Assembly: GCF_029338395.1 (NCBI RefSeq)
Contig: NZ_CP119809.1
Span: 62,001 to 126,000 of the forward strand
Source of the DNA: Halorussus caseinilyticus
GTDB taxonomy: Archaea; Halobacteriota; Halobacteria; Halobacteriales; Haladaptataceae
Direction of reading: 5' to 3'
Length of the DNA: 64,000 bases
Position numbers and translations under genes: made by a program. How positions within the stretch are numbered: position 1 is the stretch's first letter; each line of letters starts with the position of its first letter. Below the pieces are notes generated by a model that was given only the letters and a program-made list of their open reading frames with translations, did not search any database and was not told the origin of the DNA. Below are positions 1-64,000 of the stretch, piece by piece.

Positions 1-4
1 CAGG

Positions 5-1582
5 ATGACAGCGAACACGACAGGGGCGACAGCACAAGCGGCCGCCGAAACCGTCGCAGACCTCTGCGAGGACCGCGAACTCGTCGTGGTATCGAACCGC
101 CAACCGTACAGTCACGACTACGCCGACGGTGCGCAATCGACCGCGAGCGACGACCGCATAACCGTGGACCGCCCGGCGGGGGGTCTCACCGCGGCGCTCG
201 ACCCGGTGATGCAGGCCGCGGAAGGGACGTGGGTCGCGTGGGGCGACGGCGACGCCGACCGGGAAGTCGCGGACGACGACGGACGGGTCGGTGTCCCGCC
301 CGAGGACCCGGCCTACGACCTCCGGCGCGTCTGGTTGTCCGACGAGCAGGTCGAAGGCTACTACCGCGGGTACAGCAATCGGGTCCTCTGGCCGCTGTGT
401 CACCTCGACACCGCGAAGATGAAGCCCCGCGAGGAGTTCTGGCAGGCGTACCGCGAGACCAACGACGACTTCGCCGACGCAATCGTGGCCGCCACCGACG
501 GCGCGGCCCCCGACCCCGTGGTGTGGTTTCAGGACTACCACCTCGCGCTGGCCCCGCGAGCGGTCCGGGAAGAGCGACCCGACGCCTTCCTCGCGCACTT
601 CTGGCACGTCCCGTGGCCGTCCCGCGACGTGTTCCGGGCGTGCCCCCAGTACGAGACGCTTCTCGACGGCTTGCTCGCGAACGACCTCGTGGGCTTTCAC
701 ACCGACGACTACTGCCGGAACTTCCTCGACTGCGTGGAGGCCGCCACCGACGCCCGCGTGGACCGCGCCAGCGCAAGCGTCTCGTACCGCGACCACCGGA
801 CGTTCGTGCGGTCGTTCCCCCTCGGCATCGACGCCAGTAGGCAGGCCGAACTCGCCGAGTCCGACGCCGCCGACCGGTGGTGGGCCGACTTCCGCGAGAG
901 CCACGGTATCGACCCCGACGACGCCATCGCGGTGGGGGTCGAGCGCCTCGACTACACCAAGGGCATCGAACCCCGTCTCGCCGCCCTCGAACGCTTCTGG
1001 GCCGAAAATCCGGAGTGGCGCGGCGAGTTGACCTACGTCCAGAAGGGAACCGAGAGCAGGGCGGGCATCCCGGCCTACGACGACCTCCGAAATCGCGTGG
1101 CCGCCGAAGTCGAGCGCATCAACGACCGCTTGGGCACCGACGACTGGACGCCCGTGGTCTACACCACCGACCACCTGCCCGAGGAAGGAATCGCCGCGCT
1201 CTACCGGGAGGCCGACCTCGGTCTCGTCACGCCGGTCCGCGACGGGATGAACCTCGTCGCCAAGGAGTTCGTCGCGGCCCAGACCCGCGAACCCGGCGTC
1301 CTCGTCCTGAGCGAACTCGCGGGCGCGACCGAGCAGTTGGGCGACGAGGCCGTCGTCGTCCACCCACACGACACCGCGAACTTCGCCGACGCCATCGCCG
1401 ACTCGCTGGCGCTCTCGCGGGTCGAACGCCGAAAGCGCGCCGCGGACCTCCAGCGCGAGGTCCACGCCGAAGACGTGTACGAGTGGTTGGAATCGACCTT
1501 CGAGACCGCCGCCGCCATCCAGCGCGGGCGTCGCTCGATTCGGCCGGACCGCCCGAGTCGCCCCGCGCCCGACGGCGACTGA
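5..1582 (+). CDS. otsA: Trehalose-6-phosphate synthase (GT20)
   Basis: Predicted to transfer glucose from a nucleotide sugar to glucose-6-phosphate, giving trehalose-6-phosphate in the cytoplasm. The 525-aa length fits the GT20 family. Visible motifs are an N-terminal PAGGLTAAL loop, the VERLDYTKGI segment of the second Rossmann domain and the VRDGMNLVAKEF donor-binding stretch near residue 415. The ATG lies five bases into the window, so an upstream start cannot be excluded, but the N-terminus looks complete. otsB follows after 78 bp on the same strand, giving a two-gene pathway for the compatible solute trehalose. Donor preference (UDP-, GDP- or ADP-glucose) cannot be read from the sequence. 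Confidence 0.93.
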   Translation: MTANTTGATAQAAAETVADLCEDRELVVVSNRQPYSHDYADGAQSTASDDRITVDRPAGGLTAALDPVMQAAEGTWVAWGDGDADREVADDDGRVGVPPEDPAYDLRRVWLSDEQVEGYYRGYSNRVLWPLCHLDTAKMKPREEFWQAYRETNDDFADAIVAATDGAAPDPVVWFQDYHLALAPRAVREERPDAFLAHFWHVPWPSRDVFRACPQYETLLDGLLANDLVGFHTDDYCRNFLDCVEAATDARVDRASASVSYRDHRTFVRSFPLGIDASRQAELAESDAADRWWADFRESHGIDPDDAIAVGVERLDYTKGIEPRLAALERFWAENPEWRGELTYVQKGTESRAGIPAYDDLRNRVAAEVERINDRLGTDDWTPVVYTTDHLPEEGIAALYREADLGLVTPVRDGMNLVAKEFVAAQTREPGVLVLSELAGATEQLGDEAVVVHPHDTANFADAIADSLALSRVERRKRAADLQREVHAEDVYEWLESTFETAAAIQRGRRSIRPDRPSRPAPDGD

Positions 1583-1660
1583 GACCGACGACGCTCCGAA
1601 TCGAGACAGCACTCCGACGACACCCGAACGATAACGACCCGAACGACGACGCATCCAACG

Positions 1661-2506
1661 ATGCCAGACACCCCCGACATCCCCGACTCGCTTCGGGAGA
1701 ACCTCTACGTCGCAGTGGAAGCACTGGTCGAACACGACGGCCTGTTGGTCGCCCTCGACTTCGACGGCACCTTGGCCGCCATCGAGAACCGGCCCGAGGA
1801 CGCCACGATTCCCGGCCCGGCTCGGGAGGCAATCGTGGCGCTGGCCGCCGAACCGAACGTGGAAGTCGCGGTGGTCAGCGGCCGGGAACTCGCCGACGTG
1901 CGCGAACGCGTCGGCGTCCCGGACATCTCCTACGCCGGGAACCACGGCCTCGAAATCCACGCCGACGAGTACGAGGTCCACCCGACCGCGAGCGAGGCCG
2001 AGGAAACAATCGCACACCTCTGTGACCTACTGGCCCACCAACTCGCCGACGTGGACGGCGTCATCGTGGAGAACAAGGGCGTGACCGCGACGGTTCACTA
2101 CCGACTCGTGGCCGACGACGCCGTGCCGACGGTCGTCAACGCCGTCGAGACGCTGGCGACGCCCCGCGACGACGTGCGCCTGACCACCGGCAAGAACGTG
2201 CTGGAACTCCGGCCCGCCGTCGAGTGGGACAAGGGCGAGGCCGTCCGGGAACTCTACGACCGACTCGTCCCCGACGACCGGCAGTGGCTTCCGGTCTACG
2301 TCGGCGACGACACCACCGACGAGGCGGCCTTCAGTCTCTTGGACGACCGGGGTCTCGGCGTCAAGGTCGGCGACGACCCCGGCACCGAAGCGCCGTACCG
2401 CGTCGCCGACCCGGAGGCGGTCCGGGCGATACTCTCGTGGCTGAGCGAGTACGGCGTCGAGTTCCTGCAGACCGACCACCACGCCGTCCCGGTCGGTGGG
2501 GCTTGA
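1661..2506 (+). CDS. otsB: Trehalose-6-phosphate phosphatase (HAD family)
   Basis: Dephosphorylates trehalose-6-phosphate to trehalose, the second step after OtsA. The 281-aa protein shows the HAD nucleophile motif LDFDGTLAAI (first Asp nucleophile, second Asp acid/base), motif II VVSGREL, the GNHGLE cap element and motif IV YVGDDTTDEAAF that binds Mg2+. Length is typical for OtsB. It sits 78 bp downstream of otsA on the same strand and is probably co-transcribed. Confidence 0.93.
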   Translation: MPDTPDIPDSLRENLYVAVEALVEHDGLLVALDFDGTLAAIENRPEDATIPGPAREAIVALAAEPNVEVAVVSGRELADVRERVGVPDISYAGNHGLEIHADEYEVHPTASEAEETIAHLCDLLAHQLADVDGVIVENKGVTATVHYRLVADDAVPTVVNAVETLATPRDDVRLTTGKNVLELRPAVEWDKGEAVRELYDRLVPDDRQWLPVYVGDDTTDEAAFSLLDDRGLGVKVGDDPGTEAPYRVADPEAVRAILSWLSEYGVEFLQTDHHAVPVGGA

Positions 2507-2626
2507 CACCGCCCGGTCTCGTCTCTCCCCGCCCGTAACGCCGCGTTGAATCGGCGAGCGCCGACGCGAACGATGTGAACGGTCGCACCGGTTTATCCAC
2601 CGAATCGGTCAATCCTCCAACGAACC

Positions 2627-3574
2627 ATGGCAACTGACGACCGCGACACCGACGACGAGTACGGCGAAGAGCGCGCCGGGTCGGACGAAAGCCACGAAAT
2701 CTACAGCAACGCAGGCCGGGATGTGGGCCGAGAGCCTGCCCGACCGAATCGGCGACGGTCGAACGCTGGACGCGGCGAGTTCGGGCCACAGGCGGGCGAG
2801 TCCGGTCGGCCGACGGACGAGTCCGGACCGCAGACGGGCGGACCGCAGACGGGCGGGTCCGGACGACGGTACGGCACTCGTCCCGACCAGACAGGACGAC
2901 CCGACCCGACGGGTCGCTCCGAGGAGACGGGACGACCCGAAGAGATGCGACCACAGACGCGACGATACGGGTCTCGACCACCGGGAGAGACCCGCACGTC
3001 CGAAGGCAACGACGGACCGCCCCGGAGCGAATCCACCGGAGACCGAGGCGACGACCGAAGCGAATCCACCGGAGACCGGGACGTGTCCGAGCGACACGAA
3101 TCCACGACCGGAGAACGTCCCGACCGGTCCGCGGAGAACCGCCGACCGCCTGCCGACGAGACGCCCAAGCGCCAGCAACCCCCGAAAGAGCCGTCTGAAC
3201 CGAAGACGAGCGAGCGAAGCGAGCGCGAAGGCGGTCGTTCGGAGTCCGGCGACCGGGGAACCGAGACCGGCGAATCGTCCGACGAGACGCCCGGAGTCCC
3301 GAAGTACGGCGGGCCGCGGGACCCCGACTGGGAGCGGACCCGCGCCGAGGCGAGAGGTCGGGCAGGTACACGCGGCGGTCGGGCAGGTACACGCGGCGGT
3401 CGGGCGGGGTCACGCGACCCCGCCCGACCGCCCGAACGCGAGGGTCGCTCCGCGAGTACGAGCGACGACTCGACCGCCAGCGCGACCGGCAACGCGACTT
3501 CCAGCGGGACAAGAGCGGCGGAAAGTATCGGCGTCGATAATCGACGCTCTCGGCGGGGTCGGCGTCCGTCCTAA
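2627..3574 (+). CDS. Intrinsically disordered Arg/Glu/Ser-rich protein, possibly frameshifted near its 3' end
   Basis: No fold or family recognised. The 315 residues are almost all charged, Gly, Ser, Thr or Pro, with short repeats (SESTGDR, TGRS, GRAGTRG); there is no membrane segment or cysteine motif. A TATA-like GTTTATCC lies about 35 nt before the ATG. A 21-bp tandem repeat encodes GRAGTRG twice near 3359-3400, followed by a perfect 15-bp hairpin. From about 3446 a different plus-strand frame shows more typical haloarchaeal codon use (a run reading EYERRLDRQRDRQRDF) and stops at 3538-3540, so an indel in the repeat zone is possible. As read here, the stop overlaps the convergent ABC gene by 4 bp. 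Confidence 0.5.
   Translation: MATDDRDTDDEYGEERAGSDESHEIYSNAGRDVGREPARPNRRRSNAGRGEFGPQAGESGRPTDESGPQTGGPQTGGSGRRYGTRPDQTGRPDPTGRSEETGRPEEMRPQTRRYGSRPPGETRTSEGNDGPPRSESTGDRGDDRSESTGDRDVSERHESTTGERPDRSAENRRPPADETPKRQQPPKEPSEPKTSERSEREGGRSESGDRGTETGESSDETPGVPKYGGPRDPDWERTRAEARGRAGTRGGRAGTRGGRAGSRDPARPPEREGRSASTSDDSTASATGNATSSGTRAAESIGVDNRRSRRGRRPS
3397..3430. repeat. 15-bp perfect inverted repeat inside the disordered-protein gene
   Basis: CGGTCGGGCGGGGTC, then a 4-nt loop ACGC, then its exact complement. It directly follows two copies of a 21-bp tandem repeat. The arm shares CGGTCGGGCG with the long hairpin at 10305-10341. Confidence 0.7.
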
Positions 3575-5535
3575 TCGTCGGCGTCGGTCTCGACGCTGGC
3601 GGTCCGTCGGGCCGCGCGCTCGATGAACTCCTGTGGCAACTCGTCGATTTCTCCGGCTTGCACGCCCCAGAGGTGGGCGTAGAGACCGTCTTCGCCCAAG
3701 AGTTCGTCGTGGCTCCCGCGCTCCACGATTTCGCCGTCTTCGAGGACGACGATTTTGTCCGCGTCCTTGATGGTCGAGAGGCGGTGGGCGATGGCGAAGG
3801 TGGTCCGGTCTTCGGTGAGTTCGTCCAGACTCCGCTGGATGAGCATCTCCGTCTCGGTGTCCACGTCGCTGGTGGCCTCGTCCAGCACCAGAATCTCGGG
3901 GTCTTTCAGGACCGCGCGGGCGATGGAGATGCGCTGGCGCTGACCGCCCGACAACTTCACGCCGCGCTCGCCGACTTCGGTGTCGTAGCCCTCGGGCAGG
4001 TTCGTGATGAACTCGTGGGCTTCGGCGGCTTTCGCGGCCTCCACGATGTCCTCGTCGTCAACGTCGAAGGTGCCGTAGGCGATGTTCTCCTTGACCGTCC
4101 CGTAGAACATGAACGTGTCTTGGCTGACGTAGCCGACGGCTTGGCGGAGACTCGGCAGACTCACGTCCCGGAGGTCGGTGCCGTCGATGCGAATCGCGCC
4201 GTCGTCCACGTCGTACATCCGGAGCAGGAGCTTCAGGACCGTGGACTTTCCGGCCCCGGTCGGACCCACCAGCGCGAGGGTGTCGCCGCCCGCCACGTCG
4301 AAACTGATGTCGTCCACGATAGTCTCCTCGTCGTCGTAGCCGAAGGTCACGTCCTCGTAGACGACTTCGCCGTCCTCGACGGTGAGGTCCTCGGCGTCGG
4401 GGTCTTCCCGAATCCGACTCGGTTCGTCCATCAGTCCGAAGATGCGGGAACTCGACGCGTACGCGCGTTGATACATATTGATGATGGAACCGAACTGGGC
4501 CATCGGCCAGATGAACCGCTGGGTCAGCAGGATGAAGACGACGAACTCACCGCGACTGAGGTTCCCCGTGAAGAACCACGGCCCTTCGCCGTTGAGGACC
4601 CAGAGACCGCCGACGACGAACGTCAGTGCGAACCCAAGACCCGAGAGAATCTGCAAGGACGGGAAGAACTTGATGCGGGTGACGATAGCGCCCCAGTTCG
4701 AGTCGAAGTAGTTGTTCGACACGTCCTCGACCCGGTCGGACTCGTAGCTCTCGGTGTTGGATGTCTTGATGACCTGAATCCCGCCGAGGTTGTTCTCCAG
4801 TCGGGAGTTGACCTTCCCGACCGCAGAGCGCACGTCGGCGTACTTCGGCTGGATAATCTCCACGAACTTGTAGGTGAACGCCGCGATGAGCGGTACCGGC
4901 ACCATCGCCACCAGCGCGAGTTGCCAGTTCATGCTGAACAGGATGACCGCGATGGCGACGACCATTACCGACAGGCGGAACGCCGAGTTCATCCCGTCGT
5001 TGAGAAAGCGCTCCAGTCGGTTCACGTCATTCGAGAGGATGGACATCATCTCGCCGGTCTGCTTGTCGGCGAAGAAGTCCATGTTCAGTCGCTGCATCTT
5101 GTCGTACGTGTCGGTCCGAATCGAGTGCTGGATGTTCTGGGCGAAGGAGTTCCACCCCCAGTTTCGTGCCCAGTGGAACGCCGCTCCGAATCCGAACGCC
5201 CCCGCGACGATAGCGACCGAGAACCAGAACTGGTCGGTCGTCGTGGCTGGCGCGATTTCGGCCGCGAAGCTCTCGGACATCAGCGGGAGTTGCCCCGCGA
5301 GCGCCTCCGGGTACGGAATCTTGGCCGCGTCCTCGGAGAAGAGCGCGTCGATAGCGACCCCGAGGATGATGGGCGGGAGGAGGTTCAGCACCCGCGCGAA
5401 GACGCTCGCCACGACGCCGGTGACGAACGCGGAGGTGTTCTCGGACCCGTATTCGAGGAATAGCCGTTTCATCGGATTCTCGGCCTGCTCCCGTTGTTCC
5501 TCGAACGGGTCGTCGTCCTCGTCAATGAAACTCAT
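3571..5535 (-). CDS. ABC transporter, fused membrane and ATPase domains (multidrug/lipid exporter type)
   Basis: A 654-aa half-transporter expected to work as a homodimeric exporter. The first ~340 residues are an ABC exporter membrane domain with several hydrophobic segments. The C-terminal ATPase shows Walker A GPTGAGKST, signature LSGGQRQRISIARA, Walker B ILVLDEATSDVD and the switch histidine in AIAHRLSTI. I chose the ATG at 5535 (MSFIDEDDDPFEEQ) because upstream in-frame sequence has poor coding character and family proteins begin close to the first membrane helix. Substrate unknown. Convergent with the preceding gene, the two stops overlapping in CTAA. Confidence 0.92.
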   Translation of the reverse strand: MSFIDEDDDPFEEQREQAENPMKRLFLEYGSENTSAFVTGVVASVFARVLNLLPPIILGVAIDALFSEDAAKIPYPEALAGQLPLMSESFAAEIAPATTTDQFWFSVAIVAGAFGFGAAFHWARNWGWNSFAQNIQHSIRTDTYDKMQRLNMDFFADKQTGEMMSILSNDVNRLERFLNDGMNSAFRLSVMVVAIAVILFSMNWQLALVAMVPVPLIAAFTYKFVEIIQPKYADVRSAVGKVNSRLENNLGGIQVIKTSNTESYESDRVEDVSNNYFDSNWGAIVTRIKFFPSLQILSGLGFALTFVVGGLWVLNGEGPWFFTGNLSRGEFVVFILLTQRFIWPMAQFGSIINMYQRAYASSSRIFGLMDEPSRIREDPDAEDLTVEDGEVVYEDVTFGYDDEETIVDDISFDVAGGDTLALVGPTGAGKSTVLKLLLRMYDVDDGAIRIDGTDLRDVSLPSLRQAVGYVSQDTFMFYGTVKENIAYGTFDVDDEDIVEAAKAAEAHEFITNLPEGYDTEVGERGVKLSGGQRQRISIARAVLKDPEILVLDEATSDVDTETEMLIQRSLDELTEDRTTFAIAHRLSTIKDADKIVVLEDGEIVERGSHDELLGEDGLYAHLWGVQAGEIDELPQEFIERAARRTASVETDADD

Positions 5536-5687
5536 TATCACTGTGGAAAGGTTCGGGTGTTGAAAAACTTTCCTTCGAATCGAAATACCGGTGTCGGAGA
5601 GTCGAGCGTTCTCATCGGACTTCGAAGTGAAGCGCAGGCCGACCTTATGGATGACGGTAGTGTGAGGCGGTGACGGACAGGTCTCGT

Positions 5688-5957
5688 CTACAACGACCGG
5701 CTTTCGACTTCCGGGTCCACCTCTGCCGCGGCCAAATCCTGCCGGATGCGCTCGCGTAGGGGGTCCGGGACGGTGTTCCGGCCGACCGGAACCGCGGTTT
5801 CGCCGTCGCCTTTCACCTTCCAGTAGACGACGCACTCGCTCGGCGCGTAGAACTCGATGCTGTAGTAGTCGTCGCCGCCCTGATAGTGGACGCGGGCGGC
5901 GAAGCCTTCGGCCTGCCAACCGTCCTGTTCGGCGAGGGCCGCGACTCGTTCGTCCAT
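5688..5957 (-). CDS. Small conserved haloarchaeal hypothetical protein
   Basis: An 89-aa acidic protein starting MDERVAALAEQDGW, soluble, without cysteine motifs. The middle (YSIEFYAPSECVVYWKVKGDG) looks like beta strands and the end like an amphipathic helix. Codon usage is typical of the chromosome. It resembles short uncharacterised haloarchaeal proteins, but no function can be given. It lies 152 bp upstream of the ABC transporter start on the same strand and about 90 bp from tRNA-Val on the other. Confidence 0.7.
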   Translation of the reverse strand: MDERVAALAEQDGWQAEGFAARVHYQGGDDYYSIEFYAPSECVVYWKVKGDGETAVPVGRNTVPDPLRERIRQDLAAAEVDPEVESRSL

Positions 5958-6048
5958 ACCCGGAGGTGGTCGGCGTCCGTGGTAGTGGTTACGAAAGCCG
6001 ACCGAGAAGGTAACAGTTATTTCCGGCGAGCGATTTAGGTCGGATACC

Positions 6049-6122
6049 GGGTCCGTGGTCTAGTTGGTTATGACGCGGCCTTTACAAGGCTGAGGCCGGT
6101 GGTTCGAATCCGCCCGGACCCA
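6049..6122 (+). tRNA. tRNA-Val (anticodon UAC)
   Basis: 74 nt. Acceptor GGGTCCG pairs with CGGACCC; D stem GTC/GAC; anticodon stem CGGCC/GGCTG around loop TTTACAA, anticodon TAC; T arm GGTGG-TTCGAAT-CCGCC; discriminator A. CCA is not encoded. The last 22 nt plus 59 nt of trailer are duplicated exactly 169 bp downstream. Confidence 0.95.
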
Positions 6123-6181
6123 CTCGATTTTCCGACGAGTACGCGACGAGCGCCTCGTGCGCTCGTCACCCCGCGAGTCGT
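6101..6181 (+). repeat. 81-bp direct repeat, copy 1 (tRNA-Val 3' end plus trailer hairpin)
   Basis: Begins GGTTCGAATCC in the T arm of tRNA-Val and runs through the acceptor 3' strand, ACTCGATTTT and a hairpin at 6145-6167 (GACGAGCGC, loop CTCGT, GCGCTCGTC). Identical to 6270-6350. A near-identical hairpin with changed but still paired bases follows tRNA-Ala at 55984-56006. Confidence 0.95.
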
Positions 6182-6269
6182 GAATCGGGGGAGGAAGGGC
6201 GATTCGTAACCCTGCAAGTCGCACGCTCGCGGAGGGAGCGAAAGCGACCGAGCGAGAACGTCTTGCTCC
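6182..6269 (+). repeat. Hairpin spacer between the two tRNA-Val tails
   Basis: An 88-bp spacer containing AACCCTGCAAGTCGCACG and ending CGAGAACGTCTTGCTCC just before the second tRNA tail. GCAAG (6214-6218) pairs with CTTGC (6262-6266) and CGCTCG (6224-6229) with CGAGCG (6249-6254). It is related in layout and several words to the spacers behind tRNA-Phe, where the outer stem is GCCAG/CTGGC. Confidence 0.75.
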
Positions 6270-6350
6270 GGTTCGAATCCGCCCGGACCCACTCGATTTT
6301 CCGACGAGTACGCGACGAGCGCCTCGTGCGCTCGTCACCCCGCGAGTCGT
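6270..6350 (+). repeat. 81-bp direct repeat, copy 2 (orphan tRNA-Val 3' tail)
   Basis: Exact copy of 6101-6181. It carries the T-loop and acceptor 3' strand of tRNA-Val without the rest of a tRNA, then the same trailer hairpin (6314-6336). It ends 8 bp from the stop of the neighbouring minus-strand gene. It could be an attachment-site scar or part of a tRNA-tail unit like those behind tRNA-Phe. Confidence 0.95.
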
Positions 6351-6357
6351 AGCACGT

Positions 6358-6720
6358 TCACGAACTAACGTCGTCGAACGCGGTAAACCGTACATCCGAA
6401 TCGAGATACGCCTCGAAGTTCTCCTGAAACCACTCTTCTACGATTCCAACTCCTCCTAAATCGTACCCGCAGTACCAGCCTACTCCTTGGGCGTACATCA
6501 GAACGCCCTCCTGCTTCTCACTGTCGTTCTCATCCGCGTAGTTCGACTCCGGGCAGGGATAGAACGCCGCGTCCCCCTCGACCTCCTCGAAATAATGAAA
6601 ATCTCCTAACGTGATTCCGAGCGCCTGCACGTTCACCAATCCGACATCGGTTTCAAAATATTCCATTTCTTCGAGGGGTTCGACGAAATATCGTATCGGT
6701 TGCGGTACGTCTTCGTCCAT
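6358..6720 (-). CDS. Hypothetical acidic protein next to the tRNA-Val repeat
   Basis: A 120-aa protein from the ATG at 6720 (MDEDVPQPIRYFVEPLEE); a GTG at 6732 would add four residues. It is soluble, acidic and rich in Tyr/Phe, with scattered cysteines but no clear CxxC pair. No family recognised. GC content looks lower than the surroundings and the stop is 8 bp from the duplicated tRNA-Val tail, so it may be acquired cargo. The upstream region to 6850 is AT-rich (TTAATTATCTC). Confidence 0.55.
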   Translation of the reverse strand: MDEDVPQPIRYFVEPLEEMEYFETDVGLVNVQALGITLGDFHYFEEVEGDAAFYPCPESNYADENDSEKQEGVLMYAQGVGWYCGYDLGGVGIVEEWFQENFEAYLDSDVRFTAFDDVSS

Positions 6721-6850
6721 GCAATCGGACACGAAGTAGCACGTGAAAACTATTCTGGACGATGAAGTTGTAGTCTCGTTAATTATCTCCTCCGGTTAAC
6801 TAAAAGATAATATCGAGCGAATCACGCAGACGATTCGCGCGCTTCTGGCG

Positions 6851-7078
6851 ATGTCGCTCCCGTCGTCGTGGCAACCTTCTCGCACCCGACGCGCTCGGGG
6901 CGTCGCCGCGGAGTTGGCACGTGTGGCGAAGCCGGATTGTCATCCCGTCGTGGACGACTATGCGCCGTTGCCCGACGAGATCGGTGACGAGACAGTCGGC
7001 GAGATGTACGGCGTCGCCGTGGACTGTCGAAGCAGTAGGATTATCACGATTCCGAACCTCGGGAATCCCACGCTATGA
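6851..7078 (+). pseudogene. Possible C-terminal remnant of a SAM methyltransferase
   Basis: 75 codons ending in an ATGA overlap with the next gene. The internal stretch ELARVAKPDCHPVVDDYAPLP resembles the late strand region of class I methyltransferases (ELARVLKPGGxxVVxDY), but there is no SAM-binding N-terminal half and the first ~15 residues look non-coding. I read it as a truncated relic. It may instead be a short real gene translationally coupled to the next one. Confidence 0.3.
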
Positions 7079-7308
7079 ACGAGACCGACCTCGACGAACT
7101 GATTTCGTCACTGACGCCCCACGAATCGGCGGACAGCGTAAAGACCTACCGCAACACCGTCAGCATCTCTTGTCCGGCCTGCGAGGACCCCTTCGACGAT
7201 TTGGTCGTCTGTTCGGGCGAGTACGACAGCCTCGAACTGAGCAAGGTGCTCGACCTCTGCGTGACGACTGTGGACGACGACGTGCTTCTGTTTACGCACC
7301 AGCACTGA
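7075..7308 (+). CDS. Small CxxC-containing haloarchaeal protein
   Basis: 77 aa, starting MNETDLDELISSLTPHESADSVKTYR, with a central CPACEDPFDDLVVC segment that could bind zinc. It ends in an alternating hydrophobic strand and FTHQH. The length and pattern match a conserved haloarchaeal uncharacterised family, but I cannot assign a function. The start overlaps the upstream stop (ATGA). Confidence 0.65.
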   Translation: MNETDLDELISSLTPHESADSVKTYRNTVSISCPACEDPFDDLVVCSGEYDSLELSKVLDLCVTTVDDDVLLFTHQH

Positions 7309-7359
7309 CTCGGCGAATCGTCGGAACGGGTCTCGAAGCCCGGCCGTCCCGACCACGGG

Positions 7360-7760
7360 GAGAGGAGGTTTCGTCTGTTCTCGTCGGCGAACGAACTCCC
7401 CTTCGCTCGGAGATGTAGAACGGTGAGAGGGGATTTCGTCTGTTCCGTCCGAGTCGCTACCACGTCGGCTCGCGTGTCGGAGAGAGTACGTTTCGTCTGT
7501 TCTTGGGAGTCGTTCTCGCGGTTGCGGTTCGCGGTCGCGTCGTCTCGGCGAGGAGGGAGAGTGGCTTTCGTCTGTTTTATTGGGCGGCCAGCGAATGCTG
7601 GAGTGTCGATGCACTCGTCGGTGTGGCCGGAACAGTTGGGGCAATCGTCGGAGCGACCGGAGAAGCCGAGAGAACTATCGGCGTCGCCCGAGAAGTCGAA
7701 GTACCCTTCGGAACCGTGGCCGAAACTGGCCGACACACAGAGAGTACGTTTCGTCTGTTT
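7360..7760 (-). repeat. Five direct repeats of a 21-bp motif (candidate initiator-binding sites)
   Basis: On the minus strand each copy reads RAACAGACGAAA-N4-CTCTC. The 12-bp cores are at 7369-7380, 7434-7445, 7491-7502, 7566-7577 and 7749-7760. The N4 spacer is constant in length while its bases vary. Centre spacings are 65, 57, 75 and 183 bp. Confidence 0.85.
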
Positions 7761-7942
7761 TCGTGTGAGACACTGGTCCCCTCGTTTCGAGTCCGAAATT
7801 CCAGCTAGCAATTTATATCTTTGTATAGCGGCAAGCGGCTTCTCGAACTCTCTCCCTCCACTCGAACGACGTATTTCTCACGAAATCTACTCTCTCATAT
7901 CTACTTAAAAGATTCAAAACTCACGAAACAGGAGAACAGTGG

Positions 7943-7952
7943 TTTTATATAT
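7943..7952 (+). promoter_or_regulatory. TATA box of orc1/cdc6
   Basis: TTTTATATAT begins 37 nt upstream of the ATG at 7980, the distance expected for a leaderless or very short-leader haloarchaeal transcript. Confidence 0.6.
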
Positions 7953-7979
7953 CTTCCTTCAGAGTTCAGACCGAGAACA

Positions 7980-9179
7980 ATGGGCGGGCTGTTCAGCGAC
8001 GTTACAGACACTATCTTCCTCGACAAGGAAGTCCTCGAAGAGGAGTACCAACCGGACGAAATCCTCGAACGCGAGGAAGAGATAGACGAGTACAAATCCG
8101 CGTTCAAAGACGTTCTCTTCGGCCGCAACCCGTCGAACGTCATGCTCTACGGAAAGGCTGGCGTCGGAAAGACCGCGGTCACGCGCTACGTTCTCGACGA
8201 ACTCGAAGCCGAGACCGACCAGCGCGAGGAAGCGGACGACCTGTACGTCCACCGCCACAACTGTAACGGTGACACGATGTTCAGCGCCGTCCGAACTCTC
8301 GTGAACGGACTCCTGCCCGAGGGGAGCGCGCCGTTCCCGAAGAAGGGTCTCTCGACGGCCGACGCCCTCGAAGAGTTCTACAGCCAACTCGACCGCCTCG
8401 GCGGGACCCATCTGGTCGTCTTGGACGAAATCGACCACCTACAGGACGCGAACGAACTGCTCTACGAACTCCCTCGCGCCCGCGCGAACAACCACATTAT
8501 AGAAGCCCGAATCGGCGTCATCGGCATCAGCAACAACTACACCTTTCGACAGCGCCTCTCGGCGAAAGTACAGGACGCGCTGAAAGAAGAGGAAATCTCG
8601 TTCAGCACCTACGACGCCAACGAACTCCGGGCGATTCTCCACGACCGGGCCGAAAAAGCTCTCTCGGACGATAGCTACTCGAACAGCGCCATCGCCAAGG
8701 CCGCCGCCGTCGCGGGACGCGACACGGGGAGTGCCCGACAAGCAATCGACCTCCTCCGAAAGGGCGCGGAAATCGCCGAGCAGAACGACGAACCGATGGT
8801 CGAAGACGACCACATCGGTCTCGCCCGCGAAGCGGTCAAGCGCGGCCGCCTACAGGACAAAATCGAAGACCAGTCGCTCCACGCCCGCCTCGTCCTCGAA
8901 GCAGTGGCCCAACTCGACCACGTGGGCGAGACGCCCGCTCGCTCGAAGGAGATTATGAAGATGTACCGCCGCGTGGCCGCCAAGCGCGCCGAGGAACCGC
9001 TGACGACGCTCAAGAGCATCCAGAACCACCTCAGCGACCTCTACATGCTCGGGTTCCTGCTCCGTCACGAGGAGAACGAGGGACGGAAGGGCGGGTCGTA
9101 CCACGAGTACGACCTCGACATGGACGCCGACGTAGTGTTCGAGGTCTGTGACGAACTCGACAGGGAAGAGGCGGTGTAG
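7980..9179 (+). CDS. orc1/cdc6: Orc1/Cdc6 family replication initiator
   Basis: A 399-aa AAA+ origin-binding ATPase. It shows Walker A YGKAGVGKTAVTRY (about residue 60), Walker B HLVVLDEIDHL, a sensor/arginine region IGISNNYTFRQRL and a C-terminal winged-helix region ending around the acidic tail. It should recognise nearby origin repeats and load the MCM helicase. I start at MGGLFSDVTDTIFLD because upstream in-frame residues are AT-rich and lack coding character. The TATA box and repeat array upstream suggest it serves the adjacent origin. Haloarchaea usually carry several orc paralogs, so the paralog number is unassigned. Confidence 0.93.
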   Translation: MGGLFSDVTDTIFLDKEVLEEEYQPDEILEREEEIDEYKSAFKDVLFGRNPSNVMLYGKAGVGKTAVTRYVLDELEAETDQREEADDLYVHRHNCNGDTMFSAVRTLVNGLLPEGSAPFPKKGLSTADALEEFYSQLDRLGGTHLVVLDEIDHLQDANELLYELPRARANNHIIEARIGVIGISNNYTFRQRLSAKVQDALKEEEISFSTYDANELRAILHDRAEKALSDDSYSNSAIAKAAAVAGRDTGSARQAIDLLRKGAEIAEQNDEPMVEDDHIGLAREAVKRGRLQDKIEDQSLHARLVLEAVAQLDHVGETPARSKEIMKMYRRVAAKRAEEPLTTLKSIQNHLSDLYMLGFLLRHEENEGRKGGSYHEYDLDMDADVVFEVCDELDREEAV

Positions 9180-9217
9180 CGTCGCTATACCCTACTTCGC
9201 GGCGTCCGAACTTTCAG

Positions 9218-10264
9218 CTACAACCACCCCAACTCGGCGTTCCGCTCTTCCAGATACTCCGCTCCGATTCGCGCCGTCTCCGGCAACGACACCCGGTCGC
9301 CGCGTCGCTCTGCGACGCTCTCGCGGAGGAACGGGTGGCCGGGGTCGAACTCCGGACTGACCCGAATCCGGCGCTCGGCGTCGAGGGTGAACAGGTCGGC
9401 GTCGAACGCGCGGTGGTGGAGCGCGTTCAACACGAGGGCGTTCTCCGGGTCTTCGGCGGACTCCGGGGAGTCGCTTCGCGGAACGACGTGCGCGAGGTCC
9501 AGCAGGGACGCCTCCCGAACGTCCGTCATCGCGCACCGATGGTCGTAGCGGTCCAGTACCTCGCTCCGGAACCGGGCGCTGACGGTGACTCGCTCGCGTT
9601 CGTCCCGTCGGCGGGTCCCGCCGGTGTCGCTCACGACTTCGCCCGTCGGCCACTGGCGGACCTCGCCCGTCCGAACCCAGTCGCGCCACACCGACGGTGC
9701 CCGCTCGTCGCTGTTCGTCCGCACGCGGTCGTGAAGCCACGTCGGAGCGACCGCATCCGCGTTCAGCACCGTGAAGTGAAAGAGGTAGTTCGGGATTCGG
9801 TTTCCGTCGTCGTCCCGGTAGTTCTTCACCTCGAAGTAGTCGGGCACGCAGAGGCCGCAGAACTCCACGATTCCCGGCCGCGGCTTTCGGAAAACCAGTA
9901 CCGGCGGAACTCGCTCGCGGTTGCCTCTGGCGGCGTGGTCGAACGCGCGCTTGATTTTCCCGTTCCGGTGGGACTCGTCGTAGGGGTTGCCGTGTTTGGC
10001 GTCGCCCCAGTAGTCGATTCGGCCGCGGGAAGTCGAGAGCGCGTCTCGCCACGGGTCGGCGTGCTGTGACACGCCGTCGTCGTTGGAGACGAGGACGATG
10101 GCCGCGGGGTCGTCGGCCACGTCAGAACTCAACTCGCGGATGCCGCCCGTGTTCTTGATGCCGGTGTCCAACGACCCGCGAATCCAGTTCAGAAACTGGT
10201 CTTCGGGATGTTTGGCGCTCCCTTTGTCCCGGTACTCGACGCCGATACGAAACAGGTCTTTCAT
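9218..10264 (-). CDS. SRA-like/HNH endonuclease (McrA-type, modification-dependent restriction candidate)
   Basis: A 348-aa protein. The C-terminal third contains an HNH nuclease: DRYDHRCAMTDV, LDLAHVVPRS (first His), ENALVLNALHHRAFD (Asn and last His). The first ~200 residues contain VPPVLVFRKPRPGIVEFCGL and YFEVKNYRDDDGNRIPNYLFHF, resembling the SRA-like domain of ScoMcrA-type type IV enzymes that read modified DNA. From family knowledge it probably cuts DNA carrying foreign base or backbone modification. It stands alone with no methyltransferase next to it. A long perfect hairpin and a microprotein gene lie just upstream. Confidence 0.75.
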   Translation of the reverse strand: MKDLFRIGVEYRDKGSAKHPEDQFLNWIRGSLDTGIKNTGGIRELSSDVADDPAAIVLVSNDDGVSQHADPWRDALSTSRGRIDYWGDAKHGNPYDESHRNGKIKRAFDHAARGNRERVPPVLVFRKPRPGIVEFCGLCVPDYFEVKNYRDDDGNRIPNYLFHFTVLNADAVAPTWLHDRVRTNSDERAPSVWRDWVRTGEVRQWPTGEVVSDTGGTRRRDERERVTVSARFRSEVLDRYDHRCAMTDVREASLLDLAHVVPRSDSPESAEDPENALVLNALHHRAFDADLFTLDAERRIRVSPEFDPGHPFLRESVAERRGDRVSLPETARIGAEYLEERNAELGWL

Positions 10265-10304
10265 AAACGAGACGAGAGAATCGAGCGGTATAGCTCCCTC
10301 GAGT

Positions 10305-10341
10305 CCGGTCGGGCGAGGGCAGACTGCCCTCGCCCGACCGG
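10305..10341. terminator. 18-bp perfect hairpin between microprotein and HNH genes
   Basis: CCGGTCGGGCGAGGGCAG, one base, then its exact complement. It lies 3 bp beyond the stop of the minus-strand microprotein and 40 bp before the HNH start. Its outer arm CCGGTCGG is shared with the hairpin at 63718-63759. It may be a terminator or a dispersed repeat; there is no T-run immediately after it. Confidence 0.6.
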
Positions 10342-10343
10342 AG

Positions 10344-10448
10344 TCAGATTGCGCCTTCGTTCGACGCCCACTCCACGAGTGCGACGAGTTCCACGAGGAC
10401 GAACAGGCCGACTCCGAACTTTACCGCCGTCGATAGTTTCCCACGCAT
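10344..10448 (-). CDS. 34-aa single-pass membrane microprotein
   Basis: Reads MRGKLSTAVKFGVGLFVL followed by VELVALVEWASNEGAI: a basic N-terminus, one hydrophobic helix of about 18 residues and a short acidic tail. Codon third positions are mostly G/C as in real local genes. A long hairpin follows the stop directly. Such tiny membrane proteins are common and mostly uncharacterised in haloarchaea; no function is assigned. Confidence 0.55.
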   Translation of the reverse strand: MRGKLSTAVKFGVGLFVLVELVALVEWASNEGAI

Positions 10449-10624
10449 CGTGCAAGACTACGGCCGAGGCGTAGTTACGCTTGTCGGAGTCGGGCGACTC
10501 GCTCGGCGCTCGCGGTCACTTGCGGTTGCTCGCGGTCACTCGCGTCTGCCGTCCACGAGCCATCAAAGCTATACCAACCTGCGAGAAACGCCACGGCCAT
10601 GCACTGGCACGCCAGTAGGGTGGT

Positions 10625-11191
10625 GTGGTGAATCGTAGCGTGCTGGTCGCAGTCGTCGTTCTACTCGGCGTCGGCGGCGGCGTCCTGTACGTCAACGGCT
10701 CTGGTCCCGGCGGGACGCTCGACTCTCCCGACGGCGATGGAACGACTGGGGCGGAGACTGCGACGGCGACGACGACCGACGACGGAGCGGAGGGTCCGGC
10801 GACCGAGACGGTCGCAGACGGCGGTGACGCCGACCGAACGGGGACAGCGACGACCGGCGACTCGAACTACGCCTTCTCCATCCTGCGGGTCGAGAAGTGC
10901 GGGAACACCTGCCGGAACGTGACGGCGCGCCTGTCGAACACGGGCGCGACGGCCCGCGAGAACGTACGGGTCACGACCGAGATGTACGCCGACGACCAAC
11001 TGCTCTGGTCGGGCAACGAGAGTGTGGGTACGCTCTCTGTCGGCGAGTCTCACACCTCCACCGAGCGTGTAGACGTGGGTTTCACCGGCGGCTTGGCAAT
11101 CAGCGCCAACGACGGCTACGTCACCATCGTCACCGTGGTCGAGTCCGACGGCGGGACCACGCGATTCTCCGACCGCCGGAAAGTCGCCTGA
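10625..11191 (+). CDS. Membrane-anchored or secreted Thr/Asp-rich protein
   Basis: 188 aa. A hydrophobic N-terminal segment (SVLVAVVVLLGVGGGVLYV) acts as signal or anchor. It is followed by a 50-residue Thr/Gly/Asp-rich linker likely to be glycosylated. The beta-rich C-terminal domain (residues ~80-188) contains a CGNTC pair and the pattern NVTARLSNTGATARENVRVTTEMYADD, typical of small extracellular FxLYD/CARDB-like domains. The start is GTG; the next codon (10628) is also GTG and equally possible. A hairpin at 11192-11212 ends the gene. Probably at the cell surface. Confidence 0.75.
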   Translation: MVNRSVLVAVVVLLGVGGGVLYVNGSGPGGTLDSPDGDGTTGAETATATTTDDGAEGPATETVADGGDADRTGTATTGDSNYAFSILRVEKCGNTCRNVTARLSNTGATARENVRVTTEMYADDQLLWSGNESVGTLSVGESHTSTERVDVGFTGGLAISANDGYVTIVTVVESDGGTTRFSDRRKVA

Positions 11192-11212
11192 GGCCGCAGG
11201 TCGCCTGCGGCC
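11192..11212. terminator. Bidirectional terminator hairpin
   Basis: GGCCGCAGG-TCG-CCTGCGGCC sits exactly between two convergent stop codons (11191 and 11216). Confidence 0.55.
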
Positions 11213-11215
11213 GCG

Positions 11216-11317
11216 TCAGTCGAGTTCGCCCCCGCAGTCCGGGCACTCGTCGTCGGCGATAGTCACCTGTGCGTCGCACTCCGGACAGAATTCGAGGTAG
11301 CAGGCCGGGTCGCCCAT
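11216..11317 (-). CDS. Small CPxCG zinc-finger microprotein
   Basis: 33 aa starting MGDPACYLEFCPECDAQV and ending DDECPDCGGELD. Two zinc knuckles (CPEC and CPDCGG) 11 residues apart form a minimal zinc ribbon. One-domain zinc microproteins of this type are abundant in haloarchaea and several affect growth, motility or biofilm formation. The role of this one is unknown. It converges with the preceding secreted-protein gene across a shared hairpin. Confidence 0.75.
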   Translation of the reverse strand: MGDPACYLEFCPECDAQVTIADDECPDCGGELD

Positions 11318-11415
11318 CTCGTCTGTGGTTCGGTACCGCTACTCAAAGAGTTTGTCCCGCTCCCGTCGTGGTGTTTCGAAACGCTTTTCTCTCTCATGTG
11401 CCTCGTTTCGAGTGC

Positions 11416-11489
11416 GCCGCCTTAGCTCAGACTGGGAGAGCACTCGACTGAAGATCGAGCTGTCCCCGGTTCAAATCCGGGAGGCGGCA
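11416..11489 (+). tRNA. tRNA-Phe (anticodon GAA)
   Basis: 74 nt. Acceptor GCCGCCT/AGGCGGC; anticodon stem CTCGA/TCGAG around loop CTGAAGA, anticodon GAA; T arm CCCGG-TTCAAAT-CCGGG; discriminator A. CCA is not encoded. Two further copies of its 3' tail follow at 11598-11619 and 11767-11788. Confidence 0.95.
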
Positions 11490-11535
11490 TTTTCCTGCGA
11501 ACGAAGTGAGCAGTGAAAATGCTCACGACCGATTT

Positions 11536-11620
11536 GAACCCTGCCAGTCACAGCCCGGAACGACCCGAAGGGTCGCACGCCCGGAACGTCTGGCTCTGGT
11601 TCAAATCCGGGAGGCGGCAT
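11536..11620 (+). repeat. tRNA-tail unit 1 behind tRNA-Phe (hairpin spacer plus orphan 3' end)
   Basis: An 85-bp unit running GAACCCTGCCAGTC ... CGGAACGTCTGGCTC, then the T-loop and acceptor 3' strand of tRNA-Phe (11598-11619). GCCAG (11543-11547) pairs with CTGGC (11590-11594), and CGACCC-GAA-GGGTCG (11561-11575) is a perfect inner hairpin. A separate hairpin, GTGAGCA/TGCTCAC, lies between the tRNA and the unit. Confidence 0.85.
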
Positions 11621-11704
11621 GATTTTGCGATTCGCAACACGGCGAGCGACTTCTAGGTCGCTCGTTTTCCTGCGAATCACAAATCTGGTTTCTCGGACGA
11701 ATTC

Positions 11705-11789
11705 GAACTCTGCCAGTCACAGCCCGGAACGACCCGAAGGGTCGCACGCCCGGAACGTCTGGCTCCGGTTCGAATCCGGGAGGCGGCAT
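11705..11789 (+). repeat. tRNA-tail unit 2 behind tRNA-Phe
   Basis: A second copy of the 85-bp unit, 169 bp after the first, with only three base differences, all outside the 55-nt hairpin core. The orphan tRNA tail is at 11767-11788. The sequence between the units (11621-11704) carries a different hairpin, GAGCGAC/GTCGCTC at 11644-11663. Confidence 0.85.
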
Positions 11790-11872
11790 CCGGCGACGCG
11801 ACGGAATCCGGGGAAGGGCTATCAGACGGTTCATCACGAAGATTTATCGGAGGAACGACTCGTTTCGTGCGT

Positions 11873-12214
11873 ATGGGGTATCGAGAAGACGCAATCCCGG
11901 AGGAGTTGCCGCAACACCCGTCCCGAGACGGGACGCTCGGCGACGACGTGACTATCGGTCAGTTGAACGACGGCGACGGAATCGCTGGCGAACTACTGAT
12001 GCGGTGGAGCGGAGTCGTAAACGAGTACGCCCACGCCCTGTCGTCGTCTCCGGAACCACCGTCTCGGTTCGAAGATTCGAGCGTCGAGGAGGTGAGGGAC
12101 GTACCAATCGGGGAGTGTTCGACGGACGAACTCGTCGCGCTAATCGCGTGGTACTGGTACCAATCGGGCGAGCGAGAATCGTTGTTCGACGGAGAAAGCG
12201 AGCCTTCGGCGTGA
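11873..12214 (+). CDS. Hypothetical acidic protein
   Basis: 113 aa from the ATG at 11873 (MGYREDAIPEELPQHPSRD); an in-frame GTG six bases earlier is possible. It is soluble and acidic, with a C-terminal half (DELVALIAWYWYQSGERESL) predicted helical. No family recognised. It lies just behind the tRNA-Phe tail units, the same position the 120-aa gene holds beside tRNA-Val, so acquisition with the tRNA-linked units is conceivable. Confidence 0.5.
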   Translation: MGYREDAIPEELPQHPSRDGTLGDDVTIGQLNDGDGIAGELLMRWSGVVNEYAHALSSSPEPPSRFEDSSVEEVRDVPIGECSTDELVALIAWYWYQSGERESLFDGESEPSA

Positions 12215-12224
12215 CGAGCCAAGG

Positions 12225-12230
12225 TTTATA
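12225..12230 (+). promoter_or_regulatory. TATA box of the DnaJ-ferredoxin gene
   Basis: TTTATA starts 31 nt before the ATG at 12256, consistent with leaderless transcription. Confidence 0.5.
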
Positions 12231-12255
12231 CTTCGGATTTCGCTAGAAAGGGGTG

Positions 12256-12921
12256 ATGGAGTCCCCGTTCGACGTGTTACTCGTCGATGCCGACGCCGAC
12301 GACGAGGAGATAGAGCAGGCGTACAGAGAGCGGATTAAGGAGGCCCATCCGGACCAAGGCGGGTCGGTCGAGGAGTTCAAAGCGGTCCGGCGGGCCTACG
12401 AGCGAATCAAAGCGGGGTACGAGGAGCAGACGGAGGTCACGGCGGCCGACTTCGCGGACGAAGACGACTCGGACGACGAACGGGAGCAAGAACGCGCCTA
12501 CTCCGAGGTGACGTATCTCAACTACGACGTTCTCTCGGACTTCGGGTGGCAGACCGACGACGAGCGACTGTTTCGGAAGGCGGCCGACGAGGACTTCGGG
12601 GAAGTGGACTACGGGCAGTTCCGGGTTCGGCCCGGCGAGTCACTGCTCGAAGCCGCGGAGGAACGCGGGTTCGCGTGGCCGTTCGCCTGCCGCGGCGGAG
12701 CCTGCGCCAACTGCGCGATTCTGCTCCTCGAAGGCGAGTTGTCGATGCCCTCCAGTCACGTCCTCCCGGCGGAACTGATGGAGCGCGGGTTTCGGCTATC
12801 TTGCAACGGGATGCCCATCACCGACGAGTTGAAAGTCGTCTACAACGTCAAGCACATGCCCGAACTCGACGACTTGCTGTTGCCGCCGCGCCCGTTCGAA
12901 CAGGCGTACGCGAACGACTAG
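12256..12921 (+). CDS. DnaJ-domain/2Fe-2S ferredoxin fusion protein
   Basis: 221 aa. Residues ~3-60 are a J-domain with the diagnostic HPD in KEAHPDQGG. After an acidic linker, residues ~110-200 form a plant-type [2Fe-2S] ferredoxin with cluster ligands in FACRGGACANCAILL and LSCNG. The fusion is a known haloarchaeal architecture and may couple an Hsp70 contact to electron transfer or Fe-S delivery. An extra GTG precedes the chosen ATG. The last six codons (AYAND-stop) are repeated, mutated, four more times directly after the gene. Confidence 0.88.
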   Translation: MESPFDVLLVDADADDEEIEQAYRERIKEAHPDQGGSVEEFKAVRRAYERIKAGYEEQTEVTAADFADEDDSDDEREQERAYSEVTYLNYDVLSDFGWQTDDERLFRKAADEDFGEVDYGQFRVRPGESLLEAAEERGFAWPFACRGGACANCAILLLEGELSMPSSHVLPAELMERGFRLSCNGMPITDELKVVYNVKHMPELDDLLLPPRPFEQAYAND

Positions 12922-12996
12922 GCGTACGCCAACGACTAGGCGTACGCCAACGACCAGGCGTACGCCAACGACTGAGGCCTACGCCAACGACTGAGG
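12903..12996 (+). repeat. Five tandem ~18-bp copies of the gene's 3' end
   Basis: The unit GCGTACGCSAACGACTAG begins in the last codons of the DnaJ-ferredoxin gene and repeats head to tail four more times with single changes. The first two copies carry stop codons in frame. Confidence 0.9.
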
Positions 12997-13026
12997 ACGA
13001 TTGGACCGAGAACGATTGGAGCGTCC

Positions 13027-13053
13027 GGCGTCCGGACCGTCGGTCCGGACGCC
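13027..13053. terminator. 12-bp perfect hairpin
   Basis: GGCGTCCGGACC-GTC-GGTCCGGACGCC downstream of the tandem repeats. Probably the terminator of the ferredoxin transcript. Confidence 0.45.
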
Positions 13054-13197
13054 GTGAGCAACTTTCACAGTTCTTTTAGAAATAGAAATAATTGCTTGAG
13101 CTTTATATGCCATTTCTTTAGAAACAGTATTGTACTTCACACCTCCCTCTCTCCGTGCGGGTGGCATTTGATAAGGTCGCGCGTCGAACGACGAGGC

Positions 13198-13638
13198 ATG
13201 GTGGGGGACGCGATAGCGTACGACGACATCCTCGTGCCGACCGACGGGAGCAAAGCGGCCGAGCGAGCGGTCGAACAGGCCGTCGAACTCGCGGCCGAGA
13301 GCGGCGGAACCGTCCACGCCCTCTACGTGATGAACGTCGGGGACGCCGACTTCATGGTGACGCCCAGCGACATCGCCGAGACCAAAGAGCGCCTGCAAAA
13401 GAAGGGAGCGCGCTTCCTCGACGCGGCGACGGACCGCGCCGAGCAAGCGGGCGTCGAGTGCGTCACGGCGACCAAATCCGGCATTCCCGAAGACGAGATA
13501 CTCGACTACGCCCGCGAACACGGCGTGGACCTCGTGGTGATGGGGCGGCGGGGCCGGTCGGACCCCGACAAACCCCTCATCGGGTCCACAACCAAGCGGG
13601 TTCTCGGGAAGACGGACGTGCCGGTCCGCGTCGTGTAG
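13198..13638 (+). CDS. Universal stress protein (UspA family, ATP-binding type)
   Basis: 146 aa. It begins AYDDILVPTDGSKAAERA (strand 1 and nucleotide loop). Near the C-terminus it carries the ATP motif G2xG9xGS as GRRGRSDPDKPLIGST. Typically a homodimeric cytoplasmic stress protein. The ATG at 13198 fits the family start; earlier in-frame codons lie in AT-rich non-coding sequence. A strong hairpin follows at 13646. Confidence 0.92.
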   Translation: MVGDAIAYDDILVPTDGSKAAERAVEQAVELAAESGGTVHALYVMNVGDADFMVTPSDIAETKERLQKKGARFLDAATDRAEQAGVECVTATKSGIPEDEILDYAREHGVDLVVMGRRGRSDPDKPLIGSTTKRVLGKTDVPVRVV

Positions 13639-13645
13639 GTTCGAC

Positions 13646-13687
13646 GCGTCCCGGAGGCGCGCCGCGAGTGACGCGCCTTCGGGACGC
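13646..13687. terminator. 16-bp hairpin after the UspA gene
   Basis: GCGTCCCGGAGGCGCG pairs with CGCGCCTTCGGGACGC (one G-T pair), 8 bp past the stop and before the next gene at 13717. Confidence 0.5.
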
Positions 13688-13716
13688 ATTTAACCTCCGA
13701 AATCGGTGTATCACAT

Positions 13717-14412
13717 ATGACCGACCAGACGCTCGTCGACCTGTTGGAGGGGAACCGCGAACACGTCGAATCGCTCCCGTCGGACCACTTCGCCGACGTG
13801 CAGGACGAACAGCGACCGAGCGTCGTCTCCGTCTGCTGTTCGGACTCGCGGGTCTCCCAAGAGGGGATGTGGAACGTCACGGAACCGGGGCAGTTGTTCG
13901 CGCCGAGCAACATCGGCAATCAGGCGTGGGACGACTACGACGGCGAACGCGTCGTCAACGGCAACCTGCTCTATCCCGTCGCCCACACCGGCACCGAGAC
14001 GATTGCGGTCGTCGGTCACACGGGTTGTGGCGCGGTCACGGCGGCCTACCGCGCGGTCACCGAGGGCGAGGGTGCCGACTACCCCGGTATCGAGAAGTGG
14101 GTCCTGAGTCTCGTCCCGGTGGTCGAGGACGGCCTCGAAGACGACGCGATTGACGCCGCCGACGACGAGTCGGCGGTCGTCAACCGGCTCGTGGAGTACA
14201 ACGTCAACCGGCAGGTCGCGTTCCTCCGGGAGGCCGACGCGATTCCGGACTCGGCGTCGGTTTACGGGTTCGTCTACGACTTCCAGCGCGTCTACGGCGA
14301 CGTTCCCGGTCGAACCTACCTCGTCAACGACGACGGCGAGACCGACCCGGACGCCATCGCCGACCGACTCCCCTCGGAGTACGCCGACAACGTGGCGAGT
14401 CTGCTCCACTGA
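13717..14412 (+). CDS. Beta-class carbonic anhydrase
   Basis: 231 aa, interconverting CO2 and bicarbonate. Zinc and catalytic residues are visible: CSDSRV (Cys ligand and the Asp-Arg dyad, about residue 41) and GHTGCGAV (His and Cys ligands, about residue 99). Length and order match beta carbonic anhydrases. No signal peptide, so cytoplasmic. Single gene between uspA and cspA. Confidence 0.92.
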   Translation: MTDQTLVDLLEGNREHVESLPSDHFADVQDEQRPSVVSVCCSDSRVSQEGMWNVTEPGQLFAPSNIGNQAWDDYDGERVVNGNLLYPVAHTGTETIAVVGHTGCGAVTAAYRAVTEGEGADYPGIEKWVLSLVPVVEDGLEDDAIDAADDESAVVNRLVEYNVNRQVAFLREADAIPDSASVYGFVYDFQRVYGDVPGRTYLVNDDGETDPDAIADRLPSEYADNVASLLH

Positions 14413-14475
14413 CGCTCGGCCCTCGTGGCGTCTCCGCCTCCGATACCGAATCCGTGGTATCGATTCTCTCGGAAG

Positions 14476-14483
14476 TCTTATCC
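14476..14483 (+). promoter_or_regulatory. TATA-like element of cspA
   Basis: TCTTATCC lies 34 nt before the cspA ATG. Confidence 0.45.
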
Positions 14484-14509
14484 GTAACCCGGCCCTTGCT
14501 ATAGTTGCA

Positions 14510-14704
14510 ATGGCGAAAGGTACGGTCGACTTCTTCAACGACACCGGCGGTTACGGCTTTATTGACACTGAGGACGCGGACGAGGACGTTTTCTTCCACA
14601 TGGAGGACGTTGGCGGCCCGGACCTCGAAGAGGGAACGGAAATCGAGTTCGACATCGAGCAGGCTGACAAGGGTCCACGAGCGACCAACGTCCAGCGACT
14701 GTAA
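14510..14704 (+). CDS. cspA: Cold shock protein (CspA family)
   Basis: 64 aa, one cold-shock domain. RNP1 appears as GGYGFIDT and RNP2 as DVFFHMED. It binds single-stranded RNA or DNA and is thought to melt RNA secondary structure. A short upstream TATA-like element fits a leaderless transcript. Confidence 0.95.
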   Translation: MAKGTVDFFNDTGGYGFIDTEDADEDVFFHMEDVGGPDLEEGTEIEFDIEQADKGPRATNVQRL

Positions 14705-14856
14705 TTCGGTCGGACTTTTGCAATAACTAATTACTTCGTTTTTTTGACCGGGTAGCGACGGCGTTCGCGCCCGTAGCGACCGAATCGGCGTAGCGAGCCA
14801 CTCGTCCGAATCGTAGCGACCGAACGGGAGAGTCGTGAGACTTCGGTCCGGCGTGC

Positions 14857-15705
14857 TTACTCGCCGAGTCGGTTCATCTCGTCGTCGGAGAGTTCGAGCG
14901 CCGACGCCGCGACGTTCTGTTCGAGGTGGTCCACGCTGGAGGTGCCCGGAATCGGTATCGTCACCGGCGAGTGCTGGAGCAACCACGCCAGCGCGACCTG
15001 TCGCGGCGTCGCGTCGTGGTTCCCGGCCACGTCCTCCAGTACCGACTTCTTCTCGCCGAGTTCGCCGCCGCCGATAGGGAAGTAGGAGATGAAGCCGATT
15101 CCGGCGTCCTCACACGCTTCCAGCACGTCCTCGTGGTCGCGGTTGCCGACGTTGTACTCGTTTTGAACCGTCGCCACCTCGACCATCTCGCGGGCCTCGT
15201 CCAACTGCTCGACGCTGACGTTGCTCAGGCCCACGTGGTCCACGAGTCCGTCGTCTTTCAACTCCGCGAAGGTGTTCACCGCGTCCTCGAACGAGCAGTC
15301 CACGTCGGGCGTGTGCAACTGGTAGAGGTCGATGCTCTTGACGCCGAGTCGGTCGAGGCTACAGAGGACCTGATTCCGGAAGAAGTCGGGGCCGCCGTGG
15401 GGTATCCAGTCGCCCGACCGGTTCCGGAGGAGTCCGGCCTTGGTCCCCACCACGGCGTCGTCGGCGTCGATGGCCTCGCGGACGATGCGCTCGCTGACCC
15501 CCGGTCCGTAGGAGTCGGCGGTGTCCACGAAATCGACGTTCATCTCGACCGCGCGCCGGAGAACTTCGCGGGCCTCGGTCTCGTCGTCAGGCGGGCCGAT
15601 GATGTCCTCGCCGGTCAACCGCATCGCGCCGAACGCGAGGCGATTGACCGTCAGTTCGCCGCCGATGTCGAACGTATCGCTCTGATTTTCGCTGACTTCG
15701 ACCAT
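14857..15705 (-). CDS. Aldo/keto reductase
   Basis: 282 aa NADPH-dependent oxidoreductase with a TIM-barrel fold. The catalytic tetrad is visible: Asp and Tyr in DTADSYGPG, Lys in VVGTKAGL, His in DLYQLHTPD. The later IPIPGTSS and DHLEQN segments bind the cofactor phosphate. Substrate cannot be predicted. It stands alone on the minus strand. Confidence 0.9.
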   Translation of the reverse strand: MVEVSENQSDTFDIGGELTVNRLAFGAMRLTGEDIIGPPDDETEAREVLRRAVEMNVDFVDTADSYGPGVSERIVREAIDADDAVVGTKAGLLRNRSGDWIPHGGPDFFRNQVLCSLDRLGVKSIDLYQLHTPDVDCSFEDAVNTFAELKDDGLVDHVGLSNVSVEQLDEAREMVEVATVQNEYNVGNRDHEDVLEACEDAGIGFISYFPIGGGELGEKKSVLEDVAGNHDATPRQVALAWLLQHSPVTIPIPGTSSVDHLEQNVAASALELSDDEMNRLGE

Positions 15706-15800
15706 ACACCCCGTGCGTCTGTGGCCTCAATAGTCGTTCTGGCGGAACTCGTCTCGCAGAACCCGGTGAGAATCGTGCCCGTGGGAGAGGACGAGAAGCT

Positions 15801-15960
15801 AGCGACGGGCTTGAACCAATCAGACCGCACAGCACCGCAACCGCCCCGCACCGCCGCCGCGGGCCTCACGCCTCCCCAGCCTCGCGGCCGCCTGAACGCG
15901 GCCGCTCCCTCGCGCGGACGGGCGCGACCGCTTGCGGGTCGCGCCCGCGCGCCGGGATGT
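15801..15960 (+). repeat. Dispersed repeat element, copy 1
   Basis: About 160 bp, starting near AACCAATCAGACCGCACAGC and ending in a hairpin at 15920-15946 (GGGCGCGACC, loop, GGTCGCGCCC). It aligns with 23691-23848, where the hairpin is GGGCGCGGCC/GGCCGCGCCC, so the paired bases changed together. The rest of the 427-bp gap (15706-16132) holds two 21-bp copies of a CTGGTCGTCGCTCACCGCCA-like tandem repeat near 15985-16030 and no gene. Confidence 0.7.
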
Positions 15961-16132
15961 CGGACGGTCACCAGTCGTCGGCTCTGACCACTGGTCGTCG
16001 CTCACCGCCACTGGTCGTCGCTCACCGCCATGGTCGTCGGCTACAGCCACCGATTGTCGGTGAGTAGAGTCTCCCTTCCGAACTCGTACGAGGGCGACTC
16101 TTTTGGGGGTTGCTCCCGAACGTCACCCAGCA

Positions 16133-16996
16133 ATGAGTGACGCCCCTGCGAGGTTCGACCTGTCCGCCGAGTCCGAGGCGTTCGGCTACCCGCGGTCGGC
16201 AGTCGCGGCCGACCTCGCGGCCATCGGCGTCGTCGGCGTCGTCCTCGTCGCGGTCCAGTTTCTGCTTCCCGCGGCGGTCCACGACCGCCTCGCGTTCGAC
16301 CACGCCGCGTTCGCGCCCGCGACCCTGCTGACGGCGGCGTACGTCCACGCCGGGACCGACCACCTGCTCAGCAACCTCGGCGGCTACGTCTCGCTGTCGC
16401 TGGTGACGTACCTCGTCTGCCTCCACGCCGACCACCGGGCGTGGTTCCGCCGGACGTTCCTCGCGTTGCTCGCCGTCCTCCCCGTCGCGGTCAACCTCAC
16501 GAGTTACGCCATCCTCGAAACCCGGTTCCCCGGCGCTACCCCCGTCTCGCGGGGGTTCTCGGGCGTGGTCGCGGGGTTCGGCGGGTTCCTGCTGGTCGCG
16601 GTAGCGGTCCACCTCCGGCGGTCGTACTCGCGCGAGACAGTCTTCTTCGTCGGCCAGTTCGCGGTCCTGCTCTTGCTCGGGGAACTGCTCTGGATTTACG
16701 CCGCGCGCGTCACCCTCCTCGAAGGCGCGGCCGTGACCGGCGGGTTGGCACTGGCGGTTTCGGGTATCGTCTCGCGGGCGCGCGGGCGAACCTTCGGCGG
16801 CGACCACTACCAGCAGGTCGGAGTGGACCTGCTGTACGTCGGTCTCGTCTTCGCGTTGCTCGTCTGGTTGATTTACGGTCTCTTCCCGGCCGACCCCGTG
16901 AACCACGGGCGGTTCACGAACGTCTTCGCCCACGGCGCGGGGTTCGTCGAGGGCGGCGTGCTGTCGGCGCTCGCGCTCGCCGTATTCCGTCCTTGA
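16133..16996 (+). CDS. Rhomboid-family intramembrane serine protease (divergent)
   Basis: 287 aa with about seven hydrophobic helices. Rhomboid hallmarks are visible: HAGTDHLLSNLGGY (the HxxxxHLxxN motif), RGFSGVVAG (GxSG with the nucleophilic Ser) and AHGAGFVEGG (catalytic His with its following glycines). The chosen ATG at 16133 gives MSDAPARFDLSAE. It should cleave membrane proteins inside the bilayer. It differs from the more canonical rhomboid at 55016. The next gene begins 45 bp downstream. Confidence 0.75.
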   Translation: MSDAPARFDLSAESEAFGYPRSAVAADLAAIGVVGVVLVAVQFLLPAAVHDRLAFDHAAFAPATLLTAAYVHAGTDHLLSNLGGYVSLSLVTYLVCLHADHRAWFRRTFLALLAVLPVAVNLTSYAILETRFPGATPVSRGFSGVVAGFGGFLLVAVAVHLRRSYSRETVFFVGQFAVLLLLGELLWIYAARVTLLEGAAVTGGLALAVSGIVSRARGRTFGGDHYQQVGVDLLYVGLVFALLVWLIYGLFPADPVNHGRFTNVFAHGAGFVEGGVLSALALAVFRP

Positions 16997-17041
16997 GTCG
17001 GCAACAGGTTTGAGTAGTCGGGGTGCCTACTCACGGCTACG

Positions 17042-17632
17042 ATGATGGCGACTACTCACGCCCTGTTCGGAATGGCGCTCGGAGCGGTGGCGCTGTTCGT
17101 CGCGCCCGAGTACGCCACCGTCGCAATCGCGGCGGGCGGGGCGGGCGGTCTGTTCCCGGACTTGGACCTCGCGGGTGACCACCGGAAGGACCTCCACTTC
17201 CCGGTGTACTTCTCGCTCGCGGCGATTCCGGCGCTCGCGCTCGCCGCGCTCGCGCCCTCGACGGTCACGGTAGCGGCTGGGGCCTTCCTCGCGTCGGCGG
17301 CGCTTCACTCCGCCAGCGACGCCCTCGGCGGCGGTCTGGAACTCCGGCCGTGGGAAGCCACCTCCGACGAGGCCGTCTACGACCACTTCAACGGCCGGTG
17401 GGTCGCCCCGCGCCGGTGGATTCGCTACGACGGCGCGCCCGAGGACCTGCTGGCGGCCGCCGCGTTCGCGGTGCCGGGCGTCCTCTACGCCGAACCGCTC
17501 CAGCAGGCCGTCCTCGCGCTCCTCGGGGTTTCGACGGTCTACGCTCTCGTCCGGAAGCGCCTCGTGGACTTCGGCGAGGAAGTCGCGGAGCGACTTCCGG
17601 CCGGACTCGCCGCCCACCTAATCGACGAGTGA
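17042..17632 (+). CDS. Membrane-bound metal-dependent hydrolase-like protein (YdjM/DUF457 type)
   Basis: 196 aa, several membrane helices. It opens MMATTHALFGMALGAVALF and carries FPDLD followed by a DHRKDLHFP histidine cluster, typical of LexA-regulated YdjM-like putative metal hydrolases. Enzymatic activity of the family is unproven. Two consecutive ATG codons (17042 and 17045) could start it. Confidence 0.75.
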   Translation: MMATTHALFGMALGAVALFVAPEYATVAIAAGGAGGLFPDLDLAGDHRKDLHFPVYFSLAAIPALALAALAPSTVTVAAGAFLASAALHSASDALGGGLELRPWEATSDEAVYDHFNGRWVAPRRWIRYDGAPEDLLAAAAFAVPGVLYAEPLQQAVLALLGVSTVYALVRKRLVDFGEEVAERLPAGLAAHLIDE

Positions 17633-17711
17633 CGGGACCGTCGCCGTGTGAGCCGTTCTCGATGGTCTCGGGCGCGAGCGACGCCGAACCGCCCTACCGC
17701 GCATCGAAGGG

Positions 17712-17718
17712 TTTATCC
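17712..17718 (+). promoter_or_regulatory. TATA-like element of rpl10e
   Basis: TTTATCC starts 38 nt upstream of the ribosomal protein ATG. Confidence 0.4.
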
Positions 17719-17749
17719 GCCGCGTGACCCTCAGACTCCAGTAATAACC

Positions 17750-18280
17750 ATGTCGGACAAACCCGCCTCGATGTACCGGGAAATCAGCAAGCCGCCGTAC
17801 ACCCGACGCGAGTACATCACCGGCATCCCCGGTTCGAAGATCGCACAGCACCAGATGGGCGACCTCAAGGCCAACAAGGACGACTACCCCGTCCAAATCA
17901 GCCTCGTCACCGAGGAAGAGTGCCAGATTCGACACGGCGCGCTCGAAGCCTCGCGCCTCTCGGCCAACCGCCACCTCCTGAAGGAACTCGGCGAGAAGAA
18001 CTACAAGATGATGCTCCGCAAGTTCCCCCACCACGTCATCCGAGAGAACAAGCAGGCGACCGGTGCGGGTGCGGACCGTGTTTCCGACGGGATGCGACAG
18101 GCGTTCGGTAAGGTCGTCGGCACCGCCGCCCGCATCCAGCGCAACGACCGCATCTTCACCGCGTGGTGCCACCCCGAGCAGGCACCCGTCGTGAAGGACG
18201 CGCTCCGGCGCGCCTACAACAAGATTTCGCCGCCGTGCCGCGTCAAGGTCGAGAAGGGCGAGAAGCTTCTGGTCGCGTAA
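17750..18280 (+). CDS. rpl10e: 50S ribosomal protein uL16 (archaeal L10e)
   Basis: 176 aa component of the large subunit near the A-site tRNA. Family features include the N-terminal [23 protein letters not shown] and the conserved central [23 protein letters not shown] loop. Length is as expected. Stand-alone gene with a TATA-like box upstream. Confidence 0.97.
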
Positions 18281-18440
18281 CCCGACTCCCACTTTTTCGA
18301 CTTCGGTACTGACCGCCGGTGACAGTCCGACCGAGAGCGGTCGCGTTACGTCGCCGGGACCGACGCGGACGCCGGACGGTCGAACTCGGCGCGTTCCTGT
18401 TCATCGAAATTAACTTACCGATTTGTGAGAGGGGTAGCGT

Positions 18441-18779
18441 ATGGAACTACGTGAGGTCGCTATCTTCACCGACGACGTGCAGACGACGGCGAAGTTCTAC
18501 GAACACGCCGTCGGCGAACCGGTGTTCGCTGAGGAGTCGAAGGTACTCTTCGACGTGGAGGGCGTCGAAGTCCTCGTCCACGAGACCTACGACCCGGCGG
18601 ACGGCGACCTGCCGTGCGAAGACCACTACACGTTCGCCGTCGAGGACGTGGACGAGGCGTTCGCCCGCCTCTCCGGGAAGAACCTCAGCGTCTACCGCGA
18701 ACCGGCGGACTACGACTGGGGGCGGTCGGCGTACTTCAGGGCCTCGGACGGACGAATCGTGGAGATTACCTCGGCGTAG
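18441..18779 (+). CDS. VOC/glyoxalase-fold protein
   Basis: 112 aa with one vicinal-oxygen-chelate fold. The beta-alpha-beta start ELREVAIFTDDVQTTAKFYEHAVG and the closing YFRASDGRIVEITSA are typical, and a metal-ligand-like His lies in DHYTFAV. The substrate is unknown; relatives range from glyoxalases to drug-binding proteins. Followed by a 500-bp gap. Confidence 0.8.
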   Translation: MELREVAIFTDDVQTTAKFYEHAVGEPVFAEESKVLFDVEGVEVLVHETYDPADGDLPCEDHYTFAVEDVDEAFARLSGKNLSVYREPADYDWGRSAYFRASDGRIVEITSA

Positions 18780-19284
18780 CGTCCGGTCGAAATCGATAGA
18801 AAGTGGCCCGTCTCGGCGCGCCTTCGCTACGATTTCCCGTCCTCGATTTCGTTTAGCGGTGCTATTCTACCAGTTAGTTAGATTTCGAATGCCGAAATGT
18901 AGCTACTAGACGTAGTTCACGGTCTCCGCTACACTCAGAACACTGCACGAAGCTTCCGATGGAATGTCCATAGACGCACTTTTCATCGACTGATTCCTCC
19001 GACTGGGGACGCCGGACCGATACGTCCGTCAGTACGTCGAAGGCGGTCGTTCTAGAATCTCGAAAATCTTGGTCGCTCTGTACTCCTCGTTCCGTCGCTT
19101 GCCGGTGACTCCTTCTAAGATGCTACTCTCGACGGAATTCCACGCCAACACGTTACTCGTAGGGCGCTTTTCACCTCGTTAGTCGCGGTTCAGGACTCCA
19201 CAGTTCATACTGCGACCGTCTCGTTTTGTCACGTCCACCGCCGCGAAACGCATCTTTTTACCGCCCGACTCCTACCGTCCGGAT
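18780..19284. other. Gene-free gap of lower GC with short coding-like fragments
   Basis: Base composition is lower in GC than the neighbours. On the minus strand one frame reads NVLAWNSVESSILEGVTGKR and continues to a stop near 19040. Another frame further on contains a CSECSGD pair. Neither has a convincing start or full length. I read this as decayed accessory DNA and see no intact gene or RNA. Confidence 0.3.
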
Positions 19285-20151
19285 ATGCTGGACCTCGCGG
19301 TCGCCTACCGAGAGGAGACGTTCGAGCGCATGCGCGACCCCCTCGCCGAGCGCGGAATCGCGGTCCACCACGTCACCGCGGAAGGCCGGTCTCTCTCGCT
19401 CGCGGACCCGCCGTGGTCGCCCGACGAGTTCGACGCCGGGTTCGTCTACCCTTCGCGGGCGATGGAGGGCGGGGTGGTGGACGCGCTTCTCGACGTGCCG
19501 TGGGTCAACGGCCGCGAGTCGATTCTGACCTCGCGGAACAAGGCGGGCGCGATTGCGCGACTCGGACGCGCCGGGGTTCCGGTGCCCGACAGCGTCCTCG
19601 TCTCGAACCCCTCCGACGAGTCGGACCTGCTGGCGGCCTTCGACCGATTCGACCCGCCGGTCGTTGTCAAACCCAACTCCACGACGCGCGGCGTCGGCGT
19701 GGCGAAGGTCGGCGACGCCGACTCGTTTCTCGGCGTGACCGACTACCTCGATTTGGTCCACGACTACCGCGCGACCGGCGACAAGTCCTTCCTCGTACAG
19801 GAGTACCTCCCCGACGCCACCGACTACCGCGCGATGGTCGTGGACGGCGAGTGCGTCGGCGGCGTCGAGCGCCGGATTCCCGACGACGCCGACAGCGAAC
19901 GCTGGAAGCACAACGTCCACCGCGGCGCGGTGGCGACCGGCGTGGACCTCCCCGCGGACCTCCGGACCCTCGCCGAGCGAACGGCCGACGCCCTCGGCAT
20001 CGACTTCCTCGGCGTTGACATCCTCGTGACCGACGGCCGCGCGGTGGTCAACGAGACCAACGCCCGCCCGACCATCGACGCCGAGACCAAGTACGACGAG
20101 GGATTCTACGACCGACTCGCCGGACTGGTTCGGGAGACGGCCCAAGAGTGA
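19285..20151 (+). CDS. ATP-grasp ligase (RimK-like)
   Basis: 288 aa. Lysines and ATP-grasp loops are visible in PPVVVKPNSTTRGVGVAKV and KSFLVQEYLPDATDYRAMVVDG. The metal-binding C-terminal part GIDFLGVDILVTDGRAVVNETNARP has the Glu and Asn ligands. RimK-type enzymes add amino acids to protein or cofactor carboxyls; the acceptor here cannot be predicted. Isolated on the plus strand. Confidence 0.85.
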   Translation: MLDLAVAYREETFERMRDPLAERGIAVHHVTAEGRSLSLADPPWSPDEFDAGFVYPSRAMEGGVVDALLDVPWVNGRESILTSRNKAGAIARLGRAGVPVPDSVLVSNPSDESDLLAAFDRFDPPVVVKPNSTTRGVGVAKVGDADSFLGVTDYLDLVHDYRATGDKSFLVQEYLPDATDYRAMVVDGECVGGVERRIPDDADSERWKHNVHRGAVATGVDLPADLRTLAERTADALGIDFLGVDILVTDGRAVVNETNARPTIDAETKYDEGFYDRLAGLVRETAQE

Positions 20152-20418
20152 GACGGCGGTTTCGGGGCTTTCGGCAACTTCTCCGAGTGTTAAAGACACT
20201 TGTATATTCTCCAAAGAAATATTTTCCAGTCTTGGACTCGTCGGCGCGGACCACAGCGGATGCTCTCGGCGGGATAGCCGACGGGGGTGCGCTCGGTCGA
20301 CCGACCGCGAGCGGGCGGGGGCGTTCGTCGCGGTCTCTATCGGGTCGTTTACGGTATAGAGCGGGTACAATCACCGACCCCCCGAGAAAATCGAAGAGAG
20401 ACGAACCTCCGAGCGCGT

Positions 20419-20820
20419 CTACTGCACGTCGATGTCCGCCGAGTCCTCGGCCTTGTCGAAGTTGACTTCGAGGACGCCGTTGTTGTACGTCGCCGTCGCG
20501 GAGTGTTCGTCGACTTGCGCGGGCAGACGGACTCGTTCGTCGTACTCGCGGTGGTCGCTGACCGCGCTGATGGTCAGCATCTCGCCGTCGCACTTGAGGT
20601 CGATGTCGTCTTTCTCGACGCCGGGGAGGTCGGCGATGACGCGCACCACGTCGTCGGCCTCGTGAATATCGACGTGTGTCTCGGTGCCGAACCCGGTCTG
20701 GCCGCCGGTCCCGCCGCGTTCGACGTGCATGTCGAAGTCGTCACCCATCATCTCGTTCATCATGCGCTCGATTTCGCGGAAGAGGTCGTCGAAAGGGTCG
20801 TCGCGGTCGTCTCGTCTCAT
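20419..20820 (-). CDS. Small heat-shock protein (Hsp20/alpha-crystallin)
   Basis: 133 aa ATP-independent holdase. The alpha-crystallin domain spans roughly residues 45-130, with VDIHEADDVVRVIADLPGVEKDDID, RVRLPAQVD and the closing NNGVLEVNFDK. It lacks the usual IXI tail, ending DSADIDVQ. I use the ATG at 20820 (MRRDDRDDPFDDLFREI). The 265-bp gap before it (20152-20418) has an AT-rich patch near 20200 and palindrome TCGGTCGACCGA at 20293-20304, but no gene. Confidence 0.9.
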   Translation of the reverse strand: MRRDDRDDPFDDLFREIERMMNEMMGDDFDMHVERGGTGGQTGFGTETHVDIHEADDVVRVIADLPGVEKDDIDLKCDGEMLTISAVSDHREYDERVRLPAQVDEHSATATYNNGVLEVNFDKAEDSADIDVQ

Positions 20821-21024
20821 GTACGAGAGTAGGAGGCATGCAAGCAAAAGCCTTTGGCACTCGGAACCCCCCGACGGATTGTGAATTCGGCAAGAAAATA
20901 TAAATGTTATCGAGGCATAATTTTGGCCGGGGAACTATGAGTCCGATAACCTACTAACCCCAGTCTGTGGAATCGTCCCCGCTAACCAATCTTCGACTTT
21001 TTTGAGAACCGCTTGAGACGCCGG

Positions 21025-22038
21025 TTAGATGCCCATCCCGAGCGCCTCGTTCGTCGTCTCGATGCTCTCGGCGGCGTCGGCGGCGTTCGTGACCGCGCGA
21101 ATCGCGTCCACGTTCTCGGGCACCACGTCGCTCTCCTGATGGATGGCTTGGAAGAGGTAGAGGTCATCGCCCTCCATCGTCACCGACTCGCCCCAGACGC
21201 AGTTCTCCCAGATGTCGGCCCGCGGGCGACCAACGTCTTGGGCGTACTCCTTCAACTTGCCCGCGCCGTCGATGTCGAAGTGTTCGGGGATGACGAACAG
21301 GCGCGACTCGCCTTCGAGCAACTCCCGAACGTCCGCGGCGTCGGGTTCGGATTCGAGCGTGACGTTGACGCTGTGCATGTGCATCAGCGTCGCGGGCACC
21401 TTCAGGCCGAGGGTGTCGATGTCGAGGTCCGGGAAGATGGTGTTCACGTCCGGACCGTGGTGGGAGGGAAGCGTGACCGGGTTCGGAACGATGTCGTTGA
21501 TGGGACCCCGGCTGGTCTGGGCGGGGTCGCCGCCGCGCCGGACCAGCGTCGTTCGGACCTTCTCGACGCCGTACTCCTCTCGGAGCGGCGCGACCAGACG
21601 CGAGAGACCGGTCGTGTTACACGAGACGACCCGAACGTGGTCGGCACCGTTAGCGTCCGAGAAGTTCGACCGGGCGTTGAAACTGGTGTCCACGAAGTCC
21701 GCGGACTCGCCGCCCTGATACAGCGCGGGCGTGTCGTACTCGGCGTACATCTCCGAGTTCTGCTCGCCGATTCCGGAGGGGCAGGCGTCCACCACCACGT
21801 CGCTCTCCTCAACGAGTTCCTCGACCATCCCGGAGAGTTCGATGCCCGCCTCGTCGAATCGGTTCACCCGTTCCTCGACGGCGGCGTAGAGGGGATAGCC
21901 CTTCTCGATAGCTTGCTCGGCCTCGAAGTTGGGGCGCGTCTTGGCGACGCCGACGACTTCCATGTCCGGTTGCGCGCGTACTGCGTCCGCGACGCGCTTG
22001 CCAATCGTCCCGTAGCCGTTGATTCCGACCCGTAGCAT
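21025..22038 (-). CDS. gapB: Type II glyceraldehyde-3-phosphate dehydrogenase (archaeal)
   Basis: 337 aa. Rossmann motif [17 protein letters not shown] at the N-terminus and catalytic Cys in [11 protein letters not shown]. The archaeal phosphorylating family also has characteristic THPxxx-free segments such as [21 protein letters not shown] and SHHGPDVN. It interconverts glyceraldehyde-3-phosphate and 1,3-bisphosphoglycerate; in haloarchaea this type is often gluconeogenic. Length is as expected. Confidence 0.95.
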
Positions 22039-22286
22039 GTACTTCGGATTCCAACGCCGACGCGCATAATGGTTTCGAGGGAGGTCGATGAGAATGTAAC
22101 TACAGGGCGAGTAAGTCCTGTTCTCGGCGCTCCGCTCGCCTCGGTCTCGGTCGCGGAAATCGGAAATCGTTGGAGTCTCCGGTCCACGGTCCGCGAAGAC
22201 GCCGGAAGACGACCGTGGCTTCCGAGCCTTCGTTCGCTACGCTCACGAAGACAAGACCTAACCTCTCCCCGGACCACCTGCCGAAC

Positions 22287-23230
22287 ATGAGCCTCCGAGA
22301 CGCGGCCGAGACCGCCATCACGCAGTGTCTCGCCCTCGAAGAAACCGAGTCCTGTTGCATCGTCACCGACGACAAGCGCGAGGAAATCGGCGAAGCCCTC
22401 TACGACGTGGCCAGCGAAGTCACCGACGACGCGACGATTATCCGGTTCCCGCCGGGAGCTGCCACGGCGCGGAACCGCCCGAACCCGTCTCGGCGGCGAT
22501 GGCCGCCAGCGACGTGTTCCTCGCGCCGACGACCAAGAGTCTGAGCCACACCCGCGCCCGAGGGGACGCGAACGAGGCGGGCGCGCGCGGCGCGACCCTG
22601 CCGGGCATCACCGAAGAGGTGTTCACGACCGGGCTACGGGCCGACTACGACGCCATCGCCGACCACTGCGAGGACGTGCTTGCGCAGGTCGAAGGTGCCG
22701 ACGAGATTCGCGTCACCTCGCCGCAGGGCACCGACGTTACCTTCCGACCGGGCGACCGGGAGTGGTTGGACGACACCGGCATCGTCCACGAACCGGGCGA
22801 GTTCTCGAACCTCCCCGCGGGCGAGGTGTTCGTCAGCCCCGAGACGGCCGACGGCACCTACGTCGTGGACGGGACGATGATGCCCCACGGCCTGCTGGAG
22901 GAGGGCCAGACGCTCGAATTCGACGTGGAGGACGGGCAGGTCACGCGCATCTCCGACGACGAGATTCGCGGACTGGTCGAGGACGCCGCCGAGGAAGTCG
23001 GCGACGCGGCCTACAACCTCGCTGAACTCGGCATCGGGACCAACGTCGCGGTCACGGAACTGGTCGGGTCGGTCCTGTTGGACGAGAAGGCGGGCGGCAC
23101 GGTCCACATCGCCATCGGCGACGACGCGGGCATCGGCGGCGACACCGAGGCCCCCATCCACTTCGACGGCATCCTGCGGGAACCGACGGTGTACGCCGAC
23201 GGTGAGGAAATCGAACTGCCCCAGCCCTGA
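22287..23230 (+). pseudogene. M29-like (thermophilic metalloprotease) aminopeptidase with one-base frameshift
   Basis: The N-terminal frame (MSLRDAAETAITQCLALEET) runs from 22287 to ...ATIIRFPPGA. Coding then continues one base out of phase from about 22463 as HGAEPPEPVSAAMAASDVFLAPTTK to the stop at 23230. The missing base falls around 22461-22463 (GCTGCCACGG). Downstream, family metal-site regions are intact: ELGIGTN, GTVHIAIGD and PIHFDG. Total length about 314 aa would be normal. It is a recent pseudogene, a sequencing error, or less likely a programmed frameshift. Confidence 0.75.
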
Positions 23231-23232
23231 CG

Positions 23233-23586
23233 ATGGACGAAGCGGGGGCGGAACGCGAGATTCACGGCGAGCGAGTCCGCGGCGTCGGCGTCGGACCGGG
23301 GACGCGGTGCGCCCACTACGATTCGGAGCGAGACGTGGTGGCCCTGCGGTTCGCCTGCTGTGAGTCGTACTTCCCCTGTTTCCGGTGTCACGACGCCGCG
23401 GCGGACCACGACGCCGAGCGCCTGCCAGTCGAGAGCGACGAGTCGGCGGTGCTGTGCGGCGTCTGCGGTGCGGAACTGACGCCGCGGGAGTTCGTGGACG
23501 GCGAACATCGGTGTCCCGAGTGCGGTGTCGCGTTCAATCCGGGATGTGGGGACCACTACGACCGCTACTTCGACTTTGGGGAGTAG
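23233..23586 (+). CDS. CHY zinc-finger protein
   Basis: 117 aa. The signature CAHYDSERDVVALRFACCESYFPCFRCHD is a CHY-type zinc finger, followed by two CxxC pairs (CGVCG and CPECG) and a closing CGDHY. It probably binds three zinc ions; the role in archaea is unknown. It starts 2 bp after the aminopeptidase stop, suggesting an operon. Confidence 0.85.
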   Translation: MDEAGAEREIHGERVRGVGVGPGTRCAHYDSERDVVALRFACCESYFPCFRCHDAAADHDAERLPVESDESAVLCGVCGAELTPREFVDGEHRCPECGVAFNPGCGDHYDRYFDFGE

Positions 23587-23690
23587 TCGGGATTTCGGAA
23601 CTTTGCGGTTTCGGGTTCGGATTTTCGGGCGGCTACAGCGTCTTAGTCGGCTATATTCGGGATTTGCGATGGTTCGTGGGAGTCGGGAGG

Positions 23691-23848
23691 GAGCTTAGCC
23701 TCGAGCCAATCAGAACCGCATAGCACCGCGCCTCGTCCTCTCCAACCGCCTGCGTTGCTCGGGGCTCGCATTCGCTCACACCCTGCGCTACTCAGCCCTC
23801 GCGCGGATGGGCGCGGCCACTCGCGGGCCGCGCCCGCACGCGCCGACC
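23691..23848 (+). repeat. Dispersed repeat element, copy 2
   Basis: Begins near AGCCAATCAGAACCGCATAGC and ends in a hairpin at 23809-23835, GGGCGCGGCC/GGCCGCGCCC. Homologous to 15801-15960. The remainder of the 446-bp gap (23587-24032) has a 14-bp AT palindrome AATTATATATAATT at 23857-23870 and a very AT-rich run to about 23900, then the next gene's leader. Confidence 0.7.
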
Positions 23849-24032
23849 GTAAAGGAAATTATATATAATTCTCAAGTATATAAATATATTGCTAAGGGAA
23901 TCAAATATCGTTCCTCACTTTCGGCTCGCGTTCGGGTCCGTCCGACTCCGTGAATCACGAACGGCCGACCACCGAACCACGAACGCCCAACTCCACGCGC
24001 TTTTACGCGCGGACTACGTAGACGACCACAGT

Positions 24033-24686
24033 ATGAGCGAAACCGCAGAGCGCGTCGCGGTGACTTGCCCGTCCTGCTCGCCCGACGTGGAGACGGTCCA
24101 CGAGGTACTCAAAGAGGGGAGCGGGCAGTTTACCGTGCGCTGTACGGAGTGCAGTCACGTCCACAAGACGGCGATAGAGCGAGAAGAAGACGTAGAGCGC
24201 GACGTAATCGTCTCCCAAGACGGCGAGTCGTTCACCGCCACCGCGGACGCCCCGCCCGAGGAAACCGTCGCGGTCGGCGAGGAGTTCGTCCTCGAAACGC
24301 CCGAGGCAATCATGGTCGTGCGCATCACCGACCTCCAGTTGGGCGACGAGAAGCGCACCGACGAGGCGAAGGTCGAGGACGTGGAGACGTTCTGGACCCG
24401 CGCCGTGGACAACGTTCGAGTCAACGTCACCATCAACCCGACCGACGGCCGCCGCGACGACTCTCGGGGCGTCAAAATCGACGTGCCGGGCGACTACGAG
24501 TTCGAGGTCGGCGAAGTCGAGGAGTTCGGCGACGAGAAGTTCGAAGTCAAGTCCATCGCGGTCCGCGACGACGCGACGGGCTACGACTTCAACCCTCTCG
24601 GCGAGAAAGGCGACACCGCGGTCGCAAAGGACGTAAAGCGCGTCTACGGCGACGACGAAACGTCGTCGGCGTGGTCGGCGTGGTAA
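24033..24686 (+). CDS. HVO_0476-type zinc-ribbon protein
   Basis: 217 aa. An N-terminal zinc ribbon (VTCPSCSPDVETVHEVL and VRCTECSHVH) is followed by a beta-rich acidic domain. It resembles a conserved haloarchaeal family of zinc-finger proteins with no established function. I start at the ATG at 24033 (MSETAERVAVTCPSC); further upstream the frame runs through the AT-rich leader. A PIMT gene follows 14 bp later. Confidence 0.82.
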   Translation: MSETAERVAVTCPSCSPDVETVHEVLKEGSGQFTVRCTECSHVHKTAIEREEDVERDVIVSQDGESFTATADAPPEETVAVGEEFVLETPEAIMVVRITDLQLGDEKRTDEAKVEDVETFWTRAVDNVRVNVTINPTDGRRDDSRGVKIDVPGDYEFEVGEVEEFGDEKFEVKSIAVRDDATGYDFNPLGEKGDTAVAKDVKRVYGDDETSSAWSAW

Positions 24687-24700
24687 CGCGGTGAGCTAGC

Positions 24701-25405
24701 ATGTTCGGGGGAGGGGAAGACGAACACGACCGGGACGCCGACGACCGAAATCGAGACGCCGACGACTACCGGACCGCCCGCGAGCGGATGGTTGCGCGAC
24801 TCGCCGAGCGCGAGAGCCTCGGCGAATCGACTCTTGCGGCGATGCGTGCGGTCCCGCGCCACGAGTTCGTTCCGGCGACCAGTCGGGACCGGGCCTACGA
24901 GGACCGACCGCTCCCCATCGGGAGCGACCAGACCATCAGCGCGCCCCACATGGTTGCGTCGATGGTCGATTCGCTCGACCTCGATTCGGGCGAGCGCGTC
25001 CTCGAAATCGGGACCGGATGCGGCTACCACGCCGCGGTCACGGCCGAGGTGGTCGGGCCAGAGAACGTCCACAGTGTCGAGTACCACGAATCGCTTGCAC
25101 GAGAGACCCGCGAACGACTCGACCGCCTCGGCTACGGCGCGATTTCGGTCCGGGTCGGCGACGGTCACGAGGGATGGCCCGAGTTCGCGCCCTACGACGC
25201 CGCGTACCTGACCTGCGCCGCGACCGACTTCCCGACCGCGGTGGTCGAACAGGTCCGGCCCGAAGGGAGACTACTCGGTCCCATCAACGCTCCCGCCGGT
25301 CGCTCGGCGGGCCAGCATCTCGTCTTCGCGCGCCGTCGCGCCGACGGAAGCCTCGACCGCGAGACCCGCGGCGGGGTCCGGTTCGTCCCGATGCAGGAGG
25401 ACTAA
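24701..25405 (+). CDS. pcm: Protein-L-isoaspartate O-methyltransferase
   Basis: 234 aa repair enzyme methylating L-isoaspartyl residues in damaged proteins. PIMT signatures are AMRAVPRHEFVP, LPIGSDQTISAPHMVASMV (active-site Ser/Thr region) and the SAM loop VLEIGTGCGYHAA. An acidic N-terminal tail of about 20 residues precedes the domain. First of a three-gene methyltransferase cluster. Confidence 0.93.
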   Translation: MFGGGEDEHDRDADDRNRDADDYRTARERMVARLAERESLGESTLAAMRAVPRHEFVPATSRDRAYEDRPLPIGSDQTISAPHMVASMVDSLDLDSGERVLEIGTGCGYHAAVTAEVVGPENVHSVEYHESLARETRERLDRLGYGAISVRVGDGHEGWPEFAPYDAAYLTCAATDFPTAVVEQVRPEGRLLGPINAPAGRSAGQHLVFARRRADGSLDRETRGGVRFVPMQED

Positions 25406-25430
25406 GCCGACGCCGCCGCATCGTTCGGAC

Positions 25431-26387
25431 ATGGACTACCGCGAAGCTCTACTCCTGTGGGCCGCCCGCGAGACGGGGGTCCTCGAAGCCGTCACGACCG
25501 ACGCCGAGACGCCCGCGGAAGTCGCCGACGAGACGGGCGTCACCGAACGCGCCGCCCGCATCGTCCTCGAAGCGATGGCCGAGTTGGGCTATCTGGAAGC
25601 CGTCGGCGGCAGAGCCGCCGACGGCGACGACCGAACCGACATCCGCTACGAGATTACGAACCGCGCGCTCGGGTTCGTCGCCAAGGCCGACGTGCGCTCG
25701 GTCGGGCCGGTGCCCCACGCTCTCGACTGCGTGGACCGCTGGATTCGACTCCCGGAGACGATGAAGTCCGGCGAACCGCCCGCTCCGGAGGCGACTTCCG
25801 AGGACTGGACCACCAACTTCGTGGGCGCGATGGCCACCGTGGACGACGCCGCAGTCCGTGCCAGCGTCACCGCCGCGGTCCACCGGAACCCCGACGCAGA
25901 GCGCGTGCTGGACGCGGGAGGCGGACCGGGGGTCTTCTCGAAGGAGTTCGTCCGGCGGGGGTTCGACGTGACGCTCGTGGACCGACCCGACGTAATCGAC
26001 ATCGACCGGCAGTTTCTCGAACACGAACCCATCGAACTGGTCGAGGGCGACATCACCGACGAACTCCCCGAGGGTCGGTTCGGTCTCGTGTTCTGCTCGC
26101 GGGTCGCTCACGCGCTGAGTCCCGACGCGAACCGCCAGTTTCTCGCCGAGGCGTTCGACGCCCTCGAACCCGGCGGTTCGGTCGTGCTGACCGACAAGGT
26201 ACGGGACCGGGCCGACGACGCGGCGCTGTTCGGCGCGCACATGCTCGCCCAGACCGACGCGGGCGACACCTACACCGAAGACGAGTTCTCGGGATGGCTT
26301 CGGAACGCCGGGTTCGTGGACGTGGAAGTCCGGGACGTGCCGGGTCTCGACCAGCAAATCATCGCGGGACGGCGGCCGGGCGATTGA
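25431..26387 (+). CDS. Winged-helix plus SAM-dependent O-methyltransferase
   Basis: 318 aa. The N-terminal ~85 residues form a winged helix (LLLWAARETGVLEAVTTDAETPAEVADETG). The C-terminal half is a class I methyltransferase with VLDAGGGPGVFSKEF. This dimerising architecture is shared with plant and bacterial O-methyltransferases. Substrate unknown. It lies 25 bp after pcm and 26 bp before its paralog, probably one operon. Confidence 0.85.
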   Translation: MDYREALLLWAARETGVLEAVTTDAETPAEVADETGVTERAARIVLEAMAELGYLEAVGGRAADGDDRTDIRYEITNRALGFVAKADVRSVGPVPHALDCVDRWIRLPETMKSGEPPAPEATSEDWTTNFVGAMATVDDAAVRASVTAAVHRNPDAERVLDAGGGPGVFSKEFVRRGFDVTLVDRPDVIDIDRQFLEHEPIELVEGDITDELPEGRFGLVFCSRVAHALSPDANRQFLAEAFDALEPGGSVVLTDKVRDRADDAALFGAHMLAQTDAGDTYTEDEFSGWLRNAGFVDVEVRDVPGLDQQIIAGRRPGD

Positions 26388-26413
26388 AGTTCTCTCGTCA
26401 CCACGGGGGACGT

Positions 26414-27178
26414 ATGGACCTCGCGGTGCTGTGCGACGACATGGTCGATAGCCTCGAACACCCCTCGAAAGGGGTCGTCTCCAGCGAGAGCGTCAGCGCC
26501 GCGATGCGTGCGGTCCCGCGCCACGAGTTCGTCGAGGACGACCGACTGGCTTACGCCGACCGGTCTTTCGAGCATCGGGGCACCCGCGTCCTCGCGCCGA
26601 GTACCGCGGCCCGACTGCTGGAAGCCCTCGACGCCGGTGAGGGCGATTCGGTCCTCGTCGTCGGCGCTGGCGTGGGCTACACCGCCGCGGTCCTCGCGGA
26701 AATCGTCGGCGAACACAACGTCCACGCGGTGGACATCACCCGAAGCGTGGTGCTTGACGCCCGGCGCACCCTCGCGTCTGCGGGCTACGACGGCGTCTTC
26801 GTGGACTGTCGGGACGGGTCGGGCGGACTGCCGGAGTACGCGCCGTTCGACCGAATCCTCGTGGAAGCGGCCGCGGCCGACCCACCGCGACCGCTCGTGG
26901 AGCAACTCGCCTCGGACGGTAGACTGGTCATCCCGGTCGGGGTCGGCGAGCAGTCGCTGACCGCGATAGAGGGCGACGAGGTGGGCGACCAGAAGGGTCG
27001 TCCGCTCGGCACCGTGGCGTTCGCGCCGCTTCTCGTGGCGGGCGAGGAAGCCGACTCCATCGAGCGCAACCGGACCGTCCGCGAGGACCGCGAACGGGCC
27101 GAGCGTGCCCTCGAGCGCCGGACCGGGTGGGAGCGCGACTGGATAGACTGGGACGGCGACGAGGGCCTGTCGGACTGA
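26414..27178 (+). CDS. Second PIMT-family methyltransferase, divergent
   Basis: 254 aa. It shares AMRAVPRHEFV and the SAM motif VLVVGAGVGYTAAVLAEIVG with the first PIMT. The active-site segment reads HRGTRVLAPSTAARLLEAL instead of the usual GxxQTISxPxMVA, so the catalytic Ser/Thr region is altered and activity may differ. The C-terminus is extended and acidic. I chose the ATG at 26414 just after the preceding gene. Confidence 0.85.
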   Translation: MDLAVLCDDMVDSLEHPSKGVVSSESVSAAMRAVPRHEFVEDDRLAYADRSFEHRGTRVLAPSTAARLLEALDAGEGDSVLVVGAGVGYTAAVLAEIVGEHNVHAVDITRSVVLDARRTLASAGYDGVFVDCRDGSGGLPEYAPFDRILVEAAAADPPRPLVEQLASDGRLVIPVGVGEQSLTAIEGDEVGDQKGRPLGTVAFAPLLVAGEEADSIERNRTVREDRERAERALERRTGWERDWIDWDGDEGLSD

Positions 27179-27190
27179 TTCGCTCGGCCC

Positions 27191-27640
27191 TCAGTCCCGA
27201 ATTACGAGTATCGCGGTGTTCTCGCGCTCGTCGGCGTAGTCGCTTCCGGCGGGCGGTTTGATGCGCACCTCCAGCGTGCCCTCCTGCTGGTTCGGACCGA
27301 GTTCGGGGGCGACGTGGACGCTGACTTCGCCGTCCTCGTCGGTGGTCTCGGTCTCAACGTCGTCGAGGGTCGCCGTGCCACCGGTGACGACCACCGTCGC
27401 GTCCTCGACCGGTTCGCCGTCGGGGTCCACGACCACGATGTCGATGTCCTCGCTCTCGGGACCGATTACCGCGGGGTCGGGTTTCGCGTCGAGTTCAGCG
27501 ACGGTGAGACCGCCGACGCCCGACAGCATGTTCATCATCACGCCGAGGCTGGCGACGCCGACCACGAGGGCGATGACGAGACGGATTGGCAGGCCTTCGA
27601 TTGCGCGCGAGTCGGACCGGAATCGTCGGAAAGTTCGCAT
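27191..27640 (-). CDS. Pilin-like exported protein with Ig-like/carboxypeptidase-regulatory domain
   Basis: 149 aa. A charged N-terminus followed by one hydrophobic helix (LPIRLVIALVVGVASLGVMMNML) resembles type IV pilin-like proteins with a short positive leader. The extracellular part has a beta-sandwich repeat pattern DPDGEPVEDATVVVTGG and TDEDGEVSVHVAP typical of carboxypeptidase-regulatory folds. Converges with the PIMT paralog. Confidence 0.7.
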   Translation of the reverse strand: MRTFRRFRSDSRAIEGLPIRLVIALVVGVASLGVMMNMLSGVGGLTVAELDAKPDPAVIGPESEDIDIVVVDPDGEPVEDATVVVTGGTATLDDVETETTDEDGEVSVHVAPELGPNQQEGTLEVRIKPPAGSDYADERENTAILVIRD

Positions 27641-27777
27641 GGACGGGGTTCGTCCCGTTCTCCGATTTAAACCCTCGTCCGCTACGGTTCGTGTTGCCGT
27701 CGTCGCCGGTTCCGACCCTCACATCACCGCATCGACCTCCCGAAGGTTGAAGTACGGAGACGGGACGAACCCCGCCC

Positions 27778-28818
27778 GTGACCCACGTCCTCGGTCGCCG
27801 CGACCCCGAACCGTCCCGCGAAACCGCCGTCTCTGGCTCCCTCGGGACCTACCGCGCCCGCGACGGAAGCCCCGGCGCGCGGGTCCGCATCGACCTCGAC
27901 GGTCCCCACGCCGGACTCGTCGTCGGCAAACGCGGCTACGGGAAATCGTACACGCTCGGCGTTCTCGCCGAAGAAATCGTCCGCGCCGAAGGGGTCGTCC
28001 CGGTCGTCGCCGACACGATGGGCGTCTTCTCGTCGCTCGCGGACCTCGGCGCGAACGTCGTCGCACGCCCCCGCGTCACCGCCGACTCGCTCGCGCCGCG
28101 GGCGTGGTGTGACCTGCTCGGACTCGCGCCGGACGCCGCGACGGGCGCGCTGGTGTGGCAGGCCGCCGCCGGGCGCTCTACTCTCGACGGGATGCGCGCG
28201 TTCGTCGCCGACGCCGACACTAAGGCCGACCGCGCGACCCGCCGGTCGGCCGACAACCACCTCGCGCTGGCCGAGTCGTGGGGCGTCTTCGCGCCGGAGG
28301 GCCTGACCGCGAGCGACTTCGCCGAAACCCCGGCGGGGACCGTGCTGGACCTCTCGGGTCTCGACCCCGCGCCCGCGAACGCGGTCCTGCACGCGGTCGC
28401 AAGTGGTCTCTACGACTACTGCGTCCGCGAGTTCCCTCCCCGCCTCCCGTGGCTACTCGTGGACGAAGCCCACGCCTTCTTCGACGGCATCGCGGCCTCC
28501 GCGCTCCGGACTGCTCTCACGCGGGGCCGCCAGCCCGGTCTGAGCCTCGTCGCGGCGACTCAGCGACCGAGCGCGCTCCCGGCAGTCGCAGTCTCGCAGG
28601 CCGACCTCCTGCTGGCCCACCGCCTCACCTCGCGGGCCGACATCGACGCCCTCACGGAGGCCCGGCCGACCTACCTCACCTCGTTCGAAGCTCGCCTGCC
28701 CGACGCGCCCGGCGACGTTCTGCTCGTGGACGACGCCACCGAGAGCGTCCACGCGGTCCGGGTCCGCGAGCGCGAGACGCCCCACGGTGGCGACAATCCG
28801 AGCGCGAGCGACCGATGA
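27778..28818 (+). CDS. HerA/VirB4-like ATPase
   Basis: 346 aa P-loop ATPase with Walker A VVGKRGYGKSYTLGVL near residue 50, Walker B LPWLLVDEAHAFF and sensor region SLVAATQRPSALP. The order fits the HerA/FtsK superfamily; many haloarchaea carry such stand-alone proteins annotated as DNA-translocase-like. The start is GTG. It is divergent from the pilin-like gene and may be unrelated to DNA repair, as no nurA or mre11 lies nearby. Confidence 0.8.
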   Translation: MTHVLGRRDPEPSRETAVSGSLGTYRARDGSPGARVRIDLDGPHAGLVVGKRGYGKSYTLGVLAEEIVRAEGVVPVVADTMGVFSSLADLGANVVARPRVTADSLAPRAWCDLLGLAPDAATGALVWQAAAGRSTLDGMRAFVADADTKADRATRRSADNHLALAESWGVFAPEGLTASDFAETPAGTVLDLSGLDPAPANAVLHAVASGLYDYCVREFPPRLPWLLVDEAHAFFDGIAASALRTALTRGRQPGLSLVAATQRPSALPAVAVSQADLLLAHRLTSRADIDALTEARPTYLTSFEARLPDAPGDVLLVDDATESVHAVRVRERETPHGGDNPSASDR

Positions 28819-28884
28819 AAGCCCGCACCGACCCGCTCCGAAAGCCGTTTGCCCGTCGCCGCGCTGGTCTCCGACGAGTATCGA

Positions 28885-29301
28885 ATGTCGGAGACCGACG
28901 CTCACTCGGCGACCGAGGACCCGGGCGCTCGCTGGCTCGAACGACTCGAACCCCTTCTGCTCGTCGCGGTCGGCGGGTTCGCCGGGGCGATTCTCCGTCA
29001 CGCCGTCGCCGCGGCGTTCCCCGGCGGCTTTCCGTGGGGCACGCTCGCGGTCAACGTCGCGGGAAGTTTCGCGCTCGGCGCTCTCCTCTACGAGGCCGAG
29101 TTATCGGGCCGACTCAGCGCCGAGACCCGACTCGTCCTCGGTACCGGATTCCTCTCGTCGTTCACGACCTACAGCACCTTCGCGGTCCAGACCGCCGCGC
29201 TCTCGCCGACGTTGGCCGTCGCCAACGTCGGCGCGAACTACGCGCTCGGGTTCGTCGCCGTCCTCGCGGGACGCGCCGCGGTCGGGGAGGTGACGGGATG
29301 A
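28885..29301 (+). CDS. crcB1: Fluoride exporter CrcB/Fluc, subunit 1
   Basis: 138 aa with four membrane helices. Fluc motifs GGFAGAILRH, GTLAVNVAGSFALG and GFLSSFTTYSTFA are present. It exports fluoride passively as a dual-topology dimer. The ATGA overlap with the next crcB implies a heterodimer made from two fixed-topology subunits, as in other tandem-pair organisms. The N-terminus has ~25 acidic extra residues. Confidence 0.92.
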   Translation: MSETDAHSATEDPGARWLERLEPLLLVAVGGFAGAILRHAVAAAFPGGFPWGTLAVNVAGSFALGALLYEAELSGRLSAETRLVLGTGFLSSFTTYSTFAVQTAALSPTLAVANVGANYALGFVAVLAGRAAVGEVTG

Positions 29302-29648
29302 ACCCCTTCCTGCTGGTCGGCGCGGGCGGCGTCCTCGGCGCTCTCTCGCGGTTCGCGGTCGGGTCGCGGATACCCGACCGCCAGCGCGACACGCTCGCGG
29401 TCAACGTCCTCGGAAGTTTCGCTCTCGGCGCGCTGACGGCCGGACTCGCCGCCGACGCCGCCCTGTTGACCCTGTTCGGCACCGGGTTCTGCGGCGCGTT
29501 CACGACGTTCTCCAGTTTCGCAGTCGAGACGGTCGAACTCTACGAAAGCGGCGCGCGACAGGAAGCAATCGGAAACGCGGCGCTGAACCTCGTCGGCGCA
29601 CTGCTCGCGGTCGGACTCGGCGGATGGACGGCGACGGCGCTCGCCTGA
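29298..29648 (+). CDS. crcB2: Fluoride exporter CrcB/Fluc, subunit 2
   Basis: 116 aa, four helices, with GAGGVLGALSRF, DTLAVNVLGSFALG and GTGFCGAFTTFSSFA. Shorter than subunit 1 and lacking its acidic N-terminus. Overlaps crcB1 by 4 bp, so translational coupling is likely. No fluoride-riboswitch-like element was recognised upstream of the pair. Confidence 0.92.
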   Translation: MNPFLLVGAGGVLGALSRFAVGSRIPDRQRDTLAVNVLGSFALGALTAGLAADAALLTLFGTGFCGAFTTFSSFAVETVELYESGARQEAIGNAALNLVGALLAVGLGGWTATALA

Positions 29649-29673
29649 CTCCGACCGGCGACCCGTCCGCGGA

Positions 29674-29856
29674 CTACCGAAGGAGGTCCCACACCCACAG
29701 GCCGACGCCGAGACTCACGAGAACGATGCCCAGCGTCGAAGTGACGGGTTCGGGAACGAGAAACAGCAGGACGCCCACGAGCAAGAGCGCCGGAATCAAC
29801 TCCTCGTGCAGGAAGTTCCATCTGTCGGGAGGTTCGCCGTCGGCGTCCTCGCTCAC
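29674..29856 (-). CDS. 60-aa two-helix membrane protein
   Basis: MSEDADGEPPDRWNFLHEEL then two hydrophobic helices (PALLLVGVLLFLVPEPV and STLGIVLVSLGVGLWVWDLL). Good local codon use, convergent with crcB2. No family recognised; short membrane proteins of this kind are common in haloarchaea. Confidence 0.65.
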   Translation of the reverse strand: MSEDADGEPPDRWNFLHEELIPALLLVGVLLFLVPEPVTSTLGIVLVSLGVGLWVWDLLR

Positions 29857-29939
29857 GTCGAGGCGAACGACCGACTACCAGTTACGCTTTCGGGCGCGAG
29901 CGACTGACTCGTCGCTCACGAGTTGGCGTCGGAAGAAAG

Positions 29940-30012
29940 CGCCCGAGGCGGGATTTGAACCCGCGTCACAACCGTGACAGGGTTGTATGATGGGCCACTA
30001 CACCACCCGGGC
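29940..30012 (-). tRNA. tRNA-Asp (anticodon GUC), copy 1
   Basis: 73 nt on the minus strand. Acceptor GCCCGGG/CTCGGGC; anticodon stem CAACC/GGTTG around CTGTCAC, anticodon GTC; T arm GCGGG-TTCAAAT-CCCGC; discriminator G. Identical to the gene at 30735. Confidence 0.95.
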
Positions 30013-30143
30013 TTCCGAGTGCATACTATCCTTTCGCCGGGCTATATTAATGTATACCGATTTCTTTCTGTTTTGCCTTGTGTTATCACGGGCCGAAATC
30101 CGAACGCATCTTCTATCGAACGAGGAAGAGGCGACTGGAATAT

Positions 30144-30563
30144 TCACGATAACTCGCCGTCAAACTCGTATTCTTCGGCCCAGTTAATCGATGGGTGGTC
30201 TACGTCTGCTTCGAACCGGAGTTCCATTTTCTGCTCAGTCGCTTCTTCGATATCTATCCAGTAGAGCGTCTCGTTTGCTGGATATCTGACGACAAACGCA
30301 TCTACTTCACCGTAGTACGTGTCTTCGTGGTACTCTCCTTCTTTGGTGGTTTGCGAATGAGTGTTGAACCGCATCGTATTTTCTTTATTTCTCCATCCTG
30401 TTTTACACTGAATACGATACAAGTTCTTTCCGTCGTCCGCTATCAGGTCGTACTTGTCGTTATCTCCGAATGGGACCGAGACACTGTATCCGTTCGAAAT
30501 TAACTCGTGGATGACTTTCGCTTCGGTTTCGTCACCTTTGTCCTTCGAGTTGATGGTGCCCAT
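30144..30563 (-). CDS. PD-(D/E)XK homing-type endonuclease (I-Ssp6803I-like)
   Basis: 139 aa. The first half, KGDETEAKVIHELISNGYSV, SVPFGDNDKYDLIADDGKN and LYRIQCKTG, matches the PD-(D/E)XK group-I-intron endonuclease family (PDDEXK_5). Putative active residues are E14, D39 and the QxK pair Q52/K54, with spacing very like that I recall for I-Ssp6803I, an enzyme of a tRNA-fMet intron. It is probably a site-specific nuclease. It is the only gene between two identical tRNA-Asp genes, suggesting the tRNA-Asp locus as target. Codon use is AT-richer than its neighbours, supporting transfer. Confidence 0.8.
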   Translation of the reverse strand: MGTINSKDKGDETEAKVIHELISNGYSVSVPFGDNDKYDLIADDGKNLYRIQCKTGWRNKENTMRFNTHSQTTKEGEYHEDTYYGEVDAFVVRYPANETLYWIDIEEATEQKMELRFEADVDHPSINWAEEYEFDGELS

Positions 30564-30734
30564 CGCTGTTTCAAGTAGCCCGGCCTCTTGTATAATATCG
30601 GCTATTTAGTCGAAAAGGTGGTGGTTATTTTACCTGTACTGCGCGAACGCGCGGCTAACAGAGTTCAGTCTCTTCGTGAGGTAATTACTGGTTATAGAGC
30701 TACGACTTGTCGGAAGATATTTCACGGAAGAAAG

Positions 30735-30807
30735 CGCCCGAGGCGGGATTTGAACCCGCGTCACAACCGTGACAGGGTTGTATGATGGGCCACTACACCA
30801 CCCGGGC
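30735..30807 (-). tRNA. tRNA-Asp (anticodon GUC), copy 2
   Basis: Identical in sequence to 29940-30012, including 12 bp upstream and 10 bp downstream. It lies next to the divergent RNA polymerase operon and may be the ancestral locus. Confidence 0.95.
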
Positions 30808-30923
30808 TTCCGAGTGCATCTCTTCGTTGTCCCCGGTTTAACTTAAGGCTTCTCAAACGAGTCGGCCGCGTCACCGCGTCCCGTGTTTCGACTCCCTGCG
30901 ACACGTGCCCTTGCCCCAAACGA

Positions 30924-30930
30924 TTTATAC
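30924..30930 (+). promoter_or_regulatory. TATA-like element ahead of the RNA polymerase operon
   Basis: TTTATAC about 180 nt before rpoH. The 285-bp gap 30820-31104 holds no gene. The distance implies a leader of ~150 nt if this is the promoter. Confidence 0.3.
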
Positions 30931-31104
30931 CTCCGTGAAGTCGGTGACATTTGTGGGTATTCCCCGCGGTCACGTCCCGGCGGGGTGGGTCGAACAGTCA
31001 GCCGTGCGCGGGCTACTTAGCAAGTCTTAAATGAATTCCCTGTGTAATGCCCTGTAGTATCTCGTGATAGCCATTTCTCCCTCTTGCCAGACAACCCACC
31101 ACAC

Positions 31105-31332
31105 ATGGTAGACGTAAGCCAACACGACATGGTTCCGGACCACAGCGTCGTCGCCGACGAGGAGTTAGACGACGTGATGGAGGAGTACGACATCAAACCG
31201 ACCGACCTGCCGAAAATCAAGCGCACCGACCCCGCACTGCCGGACGACGCGGAGGTCGGTGACGTAATCAAAATCGTGCGAGATTCCCGAACGACAGACA
31301 CCGCGACGACCTACCGACTGGTGGTAGAATAA
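31105..31332 (+). CDS. rpoH: RNA polymerase subunit H (Rpo5)
   Basis: 75 aa, equal to the C-terminal domain of eukaryotic Rpb5. Typical text is [21 protein letters not shown] and [25 protein letters not shown]. Starts the operon; the ATG at 31105 fits the family start. rpoB'' follows after 2 bp. Confidence 0.96.
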
Positions 31333-31334
31333 TA

Positions 31335-32900
31335 ATGAACCGAGAAGACAGACGTGCCATCTCCCGAGAGTACTTCTCGAAGGAACGGCTCGCAGAACAC
31401 CACTACCGCTCGTTCAACAGCTTCCTGAACCGCGGCATGCAGGAAGTCGTAGACGAGAAAGGCACCATCGACACCGACATCGGTGACAAGGAAGACGAGG
31501 AGCCGGTCCACGTCGAGCTGGGCGACGTTCGAATCGTGACCCCGCGCGTGCGGGAGGCCGACGGGAGCGAAGAACTCCTCTACCCGCAGGAGGCCAGACT
31601 GCGAAACATCACCTACGCCGCGCCCGTGTTCATGGAGATGTCCATCGTCAAGGGCGAGGGCGAAGACGAACGCGTCGTGGACGCCACCGAGACCAAGGTG
31701 GGCCGGATGCCCATCATGGTCGGCTCCGAGAAGTGTAACATCTCGGGCTTCTCCGACGAGGAACTCGTCGAAATCGGCGAGGACCCCGCCGACCCCGGTG
31801 GCTACTTCATCGTCAACGGCTCCGAGCGAGTCCTGATGACGAGCGAGGACCTCGCGCCGAACAAGATTCTCGCGGAGTACGACACCAAGTACGGCGACGA
31901 GATTCAGGTCGCCAAGACGTTCAGCCAGCGCCGGGGCTACCGCGCGCTGGTGTTGGTCGAGCGCACCCGCGACGGCCTGCTCGAAGTGTCGTTCCCCTCG
32001 GTTTCGGGGAGCGTCAACTTCGTGACGCTGGTCCGGGCGCTCGGACTGGAGTCCGACGAGGAAATCGTCCACCGGGTGTCCGACGACCCCGAAATCGTGA
32101 AGTTCATGCTCGAAAATCTGGAGGCCGCCGACGTGCAGACCGAGGAGGAGGCCATCGAGTCCCTCGGCAAGCGCGTCGCCTCCGGGCAGGGCAAGAACTA
32201 CCAACTCAAGCGCGCCAACTACGTCATCGACCGGTACCTCCTGCCCCACCTCCACGAGGAGGGCGTCGAGGAGGAGGACGTGCGCATCAACAAGGCCTAC
32301 TACCTCTGTCGGATGGCCGAGGCGTGCTTCGAGTTGGCGCTCGAACGGCGCGAACCCGACGACAAGGACCACTACGCCAACAAGCGCCTGAAGGTCAGCG
32401 GCGACCTGATGAAAGACCTGTTCCGGACCGCGCTGAACAAGCTGGCTCGGGACGTGAAGTACCAGTTGGAGCGCGCCAACATGCGAAACCGCCAACTGTC
32501 GGTCAACACCGTGGTTCGGTCTGACGTGCTGACCGAGCGACTCGAACACCCGATTGCGACCGGCAACTGGGTCGGCGGGCGCTCGGGCGTCTCCCAACTG
32601 GTGGACCGCACCGACTTCATGGGGGTCCTCTCGCACCTCCGGCGACTCCGCTCGCCGCTCTCGCGGAGTCAGCCACACTTCGAGGCGCGGGACCTGCACG
32701 CGACCCAGTGGGGTCGCATCTGTCCCTCCGAGACCCCTGAGGGACCGAACTGTGGGCTGGTGAAGAACTTCGCGCAGGCGATGGAACTCTCCCAGAACAT
32801 CGAGGACGAACAGGGCCTGAAACGAGAACTGACTTCGATGGGTGTCGAAGGCATCCCCGGTATCGAAGGCGTCGAACCAACTGCAAGCGCAGACGACTAA
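31335..32900 (+). CDS. rpoB2: RNA polymerase subunit B'' (Rpo2N)
   Basis: 521 aa N-terminal half of the split archaeal second-largest subunit (protrusion, lobe and start of the fork). Family segments include [35 protein letters not shown] and [28 protein letters not shown] near the end. Split beta subunits are normal in haloarchaea. rpoB' starts one base after the stop. Confidence 0.96.
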
Positions 32901-32901
32901 C

Positions 32902-34728
32902 ATGAGTCAGGGACGAGAAGCGAAAGTATACGTGAACGGTAGTCTGGTCGGTACCCACCCCGACCCCGAACAGCTCGCAGAACAGGTCCGCCACGCACGT
33001 CGCCGCGGCGACGTGTCCGAGATGGTCAACGTCTCGGTCAAAGAGCGGACCCGCGAAGTCATCATCAACGCCGACGCGGGCCGCGCCCGCCGACCGCTCC
33101 TCGTCATCGAGGACGGCGAACCCCTCGCAACCGAGGAAGAAGTCGAGGCGCTCAAGAACGGTGACCTCGACTTCGAGGACCTCGTCGAGCGCGGGAAAGT
33201 CGAGTTCATCGACGCCGAGGAGGAAGAGGACATCTACGTCGCGGTGGACGAAGAACACCTCACGCCAGACCACACCCACCTCGAAGTGGACCCGCAACTC
33301 ATCTTCGGTATCGGTGCGGGCATGGTCCCGTACCCCGAACACAACGCCTCGCCCCGGATTACGATGGGGTCGGGGATGATAAAGCAGTCGCTCGGGCTTC
33401 CGGCGGCGAACTACCGCATCCGGCCTGACACGCGACAACACCTCCTACACTACCCGCAGCTCTCGATGGTCAAGACCCAGACCACCGAGCAAATCGGCTA
33501 CGACGAGCGACCCGCGGCCCAGAACTTCACGGTCGCGGTCATGTCCTACGAAGGGTTCAACATCGAGGACGCGCTGGTCCTGAACGGCGGGTCGGTGGAC
33601 CGCGCGCTCGCTCGCTCGCATTTCTTCCGGACCTACGAGGGCGAGGAACGGCGCTACCCCGGCGGTCAGGAGGACCGCTTCGAGATTCCGAGCGACGACG
33701 TGCGCGGCGCGCGCGGTGAGGACGCCTACACCCACCTCGACGAGGACGGACTCGTCAACCCCGAGACGCGGGTGGACGAGAACAGCGTCCTGCTCGGCAA
33801 GACCAGTCCGCCGCGGTTCCTCGAAGAACCCGACGACATGGGCGGTCTCTCCCCGCAGAAGCGCCGGGAGACCTCCGTCACGATGCGCTCCGGTGAATCG
33901 GGCGTCGTGGACACCGTGACCCTGATGGAGGGCGAGGACGGTTCGAAGCTCTCGAAGGTCTCGGTGCGCGACGAGCGCATCCCGGAACTCGGCGACAAGT
34001 TCGCGTCCCGGCACGGCCAGAAGGGTGTCGTGGGCCACATCGCGCCCCAAGAGGACATGCCGTTCACCGAGGGCGGCGTCGTCCCGGACCTCATCATCAA
34101 CCCCCACGCCCTGCCGTCCCGGATGACGGTCGGCCACGTGCTGGAGATGATTGGCGGGAAGGTCGGTGCGCTCGAAGGCCGCCGCGTGGACGGGACGCCG
34201 TTCACCGGCGAGGACGAGGAGGAACTCCGCGGCGGACTCGAAGAACAGGGCTTCAAGTCCTCCGGGAAGGAAATCATGTACTCCGGCATCACCGGGGAGA
34301 AAATCGAGGCCGAAATCTTCATCGGGACGATTTTCTACCAGAAGCTCTACCACATGGTGAGCAACAAACTGCACGCCCGTTCCCGCGGGCCGGTGCAGGT
34401 GCTGACCCGCCAACCCACCGAGGGGCGCGCCCGCGAGGGTGGTCTCCGCGTGGGTGAGATGGAACGGATGGTCCTCGTCGCGCACGGTGCCGCGCTGACG
34501 CTGAAAGAGCGCCTGCTGGACGAGTCCGACCGCGAGTGGATATACGTCTGTGGCGAGTGTGGCATGAGCGCAGTTGAGAACGTCGAACAGAACCGGGTCT
34601 ACTGTCCCAACTGTGACGAGGAGACCGACATCCACGAAGTCGAGATGTCCTACGCGTTCAAGCTTCTGCTCGACGAGATGAAAGCACTCGGCATCGCACC
34701 GCGACTCGAACTCGAAGACGCTGTTTAA
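32902..34728 (+). CDS. rpoB1: RNA polymerase subunit B' (Rpo2C)
   Basis: 608 aa C-terminal half of the second subunit, holding part of the active centre and the wall. Key pieces are [35 protein letters not shown] (active-site lysine and arginine region) and a zinc ribbon [10 protein letters not shown]...YCPNCDEE near the C-terminus. I start at [13 protein letters not shown] immediately after rpoB''. Confidence 0.96.
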
Positions 34729-34732
34729 AACA

Positions 34733-37669
34733 ATGTCAACAGGACAAACACCCAAGGAAATCGGCGAAATTAGCTTCGGGCTGATGGACCCCGAGGAGTA
34801 CCGAGAGATGTCGGCGACCAAAATCATCACCGCCGACACGTACGACGACGACGGCTTCCCCATCGACATGGGCCTGATGGACCCGCGACTGGGCGTCATC
34901 GACCCCGGACTGGAGTGCAAGACCTGCGGCAAGCACTCCGGGTCGTGTAACGGCCACTTCGGTCACATCGAACTCGCCGCGCCCGTCATCCACGTCGGGT
35001 TCACGAAGCTCATCCGACGACTCCTGCGTGGGACCTGTCGGAACTGCTCGCGCCTCCTGCTGACCGAGGACGAGAAGGAGAAGTACGAGTCGAAGCTCAC
35101 CCGGACCAAGGAACTCGGCGACGACGTTACCGACGTGACCAAGGCCGCCATCCGGGAGGCCCGAAAGAAGGACCGATGCACCTACTGCGGCGAGGTCCAG
35201 TACGACATCAACCACGAGAAGCCGACCACCTACTACGAGGTCCAGCAGGTCCTCACCAGCGAGTACTCCGAGCAAATTGCGTCCGCGATGCAGGGCGACG
35301 AGGAGGAGGGCCGCGAACCGATGGCTCCCCAAGAACTCGCCGACGCGACGGACATCGACCTCTCGCGCATCAACGAAATCATGTCCGGCGAGTTCCGGCC
35401 CCGCGAGGACGACCGGAAGGCCATCGAGAAGGCGCTGGACATAGACCTCACCGAGGAGGACATGAACAAACTGATGCCCAGCGACATCCGGGACTGGTTC
35501 GAGGACATCCCGGACGAGGACGTGGGAACGCTCGGCATCGACCCCGACCGCTCGCGCCCCGAGTGGATGATTCTAACGGTCCTTCCGGTTCCGCCCGTGA
35601 CCGCCCGGCCGTCCATCACGCTGGACAACGGCCAGCGCTCCGAGGACGACCTGACCCACAAACTGGTGGACATCATCCGCATCAACCAGCGGTTCATGGA
35701 GAACCGCGAGGCGGGTGCGCCCCAACTCATCATCGAGGACCTCTGGGAACTGCTCCAGTACCACGTCACCACCTTCATGGACAACGAGATTTCGGGCACG
35801 CCGCCCGCCCGACACCGGTCGGGCCGACCCCTCAAGACCCTCAGCCAGCGTCTGAAGGGCAAGGAAGGTCGCTTCCGCGGGTCGCTCTCGGGTAAGCGCG
35901 TCAACTTCTCGGCGCGTACCGTCATCTCGCCCGACCCGACGCTCTCGCTGAACGAGGTCGGCGTCCCCGAGCGAGTCGCCCAAGAGATGACCCAGACGAT
36001 GAACGTCACCGACCGGAACGTAGAGGAGGCCCGGCGCTACGTCGCCAACGGTCCCGAGGCCCATCCGGGCGCGAACTACGTCAAGCGACCCGACGGTCGC
36101 CGCCTCAAAGTCACCGAGAAGAACTGCGAAGAACTCTCGACCAAGGTCGAACCCGGTTGGGAAGTCAACCGCCACATGGTCGACGGCGACATCGTTATCT
36201 TCAACCGCCAGCCGTCGCTCCACCGGATGTCCATCATGGCCCACGAAGTGGTCGTGATGCCGTACAAGACGTTCCGACTCAACACCGTCGTCTGTCCGCC
36301 GTACAACGCCGACTTCGACGGCGACGAGATGAACATGCACGCCCTCCAGAACGAGGAGGCCCGCGCGGAGGCGCGCGTCCTCATGCGCGTGCAGGAACAA
36401 ATCCTGTCGCCGCGCTTCGGCGCGAACATCATCGGTGCGATTCAGGACCACATCTCGGGGACGTATCTGCTCACCAACGAGAACCCACACTTCAACGAGA
36501 CGCAGGCGCTCGACCTCCTGCGGGCGACTCGAATCGACGAACTGCCCGACCCCTCGGGCACCGACGACGAGGACGAACCCTACTGGACCGGTCGAGACAT
36601 CTTCTCGGAACTGCTCCCGAGCGACCTCAATCTCGAATTCACCGGCACGGTCGGCGACGACGTAATCATCGAGGACGGCCAACTCATAGAGGGCACCATC
36701 GCCGAGGACGAGGTGGGCGAGTTCGGCGGTGAAATCGTAGACACCATCACGAAGGTCTACGGTAACACTCGCTCGCGCGTCTTCATCAACGAGGTTGCCG
36801 CGCTTGCGATGCGCTCCATCATGCACTTCGGGTTCTCTATCGCAATCGACGACGAGTCGATTCCCGGAGAGGCCCAGAACCGAATCGACGAGGCCATCGA
36901 CAACGCCTACGACCGAGTTGAAGAACTCATCGAGACGTACCAGAACGGCGACCTCGAATCCCTGCCCGGTCGGACCGTAGACGAGACGCTGGAGATGAAG
37001 ATAATGCAGACGCTCGGCAAGGCCCGCGACTCCGCGGGTGACATCGCCGAGGAACACTTCGACGAGGACAACCCGGCCGTCGTGATGGCCAAGTCCGGCG
37101 CGCGTGGGTCGATGCTGAACCTGACCCAGATGGCGGGTTGCGTCGGCCAGCAGGCAGTCCGCGGCGAGCGAATCAACCGCGGGTACGAGAACCGGACGCT
37201 CAGCCACTTCAAGCAGAACGACCTCTCGGCGAAGGCCCACGGCTTCGTGGAACACTCCTACACGGGCGGACTCGACCCCCGCGAGTTCTTCTTCCACGCG
37301 ATGGGTGGCCGCGAGGGTCTCGTGGACACGGCAGTCCGTACCTCCAAGTCCGGATACCTCCAGCGCCGTCTGATGAACGCGCTGAGCGAACTCGAAGCCC
37401 AGTACGACGGGACCGTGCGGGACACCAACGACCGCATCGTCCAGTTCGAGTTCGGCGAGGACAGCACGAGTCCGGTGAAGGTGTCTCACAACGCCGACAG
37501 CGAAATCGACGTGGACCAAATCGCCGACCGCGTTCTCGAAGAGGCCTTCGACAGCGAAGACCAGAAGATGGAGTTCCTCGGCGAGAAGGCCCGACCGACC
37601 AACCTCTCGGAACACACCGAGACGCGTAGTAGCACTCCCAGCACTCGGGAGGTGGAGTCCGATGACTGA
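34733..37669 (+). CDS. rpoA1: RNA polymerase subunit A' (Rpo1N)
   Basis: 978 aa N-terminal part of the largest subunit. The clamp zinc site is [18 protein letters not shown], with a second zinc site [17 protein letters not shown]. The catalytic triple-Asp loop is [12 protein letters not shown], and the bridge-helix region [23 protein letters not shown] follows. Length is normal and no intein is present here, unlike rpoA''. The 3' end overlaps rpoA'' by 8 bp. Confidence 0.96.
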
Positions 37670-40343
37670 TTACGACGTATCCGAAGACGTAGCGGCCGTC
37701 GTCGAAGACACCGACCTCCCCCAACGACTGAAAAACGAGGTGTACGAGACGGTCGAAGCGCGCGACGGCGTGACCGTAGACCAAGCCGACCAAATCGCCC
37801 GCGCCGTCGAGAACCGCTATCTCGACACGCGAGTCGACCCGCTCGACCCCGTGGGCGTCGTCTCCGCCCAGTCCATCGGGGAACCCGGAACGCAGATGTC
37901 GATTCCTGCCGACGAGTCCGTACTCGTTCGGCGCGACGGCGAGACGCGAACGACCGAAATCGGTCCGCTCGTAGACAACCTGATGGCGAGTCGTGAAACG
38001 CGCGAACTCGACGGACACGAGGTCGCGCTTGCACCGGACGACTTGGAAGTCGTCAGCCTCCGCGACGACGAGCGCGTTTCGTGGAAGACCGTCGAGGAAA
38101 TCAGCCGCCACGAAACCCCCGACGAACTGCTCGAAATCGAACTCGAATCGGGACGCTCGATTCGCGCCACGAAGTCACATTCGTTCGTCACCCGGCAGGA
38201 CAACGAAGTCGTGCCCGTCACGGGTGACGACCTCGATGCAGGCGACTGGATTCCGGTCGTCGGCGACCTCCGAGTTGGTGACGGTAGCGAGACGGCCGAC
38301 CTCCGGGAGTTCCTTCCGGCAGACGACTACTGGTACACGTCTACCCTCACCGACGGTGGCGTCGAAACGCTCCCCGGTGGCGATTCCCAGATTCGGAACA
38401 AGAGACAGGCTCTCGAAGACGGTGAGCTGAAAGAGCGCTTCGTCTATCCCGTTCAGGGAACGACGGGTCTCCCCGAACAGTTCCCGCTTGACGAGGAAAC
38501 TGGTTTCTTCGTCGGGGCGTGGCTCGCCGAAGGGTCGCTTACTGACTACTATGTCTCCGTGTCGAACGTCGATTCGACGTTCCAGAATCGCGTTCGGACG
38601 TTCGCCGAGCGGTTCGGCCTCTCGGTCAACGAGTACGAGAACACGAGTGGGTTCGCCGACGGATACGACATCCGCGTCAACGGGAAAGTCCTCGCCGACT
38701 TCCTGCGGGTGGCTTGCACCGACGACGGCGAGAAAGTCGTTCCCGGATTCGCGTTCGGCGCGTCTTCGGAGTTCGTCCGTGGCCTGCTGACGGGTTACTT
38801 CAGCGGTGACGGCAACGTCGGGAAGAACTCGGTGCGAGCGAGTTCGACATCCGACCGGCTCACCGAAGGTGTCGCCTTCCTCCTCGCCCGATTCGGACTG
38901 TTCGCCACGCTCGGCGAACAGGACGACTCCAAGACGCTTCGCCTACCGAAAAAGCACGTTCCGGCGTTCGAGGACCGAATCGGCATGGTGGGCGAGCGTG
39001 GCGAGCAACTCGCCGAACTCGCGGCTACCATCGACGGCGACGGTCCTGACGCGACCGACATGATTCCGAACTTCGGAGACGCACTCGAAGACGCCGCGAG
39101 TGCCGCTGGAATCCCCCAGCGACAGGTCAACAGCGCGACGAAGCGCCAGCGAATCGGTCGGCGGACGCTCGCCGAGTTCGTCGCCCGCGTCGAGCGGAGG
39201 GCCGATGAACGACCGGACGCGCTGGACGACCTCGAGCAGGCAGTTTCGGGCGACGTGATTTGGGACCGCATCGAATCCATCGAGACGGTCGAAAGTGACC
39301 ACGAGTACGTCTACGACTTCTCGGTCGAAGGACTGGAGACGTTCACCACCGCGTCCGGGGTCGTCACTCACAACACGATGAACACGTTCCACTACGCGGG
39401 GGTCGCGGAAATCGACGTGACGCAGGGTCTGCCGCGACTCATCGAGTTGGTGGACGCTCGGAAGACCCCGGACACGCCGATGATGACGGTCTACCTCGAA
39501 GACGAGTACGCGACCGACCGCGAACGCGCTCACGAGGTCGTCTGGCAAATCGAGGCGACGAAGATTCTGGCGCTCGGGGACATCTCGACCAACGTCGCCG
39601 ACATGGTAGTCTCCATCGACCTGAATCCCGAGACGCTCGAAGAACGCTGGCCGCTCGTGACCGGCACCGAGGAAGTCGCCGCCGAAATCGCCGAAATCAT
39701 CCAAGACGAACTCGGCGTGACGACGAAACAGCAGGGCGCACAAATCCAGTTCGGCCCGGACGAGCCGAGCTATCGTGACCTGCTCCAACTCGTCGAGGAC
39801 CTCCGCGAGATTACCTTCAAGGGTATCGAGGACATCTCTCGCGTGGTCATCCGGAAAGAGCAACTCGACGACGGCGAGGAGTTCGTCCTCTACACCGAGG
39901 GGTCGGCGTTCGGCGACGTAATCGAAATCGAGGGCGTGGACGCGAGTCGGACCACCTCGAACAACATCCACGAGATTCACAAGAACCTCGGCATCGAGGC
40001 GGCCCGCGAAGCCATCATCGAGGAGACGAAAAACACCCTCGAAGAACAGGGGTTGGACGACGTGAACATCCGCCACCTGATGCTGGTGGCCGACATCATG
40101 ACCAACCGCGGCACCATCGAGTCCATCGGTCGCCACGGCATCGCCGGGCAGAAAGACAGCGTGCTGGCGCGGGCGGCCTACGAGGTGACGGTCAACCACC
40201 TGCTCGACGCCGCCATCCACGGCGAGGTGGACGACCTGAACGGCGTCATCGAGAACGTCATCGCCGGAAAGCCGGTCCAAATCGGTACCGGCGACGTGGA
40301 CCTCCGCATGGGTTCGCTGAGCGGCGACGAGGCCGCCGACTGA
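37662..40343 (+). CDS. rpoA2: RNA polymerase subunit A'' (Rpo1C) precursor with intein
   Basis: The 893-aa precursor is about 490 aa longer than a normal A''. The N-extein (79 residues) ends [12 protein letters not shown] and the C-extein resumes [22 protein letters not shown], which together give the invariant [16 protein letters not shown] of the active-centre trigger-loop region. Spliced product is 401 aa, the usual size. Splicing must occur for polymerase function because the insertion splits a universally conserved segment. Overlaps rpoA' by 8 bp; nusA follows after one base. Confidence 0.96.
37899..39374 (+). other. Intein in RpoA'' with LAGLIDADG homing-endonuclease motifs
   Basis: 492 codons from Ser1 ([15 protein letters not shown]) to the terminal His-Asn of VVTHN, with Thr as the +1 extein residue. 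Splicing block B-like text is [13 protein letters not shown] (TxxH variant) and block [13 protein letters not shown]. Endonuclease motifs are [12 protein letters not shown] (Glu in place of Asp) and [12 protein letters not shown], so both acidic positions are kept and the nuclease may be active. RpoA'' inteins at this site are known in other haloarchaea. Codon use is slightly AT-richer than the exteins. Confidence 0.93.
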
Positions 40344-40344
40344 T

Positions 40345-40782
40345 ATGAGAGTCACGCTCTCCGACGAGGCCCGCCAGTACATCGCCCTCTTCGAGGACGA
40401 GACGGGTGCGACCGCCCGCGACTGCGTGGTCTTCGAGGGCGGCGACGACGGCGAGGAGCGCATCGTGTTCCTCGTCAAACCGGGCGATATGGCCAAGGCC
40501 ATCGGCTCGGGCGGCGAGACGGTCCGAAATCTCGAATCGCAGTTGGACAAAGCCGTCGTGCTGGTAGAGGACGCCGACACGCCCGAGGCGTTCGTCGCCA
40601 ACGCCCTCGCTCCGGCGGCGGTGTACAACGTCACCGTCAGCGAGGACGACGAGACGGTGGCCTACGCCGAGGTGGACTCGGAGGACACCGGTATCGCCAT
40701 CGGCGAGGGCGGCCGGAACATCACGGCCGCCGAGAAGTTGGCGAAACGCCACTACGACATCGACGACATCCAACTGACCTGA
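40345..40782 (+). CDS. nusA: Transcription factor NusA (archaeal, KH-only)
   Basis: 145 aa consisting of two KH RNA-binding domains. GxxG loops are at DMAKAIGSGGETVRNLE and GIAIGEGGRNITAAEKLAKRHYDID. It lacks the N- and S1 domains of bacterial NusA, as usual in archaea. One base after rpoA'', same operon. The 370-bp gap after it has a T-rich tract (40788-40816) that is a likely terminator, and otherwise nothing I can assign. Confidence 0.94.
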   Translation: MRVTLSDEARQYIALFEDETGATARDCVVFEGGDDGEERIVFLVKPGDMAKAIGSGGETVRNLESQLDKAVVLVEDADTPEAFVANALAPAAVYNVTVSEDDETVAYAEVDSEDTGIAIGEGGRNITAAEKLAKRHYDIDDIQLT

Positions 40783-40787
40783 CCGGC

Positions 40788-40816
40788 TTTTTCGGGTTTC
40801 GGCCGTTTTTCTCCGG
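40788..40816 (+). terminator. T-rich terminator after nusA
   Basis: Runs CTTTTTC and GTTTTTC shortly after the nusA stop, typical of archaeal oligo-dT terminators. Confidence 0.5.
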
Positions 40817-41152
40817 TTCTGGAGTTCCTTCTCGGTCGTGATGGGTTCCGAAGTCGCCGTACACTCTCGCAAGTCTCTCTTTGCTCTACAACGGCACAGT
40901 GACCGCTACCACAGGAACCGCCGCGACGAACGCCTCGAACGCTCCCGCCGGTCGCTCGCTCTGGCATAGGTATTTCTATGCAAAACAATCGAATACGAGT
41001 GTTTGACATGGGCAGATATTTCTCCGGGCCTTCGCCGACGGTCGCCGCGGTCGTGTCAACGGAATTAGCGACGCCCGGGCGAAATTTTAGGCGCGAGCGG
41101 CGCGTTTCCGAGGGAAAAGTAATTCCTCGCCAATCGTGACGTTCCCGTGGGG

Positions 41153-42091
41153 ATGGGAATGGAAACGAACGACACGCTAACTGACGGCGTACCGGACGTG
41201 GACGAACGCGACCGGCGTAATTTCCTCAAGATACTCGGCGTGACGGGGAGTGTCGGCGCGGCCACGGAACTCTCGCTGGCGGACTTGCGCGAGGCGGTCG
41301 GCGCGGAGTCGGCCGACGAACTCGCCGCCGTCGGCGAGCGCATCCGTGCCGACCTCGCCGGTGGACTCGACGCCGGGCGACTCTCGGAGGCGGTCGGCGG
41401 CATCGAAGCGGGCATCGCCGAACTCCCGGCGCTCCGGGCGGCGGGGTTCCCCGACGACCCCGACGCGAGCGCCTATCGGGAGGTGGCCGCGCCCGCGTGG
41501 GACGCCTACGACCACCTCGCGGCGGTCGGGTTCTTCGAGTCGGCCGAGCGCCACCTGCCGGAGTTCTCGCCCGACCACGTTCGAGCGACCGCCGCCGAAC
41601 TGATTCGGGCCGAACCGCTGACCGCCGCGCTCGCCGAGGCCGGATTCGAAGAGCGCGAGCGGACCGCGCTGGTCGCGGACGTGGTGAACCAGAACGCCCG
41701 CCTCGCCCAGTGGGTCTCGACCGCGAAGCTCCCGGCCGACCCCGAGGGCTACGACCCCGCGGACGTGGCTCCGCTCCACCAGCGCGCGCTCGGCGGCGCA
41801 CTGCTCTGGATTGACGAACTCGACCATCACCTCTGGCAACGCGAGGCGATTCTGACCGACGAGATGCTCGACCGGGGAATCTGGGACGTGAAGGCGATGC
41901 TCGGGGGCGTCCACCTGTTTGCCTCGGCCGCCAGCGACCTCGCTGGACCGGAGGAGTTGGCCGACAGCCAACTGGCCGCGGCGCTCGCTGGCGGGTCGGC
42001 GATAGCGATTCGCGCACAGGAGGACGTGGCCGACGATCTCTTCAGAGTCACCGACGCCGAGCGCGCGCCGCGAGGAGGTGTCGGCCGATGA
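41153..42091 (+). CDS. Tat-exported helical protein, partner of the PQQ dehydrogenase
   Basis: 312 aa. The N-terminus has a twin-arginine motif (ERDRRNFLKILGVTGSVGAA) followed by a moderately hydrophobic stretch. The rest is nearly all alpha-helix, rich in Ala and Glu, without cysteines. No family recognised. Its stop overlaps the start of the PQQ dehydrogenase, which has no signal of its own, so it may chaperone that enzyme through the Tat pore. Start choice is among GTG 41147, ATG 41153 and ATG 41159. Confidence 0.7.
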   Translation: MGMETNDTLTDGVPDVDERDRRNFLKILGVTGSVGAATELSLADLREAVGAESADELAAVGERIRADLAGGLDAGRLSEAVGGIEAGIAELPALRAAGFPDDPDASAYREVAAPAWDAYDHLAAVGFFESAERHLPEFSPDHVRATAAELIRAEPLTAALAEAGFEERERTALVADVVNQNARLAQWVSTAKLPADPEGYDPADVAPLHQRALGGALLWIDELDHHLWQREAILTDEMLDRGIWDVKAMLGGVHLFASAASDLAGPEELADSQLAAALAGGSAIAIRAQEDVADDLFRVTDAERAPRGGVGR

Positions 42092-43794
42092 GCATCGACC
42101 GACCCCACGCCGAAATCGAGCGCACCGACGAGGGCATCGCCATCGAGTACCTCGCCGACGGGCCGACGACGGTTCGCCACAGCGCCCAACAGATTCCGCG
42201 CCTCGACGTGACGCCGGAGATGCTGGCCGACTCGGGCGACGACCCGGAGAGCTGGCTGATGTACGGCGGCGGCTACGCCCAACAGCGGTTCACCACCGCC
42301 GACACGATTACGCCCGAGAACGTCTCGCGCCTCTCGCTAGAGTACACCGTCGAAGCCACCGAGGACGTGGAGCGCGGGAAGTTCGAGGGCACCCCGGTCG
42401 TCGTCCCTTCGGACCCGCCAATCATGTACCAGACCAACGGCCCGGACGTGTTGCGGGCGGTCAACGCCCGGTCGGGCGACGTTCTCTGGACCTACCGCTA
42501 CGCGCCGGAGGGCGACGACGGCCAACCGGCGCTCCTCTGTTGCGGGTCGAACAACCGCGGGGTGGCGGTTCTGGGCGACACGCTCTACATGACGACGCTC
42601 GACGCCAGCGTCGTCGCCATCGACCGCTACACCGGCCAACAGCAGTGGCGCTACGACTCGGCCCCGACCGACGAAGGCTACTCCGCGACGTGGGCACCCG
42701 TCGTCTACGACGGGAGCATCCTCAACGGGAGCGCGGGTGGAGAGTACGGCATCCGCGGATTCGTGGAGTCGATAAACGCCGACTCGGGCGAGCGAGAGTG
42801 GCGGACGTGGACGACGCCGAAAGACCAGTGGATAGGCGACTCGTGGCAACACGGCGCGGCACCCAACTGGATGACCGTCACGGTCGATTCGGAGACCGAC
42901 ACCCTCTACGCGAGCATCGGCAACGCCGGACCCGACGTGAACGGCATCGTCCGGCCGGGACCGAACGTCTACACCGTCGCCGTCCTCGCACTCGACACCG
43001 CCTCGGGCGACGTGCAGTGGTACTTCCAAGAGAGTCCCCACGGATGGTGGGACTGGGACGCCTCCGCGCCGCCGGTGCTGTTCGACGCCGAGGTGGACGG
43101 CGAGAGCCAGCGAGTCGTCAGCCACGCCGGAAAGACCGGATGGAACTACCTGCTCGGTGCCGAGGACGGCAAACTCCACGAGCGAAGCGACGAGTTCTGT
43201 CAACATCTCAATATGTGGTCGCTCCCGCAGGACAACCTCGAAGACACGCCGTGGATTATGCCCTCGGCCGACGGCGGGTCGGAGTGGAACCCGACTTCCT
43301 ACAGTCGCCAGACCGGAAACGTCCACGTGAAGGCGATGAACTACCCGAGCAAGTTCCAGTGGGACGAGGACCCCGAGTGGAACCTCCCGGCCCAGTACCT
43401 CGGCGGAAGCTTCACGGTCTACCCGACGATGGACGACCCCGGCCCGGCACCCGACGAGTGGAACCGGCAACTCGCTATCTTCTCGGCGGTGGACCCGGTG
43501 AGCGGCGAAGTCGTCTGGCAGGACGAGTGGGACGAGTTCGCTATGGGCGGGTCGATGGCCACGACGACCGGTCTCACCTTCGCCGGGAACGGCGCGGGCG
43601 AGTTCATCGCATACGATTCGGAGACCGGCGAGCGACTCTGGCAGTACCAGTTCGACGCCTCGGTCAACGGGTCGCCGATGAGTTGGTACGACCCCGTGGT
43701 CGGCAAGCAGTACGTCGCGGTGCAGGCCGGTGGCGGGGGTCTCCGGTCGGCCACGGACGGGAACACGGTCGGCGTGTTCTCGCTGGAGGGATAG
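42088..43794 (+). CDS. PQQ-dependent alcohol dehydrogenase-like quinoprotein
   Basis: 568 aa eight-bladed beta-propeller. Diagnostic residues are vicinal cysteines in LLCCGSNNRG (disulfide under PQQ), SIGNAGPDVNG, WDWDASAPPVLFD (catalytic Asp region), GKTGWNYLL and tryptophan-docking repeats such as ALDTASGDVQWYF. It oxidises an alcohol or sugar outside the membrane using PQQ. No own signal peptide; export probably via the overlapping Tat partner. It interrupts the usual nusA-rps12 neighbourhood. Confidence 0.88.
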   Translation: MSIDRPHAEIERTDEGIAIEYLADGPTTVRHSAQQIPRLDVTPEMLADSGDDPESWLMYGGGYAQQRFTTADTITPENVSRLSLEYTVEATEDVERGKFEGTPVVVPSDPPIMYQTNGPDVLRAVNARSGDVLWTYRYAPEGDDGQPALLCCGSNNRGVAVLGDTLYMTTLDASVVAIDRYTGQQQWRYDSAPTDEGYSATWAPVVYDGSILNGSAGGEYGIRGFVESINADSGEREWRTWTTPKDQWIGDSWQHGAAPNWMTVTVDSETDTLYASIGNAGPDVNGIVRPGPNVYTVAVLALDTASGDVQWYFQESPHGWWDWDASAPPVLFDAEVDGESQRVVSHAGKTGWNYLLGAEDGKLHERSDEFCQHLNMWSLPQDNLEDTPWIMPSADGGSEWNPTSYSRQTGNVHVKAMNYPSKFQWDEDPEWNLPAQYLGGSFTVYPTMDDPGPAPDEWNRQLAIFSAVDPVSGEVVWQDEWDEFAMGGSMATTTGLTFAGNGAGEFIAYDSETGERLWQYQFDASVNGSPMSWYDPVVGKQYVAVQAGGGGLRSATDGNTVGVFSLEG

Positions 43795-43979
43795 CCGTCT
43801 CCGCCCGATTTTCCGGGCGCGAACGAATCTGCTGTCAGAACCGAAGCTAAGCGGCGCGCAGAACTGTTCGCTGAAACGCGCTCAGATTCCGTAATCGACC
43901 CCTCTTGAGCGATTTGCGCCCGTTTCGCCCGCCTCGAAAGAGGGAGGCTTAAGTAGCTCGGACGGATAGCACACGGCAT

Positions 43980-44408
43980 ATGGCGAACGGCAAATACGCA
44001 GCGCGGAAGCTAAAGAAGGACCGCCAGAACCACCGGTGGTCCGACTCGAAGTACGCCCGACGCGAGCGCGGACTCGAGGAGAAGTCCGACCCCCTCGAAG
44101 GCGCGCCGCAGGGCCGTGGCATCGTTCTCGAAAAAGTCGGCGTCGAGGCCAAACAGCCCAACTCCGCGATTCGGAAGTGTGTCCGAGTCCAACTCATCAA
44201 GAACGGCAAGCAGGTCACCGCCTTCTGTCCCGGCGACGGCGCTATCTCGTTCATCGACGAACACGACGAGGTTACTATCGCGGGCATCGGTGGCGCGAAG
44301 GGTCGTGCGATGGGCGACCTCGGTGGCGTCAACTACAAGGTAGAGAAAGTCAACGGCGTGAGCCTCGAAGAACTGGTTCGCGGTAACGCGGAGAAACCGG
44401 TGCGATAA
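43980..44408 (+). CDS. rps12: 30S ribosomal protein uS12
   Basis: 142 aa decoding-centre protein. Conserved [29 protein letters not shown]. Starts the str-type cluster with rps7 2 bp later. Confidence 0.97.
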
Positions 44409-44410
44409 CG

Positions 44411-45028
44411 ATGGCGGCAGAAGACCAACCCGAACCCGACAAGCCCGCGGGCACGGACGAGGAGGGAACCGCCGTCGCCAAACTGTTCGGCGAGTGGGAC
44501 ATCACCAACATCGAGTACGACGACCCCTCGACCGAGCGTTACATCACGATTACGCCGGTCGCCCACACGATGGGTCGCCACGCCTCCAAGCAGTTCCAGA
44601 AGAGCGAGGTGTCCATCGTGGAGCGCCTCATCAACCGTCTGATGCAGACCGAGGAGAACACCGGCAAGAAGCAGAAGACGATGCAGATTACCCGCGAGGC
44701 GTTCGACGAGATTCACGACCGCACCGAACAGAACCCCGTGCAGGTTCTCGTGAGCGCGGTCGAGAACGCCGCCCCGCGCGAGGAGACCGTCCGCCTGAAG
44801 TACGGTGGCATCTCCGTCCCGAAGGCGGTCGACGTGGCACCCCAGCGCCGCGTGGACCAAGCCCTGAAGTTCATCGCCGAGGGCGTCCACAGTGCGTCGT
44901 TCAAGACGCCGACCGACGCTTCCGAGGCGCTGGCCGACCAACTCGTCGGCGCGGCCAACTACGACGTGCAGACCTACGCTATCAACCAGAAAGAAGAGAA
45001 AGAGCGCGTCGCGGCCGCGGCCCGCTAA
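44411..45028 (+). CDS. rps7: 30S ribosomal protein uS7
   Basis: 205 aa head protein contacting the E-site tRNA. Family core is KLFGEWDITNIEYDDPSTERYI at the start and VERLINRLMQTEENTGKKQ in the middle. Acidic N-terminal extension as in other haloarchaea. It lies directly after rps12; EF-2, usually next, is displaced by 3.7 kb of accessory genes. Confidence 0.97.
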   Translation: MAAEDQPEPDKPAGTDEEGTAVAKLFGEWDITNIEYDDPSTERYITITPVAHTMGRHASKQFQKSEVSIVERLINRLMQTEENTGKKQKTMQITREAFDEIHDRTEQNPVQVLVSAVENAAPREETVRLKYGGISVPKAVDVAPQRRVDQALKFIAEGVHSASFKTPTDASEALADQLVGAANYDVQTYAINQKEEKERVAAAAR

Positions 45029-45139
45029 GCGGTTTCTTCTCTCTCGCTTTTCGCGTAGTCACGACGTTCGACGTAGCCGCCGCGTTCGGCGAAGCTATCG
45101 CGTCCAGCGAGTCGTCCCGTTCCGACCGCGTACCGATGT

Positions 45140-45157
45140 TTTTAGGTTCACCTAAAA
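45140..45157. promoter_or_regulatory. DtxR/SirR-like operator palindrome
   Basis: TTTTAGGTTCACCTAAAA: 8-bp perfect arms and a 2-bp centre, 12 bp upstream of the sugar dehydrogenase ATG. The TTAGG/CCTAA half-sites resemble operators of metal-dependent DtxR/IdeR-family repressors, known in haloarchaea as Idr/SirR. Binding is inferred from sequence only. Confidence 0.6.
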
Positions 45158-45169
45158 TTACGCTCCGGT

Positions 45170-46528
45170 ATGGGCGTAATTCCGTCCGGGCGAACGCGAC
45201 GGCAGTTCCTCGCCGCCGTCGGTGCGGTCGGACTCGCAGGTTGTGGCAAACTGGCGGAACGACGCGGCAGACCCGAGAAGGAGTACGAACTCAACCACAC
45301 CGCCGACGAGTGGTCGCGGTACGACCCCGAGTGGACCTCACCGTCGGACTCGCCGCTGTCGGCGTCGGTGCAACCGGAGGTACTGGTCGAGAATCTGGAG
45401 ATTCCGTGGGACTTGGCGTTCGCGCGGACGGGCGAACTGTTCGTGACCGAGCGCACCGGGCGAATCCGGCGCTTCGACGGCGAGCGTCTCGAAACCGTGG
45501 CGGCACCCGACGCCGTCATCGACGCCGAGGCGATGGCCCCCGGTCCCGACGACGAACCCTTCTGGGAGACGTGGTTCGTCGAGGGCGGCGAGGGCGGGAT
45601 GCTCGGCATCGCGGTCCACCCCAAGTACCCGGAGGCACCCTACGTCTTCGTCTACTTCACGGCGAAGACGGACGGCGGGAAGGTCAACCGCGTCGTCCGG
45701 TACGACGTGGACGCCGACGACCCGGCCAGTACGGGTCGCGTCGTCGTGGACGACATCCCCGCGGACAACGTTCACAACGGCGGGCGAATCGCGTTCGGTC
45801 CCGAGAACTACCTCTGGATTACGACGGGGGACGCTGGCGAGGGACCTCTCGCGCAGGACACGTCGTCGCTCGCAGGGAGCGTCCTCCGTGTGAACGCGGT
45901 GGGTGACCCCGCGCCGGGGAACCCGGACCTGCCGGGCGACGACGCCGACCCGCGCGTCTACACCTACGGCCACCGCAATCCCCAATGCATCACGTGGCTT
46001 CCGGACGCGACGCCGGTAGTCACCGAACACGGTCCCGACGGCAACGACGAGGTGAACCGCCTCGTCCCCGGCGGCAACTACGGGTGGCCCGAGGCGCGCA
46101 AAGCCGACGAGTACGAGGACGACCCGGCGTATCGCCGTCCGCTGGTGAACACGCCCGAGTCGTGGGCACCAAGCGGCGGCGTCTTCTACACCGGGGACGC
46201 GATTCCGGCGTGGCGCGACCGACTCGTCTTCGGGTCGCTGGTCGCACAGCGAATCAACGTCGTCACGCTGGCCGACGACGCCGGGGACCTCCCGCCGGTC
46301 GGCGACACGGCGCGAGGGATGGCGTTCGCCGAAGACTGGCACGACGACGCCTACGCCGCGACTGCACACTGGACGCTGGCCGACGTACTCGGCCGGGTTC
46401 GCCACGTCGAACAGGGTCCCGACGGCCACCTGTACGCGGTCACGTCGAACCGCGACGGCAGGCCGAAAGGCGACACGTTCCCGCGCGCCCGCGACGACGT
46501 GCTGGTTCGTCTGACGCCGACCGCGTAG
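45170..46528 (+). CDS. PQQ-type soluble aldose dehydrogenase, Tat lipoprotein
   Basis: 452 aa. A Tat signal with lipobox, RTRRQFLAAVGAVGLAGCG, predicts anchoring by a lipidated Cys. The six-bladed propeller resembles soluble glucose/aldose dehydrogenases: GEGGMLGIAVHPKYP, NVHNGGRIAFGPENYLWITTGD (catalytic His region) and YTYGHRNPQ, NGWP-like NYGWPEA. It probably oxidises aldoses at the cell surface with PQQ. The preceding palindrome may place it under metal control. Confidence 0.85.
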   Translation: MGVIPSGRTRRQFLAAVGAVGLAGCGKLAERRGRPEKEYELNHTADEWSRYDPEWTSPSDSPLSASVQPEVLVENLEIPWDLAFARTGELFVTERTGRIRRFDGERLETVAAPDAVIDAEAMAPGPDDEPFWETWFVEGGEGGMLGIAVHPKYPEAPYVFVYFTAKTDGGKVNRVVRYDVDADDPASTGRVVVDDIPADNVHNGGRIAFGPENYLWITTGDAGEGPLAQDTSSLAGSVLRVNAVGDPAPGNPDLPGDDADPRVYTYGHRNPQCITWLPDATPVVTEHGPDGNDEVNRLVPGGNYGWPEARKADEYEDDPAYRRPLVNTPESWAPSGGVFYTGDAIPAWRDRLVFGSLVAQRINVVTLADDAGDLPPVGDTARGMAFAEDWHDDAYAATAHWTLADVLGRVRHVEQGPDGHLYAVTSNRDGRPKGDTFPRARDDVLVRLTPTA

Positions 46529-46620
46529 CGAGTTCGGAAACCTCTACCTATCTCTTCGACAGGAAAATATTTGTTAGACGGATGTTCTGCTGTCTCTAAC
46601 CGTTAGAAATATTTCCGGCC

Positions 46621-46950
46621 TCACTCCCCGTCCGACGCGCCGACGAGGACGAACGTGCTTTCGGCGTCGCCGTTGTGAATCTGGCGGGTCGCCTCGGGCG
46701 GAATCCGGAGGGCCTCGCCCGCCGTCAGGTCCACGTCCTCGCCATCGACGGTGACGGTGGCCGACCCGTCGAGCAGGACGTACACCTCCTCTTGGCCGTC
46801 CTCGGCGTGGTCGTGTTCCTTCCCGGTCCATCCGGGGTCGGCGTCGAGGACGGTCACGCCCAGTTTCTCGCAGTCCAGCGGGTCCCGGAGGAAGCGCATC
46901 CCCTCGGCTATCGGTTCCACGTCTCTGGAGTCTACTTTGGTGTAGGCCAT
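46621..46950 (-). CDS. Cupin-domain protein
   Basis: 109 aa single cupin. Metal-binding motif 1 is visible as EHDHAEDGQEEVYVLLDG and motif 2 as LRIPPEATRQIHN. Function not predictable. Convergent with the sugar dehydrogenase; an imperfect AT hairpin (GGAAA.ATATTT/AAATATTTCC) lies between 46562 and 46616. Upstream it borders a threonine-codon repeat tract. Confidence 0.85.
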   Translation of the reverse strand: MAYTKVDSRDVEPIAEGMRFLRDPLDCEKLGVTVLDADPGWTGKEHDHAEDGQEEVYVLLDGSATVTVDGEDVDLTAGEALRIPPEATRQIHNGDAESTFVLVGASDGE

Positions 46951-47165
46951 CGTGGGATGTACGGCGTCGTCGGTGTTGAGTCTGGTGTCGGCTCTGCGGT
47001 CTTCGTTTTCGCTGTCGTCTCTATCTCGTCGTCGTCGGCCGTCGTTGCTGTTTTGGTGGTCGTTGCCGTCCCTGTCGTCGCTGTGGTCTTCGTTTTCGTT
47101 GTCGTCTCTGTTGTCTCTGTTACCGTCTCTACGGTCTTTGCCGTCTCCGGCGTCGGATTCGCCCG
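46951..47165 (-). repeat. ACN-type low-complexity tract (Thr-rich if read), upstream of the cupin
   Basis: On the minus strand the sequence is a run of ACG/ACN, GAA and AAG triplets that would read TVTETTETTTKTKTTATT and similar. No promoter, start or export signal supports it as a gene. A related tract lies at 62930-63140. It may be a microsatellite-like expansion. Confidence 0.6.
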
Positions 47166-47183
47166 CCCGCCACGCCTCGTCAC

Positions 47184-47567
47184 TGCGACCGCAGGAACTG
47201 CGACGAAGAGGTCCCAGAAATTCCCCGCCCGCGTTTCAGCAACTTCAAAGGAGGGAATCGAGTTGTAACGTCCTCTGAAGCCCCCGACCGCTCGCGGTCG
47301 CTGGCCGGTATATCTGGGCCTCTCCGCACTGCCCGGTCCGGATAGGGACCGACCAGCGACTGAAGTGAACGCGACCGGGCGGCCCCTTCATCCTCCCGTG
47401 GCGGTTGATTCGCCGGGCGTTTGCTGGTGGAAAGTTGCCTCCGAGCGCAGACCCCGCGCGACGTGGGCGCGACCGCGCAAGCGCGTCGCGCCCGGACGCG
47501 CCGGAGAGGAACGACGACTAAAACCGCCACATCGTTCAAGTGGTTGGCGTCTGCAGACCCACCTGTC
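47184..47567. other. Gene-free, strongly self-complementary region
   Basis: Many potential stems and no gene. CTTCA-AGGA near 47196-47206 pairs with TCCT-TGAAG near 47262-47272; GACCGC-TC-GCGGTC is at about 47285; GTCGCTGG pairs with CCAGCGAC across 47304-47371; GCCCGGT pairs with ACCGGGC around a CGGTCC/GGACCG hairpin; and GGGCGCGAC/GTCGCGCCC is at 47465-47493. A TATA-like GGTATATC lies inside at about 47310. It could hold a structured RNA, or only repeats; no known RNA family was recognised. Confidence 0.35.
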
Positions 47568-47792
47568 ATGGACGAAGCACTCGAAGTCGTGGACCTCGTT
47601 GCGGACTCCGGACTCGAAGGCGTCGTGACGTGGCTCCTGCGACTCGTCGGGTTACTCGCTCTCTTGGCAGGGGTCGGACTCTGGTTGTTCACCGAGATGG
47701 GACTGCTCGTCGTCCCCGCCCTCCTGATTGCCGGGGGTCTCGTCCTGCTGGTCGCGCCGAGCGTCCTGCTCGCGCTGGCCGAGTTCGCGTAG
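47568..47792 (+). CDS. Small two-helix membrane protein
   Basis: 74 aa with two hydrophobic helices (WLLRLVGLLALLAGVGLWLF and GLLVVPALLIAGGLVLLVAPSVLLALA) after a short acidic start MDEALEVVDLVADSG. Good local codon use. No family recognised. Convergent with the next gene. Confidence 0.7.
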   Translation: MDEALEVVDLVADSGLEGVVTWLLRLVGLLALLAGVGLWLFTEMGLLVVPALLIAGGLVLLVAPSVLLALAEFA

Positions 47793-47810
47793 GTCGCGTC
47801 AGTCGCCGCT

Positions 47811-48581
47811 CTAATCGGCCGCCTGTTCTTTGCCGCCGACCGCGTACTCCCGTGCCGCATCGACCAGCGAGCGGCGGTACTCGCTCTCGCCGGGGTCCGG
47901 GCCGAGCGACTTGAACCGGTGTTTGAAACCGGCGAGACTGACCTCGCGCGCGTCGTTCGCGGCCGCGTGCGCGAGGTCGTAGAGTCGGTGGTCCTCGTCC
48001 ACGAGGTCGTGGCGCTCGACCAACGCGAGCGCGAAGGCGGCGTTGACCGCGGTCATCTCCGGGTCGGCCGTGCCCGTGAGTCGCAGGCCGTCGCGCTTCC
48101 GGGCCGGGCCGCCTTCGGGTCTCGCCGGTCGGTCGGCCACCGCCGCCGCGAGTTCGGATTCGAGGAACGAGACGAGTTTGTCGGTCGGGCCGACCCGGAG
48201 GGTGATGTCGTCGGCGTAGATGTCCTTCATGTGGTTGGCAATCTGGTAGCAGTGGACCACCCGCCGACGCTCGACCGACTTGCCCGACAGCGCGAGGAAC
48301 AGGACTTCCTCGGTGGACTGGGTGTGGGAGGGATGGGCCTGCTCGTGGCGCGCCATGTGCGCGAACTCGTGGAGCGCGAGTTCGCGGGCCATCGCGCTGG
48401 TCGCGGCCTGTCGGGAGATGTTGAGAACGTGGTCGTCGGGGTGGGCGGTCCACGTCCGCTCGTCGGGGTTCTCGCGGACGCGGACGTGGACTGGCGAGTC
48501 GAGGTCGTGTTCGGTCTCGAAGAGGTCGCGGGCGCGGAGGAATGGCGCGGCCGGACCGGGACCGTGGACGTGAACCTCCAT
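47811..48581 (-). CDS. DUF5781-like protein with HExxH metalloprotease motif
   Basis: 256 aa from the ATG at 48581 (MEVHVHGPGPAAPFLRARDLF). A zinc-protease-like HEFAHMARHE lies near residue 70, with further histidines (AHPSHTQSTEE) close by. The rest is helical and acidic. It resembles an uncharacterised haloarchaeal family. The HExxH suggests a cytoplasmic metallopeptidase, inferred from the motif alone. Confidence 0.75.
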   Translation of the reverse strand: MEVHVHGPGPAAPFLRARDLFETEHDLDSPVHVRVRENPDERTWTAHPDDHVLNISRQAATSAMARELALHEFAHMARHEQAHPSHTQSTEEVLFLALSGKSVERRRVVHCYQIANHMKDIYADDITLRVGPTDKLVSFLESELAAAVADRPARPEGGPARKRDGLRLTGTADPEMTAVNAAFALALVERHDLVDEDHRLYDLAHAAANDAREVSLAGFKHRFKSLGPDPGESEYRRSLVDAAREYAVGGKEQAAD

Positions 48582-48720
48582 GTGTATCCCTACCAAGGAC
48601 TCCGACGGTATGACTCTTGCGCCGGTTGGTGGACGTTGACAGGGTTCTCGCGGAGCGTACGCCACTTTAGCCGTAGCGAAACACTACGCTTTTCAACTTC
48701 CTACGGGTAGAACATCCATA

Positions 48721-50907
48721 ATGGGAAGACGAAAGAAGATCGTCGAACAGTGCGAGCGACTGATGGACAAGCCGGAGCATATCCGGAACATCGCCATCGC
48801 CGCACACGTAGACCACGGTAAGACGACGCTGACAGACAACCTTCTGGCCGGTGCGGGCATGATTGCCGACCAGGGTGAAGCGACGCAGTTGATGATGGAC
48901 ACCGAAGAGGACGAGCAGGAACGCGGCATCACTATCGACGCCGCGAACGTGTCCATGACTCACGAGTACGAGGACACCGAACACCTCATCAACCTCATCG
49001 ACACGCCGGGCCACGTCGACTTCGGTGGCGACGTGACCCGAGCGATGCGCGCCGTCGACGGTGCGCTCGTGGTCGTGGACGCAGTCGAGGGCGCGATGCC
49101 CCAGACCGAAACCGTCCTCCGACAGGCGCTCCGCGAGGGCGTCAAGCCCACGCTGTTCATCAACAAGGTCGACCGCCTCATCTCCGAGCTTCAGGAAGGT
49201 CCCGAGGAGATGCAGCGCCGCCTCCTCAGCGTCATCGACGACGTGAACGAGCTGATTCGGGGCATGACCGAGGACATGGACGATGTCGAAGACTGGACCG
49301 TCTCCGTCGAAGACGGGACGGTCGGCTTCGGGTCGGCCCTCTACAAGTGGGGCGTCTCCATGCCCTCGATGCAGCGCACCGGGATGGACTTCGGCGACAT
49401 CATGGAACTCGAACGCGCCGACAAGCGCAAAGAGCTTCACGAGCGCACGCCGCTGTCGGACGTTGTTCTCGACATGGTGTGTGAACACTTCCCGGACCCC
49501 ATCGACGCTCAGCCCCGTCGTATCCCGCGCATCTGGCGCGGTGACGACACCTCCGAACTCGCCGAGCAGATGCGTCTCGTGGACGAGGACGGCGAAGTCG
49601 TCCTGATGGTCACCGACATCGGTATCGACCCCCACGCTGGCGAAATCGCCGCCGGACGTGTCTTCTCCGGTACGCTGGAGAAGGGCCAAGAACTCTACGT
49701 CTCCGGTACCGCCGGGAAGAACCGCATCCAGAGCGTCGGCATCTACATGGGCGGCGAACGCGAGGAAGTCGAGCGCGTCCCCGCGGGTAACATCGCGGCC
49801 GTCACCGGTCTGAAGGACGCTATCGCGGGTTCGACCGTCTCCAGCGTCGAGATGACGCCGTTCGAGTCCATCGAACACATCAGCGAACCGGTCATCACGA
49901 AGTCCGTCGAGGCCAAGAACATGGACGACCTGCCGAAGCTCATCGAGACGCTTCGCCAGCAGTCCAAAGAGGACCCGACGATTCAAATCGAAATCAACGA
50001 GGACACCGGCGAACACCTCATCTCCGGGCAGGGTGAACTTCACCTCGAAGTCATCACCCAGCGCATCGAGCGCAATCAGGGCATCCCGGTCAACACCGGC
50101 GAACCCATCGTCGTCTTCCGCGAGGCCATCCGGGAACCGACGGAGGTCATCGAGGGCATCTCCCCGAACCGCCACAACCGGTTCTACATTCAGGCCCAGC
50201 CCCTGACCGAGGAAATCATCGAGAAAATCAAGCTCGGCGACGTGTCGATGGACATGCCCGAACAGGAGCGCCGCGAGGCGCTTCAGGAAGCGGGCATGGA
50301 GAAGGACATGTCCCAGAACGTCGAACACATCCACGGGACCAACATCCTCATCGACGACACGAAGGGTATCCAGCACCTCAACGAGACGATGGAACTCGTC
50401 ATCGAGGGTCTCGAAGAGGCGCTCGACGACGGTCCGCTCGCCGCCGAACCCGTGCAGGGCACCCTCCTCCGACTGGAGGACGCCAAGCTTCACGAGGACA
50501 CCATCCACCGCGGTCCGGCGCAGGTCATCCCGGCCGTCCGCAACGCGGTCCACAACGCCCTCGTGCAGGGTAAGGTCGCGCTGTTGGAACCGATGCAGGA
50601 CGTGCGCATCGACGTGCCCAACGAACACATGGGCGCGGCGTCCGGCGAGATTCAGGGTCGCCGTGGTCGCGTCGACGACATGTACCAGGAGGGCGACCTG
50701 ATGGTCGTGGAAGGCATCGCGCCGGTCGACGAGATGATTGGGTTCTCCTCGGACATCCGGAGTGCCACCGAGGGTCGTGCCTCGTGGAACACCGAGAACG
50801 CCGGATTCGAGGTCATGGCCGACAACCTGCAGGAAGAGACCATCATGGAAATTCGCGAGCGCAAGGGCATGAAACTCGAACTGCCCGAGGCAATCGACTA
50901 CTTCTAA
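48721..50907 (+). CDS. fusA: Elongation factor 2
   Basis: 728 aa translocase GTPase. G1 [14 protein letters not shown]3 [10 protein letters not shown] and G4 NKVD are present. Domain IV carries [17 protein letters not shown] with the diphthamide histidine. Full archaeal length. It stands 3.7 kb from rps7. T-rich sequence (50925-50942) follows the stop. Confidence 0.97.
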
Positions 50908-50999
50908 TCGGTCGCCGTCTTTCCTCTCTTCGTTCGTTTTTCTCCGTTCAATCCGACCCTGAGACTCGGGTCTCCGCGCTTACGACGACGTAGGTGGTG

Positions 51000-51004
51000 T
51001 ATAA
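51000..51004 (+). promoter_or_regulatory. TATA box of the 45-aa membrane microprotein
   Basis: TATAA 34 nt before the ATG at 51034, the spacing of leaderless haloarchaeal genes. Confidence 0.45.
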
Positions 51005-51033
51005 CCAAATCATCCGTCGTGGTATCCGGCCCC

Positions 51034-51171
51034 ATGCCTCCCGTGGTCGTCTTCCTCTGGATTGGTATCGTCGCGCTCCTGTGGGTCGGCGTCCTCGTCG
51101 GGGTCTGGGCGCTGGTGTCGGCGAGTCGCAGGCACTCGCCCGAAGTCTCGACGGCCTCCGCCAACGAGTAG
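51034..51171 (+). CDS. 45-aa single-pass membrane microprotein
   Basis: Begins MPPVVVFLWIGIVALLWVG, continues VLVGVWALVSASRRHSPE and ends in a short polar tail. One long hydrophobic helix followed by a basic stop-transfer. A TATA box sits at the leaderless distance. Function unknown. Confidence 0.55.
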   Translation: MPPVVVFLWIGIVALLWVGVLVGVWALVSASRRHSPEVSTASANE

Positions 51172-51219
51172 TCGGTCCGTCTCGAACGAGCGACGGCGTT
51201 CGGTCTCTCTTCTGTATCG

Positions 51220-51366
51220 CTATCGCGTGCCACGCAGGACGACAGTCGCTTCGCACGACGGGCAAGTCGTTCGGTCGCCCACGTCGAACTTCTCGCCGCA
51301 GAACACGCAGACGTGGTTGGTCGCCTCGGTCCGTCTTCGCTCGGGAGCGTCGTCGCTCGCTTCCAT
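51220..51366 (-). CDS. Small zinc-finger protein
   Basis: 48 aa starting MEASDDAPERRRTEATNH; zinc knuckles VCVFCGEKF and TTCPSCEAT form a minimal ribbon. An upstream ATG at 51393 would add nine residues, but the TATA box at 51396-51402 lies too close to it, which favours the ATG at 51366. Function unknown. Confidence 0.65.
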   Translation of the reverse strand: MEASDDAPERRRTEATNHVCVFCGEKFDVGDRTTCPSCEATVVLRGTR

Positions 51367-51395
51367 GCCTCGGGTCTCGCCGTTCGGCGACATGG

Positions 51396-51402
51396 TTATA
51401 TA
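51396..51402 (-). promoter_or_regulatory. TATA box of the small zinc-finger gene
   Basis: TATATAA on the minus strand, about 30-36 nt before the ATG at 51366. It decides the start choice for that gene. Confidence 0.5.
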
Positions 51403-51512
51403 CCGTCTATAAGTGTGGTAATTGGTACCTTCCACCCGTGACAAATACGGCCTCCCGACCCGACTCCGACCGACGTGGGGTCGCTCGGCCAGTATTGTGA
51501 CCGCCTGAAGCC

Positions 51513-51517
51513 TTATA
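51513..51517 (+). promoter_or_regulatory. TATA box of the ACT-hom operon
   Basis: CCTTATACCC centred about 30 nt before the ATG at 51545. Confidence 0.45.
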
Positions 51518-51544
51518 CCCGACGACGCGTGAGAGAGTACCACC

Positions 51545-52084
51545 ATGAGTGACGACGCTACGACCGATTTGCGGGCGTACACCGTCCGCCTCGAACTGGT
51601 AGACGAACCCGGCGAACTGCTGGGTGCGCTCGAACCAATCGCGGACAACGGCGGCAATCTGCTCTCGGTGTTCCACGAACGCGGGTCACTGACCCCGCGA
51701 GGCCACATTCCGGTCGAGGTTGACCTCGAATGTCCGCCCGACCGGTTCGACTCTCTCGTCGCCGCCCTCCGGGACGCGGGCGTCAACGTGATTCAGGCGG
51801 GCGCGGAACGCTACGGCGAGGAAGTGTCGATTCTGCTGGTCGGCAACGTCATCGAGAGCGACTTCTCCGACACGCTCTCGTCCATCGAGTCGAAGGCCGA
51901 CGCCTCCGTTTCGGACGTGTCCCTGTCCGCGCCCGGCGGCACCAGCGAGGTAGCCAGCGCCCGCCTCCGACTCGCGGCCGAGACCGGCGCGACCGGCGAG
52001 GTGGTCCGCGCGGTCCGCGAGGTGGCCGAACGCAAGGACCTCCGCGTGGTCGAACCCCTCACGGAACTGGAGGGGTCGGCGTGA
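51545..52084 (+). CDS. ACT-domain protein linked to homoserine dehydrogenase
   Basis: 179 aa. The N-terminal half is an ACT domain (YTVRLELVDEPGELLGALEPIADNGGNLLSVFHERG), an amino-acid-binding regulatory fold; the C-terminal half looks like a second, diverged one. Overlapping 4-bp junction with hom (GTGA) suggests it supplies feedback regulation to that enzyme, which lacks its own ACT domain. Confidence 0.88.
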   Translation: MSDDATTDLRAYTVRLELVDEPGELLGALEPIADNGGNLLSVFHERGSLTPRGHIPVEVDLECPPDRFDSLVAALRDAGVNVIQAGAERYGEEVSILLVGNVIESDFSDTLSSIESKADASVSDVSLSAPGGTSEVASARLRLAAETGATGEVVRAVREVAERKDLRVVEPLTELEGSA

Positions 52085-53025
52085 GACTAGCAATCCTCGG
52101 CGCTGGCGCGGTCGGCCAATCGGTCGCGGACCTCGCGGGCGAGTACGGCCATCAGGTCACGGCACTCGCAGACTCGTCTACCGCGGCGGTTGACGAGGAG
52201 GGTATCGACGTGGCCGCCGCGCTCTCCGAGAAGGAAGAGGCGGGTCGCGTCGGGTCGGCCGACCCCGAAGACGCCCTCGACGCCGAGTACGACGTGCTGG
52301 TCGAGGCCACGCCGACGACGCTCGGTGACGCCCAACCCGGTTTCGACCACGTGCGGACTGCGCTCGAACGCGACCGGCACGTCGTGTTGGCGAACAAGGG
52401 ACCGGTCGCCGAGCGATACGCCGACCTCCGGGAACTGGAACGCGACAGCGAGGGACGAGTCCGGTTCGAGGCCACGGTCGGCGGCGCGATTCCGGTCCTC
52501 TCGACCATCGAAAGCTACGGTCCCGACACCATCTCGGCCGCGCGCGGCGTCCTCAACGGGACCGCGAACTTCGTCCTCACGCGGATGGCCGCGGAGGGAC
52601 TGGGCTATGAACACGTCCTCGCGGAGGCCCAAGACCTCGGGGTGGCGGAGGCCGACCCCTCTTTCGACGTGAACGGAACCGACGCGGCCCTGAAGTGCGT
52701 CATCTTGGCGAACGTCCTCGGGGACCGCGAGTACTCGCTCGACGACGCCGAAGTCGAGGGCATCGCGGACCTGCCGGGCAACGCGCTCGAACTCGCCGCC
52801 GAAGACGGCCGGACGATTCGACTCATCGGCGAGGCCACGCCCGCGGGCGTCCGGGTCGGGCCGCGACTCGTCCCGGAGAACGGGACGCTCGCGGTCTCTG
52901 GCACGCGAAACATCGTCCAACTGGAGACCGACCACGCGGGGCGTCTCAACCTGAGCGGCCGGGGCGCGGGCGGTCCCGAGACGGCGACTGCGGTCCTCGC
53001 GGACGTGAACCTTCTGGACCACTGA
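52081..53025 (+). CDS. hom: Homoserine dehydrogenase
   Basis: 314 aa NAD(P)-dependent enzyme reducing aspartate semialdehyde to homoserine for Thr and Met synthesis. Rossmann start RLAILGAGAVGQSVADLAG, LNGTANFVLTRM and the signature DPSFDVNGTDAALK with catalytic Lys. Starts with GTG inside the upstream stop. No aspartokinase domain or gene nearby. Confidence 0.93.
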   Translation: MRLAILGAGAVGQSVADLAGEYGHQVTALADSSTAAVDEEGIDVAAALSEKEEAGRVGSADPEDALDAEYDVLVEATPTTLGDAQPGFDHVRTALERDRHVVLANKGPVAERYADLRELERDSEGRVRFEATVGGAIPVLSTIESYGPDTISAARGVLNGTANFVLTRMAAEGLGYEHVLAEAQDLGVAEADPSFDVNGTDAALKCVILANVLGDREYSLDDAEVEGIADLPGNALELAAEDGRTIRLIGEATPAGVRVGPRLVPENGTLAVSGTRNIVQLETDHAGRLNLSGRGAGGPETATAVLADVNLLDH

Positions 53026-53243
53026 GTTCCGGACGACCGAGACGCCGGTCGCTTCGGCCGGTCGTTTCGACCACCCATTTCGACCATCGCTTCCGAACGA
53101 CTTTTCGTCGCTCGGGGGAAATCGTGCGATAGTCTAGCAATAACCGCTGTCCGGCGGCGGGGTGGACAGCATAGCGTATCGAAATGGTTTTAACCGCTTC
53201 TGCCAAAAGATTCCGACAGAGCGCGTCTGCGCGTGAGATACAA

Positions 53244-54512
53244 ATGAGCGAAGACAAACCGCACCAGAACTTGGCCATCATCGGCCACGTTGACCACGGA
53301 AAGAGTACGCTGGTCGGGCGACTCCTCTACGAGACGGGGAGCGTACCCGAGCACGTCATCGAACAGCACAAAGAAGAAGCCGAAGAGAAGGGCAAGGGCG
53401 GATTCGAGTTCGCCTACGTCATGGACAACCTCGCCGAAGAGCGAGAGCGTGGTGTCACCATCGACATCGCCCACCAGGAGTTCGACACCGACGAGTACTA
53501 CTTCACTATCGTCGACTGTCCGGGCCACCGCGACTTCGTGAAGAACATGATTACGGGCGCATCTCAGGCCGACAACGCCGTCCTCGTCGTCGCCGCCGAC
53601 GACGGTGTCGCGCCCCAGACTCAGGAACACGTCTTCCTGGCCCGTACGCTCGGTATCAACGAACTCATCGTCGGCATCAACAAGATGGACGTTGTGGACT
53701 ACAAGGAGTCCACCTACAAGGAAGTCGTCGGCGAGGTTCAGGACCTGCTCAAGCAGGTTCAGTTCAACACCGAGGACGCGAGCTTCATCCCGATTTCCGC
53801 GTTCGAGGGCGACAACATCGCCGAGGAGTCCGACAACACGGACTGGTACGACGGCGAGATTCTCCTCGAGGCTCTCAACGGTCTCGAAGCGCCCGAACCG
53901 CCGACGGAGGCCGACCTCCGTCTGCCCATTCAGGACGTGTACACGATTTCCGGAATCGGTACTGTCCCCGTCGGACGTATCGAGACGGGTATCCTGAACA
54001 CGGGCGACAACGTTTCGTTCCAGCCCAGCGACGTGGGCGGCGAGGTCAAGACCATCGAGATGCACCACGAAGAGGTGCCCAAGGCCGAACCCGGCGACAA
54101 CGTTGGGTTCAACGTCCGCGGCATCGGCAAGGACGACATCCGTCGCGGTGACGTTTGTGGTCCCGCCGACGACCCGCCGTCCGTCGCCGAGACGTTCCAG
54201 GCCCAGATTGTCGTGATGCAGCACCCGAGCGTCATCACGGACGGTTACACGCCGGTCTTCCACGCTCACACGGCGCAGGTCGCGTGTACCATCGAATCCA
54301 TCGACAAGAAGATGGACCCGGCCTCCGGAGAGGTCGCAGAGGAGAACCCCGACTTCATCCAGTCCGGCGACGCCGCGGTCGTCACGGTTCGACCGCAGAA
54401 GCCGCTCAGCATCGAGCCGTCGTCGGAGATTCCGGAACTCGGCAGCTTCGCCATCCGTGACATGGGTCAGACCATCGCGGCTGGCAAGGTCCTCAGCGTC
54501 AACGAGCCATAA
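53244..54512 (+). CDS. tuf: Elongation factor 1-alpha
   Basis: 422 aa tRNA-delivery GTPase. G1 [13 protein letters not shown], effector [15 protein letters not shown]3 DCPGHRDF and G4 NKMD are all present. I use the ATG at 53244 ([14 protein letters not shown]). rps10 follows after 3 bp, the conserved archaeal order. Confidence 0.97.
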
Positions 54513-54515
54513 CGC

Positions 54516-54824
54516 ATGCAGCAAGCACGCGTCCGACTGGCGGGAACCAGTCCCGAAGACTTAGACGACATCTGCGACGACGTTCGTGAGATTGCGAACA
54601 AGACGGGCGTCTCGCTCTCGGGACCCATCCCGCTTCCGACCAAGACGCTGGAGATTCCCACCCGCAAGTCCCCCGACGGTGAGGGGACCGCGACGTGGGA
54701 ACACTGGGAGATGCGCGTCCACAAGCGTCTCATCGACATCGACGCCGACGAACGCGCGCTCCGTCAGCTCATGCGGATTCAGGTTCCGAACGACGTGAGC
54801 ATCGAAATCGTCCTCGAGGACTGA
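54516..54824 (+). CDS. rps10: 30S ribosomal protein uS10
   Basis: 102 aa. Family text [43 protein letters not shown] and [23 protein letters not shown]. Directly downstream of EF-1alpha. Confidence 0.97.
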
Positions 54825-55015
54825 GGGACGGTTCTCCGTTCCTGTCAGTTCGAGGAGTACGCGACCCCGCCGTTCGACCGGCGGACGTTTTTCCATTTCT
54901 TCGCTTCGATAGCCGCGCACGCGCGACGCTCCCCGGTCTTTTTGACCGCTCCCGACGAACGGACGTGCGTGCGACGGCCGACGCAGACGTTTCGACGGAG
55001 CGGAGGAACCGAGTC

Positions 55016-55627
55016 GTGAGCTACCAGTCGGACGAACTCGACTCGGGGTCCCTCCTCGCCGGAAGCCCGACGGTACAGACGCTCGCGGTGTTTCTGGTCG
55101 TCTTCGCGCTCCAGACGGCCGTGAGATTCGTCTCTCGGAGCCTCGCGTTCGGGCTGTTCGTCCTCGCGTCGCCGGTGTCGGTCCGGCCGTGGACCCTGCT
55201 GGCGAGCGTCTACGCCCACGCCAACGTCACGCATCTCGTCTCGAACGCTATCGTTCTCGTGTTGGTGGGGTTCGCCGTAGAGCGCGTGACGACGACGTGG
55301 CGCTATCACGCCTTCTTCGCCACCGTGGGGATGCTCGCGGGCGTCTCGCAGGTGGTCGTCTCGGGACTCGTCGGACCGGGAACGCCCGTCCTCGGCGCGA
55401 GCGGTGCCGTCTTCGGCCTGCTGGGGTACCTGATCGCGGGCAACCCCGTCACCGACGCGGTGATGGGGTGGCTTCCGCTCGGCGGACGCGCGCGGGTCGC
55501 GCTTCTGTTCGGACTGGCCGCGGGCGCGACCCTGCTCACGGCGTCACCGGGCGTGGCGCTGGTCGCTCACTTCACGGGGTTCGCGCTCGGTCTGGTCGCC
55601 GGGCGCGTTCGACTCCTCCGGGTGTGA
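55016..55627 (+). CDS. Rhomboid intramembrane serine protease
   Basis: 203 aa, about six helices. Motifs HANVTHLVSNAIVL, GASGAVFGLLGYL (catalytic Ser in GASG) and ALVAHFTGFALGLVAG (catalytic His) are canonical. The start is GTG at 55016 (SYQSDELDSGSL); another GTG at 54965 would add 17 residues. The hairpin at 55714 may terminate it. Confidence 0.88.
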   Translation: MSYQSDELDSGSLLAGSPTVQTLAVFLVVFALQTAVRFVSRSLAFGLFVLASPVSVRPWTLLASVYAHANVTHLVSNAIVLVLVGFAVERVTTTWRYHAFFATVGMLAGVSQVVVSGLVGPGTPVLGASGAVFGLLGYLIAGNPVTDAVMGWLPLGGRARVALLFGLAAGATLLTASPGVALVAHFTGFALGLVAGRVRLLRV

Positions 55628-55713
55628 GCTACGGGAGTGTCTAAACATTGCTTAGAGAATGCTAGAACTTTTCTAGACATATGAATATCTGTCCATGACG
55701 GAATTACGGCGGT

Positions 55714-55746
55714 CTCCCGCTCGACGGCCCAACCGACGAGCGGGAG
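55714..55746. terminator. 10-bp hairpin downstream of rhomboid
   Basis: CTCCCGCTCG, 13-nt loop, CGAGCGGGAG. It lies 87 bp after the rhomboid stop in a 262-bp gene-free gap. Confidence 0.4.
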
Positions 55747-55889
55747 TTTCGAGGCAGTCTGTTCCGGCGCTGTTCCCGTCGCGTAGTCGAGAGACGGCGA
55801 CGGCTACGCCTTGCTGAACACTCTCCCCCACGCCCGCCGCGAAACATAAGGTTCTAATAAGTGGGCGCGTTACGAACTACTGCGTTCGC

Positions 55890-55961
55890 GGGCTCGTAGA
55901 TCAGCGGTAGATCGCTTCCTTCGCAAGGAAGAGGCCCTGGGTTCAAATCCCAGCGAGTCCA
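55890..55961 (+). tRNA. tRNA-Ala (anticodon CGC)
   Basis: 72 nt. Acceptor GGGCTCG/CGAGTCC; anticodon stem CTTCC/GGAAG around TTCGCAA, anticodon CGC; T arm CTGGG-TTCAAAT-CCCAG; discriminator A. It is followed by ACTCGATTTT and two hairpins. Confidence 0.95.
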
Positions 55962-55983
55962 CTCGATTTTGCGGGAGCTAACT

Positions 55984-56080
55984 GGTGAGCGCCTCGTGCG
56001 CTCACCGCTTCGGCGAACCGACGCGACGGGCGGTCGCACCCCCGTCGTCACGAGCGCGTCGGTTCTCTGGGTTCGCCGAA
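55984..56080 (+). repeat. Trailer hairpins behind tRNA-Ala
   Basis: Hairpin 1 at 55984-56006 is GGTGAGCGC-CTCGT-GCGCTCACC. It has the same loop as the tRNA-Val trailer hairpin with compensated stem bases. Hairpin 2 pairs GAACCGACGCG (56015-56025) with CGCGTCGGTTC (56055-56065) and extends with TTCGGCG (56009-56015) to CGCCGAA (56074-56080). The bulge TCTGGGTT recalls the T arm of this tRNA. Confidence 0.75.
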
Positions 56081-56155
56081 CCTTCTCGACGGACTCCGAG
56101 CGCCTCGACCTACGAAGGATTTATATAATGGTGGTCCACAGAATCAACCGATTCG

Positions 56156-56178
56156 GGTTTAGTAAGCGATTCTAAACC
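56156..56178. promoter_or_regulatory. Inverted repeat between TATA box and satD start
   Basis: GGTTTAG-N9-CTAAACC lies 24 nt before the ATG at 56202 and about 30 nt after a strong TATA element (TTTATATAAT, 56119-56128), where an operator would overlap the transcription start. Confidence 0.45.
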
Positions 56179-56201
56179 GGAACGGGTTGACTCGAACATT
56201 C

Positions 56202-56861
56202 ATGGTACAAAAATATTGCGTCGTCCTCGGCGACGTGGTGGACTCGCGCCGAATCGAGGATAGAGAAGCGTTTCGGGACCGCCTCCAATCGACGCTTGCG
56301 ACGATTAACGACGAGTTCGATGAGTCACTTCGGGCCCCGTTCGCGGTGTTGAAGGGCGTAGACGAAATCGGCGGCGTGTTGAACGCGGTCCCTCCCGTGG
56401 TGGAGATTCAGCGCCGCCTCGCGCTCGCGCTCCACCCCCAACAGATTCGCCTCGCGGCGGTCGTCGGCGAAATCGATGTCAACGCGGCGAGCGCCGATGT
56501 CGCCGCGATGGACGGCCCGGCGTTCGCCAGAGCCGACGCCTTGCTCGCGGAGTTGGAGGACGCCGACCTCACCTTCGAGTTGCGGGGGACGGTTCCGGTC
56601 GTGGACGACCTGCTGTCGGGCCAAATCAACTTGCTCGACATGTTCCGGGCGGAGTGGACCGAGCGACAGGTCGAGGTTCTCTCGAAGTACGAGGAACTCG
56701 ATAGCCAGAAAGCGGTCGCCGACTCGCTCGCCGTCTCGCCGCAGGCGGTCTCGAACGTGCTGGCCAACACGAAGGGACCGAAGGTACTCGCCCTCGAACG
56801 GCGACTCGCCGGGACGGTGAGTGGCTATCCGAGTCTCGACGCCGACGAGGGAGAAGCATGA
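56202..56861 (+). CDS. SatD-family protein with C-terminal HTH
   Basis: 219 aa. N-terminal YCVVLGDVVDSRRIEDREAFRDRL is the SatD-family start. The C-terminal part EELDSQKAVADSLAVSPQAVSNVLANT is a helix-turn-helix. It may be a regulator. It overlaps a membrane-protein gene (ATGA), as satD genes do with DUF3307 genes in bacteria. The upstream inverted repeat may be its operator. GC is slightly lower at the 5' end. Confidence 0.8.
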   Translation: MVQKYCVVLGDVVDSRRIEDREAFRDRLQSTLATINDEFDESLRAPFAVLKGVDEIGGVLNAVPPVVEIQRRLALALHPQQIRLAAVVGEIDVNAASADVAAMDGPAFARADALLAELEDADLTFELRGTVPVVDDLLSGQINLLDMFRAEWTERQVEVLSKYEELDSQKAVADSLAVSPQAVSNVLANTKGPKVLALERRLAGTVSGYPSLDADEGEA

Positions 56862-57436
56862 ACGAGACGCAGGCGGCCACCGAACTCGCCGGAAACGCGC
56901 CGGTGTTGGTGGACGCCCTCGACTACAGCCTCTGGACGCTCGTCCTCGTCGTCGCCACGCTCGCGGTCCTGCTCCGGACGAGTACGTGGGTCGTGGATTG
57001 GACGCTGAACTACGCGGGCGTCGAACGACCTTCGGAAGGCGACGACGCGCGCGACGGCCGTGACGAGAGCGGCGAAGTCGTCGCTCCCGACGAGGACCCG
57101 GCGGGCGACACCAGCACCGAGACGGACGGCGGCACTACCGAGACGACCGACGAGGGACGCGACGCGGGGGACACCGGGAAAGCCATCGGCAAGGCGGAGA
57201 ACGTCCTCGTCCTGTCGCTGATGCTCCTCGAAGCGTACACCGCGCTCGGCGTCATCTTCGCGGCGAAGTCCATCGTCCGGAAGTCGGACATGGACCAGCG
57301 CGACACCTCCTACTACCTGACCGGGACGATGGCGAACTTCACCTACTCGGTGGTCGTCGGGCTACTCCTTCACGTCGCGCTCCGCGGAATCGTGAAGGCG
57401 AACCTCTTCGGGTCGCTCGTCGGACTGATTTCGTAG
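56858..57436 (+). CDS. DUF3307-like membrane protein partnered with SatD
   Basis: 192 aa. One helix near residues 25-45, an acidic Thr/Asp-rich linker, then KAENVLVLSLMLLEAYTALGVIFAAKSIVRKSD and YYLTGTMANFTYSVVVGLLLH, which match the C-terminal membrane part of DUF3307 proteins. The usual N-terminal DUF3307 domain is missing or replaced. Four-bp overlap with satD. Confidence 0.75.
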   Translation: MNETQAATELAGNAPVLVDALDYSLWTLVLVVATLAVLLRTSTWVVDWTLNYAGVERPSEGDDARDGRDESGEVVAPDEDPAGDTSTETDGGTTETTDEGRDAGDTGKAIGKAENVLVLSLMLLEAYTALGVIFAAKSIVRKSDMDQRDTSYYLTGTMANFTYSVVVGLLLHVALRGIVKANLFGSLVGLIS

Positions 57437-57525
57437 CCGAGTCGTCCCCACTCGCCCACGCCGTCTGACGCCCGTCATACGCGGAAACACAGGGTTTACC
57501 ATGCATGAACGTAAGGAAAAGTACA

Positions 57526-58596
57526 ATGAGTCTCAGGTGTTCGCTCCTCGGCCACAGCTACGGGGAGGCAGAAATCGAACGTGAACGCGAGGAGCAGGGA
57601 AGCGAAGTCGTGGTCACGGTCCGGGAGTTCGAGGAGTGCGAGCGGTGTGGCGACCGAAAGGTCGTCACCGAGAACAAGGAAGTCACCGCCCTCGAATCGC
57701 CCGCCCCGGACCTCGAAGCCGCGGAGGAAGACCCCGCAGTGAGTCCCTCCTCGCGGGACGCGGGAACTGCCCCCGGCGCGAGCGCAGGCGCAGGCGCGGG
57801 CACGGACGCAGGCCCGGACACGGACGCAAGCGGGGGAACGAGTTCGGGCGTGAACGCGGGCGCTGGTGCGGGTGCGAACTCGGGCGTGGGCGCGAGCGCA
57901 GGCGTCGGCACGACCCCCGACGCAGGGGTAGACGCGAGCGGAGACGACGCCGAAATCCTGACCGACTCGTCGGGGTCGTCGGACTCGTCGTCCTCGGCCG
58001 ACTCGCCGTCGTCCGCCTCGGCCGACGCGACCGGTGGCGCGACCCGGAGCGACACCGCCGCGGACGACTTCGAGCAGTCGCCCTCCGCCGCGGACGACGA
58101 CGGCGTGATTCTGGACGACGACGGCGGGTCCGGCGACGACGGGCGCACGCCCGGCGAGTGGCCCGACGCCGAGACCACCCATCCGGCAGAGACCGACGAG
58201 AGCGGTCCCGGCGACTGGCCGGAAGTCGGCCGAGAGGACGAGGGATTCGACGCCGAACCCGACGACGGCGCCCGCTCGGACGTGGAGTTCGGCGGCGGTC
58301 TCACCCCGGAATCCTCACAGGGAGTGGCCGACGACGAGAGCGAGGAAGTCGAGTTCGTCAACGCGGACGGCGACACCTTGGAGGCCCGCGACGGCGGCGG
58401 AAACGACACCGAACTCTCCTCGGGCATCTCGGCCGGTGCGGAGGCACCGACGTTCTCCGGACCGTCCGAGGACCCCGACGTGGACGCCGAGTTCGTCTGC
58501 CCCGAGTGCGACTACCGTGAGACCGTCTCCGGGTCGTCGCTCCGCGCGGGCGACATCTGTCCCGAGTGCGCTCGGGGGTACCTCGCGCAGGAATAG
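57526..58596 (+). CDS. Zinc-ribbon protein with long disordered linker
   Basis: 356 aa. The start MSLRCSLLGHSYGEAEIERE is followed by CERCGDRKVV, a treble-clef-like zinc knuckle. Some 220 residues of Ala/Gly/Ser/Asp low-complexity sequence follow, and the protein ends in a second zinc ribbon CPECDYRETV...CPECARGYL. It resembles an uncharacterised haloarchaeal family. The disordered middle has repeated GAGAGTDAG-like units. Confidence 0.75.
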   Translation: MSLRCSLLGHSYGEAEIEREREEQGSEVVVTVREFEECERCGDRKVVTENKEVTALESPAPDLEAAEEDPAVSPSSRDAGTAPGASAGAGAGTDAGPDTDASGGTSSGVNAGAGAGANSGVGASAGVGTTPDAGVDASGDDAEILTDSSGSSDSSSSADSPSSASADATGGATRSDTAADDFEQSPSAADDDGVILDDDGGSGDDGRTPGEWPDAETTHPAETDESGPGDWPEVGREDEGFDAEPDDGARSDVEFGGGLTPESSQGVADDESEEVEFVNADGDTLEARDGGGNDTELSSGISAGAEAPTFSGPSEDPDVDAEFVCPECDYRETVSGSSLRAGDICPECARGYLAQE

Positions 58597-58686
58597 AAAG
58601 GCAGATTAAAGCGAAGGGAACGCCGGATTCAAGAGGAAGAACGACGCGAAAAGGGTTTAGGACACCCTGACCAAAGGGAGATTACC

Positions 58687-59082
58687 ATGAAGGAGTACAA
58701 GATGCGACGCGGCGAACATCTGGATGACCGCATCCCGGACATGAAGGCCAAAGTCGAGGAGTACTTCGGCGAAGTCACCGGCACCGAAGAACACAACGGC
58801 CACGAACTCTACGTCGTCGAGGACCCCGACAACCCCGTCTTCGACCGCATCCTCGCGGGCGCGGCCGAGTACAGCGGTAAGAAGGACAAACTCGCCGTCC
58901 ACTTCGAGGAGCGAGACGCCGAGGAGGTCATCGCCGAGGGTCACGCCGACGCCGCCGCCGACGCCGTGGACAAGAAAAACGACTTCCTGCTGGAAGCCAC
59001 GGGCCGTGACGCCAAGGCCCGCCGCGACTCGATGAAGCGGCAGGTCGAAGACGACGCCGAGAAACCCGACGGCGTCTCGTAA
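58687..59082 (+). CDS. DUF5611-like conserved protein
   Basis: 131 aa, starting MKEYKMRRGEHLDDRIPDMKAK, mixed alpha/beta and highly charged, resembling a conserved haloarchaeal family of unknown function. The C-terminal 40 residues are helical and basic/acidic mixed. A ribosome-binding-like GGGAG precedes the ATG. Confidence 0.75.
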   Translation: MKEYKMRRGEHLDDRIPDMKAKVEEYFGEVTGTEEHNGHELYVVEDPDNPVFDRILAGAAEYSGKKDKLAVHFEERDAEEVIAEGHADAAADAVDKKNDFLLEATGRDAKARRDSMKRQVEDDAEKPDGVS

Positions 59083-59142
59083 CTCTATAGCTTTCTCTTC
59101 TTCGGGACTGGCCCCGCCGTAGCGACGGCGCTGTCCCCGGAA

Positions 59143-59505
59143 TTAGAAGTGGTCGCTGTTGGGCGACCCCTCGCCTCGACCCCCGCGGCCGCCCTCGTTG
59201 CGGTCGATGCCCATGACGCTCTCGGGTTGGTCTACGTCCCATCCGCTCGTGCCGTCGTCGGCGACTCGGACGGTCACGTCCTCGACCTCCTCGAAGTCCT
59301 TGGCGAGGTCGAGTTTGATGTTCTGGGCGGTCCGAGGGCTGATAGCACACCCCGAGCAGGCACCGCCGAGTTCGACGACCACCTCGCCGCTTTCCGGGTC
59401 GGCCTTCCGGACGGCGCTCTCGCCGCCGTGCATGCTGATGATGGGCATCTGCCCGGTGAGCCACCGCTCGACGCGGGCCTGTAGGGAGTCGTCCTCGTCG
59501 GTCAT
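59143..59505 (-). CDS. NifU C-terminal-domain Fe-S scaffold protein
   Basis: 120 aa. [22 protein letters not shown] carries the CxxC of the NifU-C/Nfu fold that binds or transfers Fe-S clusters. I begin at [16 protein letters not shown] (ATG at 59505). Gly/Arg-rich tail [12 protein letters not shown]. Confidence 0.88.
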
Positions 59506-59546
59506 TGTGAGTGAGTAGGGTGTGCGGGGGTGGTAGGACTTTGGGT

Positions 59547-60983
59547 TTATTTCCGAAGTCGTCGCCACGCGCCCGCCCCGACGAGTGCGGCGACGGCGGC
59601 CGGGACGCCGAACCCCGGCGTGCTTCCCGTGGCGGCGTCGGATTCGGACTGGGCGGTCGTGTCCCCCGCGAGGGCCGCCTGTTCGCTGGTCGTCTCGGCC
59701 GCGCTTCCGTCGGCCTCGGTCGTCAGCGACGGCGGGTCCTTCTGTGGTTTGTCGGTGGCGTCCTCTATCGGGAAGGTGTAGAGACCGCCCTTGCCGTTGC
59801 TCCGGCGACCCATGCTACTGGCGACGAAGAAGCCGTCGGTCGCGCGCTTGGCGGTCCAGAAGGAGGTCTCGTCGGGTTTTCGCCACCACGCCAACTCCTT
59901 TGGGTTCGCGGGGTCGGAGATGTCGTGTATCTTCACGCCGCCCTGATACCACGAGGTGAACAGGCGGTCGCCCACGATGTCGAAGTTGTGGGAGGTGGTC
60001 CACGTCCCGCCGATGGTGGGGTCGGACGTGGGCGGCGGGCCGATAGTCGAGAGCCGCTTCGGGTTCTTCACGTCGGAGATGTCCCAGAGTTCGACCGCAC
60101 CGGGCGTCCCCTCTCCGCCCGCCTCCCACGCCTCTTGGTTGATTCCGAGGAGGGTGCCGTCGTCGTTGGTCGTCGCGTAGTGGGCGTTGCCCGGCAGGCG
60201 GATGCTCTCGGTCCGGGCGTTCTCGCTCGGGACGGACAGAAGCGCGTCGAGCGACCGGCCCTTGATTCGGTTGACGAACGAGACGTTCGCGGGGTCGCTC
60301 ACGTCGAGGACGTAGGTTCCGGCGTCCCAGTAGGCGAGGTAGGCCCGGCCGTCTTGGACCCACACGTCGTGGATGGCCCAGAGTCCCGAGGGCACGTCGG
60401 TCCACCGCCCGTCGCGGTCGGCGAGCGACCAGCGCCCGACCTCCACGGGGTCGTCGCCGGTCACGTCTACCATCACGAGGGCGTTGGTCTCGACGCCGTT
60501 GCCGGTGAGATAGACGATTCCGTCCCGGACGAAGCAGTTGTGAATCGGGAACTCGGTTTCGTGGAACGCGACTCGCTGTGGGTTCGCGGGGTCGCTCACG
60601 TCGTAGAGCAAGAACCCCTGCAACACGTCGCCCTGAAGCGGGTTCGCGGGTCCGGCGACCACCAGTCGGTCGCCTTCGACCTTCACGTCCTGAACCAACC
60701 GGAGCGGACCCGTCTCGCGGTCGGCCAGTAGGTTCCGCTTCTCGAAGACGACCCGAGGGTCGCTCGGGACCTGCACGTCCACCGTGGCGAACCCGCCGGT
60801 CGCGGCGACGTAGGCGAAGTCCCCACTCGGGTCGGGGACGGTCTCCTTCGCGTTCGTGACCGGCACGTTCCCCAACGGTCGGTACGGTCCGGGATGGGCC
60901 GCCGCGGTTCCGACAGCGGTGACTCCGACCGACCCGAGTGCGACCGACCCCGTAACCCCCCGAAGAAAATCGCGGCGGTGCAT
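59547..60983 (-). CDS. Exported LVIVD-repeat beta-propeller, PGF-CTERM anchored
   Basis: 478 aa. Tat signal [17 protein letters not shown]; repeated beta-propeller blades of the LVIVD type, each ending DVSDPANPQ or DISDPANPK (at least four copies); a Thr/Ser-rich spacer; and a C-terminal [26 protein letters not shown]. That tail is a PGF-CTERM signal, which archaeosortase ArtA replaces with a lipid. Surface protein of unknown ligand. Confidence 0.85.
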
Positions 60984-61032
60984 GGCTGTATCAACGGGAC
61001 GCAAGTGGATAAAAGGGAGGGCAGACGCCGCG

Positions 61033-62010
61033 TCAGACCACGGAATTCGTCCGGTCGCCAGTGCCCCCGGTCAGAGCGCTGGCGATGGCCCCCCTCAGAA
61101 CCACGTCGTCGCCGAGCGTGGTCAACTGCACGTCGGGAACGTTGTTGAACACGAGGTCGTCGAGTCGCTCTCGAATCGGGTCCACGACGAGTTCTTCGTT
61201 CTGTAACGCCACCGCGCCGCCGACGTAGACGACCAGCGGCGCGTACGCCTGCGCGACGTTGGTCACGCCGAGCGTGTTCCAGTGGGCGAGTTGGTCGATT
61301 ACGTGGTCTGCGAACTCGTCTTCGCCTGCGGCCTCGAACACGTCCACCGCGGAGAAGTCGGGGTCGTCCAGCGGGAGTTCGGTGTCGAGGTTCCCGGCGT
61401 CCTCGGCCAGCAGTTCGGCGTACTTGGGGATGTTCTCGCCCGAGCAGTACGCCTCCCAGTGACCTTCTCGGCCGCACCCGCAGGTGCGTCGGCCCCGCGG
61501 GTCCACGACCATGTGGCCCACCTCGCCCGCGTTGCCGTCCCATCCCGAGAGGACCTGTCCGTCCACGGCGACGCCAGCGCCGATACCCGACGAGATGGTC
61601 AGGTACACCATGTCGTCGGGGTTGCGGTCGCTGTAGAATCGCTCGCCGATGACGCCCGCGTTCGTGTCGTTGTGGAGGTAGACGCTCTCGCTGTCGATGA
61701 GTTGGCCGACGGGACCGGTCAGCGGGATTCGGTCGATAGTGTCCGGGAGGTTCGCCGGGTTATCGACCACGCCCTCCGCGAGGTCCAGCGGTCCGATAGA
61801 GCCGATGCCCGCCGCCCGTATCCGGGTCGGGTCGAGGTCAGCGGCGTCGCACGCTTCGCGGAGACACTCCAGCACGGCCTCCGTCACTGCGATGCCGGTC
61901 GGTCCGTTGGGTGTGTTCGAGCGGTGGACGCTCACCACGTCCCCCTCGTCGTCGGCGACTGCCGCCCTGACGTTCGTCGCACCGAGGTCAACGCCCGCGT
62001 AGTACGCCAT
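61033..62010 (-). CDS. glk: ROK-family glucokinase
   Basis: 325 aa sugar kinase. Phosphate-binding start AGVDLGATNVRAAVADDEG, catalytic Asp region YLHNDTNAGVIGE and the ROK zinc motif CGCGREGHWEAYCSG are all present. It probably phosphorylates glucose to glucose-6-phosphate, which OtsA (elsewhere in this window) can use. Confidence 0.92.
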   Translation of the reverse strand: MAYYAGVDLGATNVRAAVADDEGDVVSVHRSNTPNGPTGIAVTEAVLECLREACDAADLDPTRIRAAGIGSIGPLDLAEGVVDNPANLPDTIDRIPLTGPVGQLIDSESVYLHNDTNAGVIGERFYSDRNPDDMVYLTISSGIGAGVAVDGQVLSGWDGNAGEVGHMVVDPRGRRTCGCGREGHWEAYCSGENIPKYAELLAEDAGNLDTELPLDDPDFSAVDVFEAAGEDEFADHVIDQLAHWNTLGVTNVAQAYAPLVVYVGGAVALQNEELVVDPIRERLDDLVFNNVPDVQLTTLGDDVVLRGAIASALTGGTGDRTNSVV

Positions 62011-62163
62011 TCACCCCGGTAGGACGGTCCGGCCGCACTTAACTACAAGCATTTACTCGGCGACGAGTATGACACTTCGTGGCGCTGTTCTGTCGGCGGC
62101 TCACCACGACGGCAGTCGAGGGACCGCGATAGGGTTAACAAACGGTGGGTGGTAACGAGGTAC

Positions 62164-62598
62164 ATGGGTTCAGACAGCGACGACGCGCCCGACGCCGACC
62201 CCGCTGGTCCCGACTCCGCAGGGTCGGACCTCTCGGACGCGGAAGTCGAGGCGCTCCACGAAGTCGAACTCGGCGTAGAGTGGCTACACCGGGCGCACGG
62301 CCACCTCGTCCAGTTCCACCACGCGACGGGCCACGCGATGGACCACCTCGCGGAGGCCGAAGACGCCCTGCGGGAGGCCGGATACGACGAACTCGCCGAC
62401 GGCCTGCGCGACGACCTGCTCCCGCGCGGGGTGGTCGGCGACACGTGGTCCTACGGCGTGTTGGAGGCGTTTCAGGACGGGCCGCTGGCCCACGCCGAGC
62501 AATTCGGTACCGACGCCCGCGAGTCGGTGGCCGACGGCCGCCGCCACGTCGCCGAGCGCCGACAGGAGCGCGAGTGGAAGGCCCGGTCTCGGGAGTAG
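62164..62598 (+). CDS. Haloarchaeal conserved hypothetical protein
   Basis: 144 aa, acidic and helical. The core VELGVEWLHRAHGHLVQFHHATGHAMDHL is His-rich, which might bind metal or haem, followed by EDALREAGYDELADGLRDDLLPRGVVGDTWSY. Conserved-looking but of unknown function. ATG at 62164 chosen by codon quality. Confidence 0.7.
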   Translation: MGSDSDDAPDADPAGPDSAGSDLSDAEVEALHEVELGVEWLHRAHGHLVQFHHATGHAMDHLAEAEDALREAGYDELADGLRDDLLPRGVVGDTWSYGVLEAFQDGPLAHAEQFGTDARESVADGRRHVAERRQEREWKARSRE

Positions 62599-62676
62599 GA
62601 CGCGCGAAACCCGGAGTTCGACGCCGCGACGCCCGGCCCGACCAACCACCGGCGAACGCTCGGTGCGACTTCCACC

Positions 62677-62801
62677 AGTAGCGCTCGGCCCACCAACCGC
62701 CAGTAGCGCTCGGCCCACCAACCGCCAGTAGCGCTCGGCCCACCAACCGCCAGTAGCGCCCGGCCCACCAACCGCCAGTAGCGCCCGGCCCACCAACGGC
62801 C
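62677..62801 (+). repeat. 25-bp minisatellite, five copies
   Basis: A 25-bp unit beginning AGTAGCGC and ending AACCGCC starts at 62677, 62702, 62727, 62752 and 62777. Copies 1-3 have GCGCTCGG and copies 4-5 GCGCCCGG. Confidence 0.92.
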
Positions 62802-62929
62802 GGTTTGGGTGTCTGCGCGAGCGGTGCGCGGCGCTCCGCGCCGCGACTGCGAACGGTGCAACCGCGAGTAAGCGAGTGTGACCTCGGCGGACGCGGTTCG
62901 TCCGCCGGTGGATGAAAGGGACGGTGGCT

Positions 62930-63140
62930 TCCGCTTCTCCGGTTCCGACGACAGAGACCGCAACCACAGCGACGACTCCGACGACAGCGACGACAGGAAC
63001 AGCAATTCTAACACCGACGACAGAGACGACGCCGACGACACAGACTGCAACCACAGAAACCGCGACTACAGAGACCACAACAACACCGACCACAGAACCA
63101 CCAGCGACGACTCCGATGACAGCGACTACAGAACTCGCAG
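62930..63140 (+). repeat. ACN-type low-complexity tract upstream of the uspA 3' end
   Basis: A plus-strand run of ACN/GAG/GCG triplets that would read TTETATTATTPTTATTGT and so on. It overlaps no convincing gene. It matches in style the minus-strand tract at 46951-47165. The gap 62599-63168 otherwise holds only the minisatellite. Confidence 0.6.
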
Positions 63141-63168
63141 ACGACACCCGAAAAAACGCCCCGGAAAG

Positions 63169-63618
63169 TCAGTCGCCGCGGACGAACGTGACGGGGCAGG
63201 GCGCGTTGAGCATCACCTCTTGGGCCGTGCTTCCGAAGACGGCCTTCCCGGTGGGCGAGCGCTTGCGTCCGCCGACGACCACGCGGTCCGCGCCGACTTC
63301 GTTCGCCAACTCCACGATGGTCTCGCCGTGGTCGCCGACTCTGCCCCGGACGTGGTACGAGACGCCCGCGTCGTCGAAGGCGTCGGTGAGGTGCCGAACC
63401 GTGGCGTGGCGCGTGGCCACCTCGTCGGGGTCGATGTCGCCCGCCGGGTCGTAGTCGAGTTGACTCACCACGCCGTCGAACTCCTCGTCGGTGAAGACGT
63501 GGGCCAACACGACGTTCGCGCCCGACGGTCCCGCTACGTCTACGACCGCTCGGGCCAGTTCCTCGGTGCGGTCGGCGTCTCCCGGTCCGACCGCGAGCAG
63601 TATGGTTTCTAATGCCAT
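63169..63618 (-). CDS. Universal stress protein (UspA family)
   Basis: 149 aa. The Usp fold starts ALETILLAVGPGDADRTEE, and the closing GGRKRSPTGKAVFGSTAQEVML is a variant of G2xG9xGS in which the second Gly is replaced, so ATP binding is less certain than for the UspA at 13198. Confidence 0.88.
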   Translation of the reverse strand: MALETILLAVGPGDADRTEELARAVVDVAGPSGANVVLAHVFTDEEFDGVVSQLDYDPAGDIDPDEVATRHATVRHLTDAFDDAGVSYHVRGRVGDHGETIVELANEVGADRVVVGGRKRSPTGKAVFGSTAQEVMLNAPCPVTFVRGD

Positions 63619-63717
63619 ACTGAATGGTGTACCGTCTCGATATTAATGGTATGTGGCCGCGACGATTTTTGATGGGCCAGTCGCCGCGGTCCGTCCCCGT
63701 CCGCCGGTCGCGGCCCT

Positions 63718-63759
63718 CCGGTCGGCCGTCGCTTCGTTTCAGAAGCGACGGCCGACCGG
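63718..63759. repeat. 18-bp perfect hairpin with the CCGGTCGG arm
   Basis: CCGGTCGGCCGTCGCTTC, loop GTTTCA, exact complement. It shares its outer 8 bp with the hairpin at 10305-10341. It lies in a 279-bp gap with an AT-rich promoter zone near 63780-63835. Confidence 0.8.
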
Positions 63760-63897
63760 AATCCTGAACACGGGCGAAAGAAATGGAAATACATTCTGAG
63801 CAACGAATTTTAATTCTAAAGAAACGGATAATGTTACTCCGCGGCTCTCCGCGCCGAAGCCTCAACGCAGAAATACGCCGACGCCAAACTCCAAGCC

Positions 63898-64000
63898 ATG
63901 ATACGACCTGACCTGACCGGACGGACAGCGCTCGTGACCGGAAGCGCGAAGGGCGTCGGCCGGGAGTTGTTGCTCGCGCTCGCCGAGCGAGGCGCGTCGG
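63898..64000 (+). CDS. Short-chain dehydrogenase/reductase, N-terminal part only
   Basis: Starts MIRPDLTGRTALVTGSAKGV and continues GRELLLALAERGAS to the window end. TGxxxGxG (TGSAKGVG) is the SDR cofactor motif. The gene runs beyond the window, so the substrate class cannot be told. Confidence 0.85.
   Translation, partial: MIRPDLTGRTALVTGSAKGVGRELLLALAERGAS

Follow-up and report, generated by a model that had tools for sequence, protein, structure and literature searches.

Why should a haloarchaeal chromosome carry two complete tRNA-Asp genes in identical repeats, with a single nuclease gene between them? The question is raised by a locus in the window, by which we mean the whole 64,000 nucleotide stretch of Halorussus caseinilyticus DNA that was analysed. 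The reading we favour, with a probability of roughly 0.8, is that the locus is a free-standing homing element which targets tRNA-Asp genes and carries an immune version of that tRNA. The coordinates of the features are given in Table 1.

Table 1. Features of the tRNA-Asp and nuclease locus, in positions of the window.
Feature	Position	Strand	Remark
tRNA-Asp(GTC), copy 1	30734..30807	-	promoter-proximal side, adjoins rpoH; A28-U42 allele (ACAACC/GGTTGT)
tRNA-Asp(GTC), copy 2	29939..30012	-	downstream of the nuclease gene; A28-U42 allele as in copy 1
Exact 95-bp repeat, copy 1	30725..30819	-	holds a full tRNA-Asp
Exact 95-bp repeat, copy 2	29930..30024	-	holds a full tRNA-Asp
Type I PD-(D/E)XK (PF11645) homing-type nuclease	30144..30563	-	139 aa; invariant E14, D39, Q52, K54
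Anticodon stem-loop, tRNA copy 1	30764..30780	-	inverted repeat CAACC-loop-GGTTG; pair 28-42 = 30779 and 30765
Anticodon stem-loop, tRNA copy 2	29969..29985	-	pair 28-42 = 29984 and 29970
Element interior, low GC	30025..30724		type I and type II versions replace each other as one block within the genus
About 40 bp ahead of tRNA copy 2	30013..30056	-	common to type I and type II loci

The two tRNA-Asp genes are 795 bp apart and the match between the repeats that contain them is far greater than expected by chance. The 700-bp interval separating the repeats has a GC content of 46%, compared to 65% for the window. The nuclease gene is the only homology-supported gene in this interval, in which neither an integrase nor a transposase was found. 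A preliminary description of the locus had reported the exact repeats with their complete tRNA genes, the lower-GC interior, the lone nuclease and the lack of an integrase or transposase, and had distinguished the duplication of a full tRNA from integrase islands; all of this was confirmed. No tRNA-Asp copies beyond these two were found in the whole genome and the nuclease is single-copy. The gene is positioned between two complete tRNA genes and not within a tRNA, unlike a gene encoded in a group I intron of a tRNA. Within the stretch shared ahead of tRNA copy 2 there is an AT-rich, TATA-like sequence at 30043-30056, which is probably the promoter of this copy. A sigma-70 promoter scan and an Rfam search added nothing. 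Elsewhere in the window, ARAGORN called a tmRNA overlapping tRNA-Ala (55577-55962); it is probably a false positive, and to our knowledge tmRNA is not known from archaea.

The nuclease matches the PDDEXK_5 family (Pfam: PF11645) with an E-value of 1.7e-40 and 138.6 bits, compared to the Pfam cutoff of 26.1. Its best solved relative by sequence is the homing endonuclease I-Ssp6803I (PDB: 2ost; E-value 1.1e-5). A fold search with the AlphaFold2 model of the protein (pLDDT 87) also found I-Ssp6803I as the best PDB match (TM 0.77, E-value 2e-9), with Holliday junction resolvases ranking behind. E14, D39, Q52 and K54 are invariant in an alignment with 45 haloarchaeal relatives. By sequence, modelled fold and catalytic residues, the protein is predicted to be an I-Ssp6803I-like PD-(D/E)XK nuclease, as had been proposed before.

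Homologs of the nuclease were found in 189 of the 391 haloarchaeal genomes. At the loci read they adjoin a tRNA gene, as a rule on the same strand, and the nuclease clades correspond to the identity of that tRNA (Asp, Pro, Met, Lys, Asn). The best 30 homolog loci all adjoin a tRNA-Asp gene on the same strand, with the tRNA upstream in the direction of transcription. Several of these 30 loci have an exact tRNA-Asp copy downstream as well, and most of the loci are in rpoH/rpoB synteny. Many loci have a single tRNA and no downstream copy, which means that the duplication is not essential. More distant nucleases adjoin the tRNAs Pro(TGG), Met(CAT), Gly and Ser. For some distant homologs no tRNA seemed to be nearby, which was an artefact of running ARAGORN without introns; the rerun with introns allowed found Lys(TTT), Asn and Arg(TCT) as further neighbours, with the intron after position 37. 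There are 13 changes of the tRNA label on the nuclease tree, compared to a mean of 71 for shuffled labels, and the Pro-linked and the Lys-linked nucleases form one clade each. At one locus (L140) the nuclease and its tRNA are on different strands, and no tRNA was found near the nuclease of another (L138).

The association extends to viruses. On viral contigs 56 of 71 homologs have a tRNA within 700 bp, 55 of them on the same strand, numbers which are inflated because many of these homologs lie in tRNA clusters. In the haloviruses HSTV-4 and HJTV-3 a tRNA-Asn is positioned 2 bp before the nuclease, and its anticodon stem differs from the tRNA-Asn stem of the haloarchaeal loci read. In a Salmonella phage a tRNA precedes the nuclease by about 20 bp. 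The plasmid search for the nuclease gave partial, distant matches only. Relatives of the nuclease are frequent inside the tRNA clusters of the viral contigs (L229-L299), where they usually touch one tRNA.

In the family to which the window genome belongs, a nuclease gene or its remnant adjoins tRNA-Asp in 25 of the 27 genomes having the rpoH/tRNA-Asp site, and in most of these it is flanked by a tRNA copy on either side. Two kinds of nuclease alternate at this site, type I being 67-79% identical to the window nuclease and type II 29-53%; type II forms two clades on the nuclease tree. tRNA-Asp adjoins the nuclease in every type I and type II locus read. On a host tree built from a short stretch of rpoH and rpoB there are at least 23 changes of type, and among close relatives one nuclease type is found in place of another, unrelated one. 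Inheritance by vertical descent only is ruled out by this switching. It had been argued from the window that occupation of all relatives together with vertical divergence would speak against a mobile element; nearly all relatives are indeed occupied, but their divergence is not vertical. At this one site the presence of the nuclease and its type do not follow the host phylogeny, as is characteristic of homing elements.

The exchange can be followed in alignments with two type II congeners (L216 and L209). The 5' flank and the first tRNA align with 91% and 82%, ending 5 bp past the tRNA, the middle is unrelated, and the second tRNA or its 3' end aligns again together with the 3' flank. Within the genus the element interior is a cassette which is exchanged inside homologous flanks. 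The expected empty site has an apparent example in L208, with one tRNA-Asp and no nuclease, but from a different genus, and no genus yielded an empty and a filled site that match in both flanks. Exchange of cassettes at the site is seen directly, and de novo insertion into a single tRNA gene may also take place.

The anticodon-stem pair 28-42 of tRNA-Asp is variable and mostly either A-U (ACAACC/GGTTGT) or G-C (ACGACC/GGTCGT). The allele goes with the type of the adjacent nuclease. For the locus counts duplicates were removed, and intact refers to a full-length open frame and does not imply activity. ACGACC is found in 0 of the 56 intact type I loci, of which 54 have ACAACC, one ACGGCC/GGCCGT and one ATCACC/GGTGAT, and it is found in all 34 intact type II loci. 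Next to type II nucleases, ACAACC is seen only where the nuclease is broken (3 of 10 broken compared to 0 of 34 intact, p 0.009). In a pattern search at the genome level, 62 of 66 type I genomes had A-U, three had other variants and one (G297) had ACGACC, which was present in 253 of the 325 remaining, non-type-I haloarchaeal genomes. The exceptional genome has an intact type I-like nuclease (L168) on a long branch and without TxQKMELRF, a motif that is invariant in the type I alignment. Mismatches to the allele rule are thus limited to broken nucleases and to this one copy lacking the conserved motif. We also took 11 independent host pairs differing in type, on supported branches of the rpoH and rpoB tree; all 11 differ in the allele and in the same direction (sign test, p 0.001). 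Loci with an intact nuclease and at least two tRNA-Asp copies are allele-uniform in 54 out of 54 cases, and mixed loci are found only with a broken nuclease.

In occupied loci the host copy consistently differs from the presumed target of the resident nuclease, which would protect it. The conclusion that type II nucleases spare ACGACC and cut ACAACC is weaker, with p about 0.01-0.02. Both anticodon stem-loops in the window are putative nuclease target sites in the protected form. The preliminary description had suggested a self-sufficient element whose nuclease is aimed at tRNA-Asp and leaves a full tRNA behind. This is strongly supported by the linkage, the swapping and the apparent empty site, but the anticodon-stem allele was missed and with it the main point, that the allele of the element should make its own tRNAs uncuttable and that competing types carry different alleles.

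An alternative is that the nuclease is a weapon serving the host or a virus, which cuts incoming DNA with the other tRNA allele, for example that of a tRNA-bearing virus. In viruses, tRNAs and such nucleases are indeed neighbours, but the frequent decay and replacement at one locus look selfish, and we consider this explanation improbable. Such a role is compatible with homing as a side effect. Still somewhat less probable is that the nuclease and the tRNA allele merely travel together by homologous recombination at a tRNA hot-spot, the allele having no functional meaning. They are separated by no more than 100-500 bp and are swapped together, but position 7 in the acceptor stem of this tRNA shows no link to the nuclease type (Fisher's exact test, p 0.63 compared to 8e-23 for the anticodon-stem pair), and hitchhiking of the whole tRNA is rejected because of this internal control. 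The three different alleles beside type I, all of which avoid ACGACC, the restriction of mixed two-copy loci to broken nucleases, and the recurrence of the pattern in a separate Met-linked clade also argue against a meaningless allele.

Under the homing model, a dimer of the nuclease would read the anticodon-stem inverted repeat in the DNA, and the anticodon stem, being an inverted repeat, would be a natural site for a symmetric dimer. Type I would cut tRNA-Asp genes with ACGACC/GGTCGT and type II those with ACAACC/GGTTGT. Archaea usually have this one Asp tRNA species, and survival of the putative cut in an essential gene would be possible only if the break were repaired from an element-bearing chromosome. 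The repair would copy in the nuclease together with the resistant tRNA or tRNAs, and the tRNA copies on either side may supply homology at both ends. A single compensatory change of the 28-42 pair would be the cheapest route to immunity, because it alters both half-sites at once and keeps the pairing, so that the tRNA can still fold. The recoded tRNA-Asp is indeed linked to the nuclease. After fixation, the nuclease would decay and the site would be open to invasion by another type.

Similar associations were found for other tRNAs. In the main Met-linked clade, the anticodon-stem allele CCTCCG/CGGAGT is present in 15 out of 15 genomes and in 5 out of 35 others (52 genomes of genus g7), and an intron-split tRNA-Lys is present in 5 out of 5 genomes with a Lys-linked nuclease compared to 10 out of 189, where both tests comprise few lineages and the counts ignore relatedness. 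Genome G021 was left out of the Lys count, as its nuclease is L138, the one near which no tRNA was found. Stem alleles also vary between the Pro-linked subclades, in a sample of few genomes. The Lys-linked branch seems to be protected by the intron, which splits the site.

The Lys-linked branch bears on a further alternative, about as improbable as hitchhiking, namely that the protein is a toxin or a defence which acts by cutting tRNA-Asp RNA, with the altered tRNA of the element serving as its antidote. RNA, too, could be shielded by a changed anticodon stem, and phage tRNAs have been proposed to evade tRNA-cutting defences by changes in the anticodon loop (PMC10264068). These phage tRNAs are likewise recoded tRNAs that serve as protection, but there a host RNase acts on RNA (PMC10264068), whereas in the haloarchaeal loci the stem changes and the target would be DNA. 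Fold and active site of the window nuclease match a DNA homing endonuclease. Its gene is located at the presumed target gene and the two are exchanged together, an arrangement for which an RNase has no need. Furthermore, the intron is gone from the mature tRNA-Lys and could protect only the DNA or the precursor. A DNA target is favoured, because spliced tRNA-Lys would stay unprotected from an RNase.

Taking these clades together, we think it somewhat better than an even chance that homing elements of this kind are a widespread natural cleave-and-rescue class in archaea, their viruses and bacterial phages. Each clade would attack its own tRNA and carry a recoded or intron-split uncuttable copy, and the arms race would drive compensatory evolution of the anticodon stem, tRNA duplication and possibly the spread of archaeal tRNA introns.

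Two observations concern the Pro-linked and Lys-linked cases. The Pro-linked loci L055, L057, L067 and L121 have a frame of about 280-330 aa with a second, weaker PDDEXK match directly after the first, which suggests a two-domain protein. The tRNA-Lys(TTT) of the window genome, located outside the window (G000:C1:3269206-3269271), has an intron although no Lys-linked nuclease was found in this genome; the intron is possibly a relic of past protection.

Among known systems, I-Ssp6803I has the same fold, family and D/Q/K active site as the window nuclease, and it targets the anticodon region of a tRNA gene, according to Bonocora and Shub 2001 (cited in PMC3984707). The I-Ssp6803I gene is part of a group I intron which interrupts the site by its insertion, whereas the haloarchaeal gene is free-standing beside tRNA genes and its site is seemingly protected through recoding of the stem in the Asp and Met cases and through an archaeal tRNA intron in the Lys case. 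The phage nuclease SegB is a GIY-YIG enzyme, unlike the PD-(D/E)XK window nuclease, and we know of no allele-specific recoded tRNA which it carries as protection. Like the haloarchaeal nuclease, SegB is a free-standing, intron-less homing nuclease associated with viral tRNA genes (PMC13096335). Synthetic cleave-and-rescue and home-and-rescue drives cut an essential gene and have a recoded uncuttable copy in the same element (PMC7951863, PMC7968924), a logic which the window element would share, but they are engineered with CRISPR in animals, whereas the window element would be natural, protein-only and located at a tRNA gene.

Integrase-type islands are inserted at tRNA genes as well and leave the tRNA functional, but they depend on a tyrosine recombinase, and it is a 3' part of the tRNA that becomes duplicated (PMC8371274). 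It is very improbable that the locus is a decayed island of this type, or that a helper integrase moved the element, with the nuclease as passenger. Integrases often use tRNA genes as their sites, and short 3' fragments of tRNA (nt 52-74) are common near the locus, but the interval has no integrase, the duplicated tRNAs are complete, and this small nuclease is found in many genera and in viruses with its orientation and spacing unchanged.

Our literature search, which covered neither preprints nor most subscription papers, found no prior description of such an element. If the homing model is true, the element would be a natural counterpart of the engineered cleave-and-rescue drives and would provide a cause for compensatory swaps of anticodon-stem pairs in otherwise invariant tRNAs, for odd duplicated tRNA genes in haloarchaea and for the patchy occurrence of tRNA introns. 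It also hints at a reason for the tRNAs of some viruses, which may serve as homing cassettes together with a nuclease.

Besides the complete copies on either side of a nuclease, tandem arrays with as many as four tRNA-Asp copies are found at this locus in five genomes (G357, G378, G092, G034 and G025). Each array has a single allele, and the copies are perhaps layers of past insertions. In addition, 96 short tRNA-Asp fragments were found in 65 of 143 loci, almost all of which start at nt 52 and end at nt 73-74. They are located about 110-150 bp after tRNA-Asp, for example in L005, L009, L036, L040, L054, L104 and L175, and have no Rfam family match. An inverted GGGATTTGAACC arm precedes the fragment and gives a hairpin-like module 3' of the tRNA, which is also present at nuclease-free loci.
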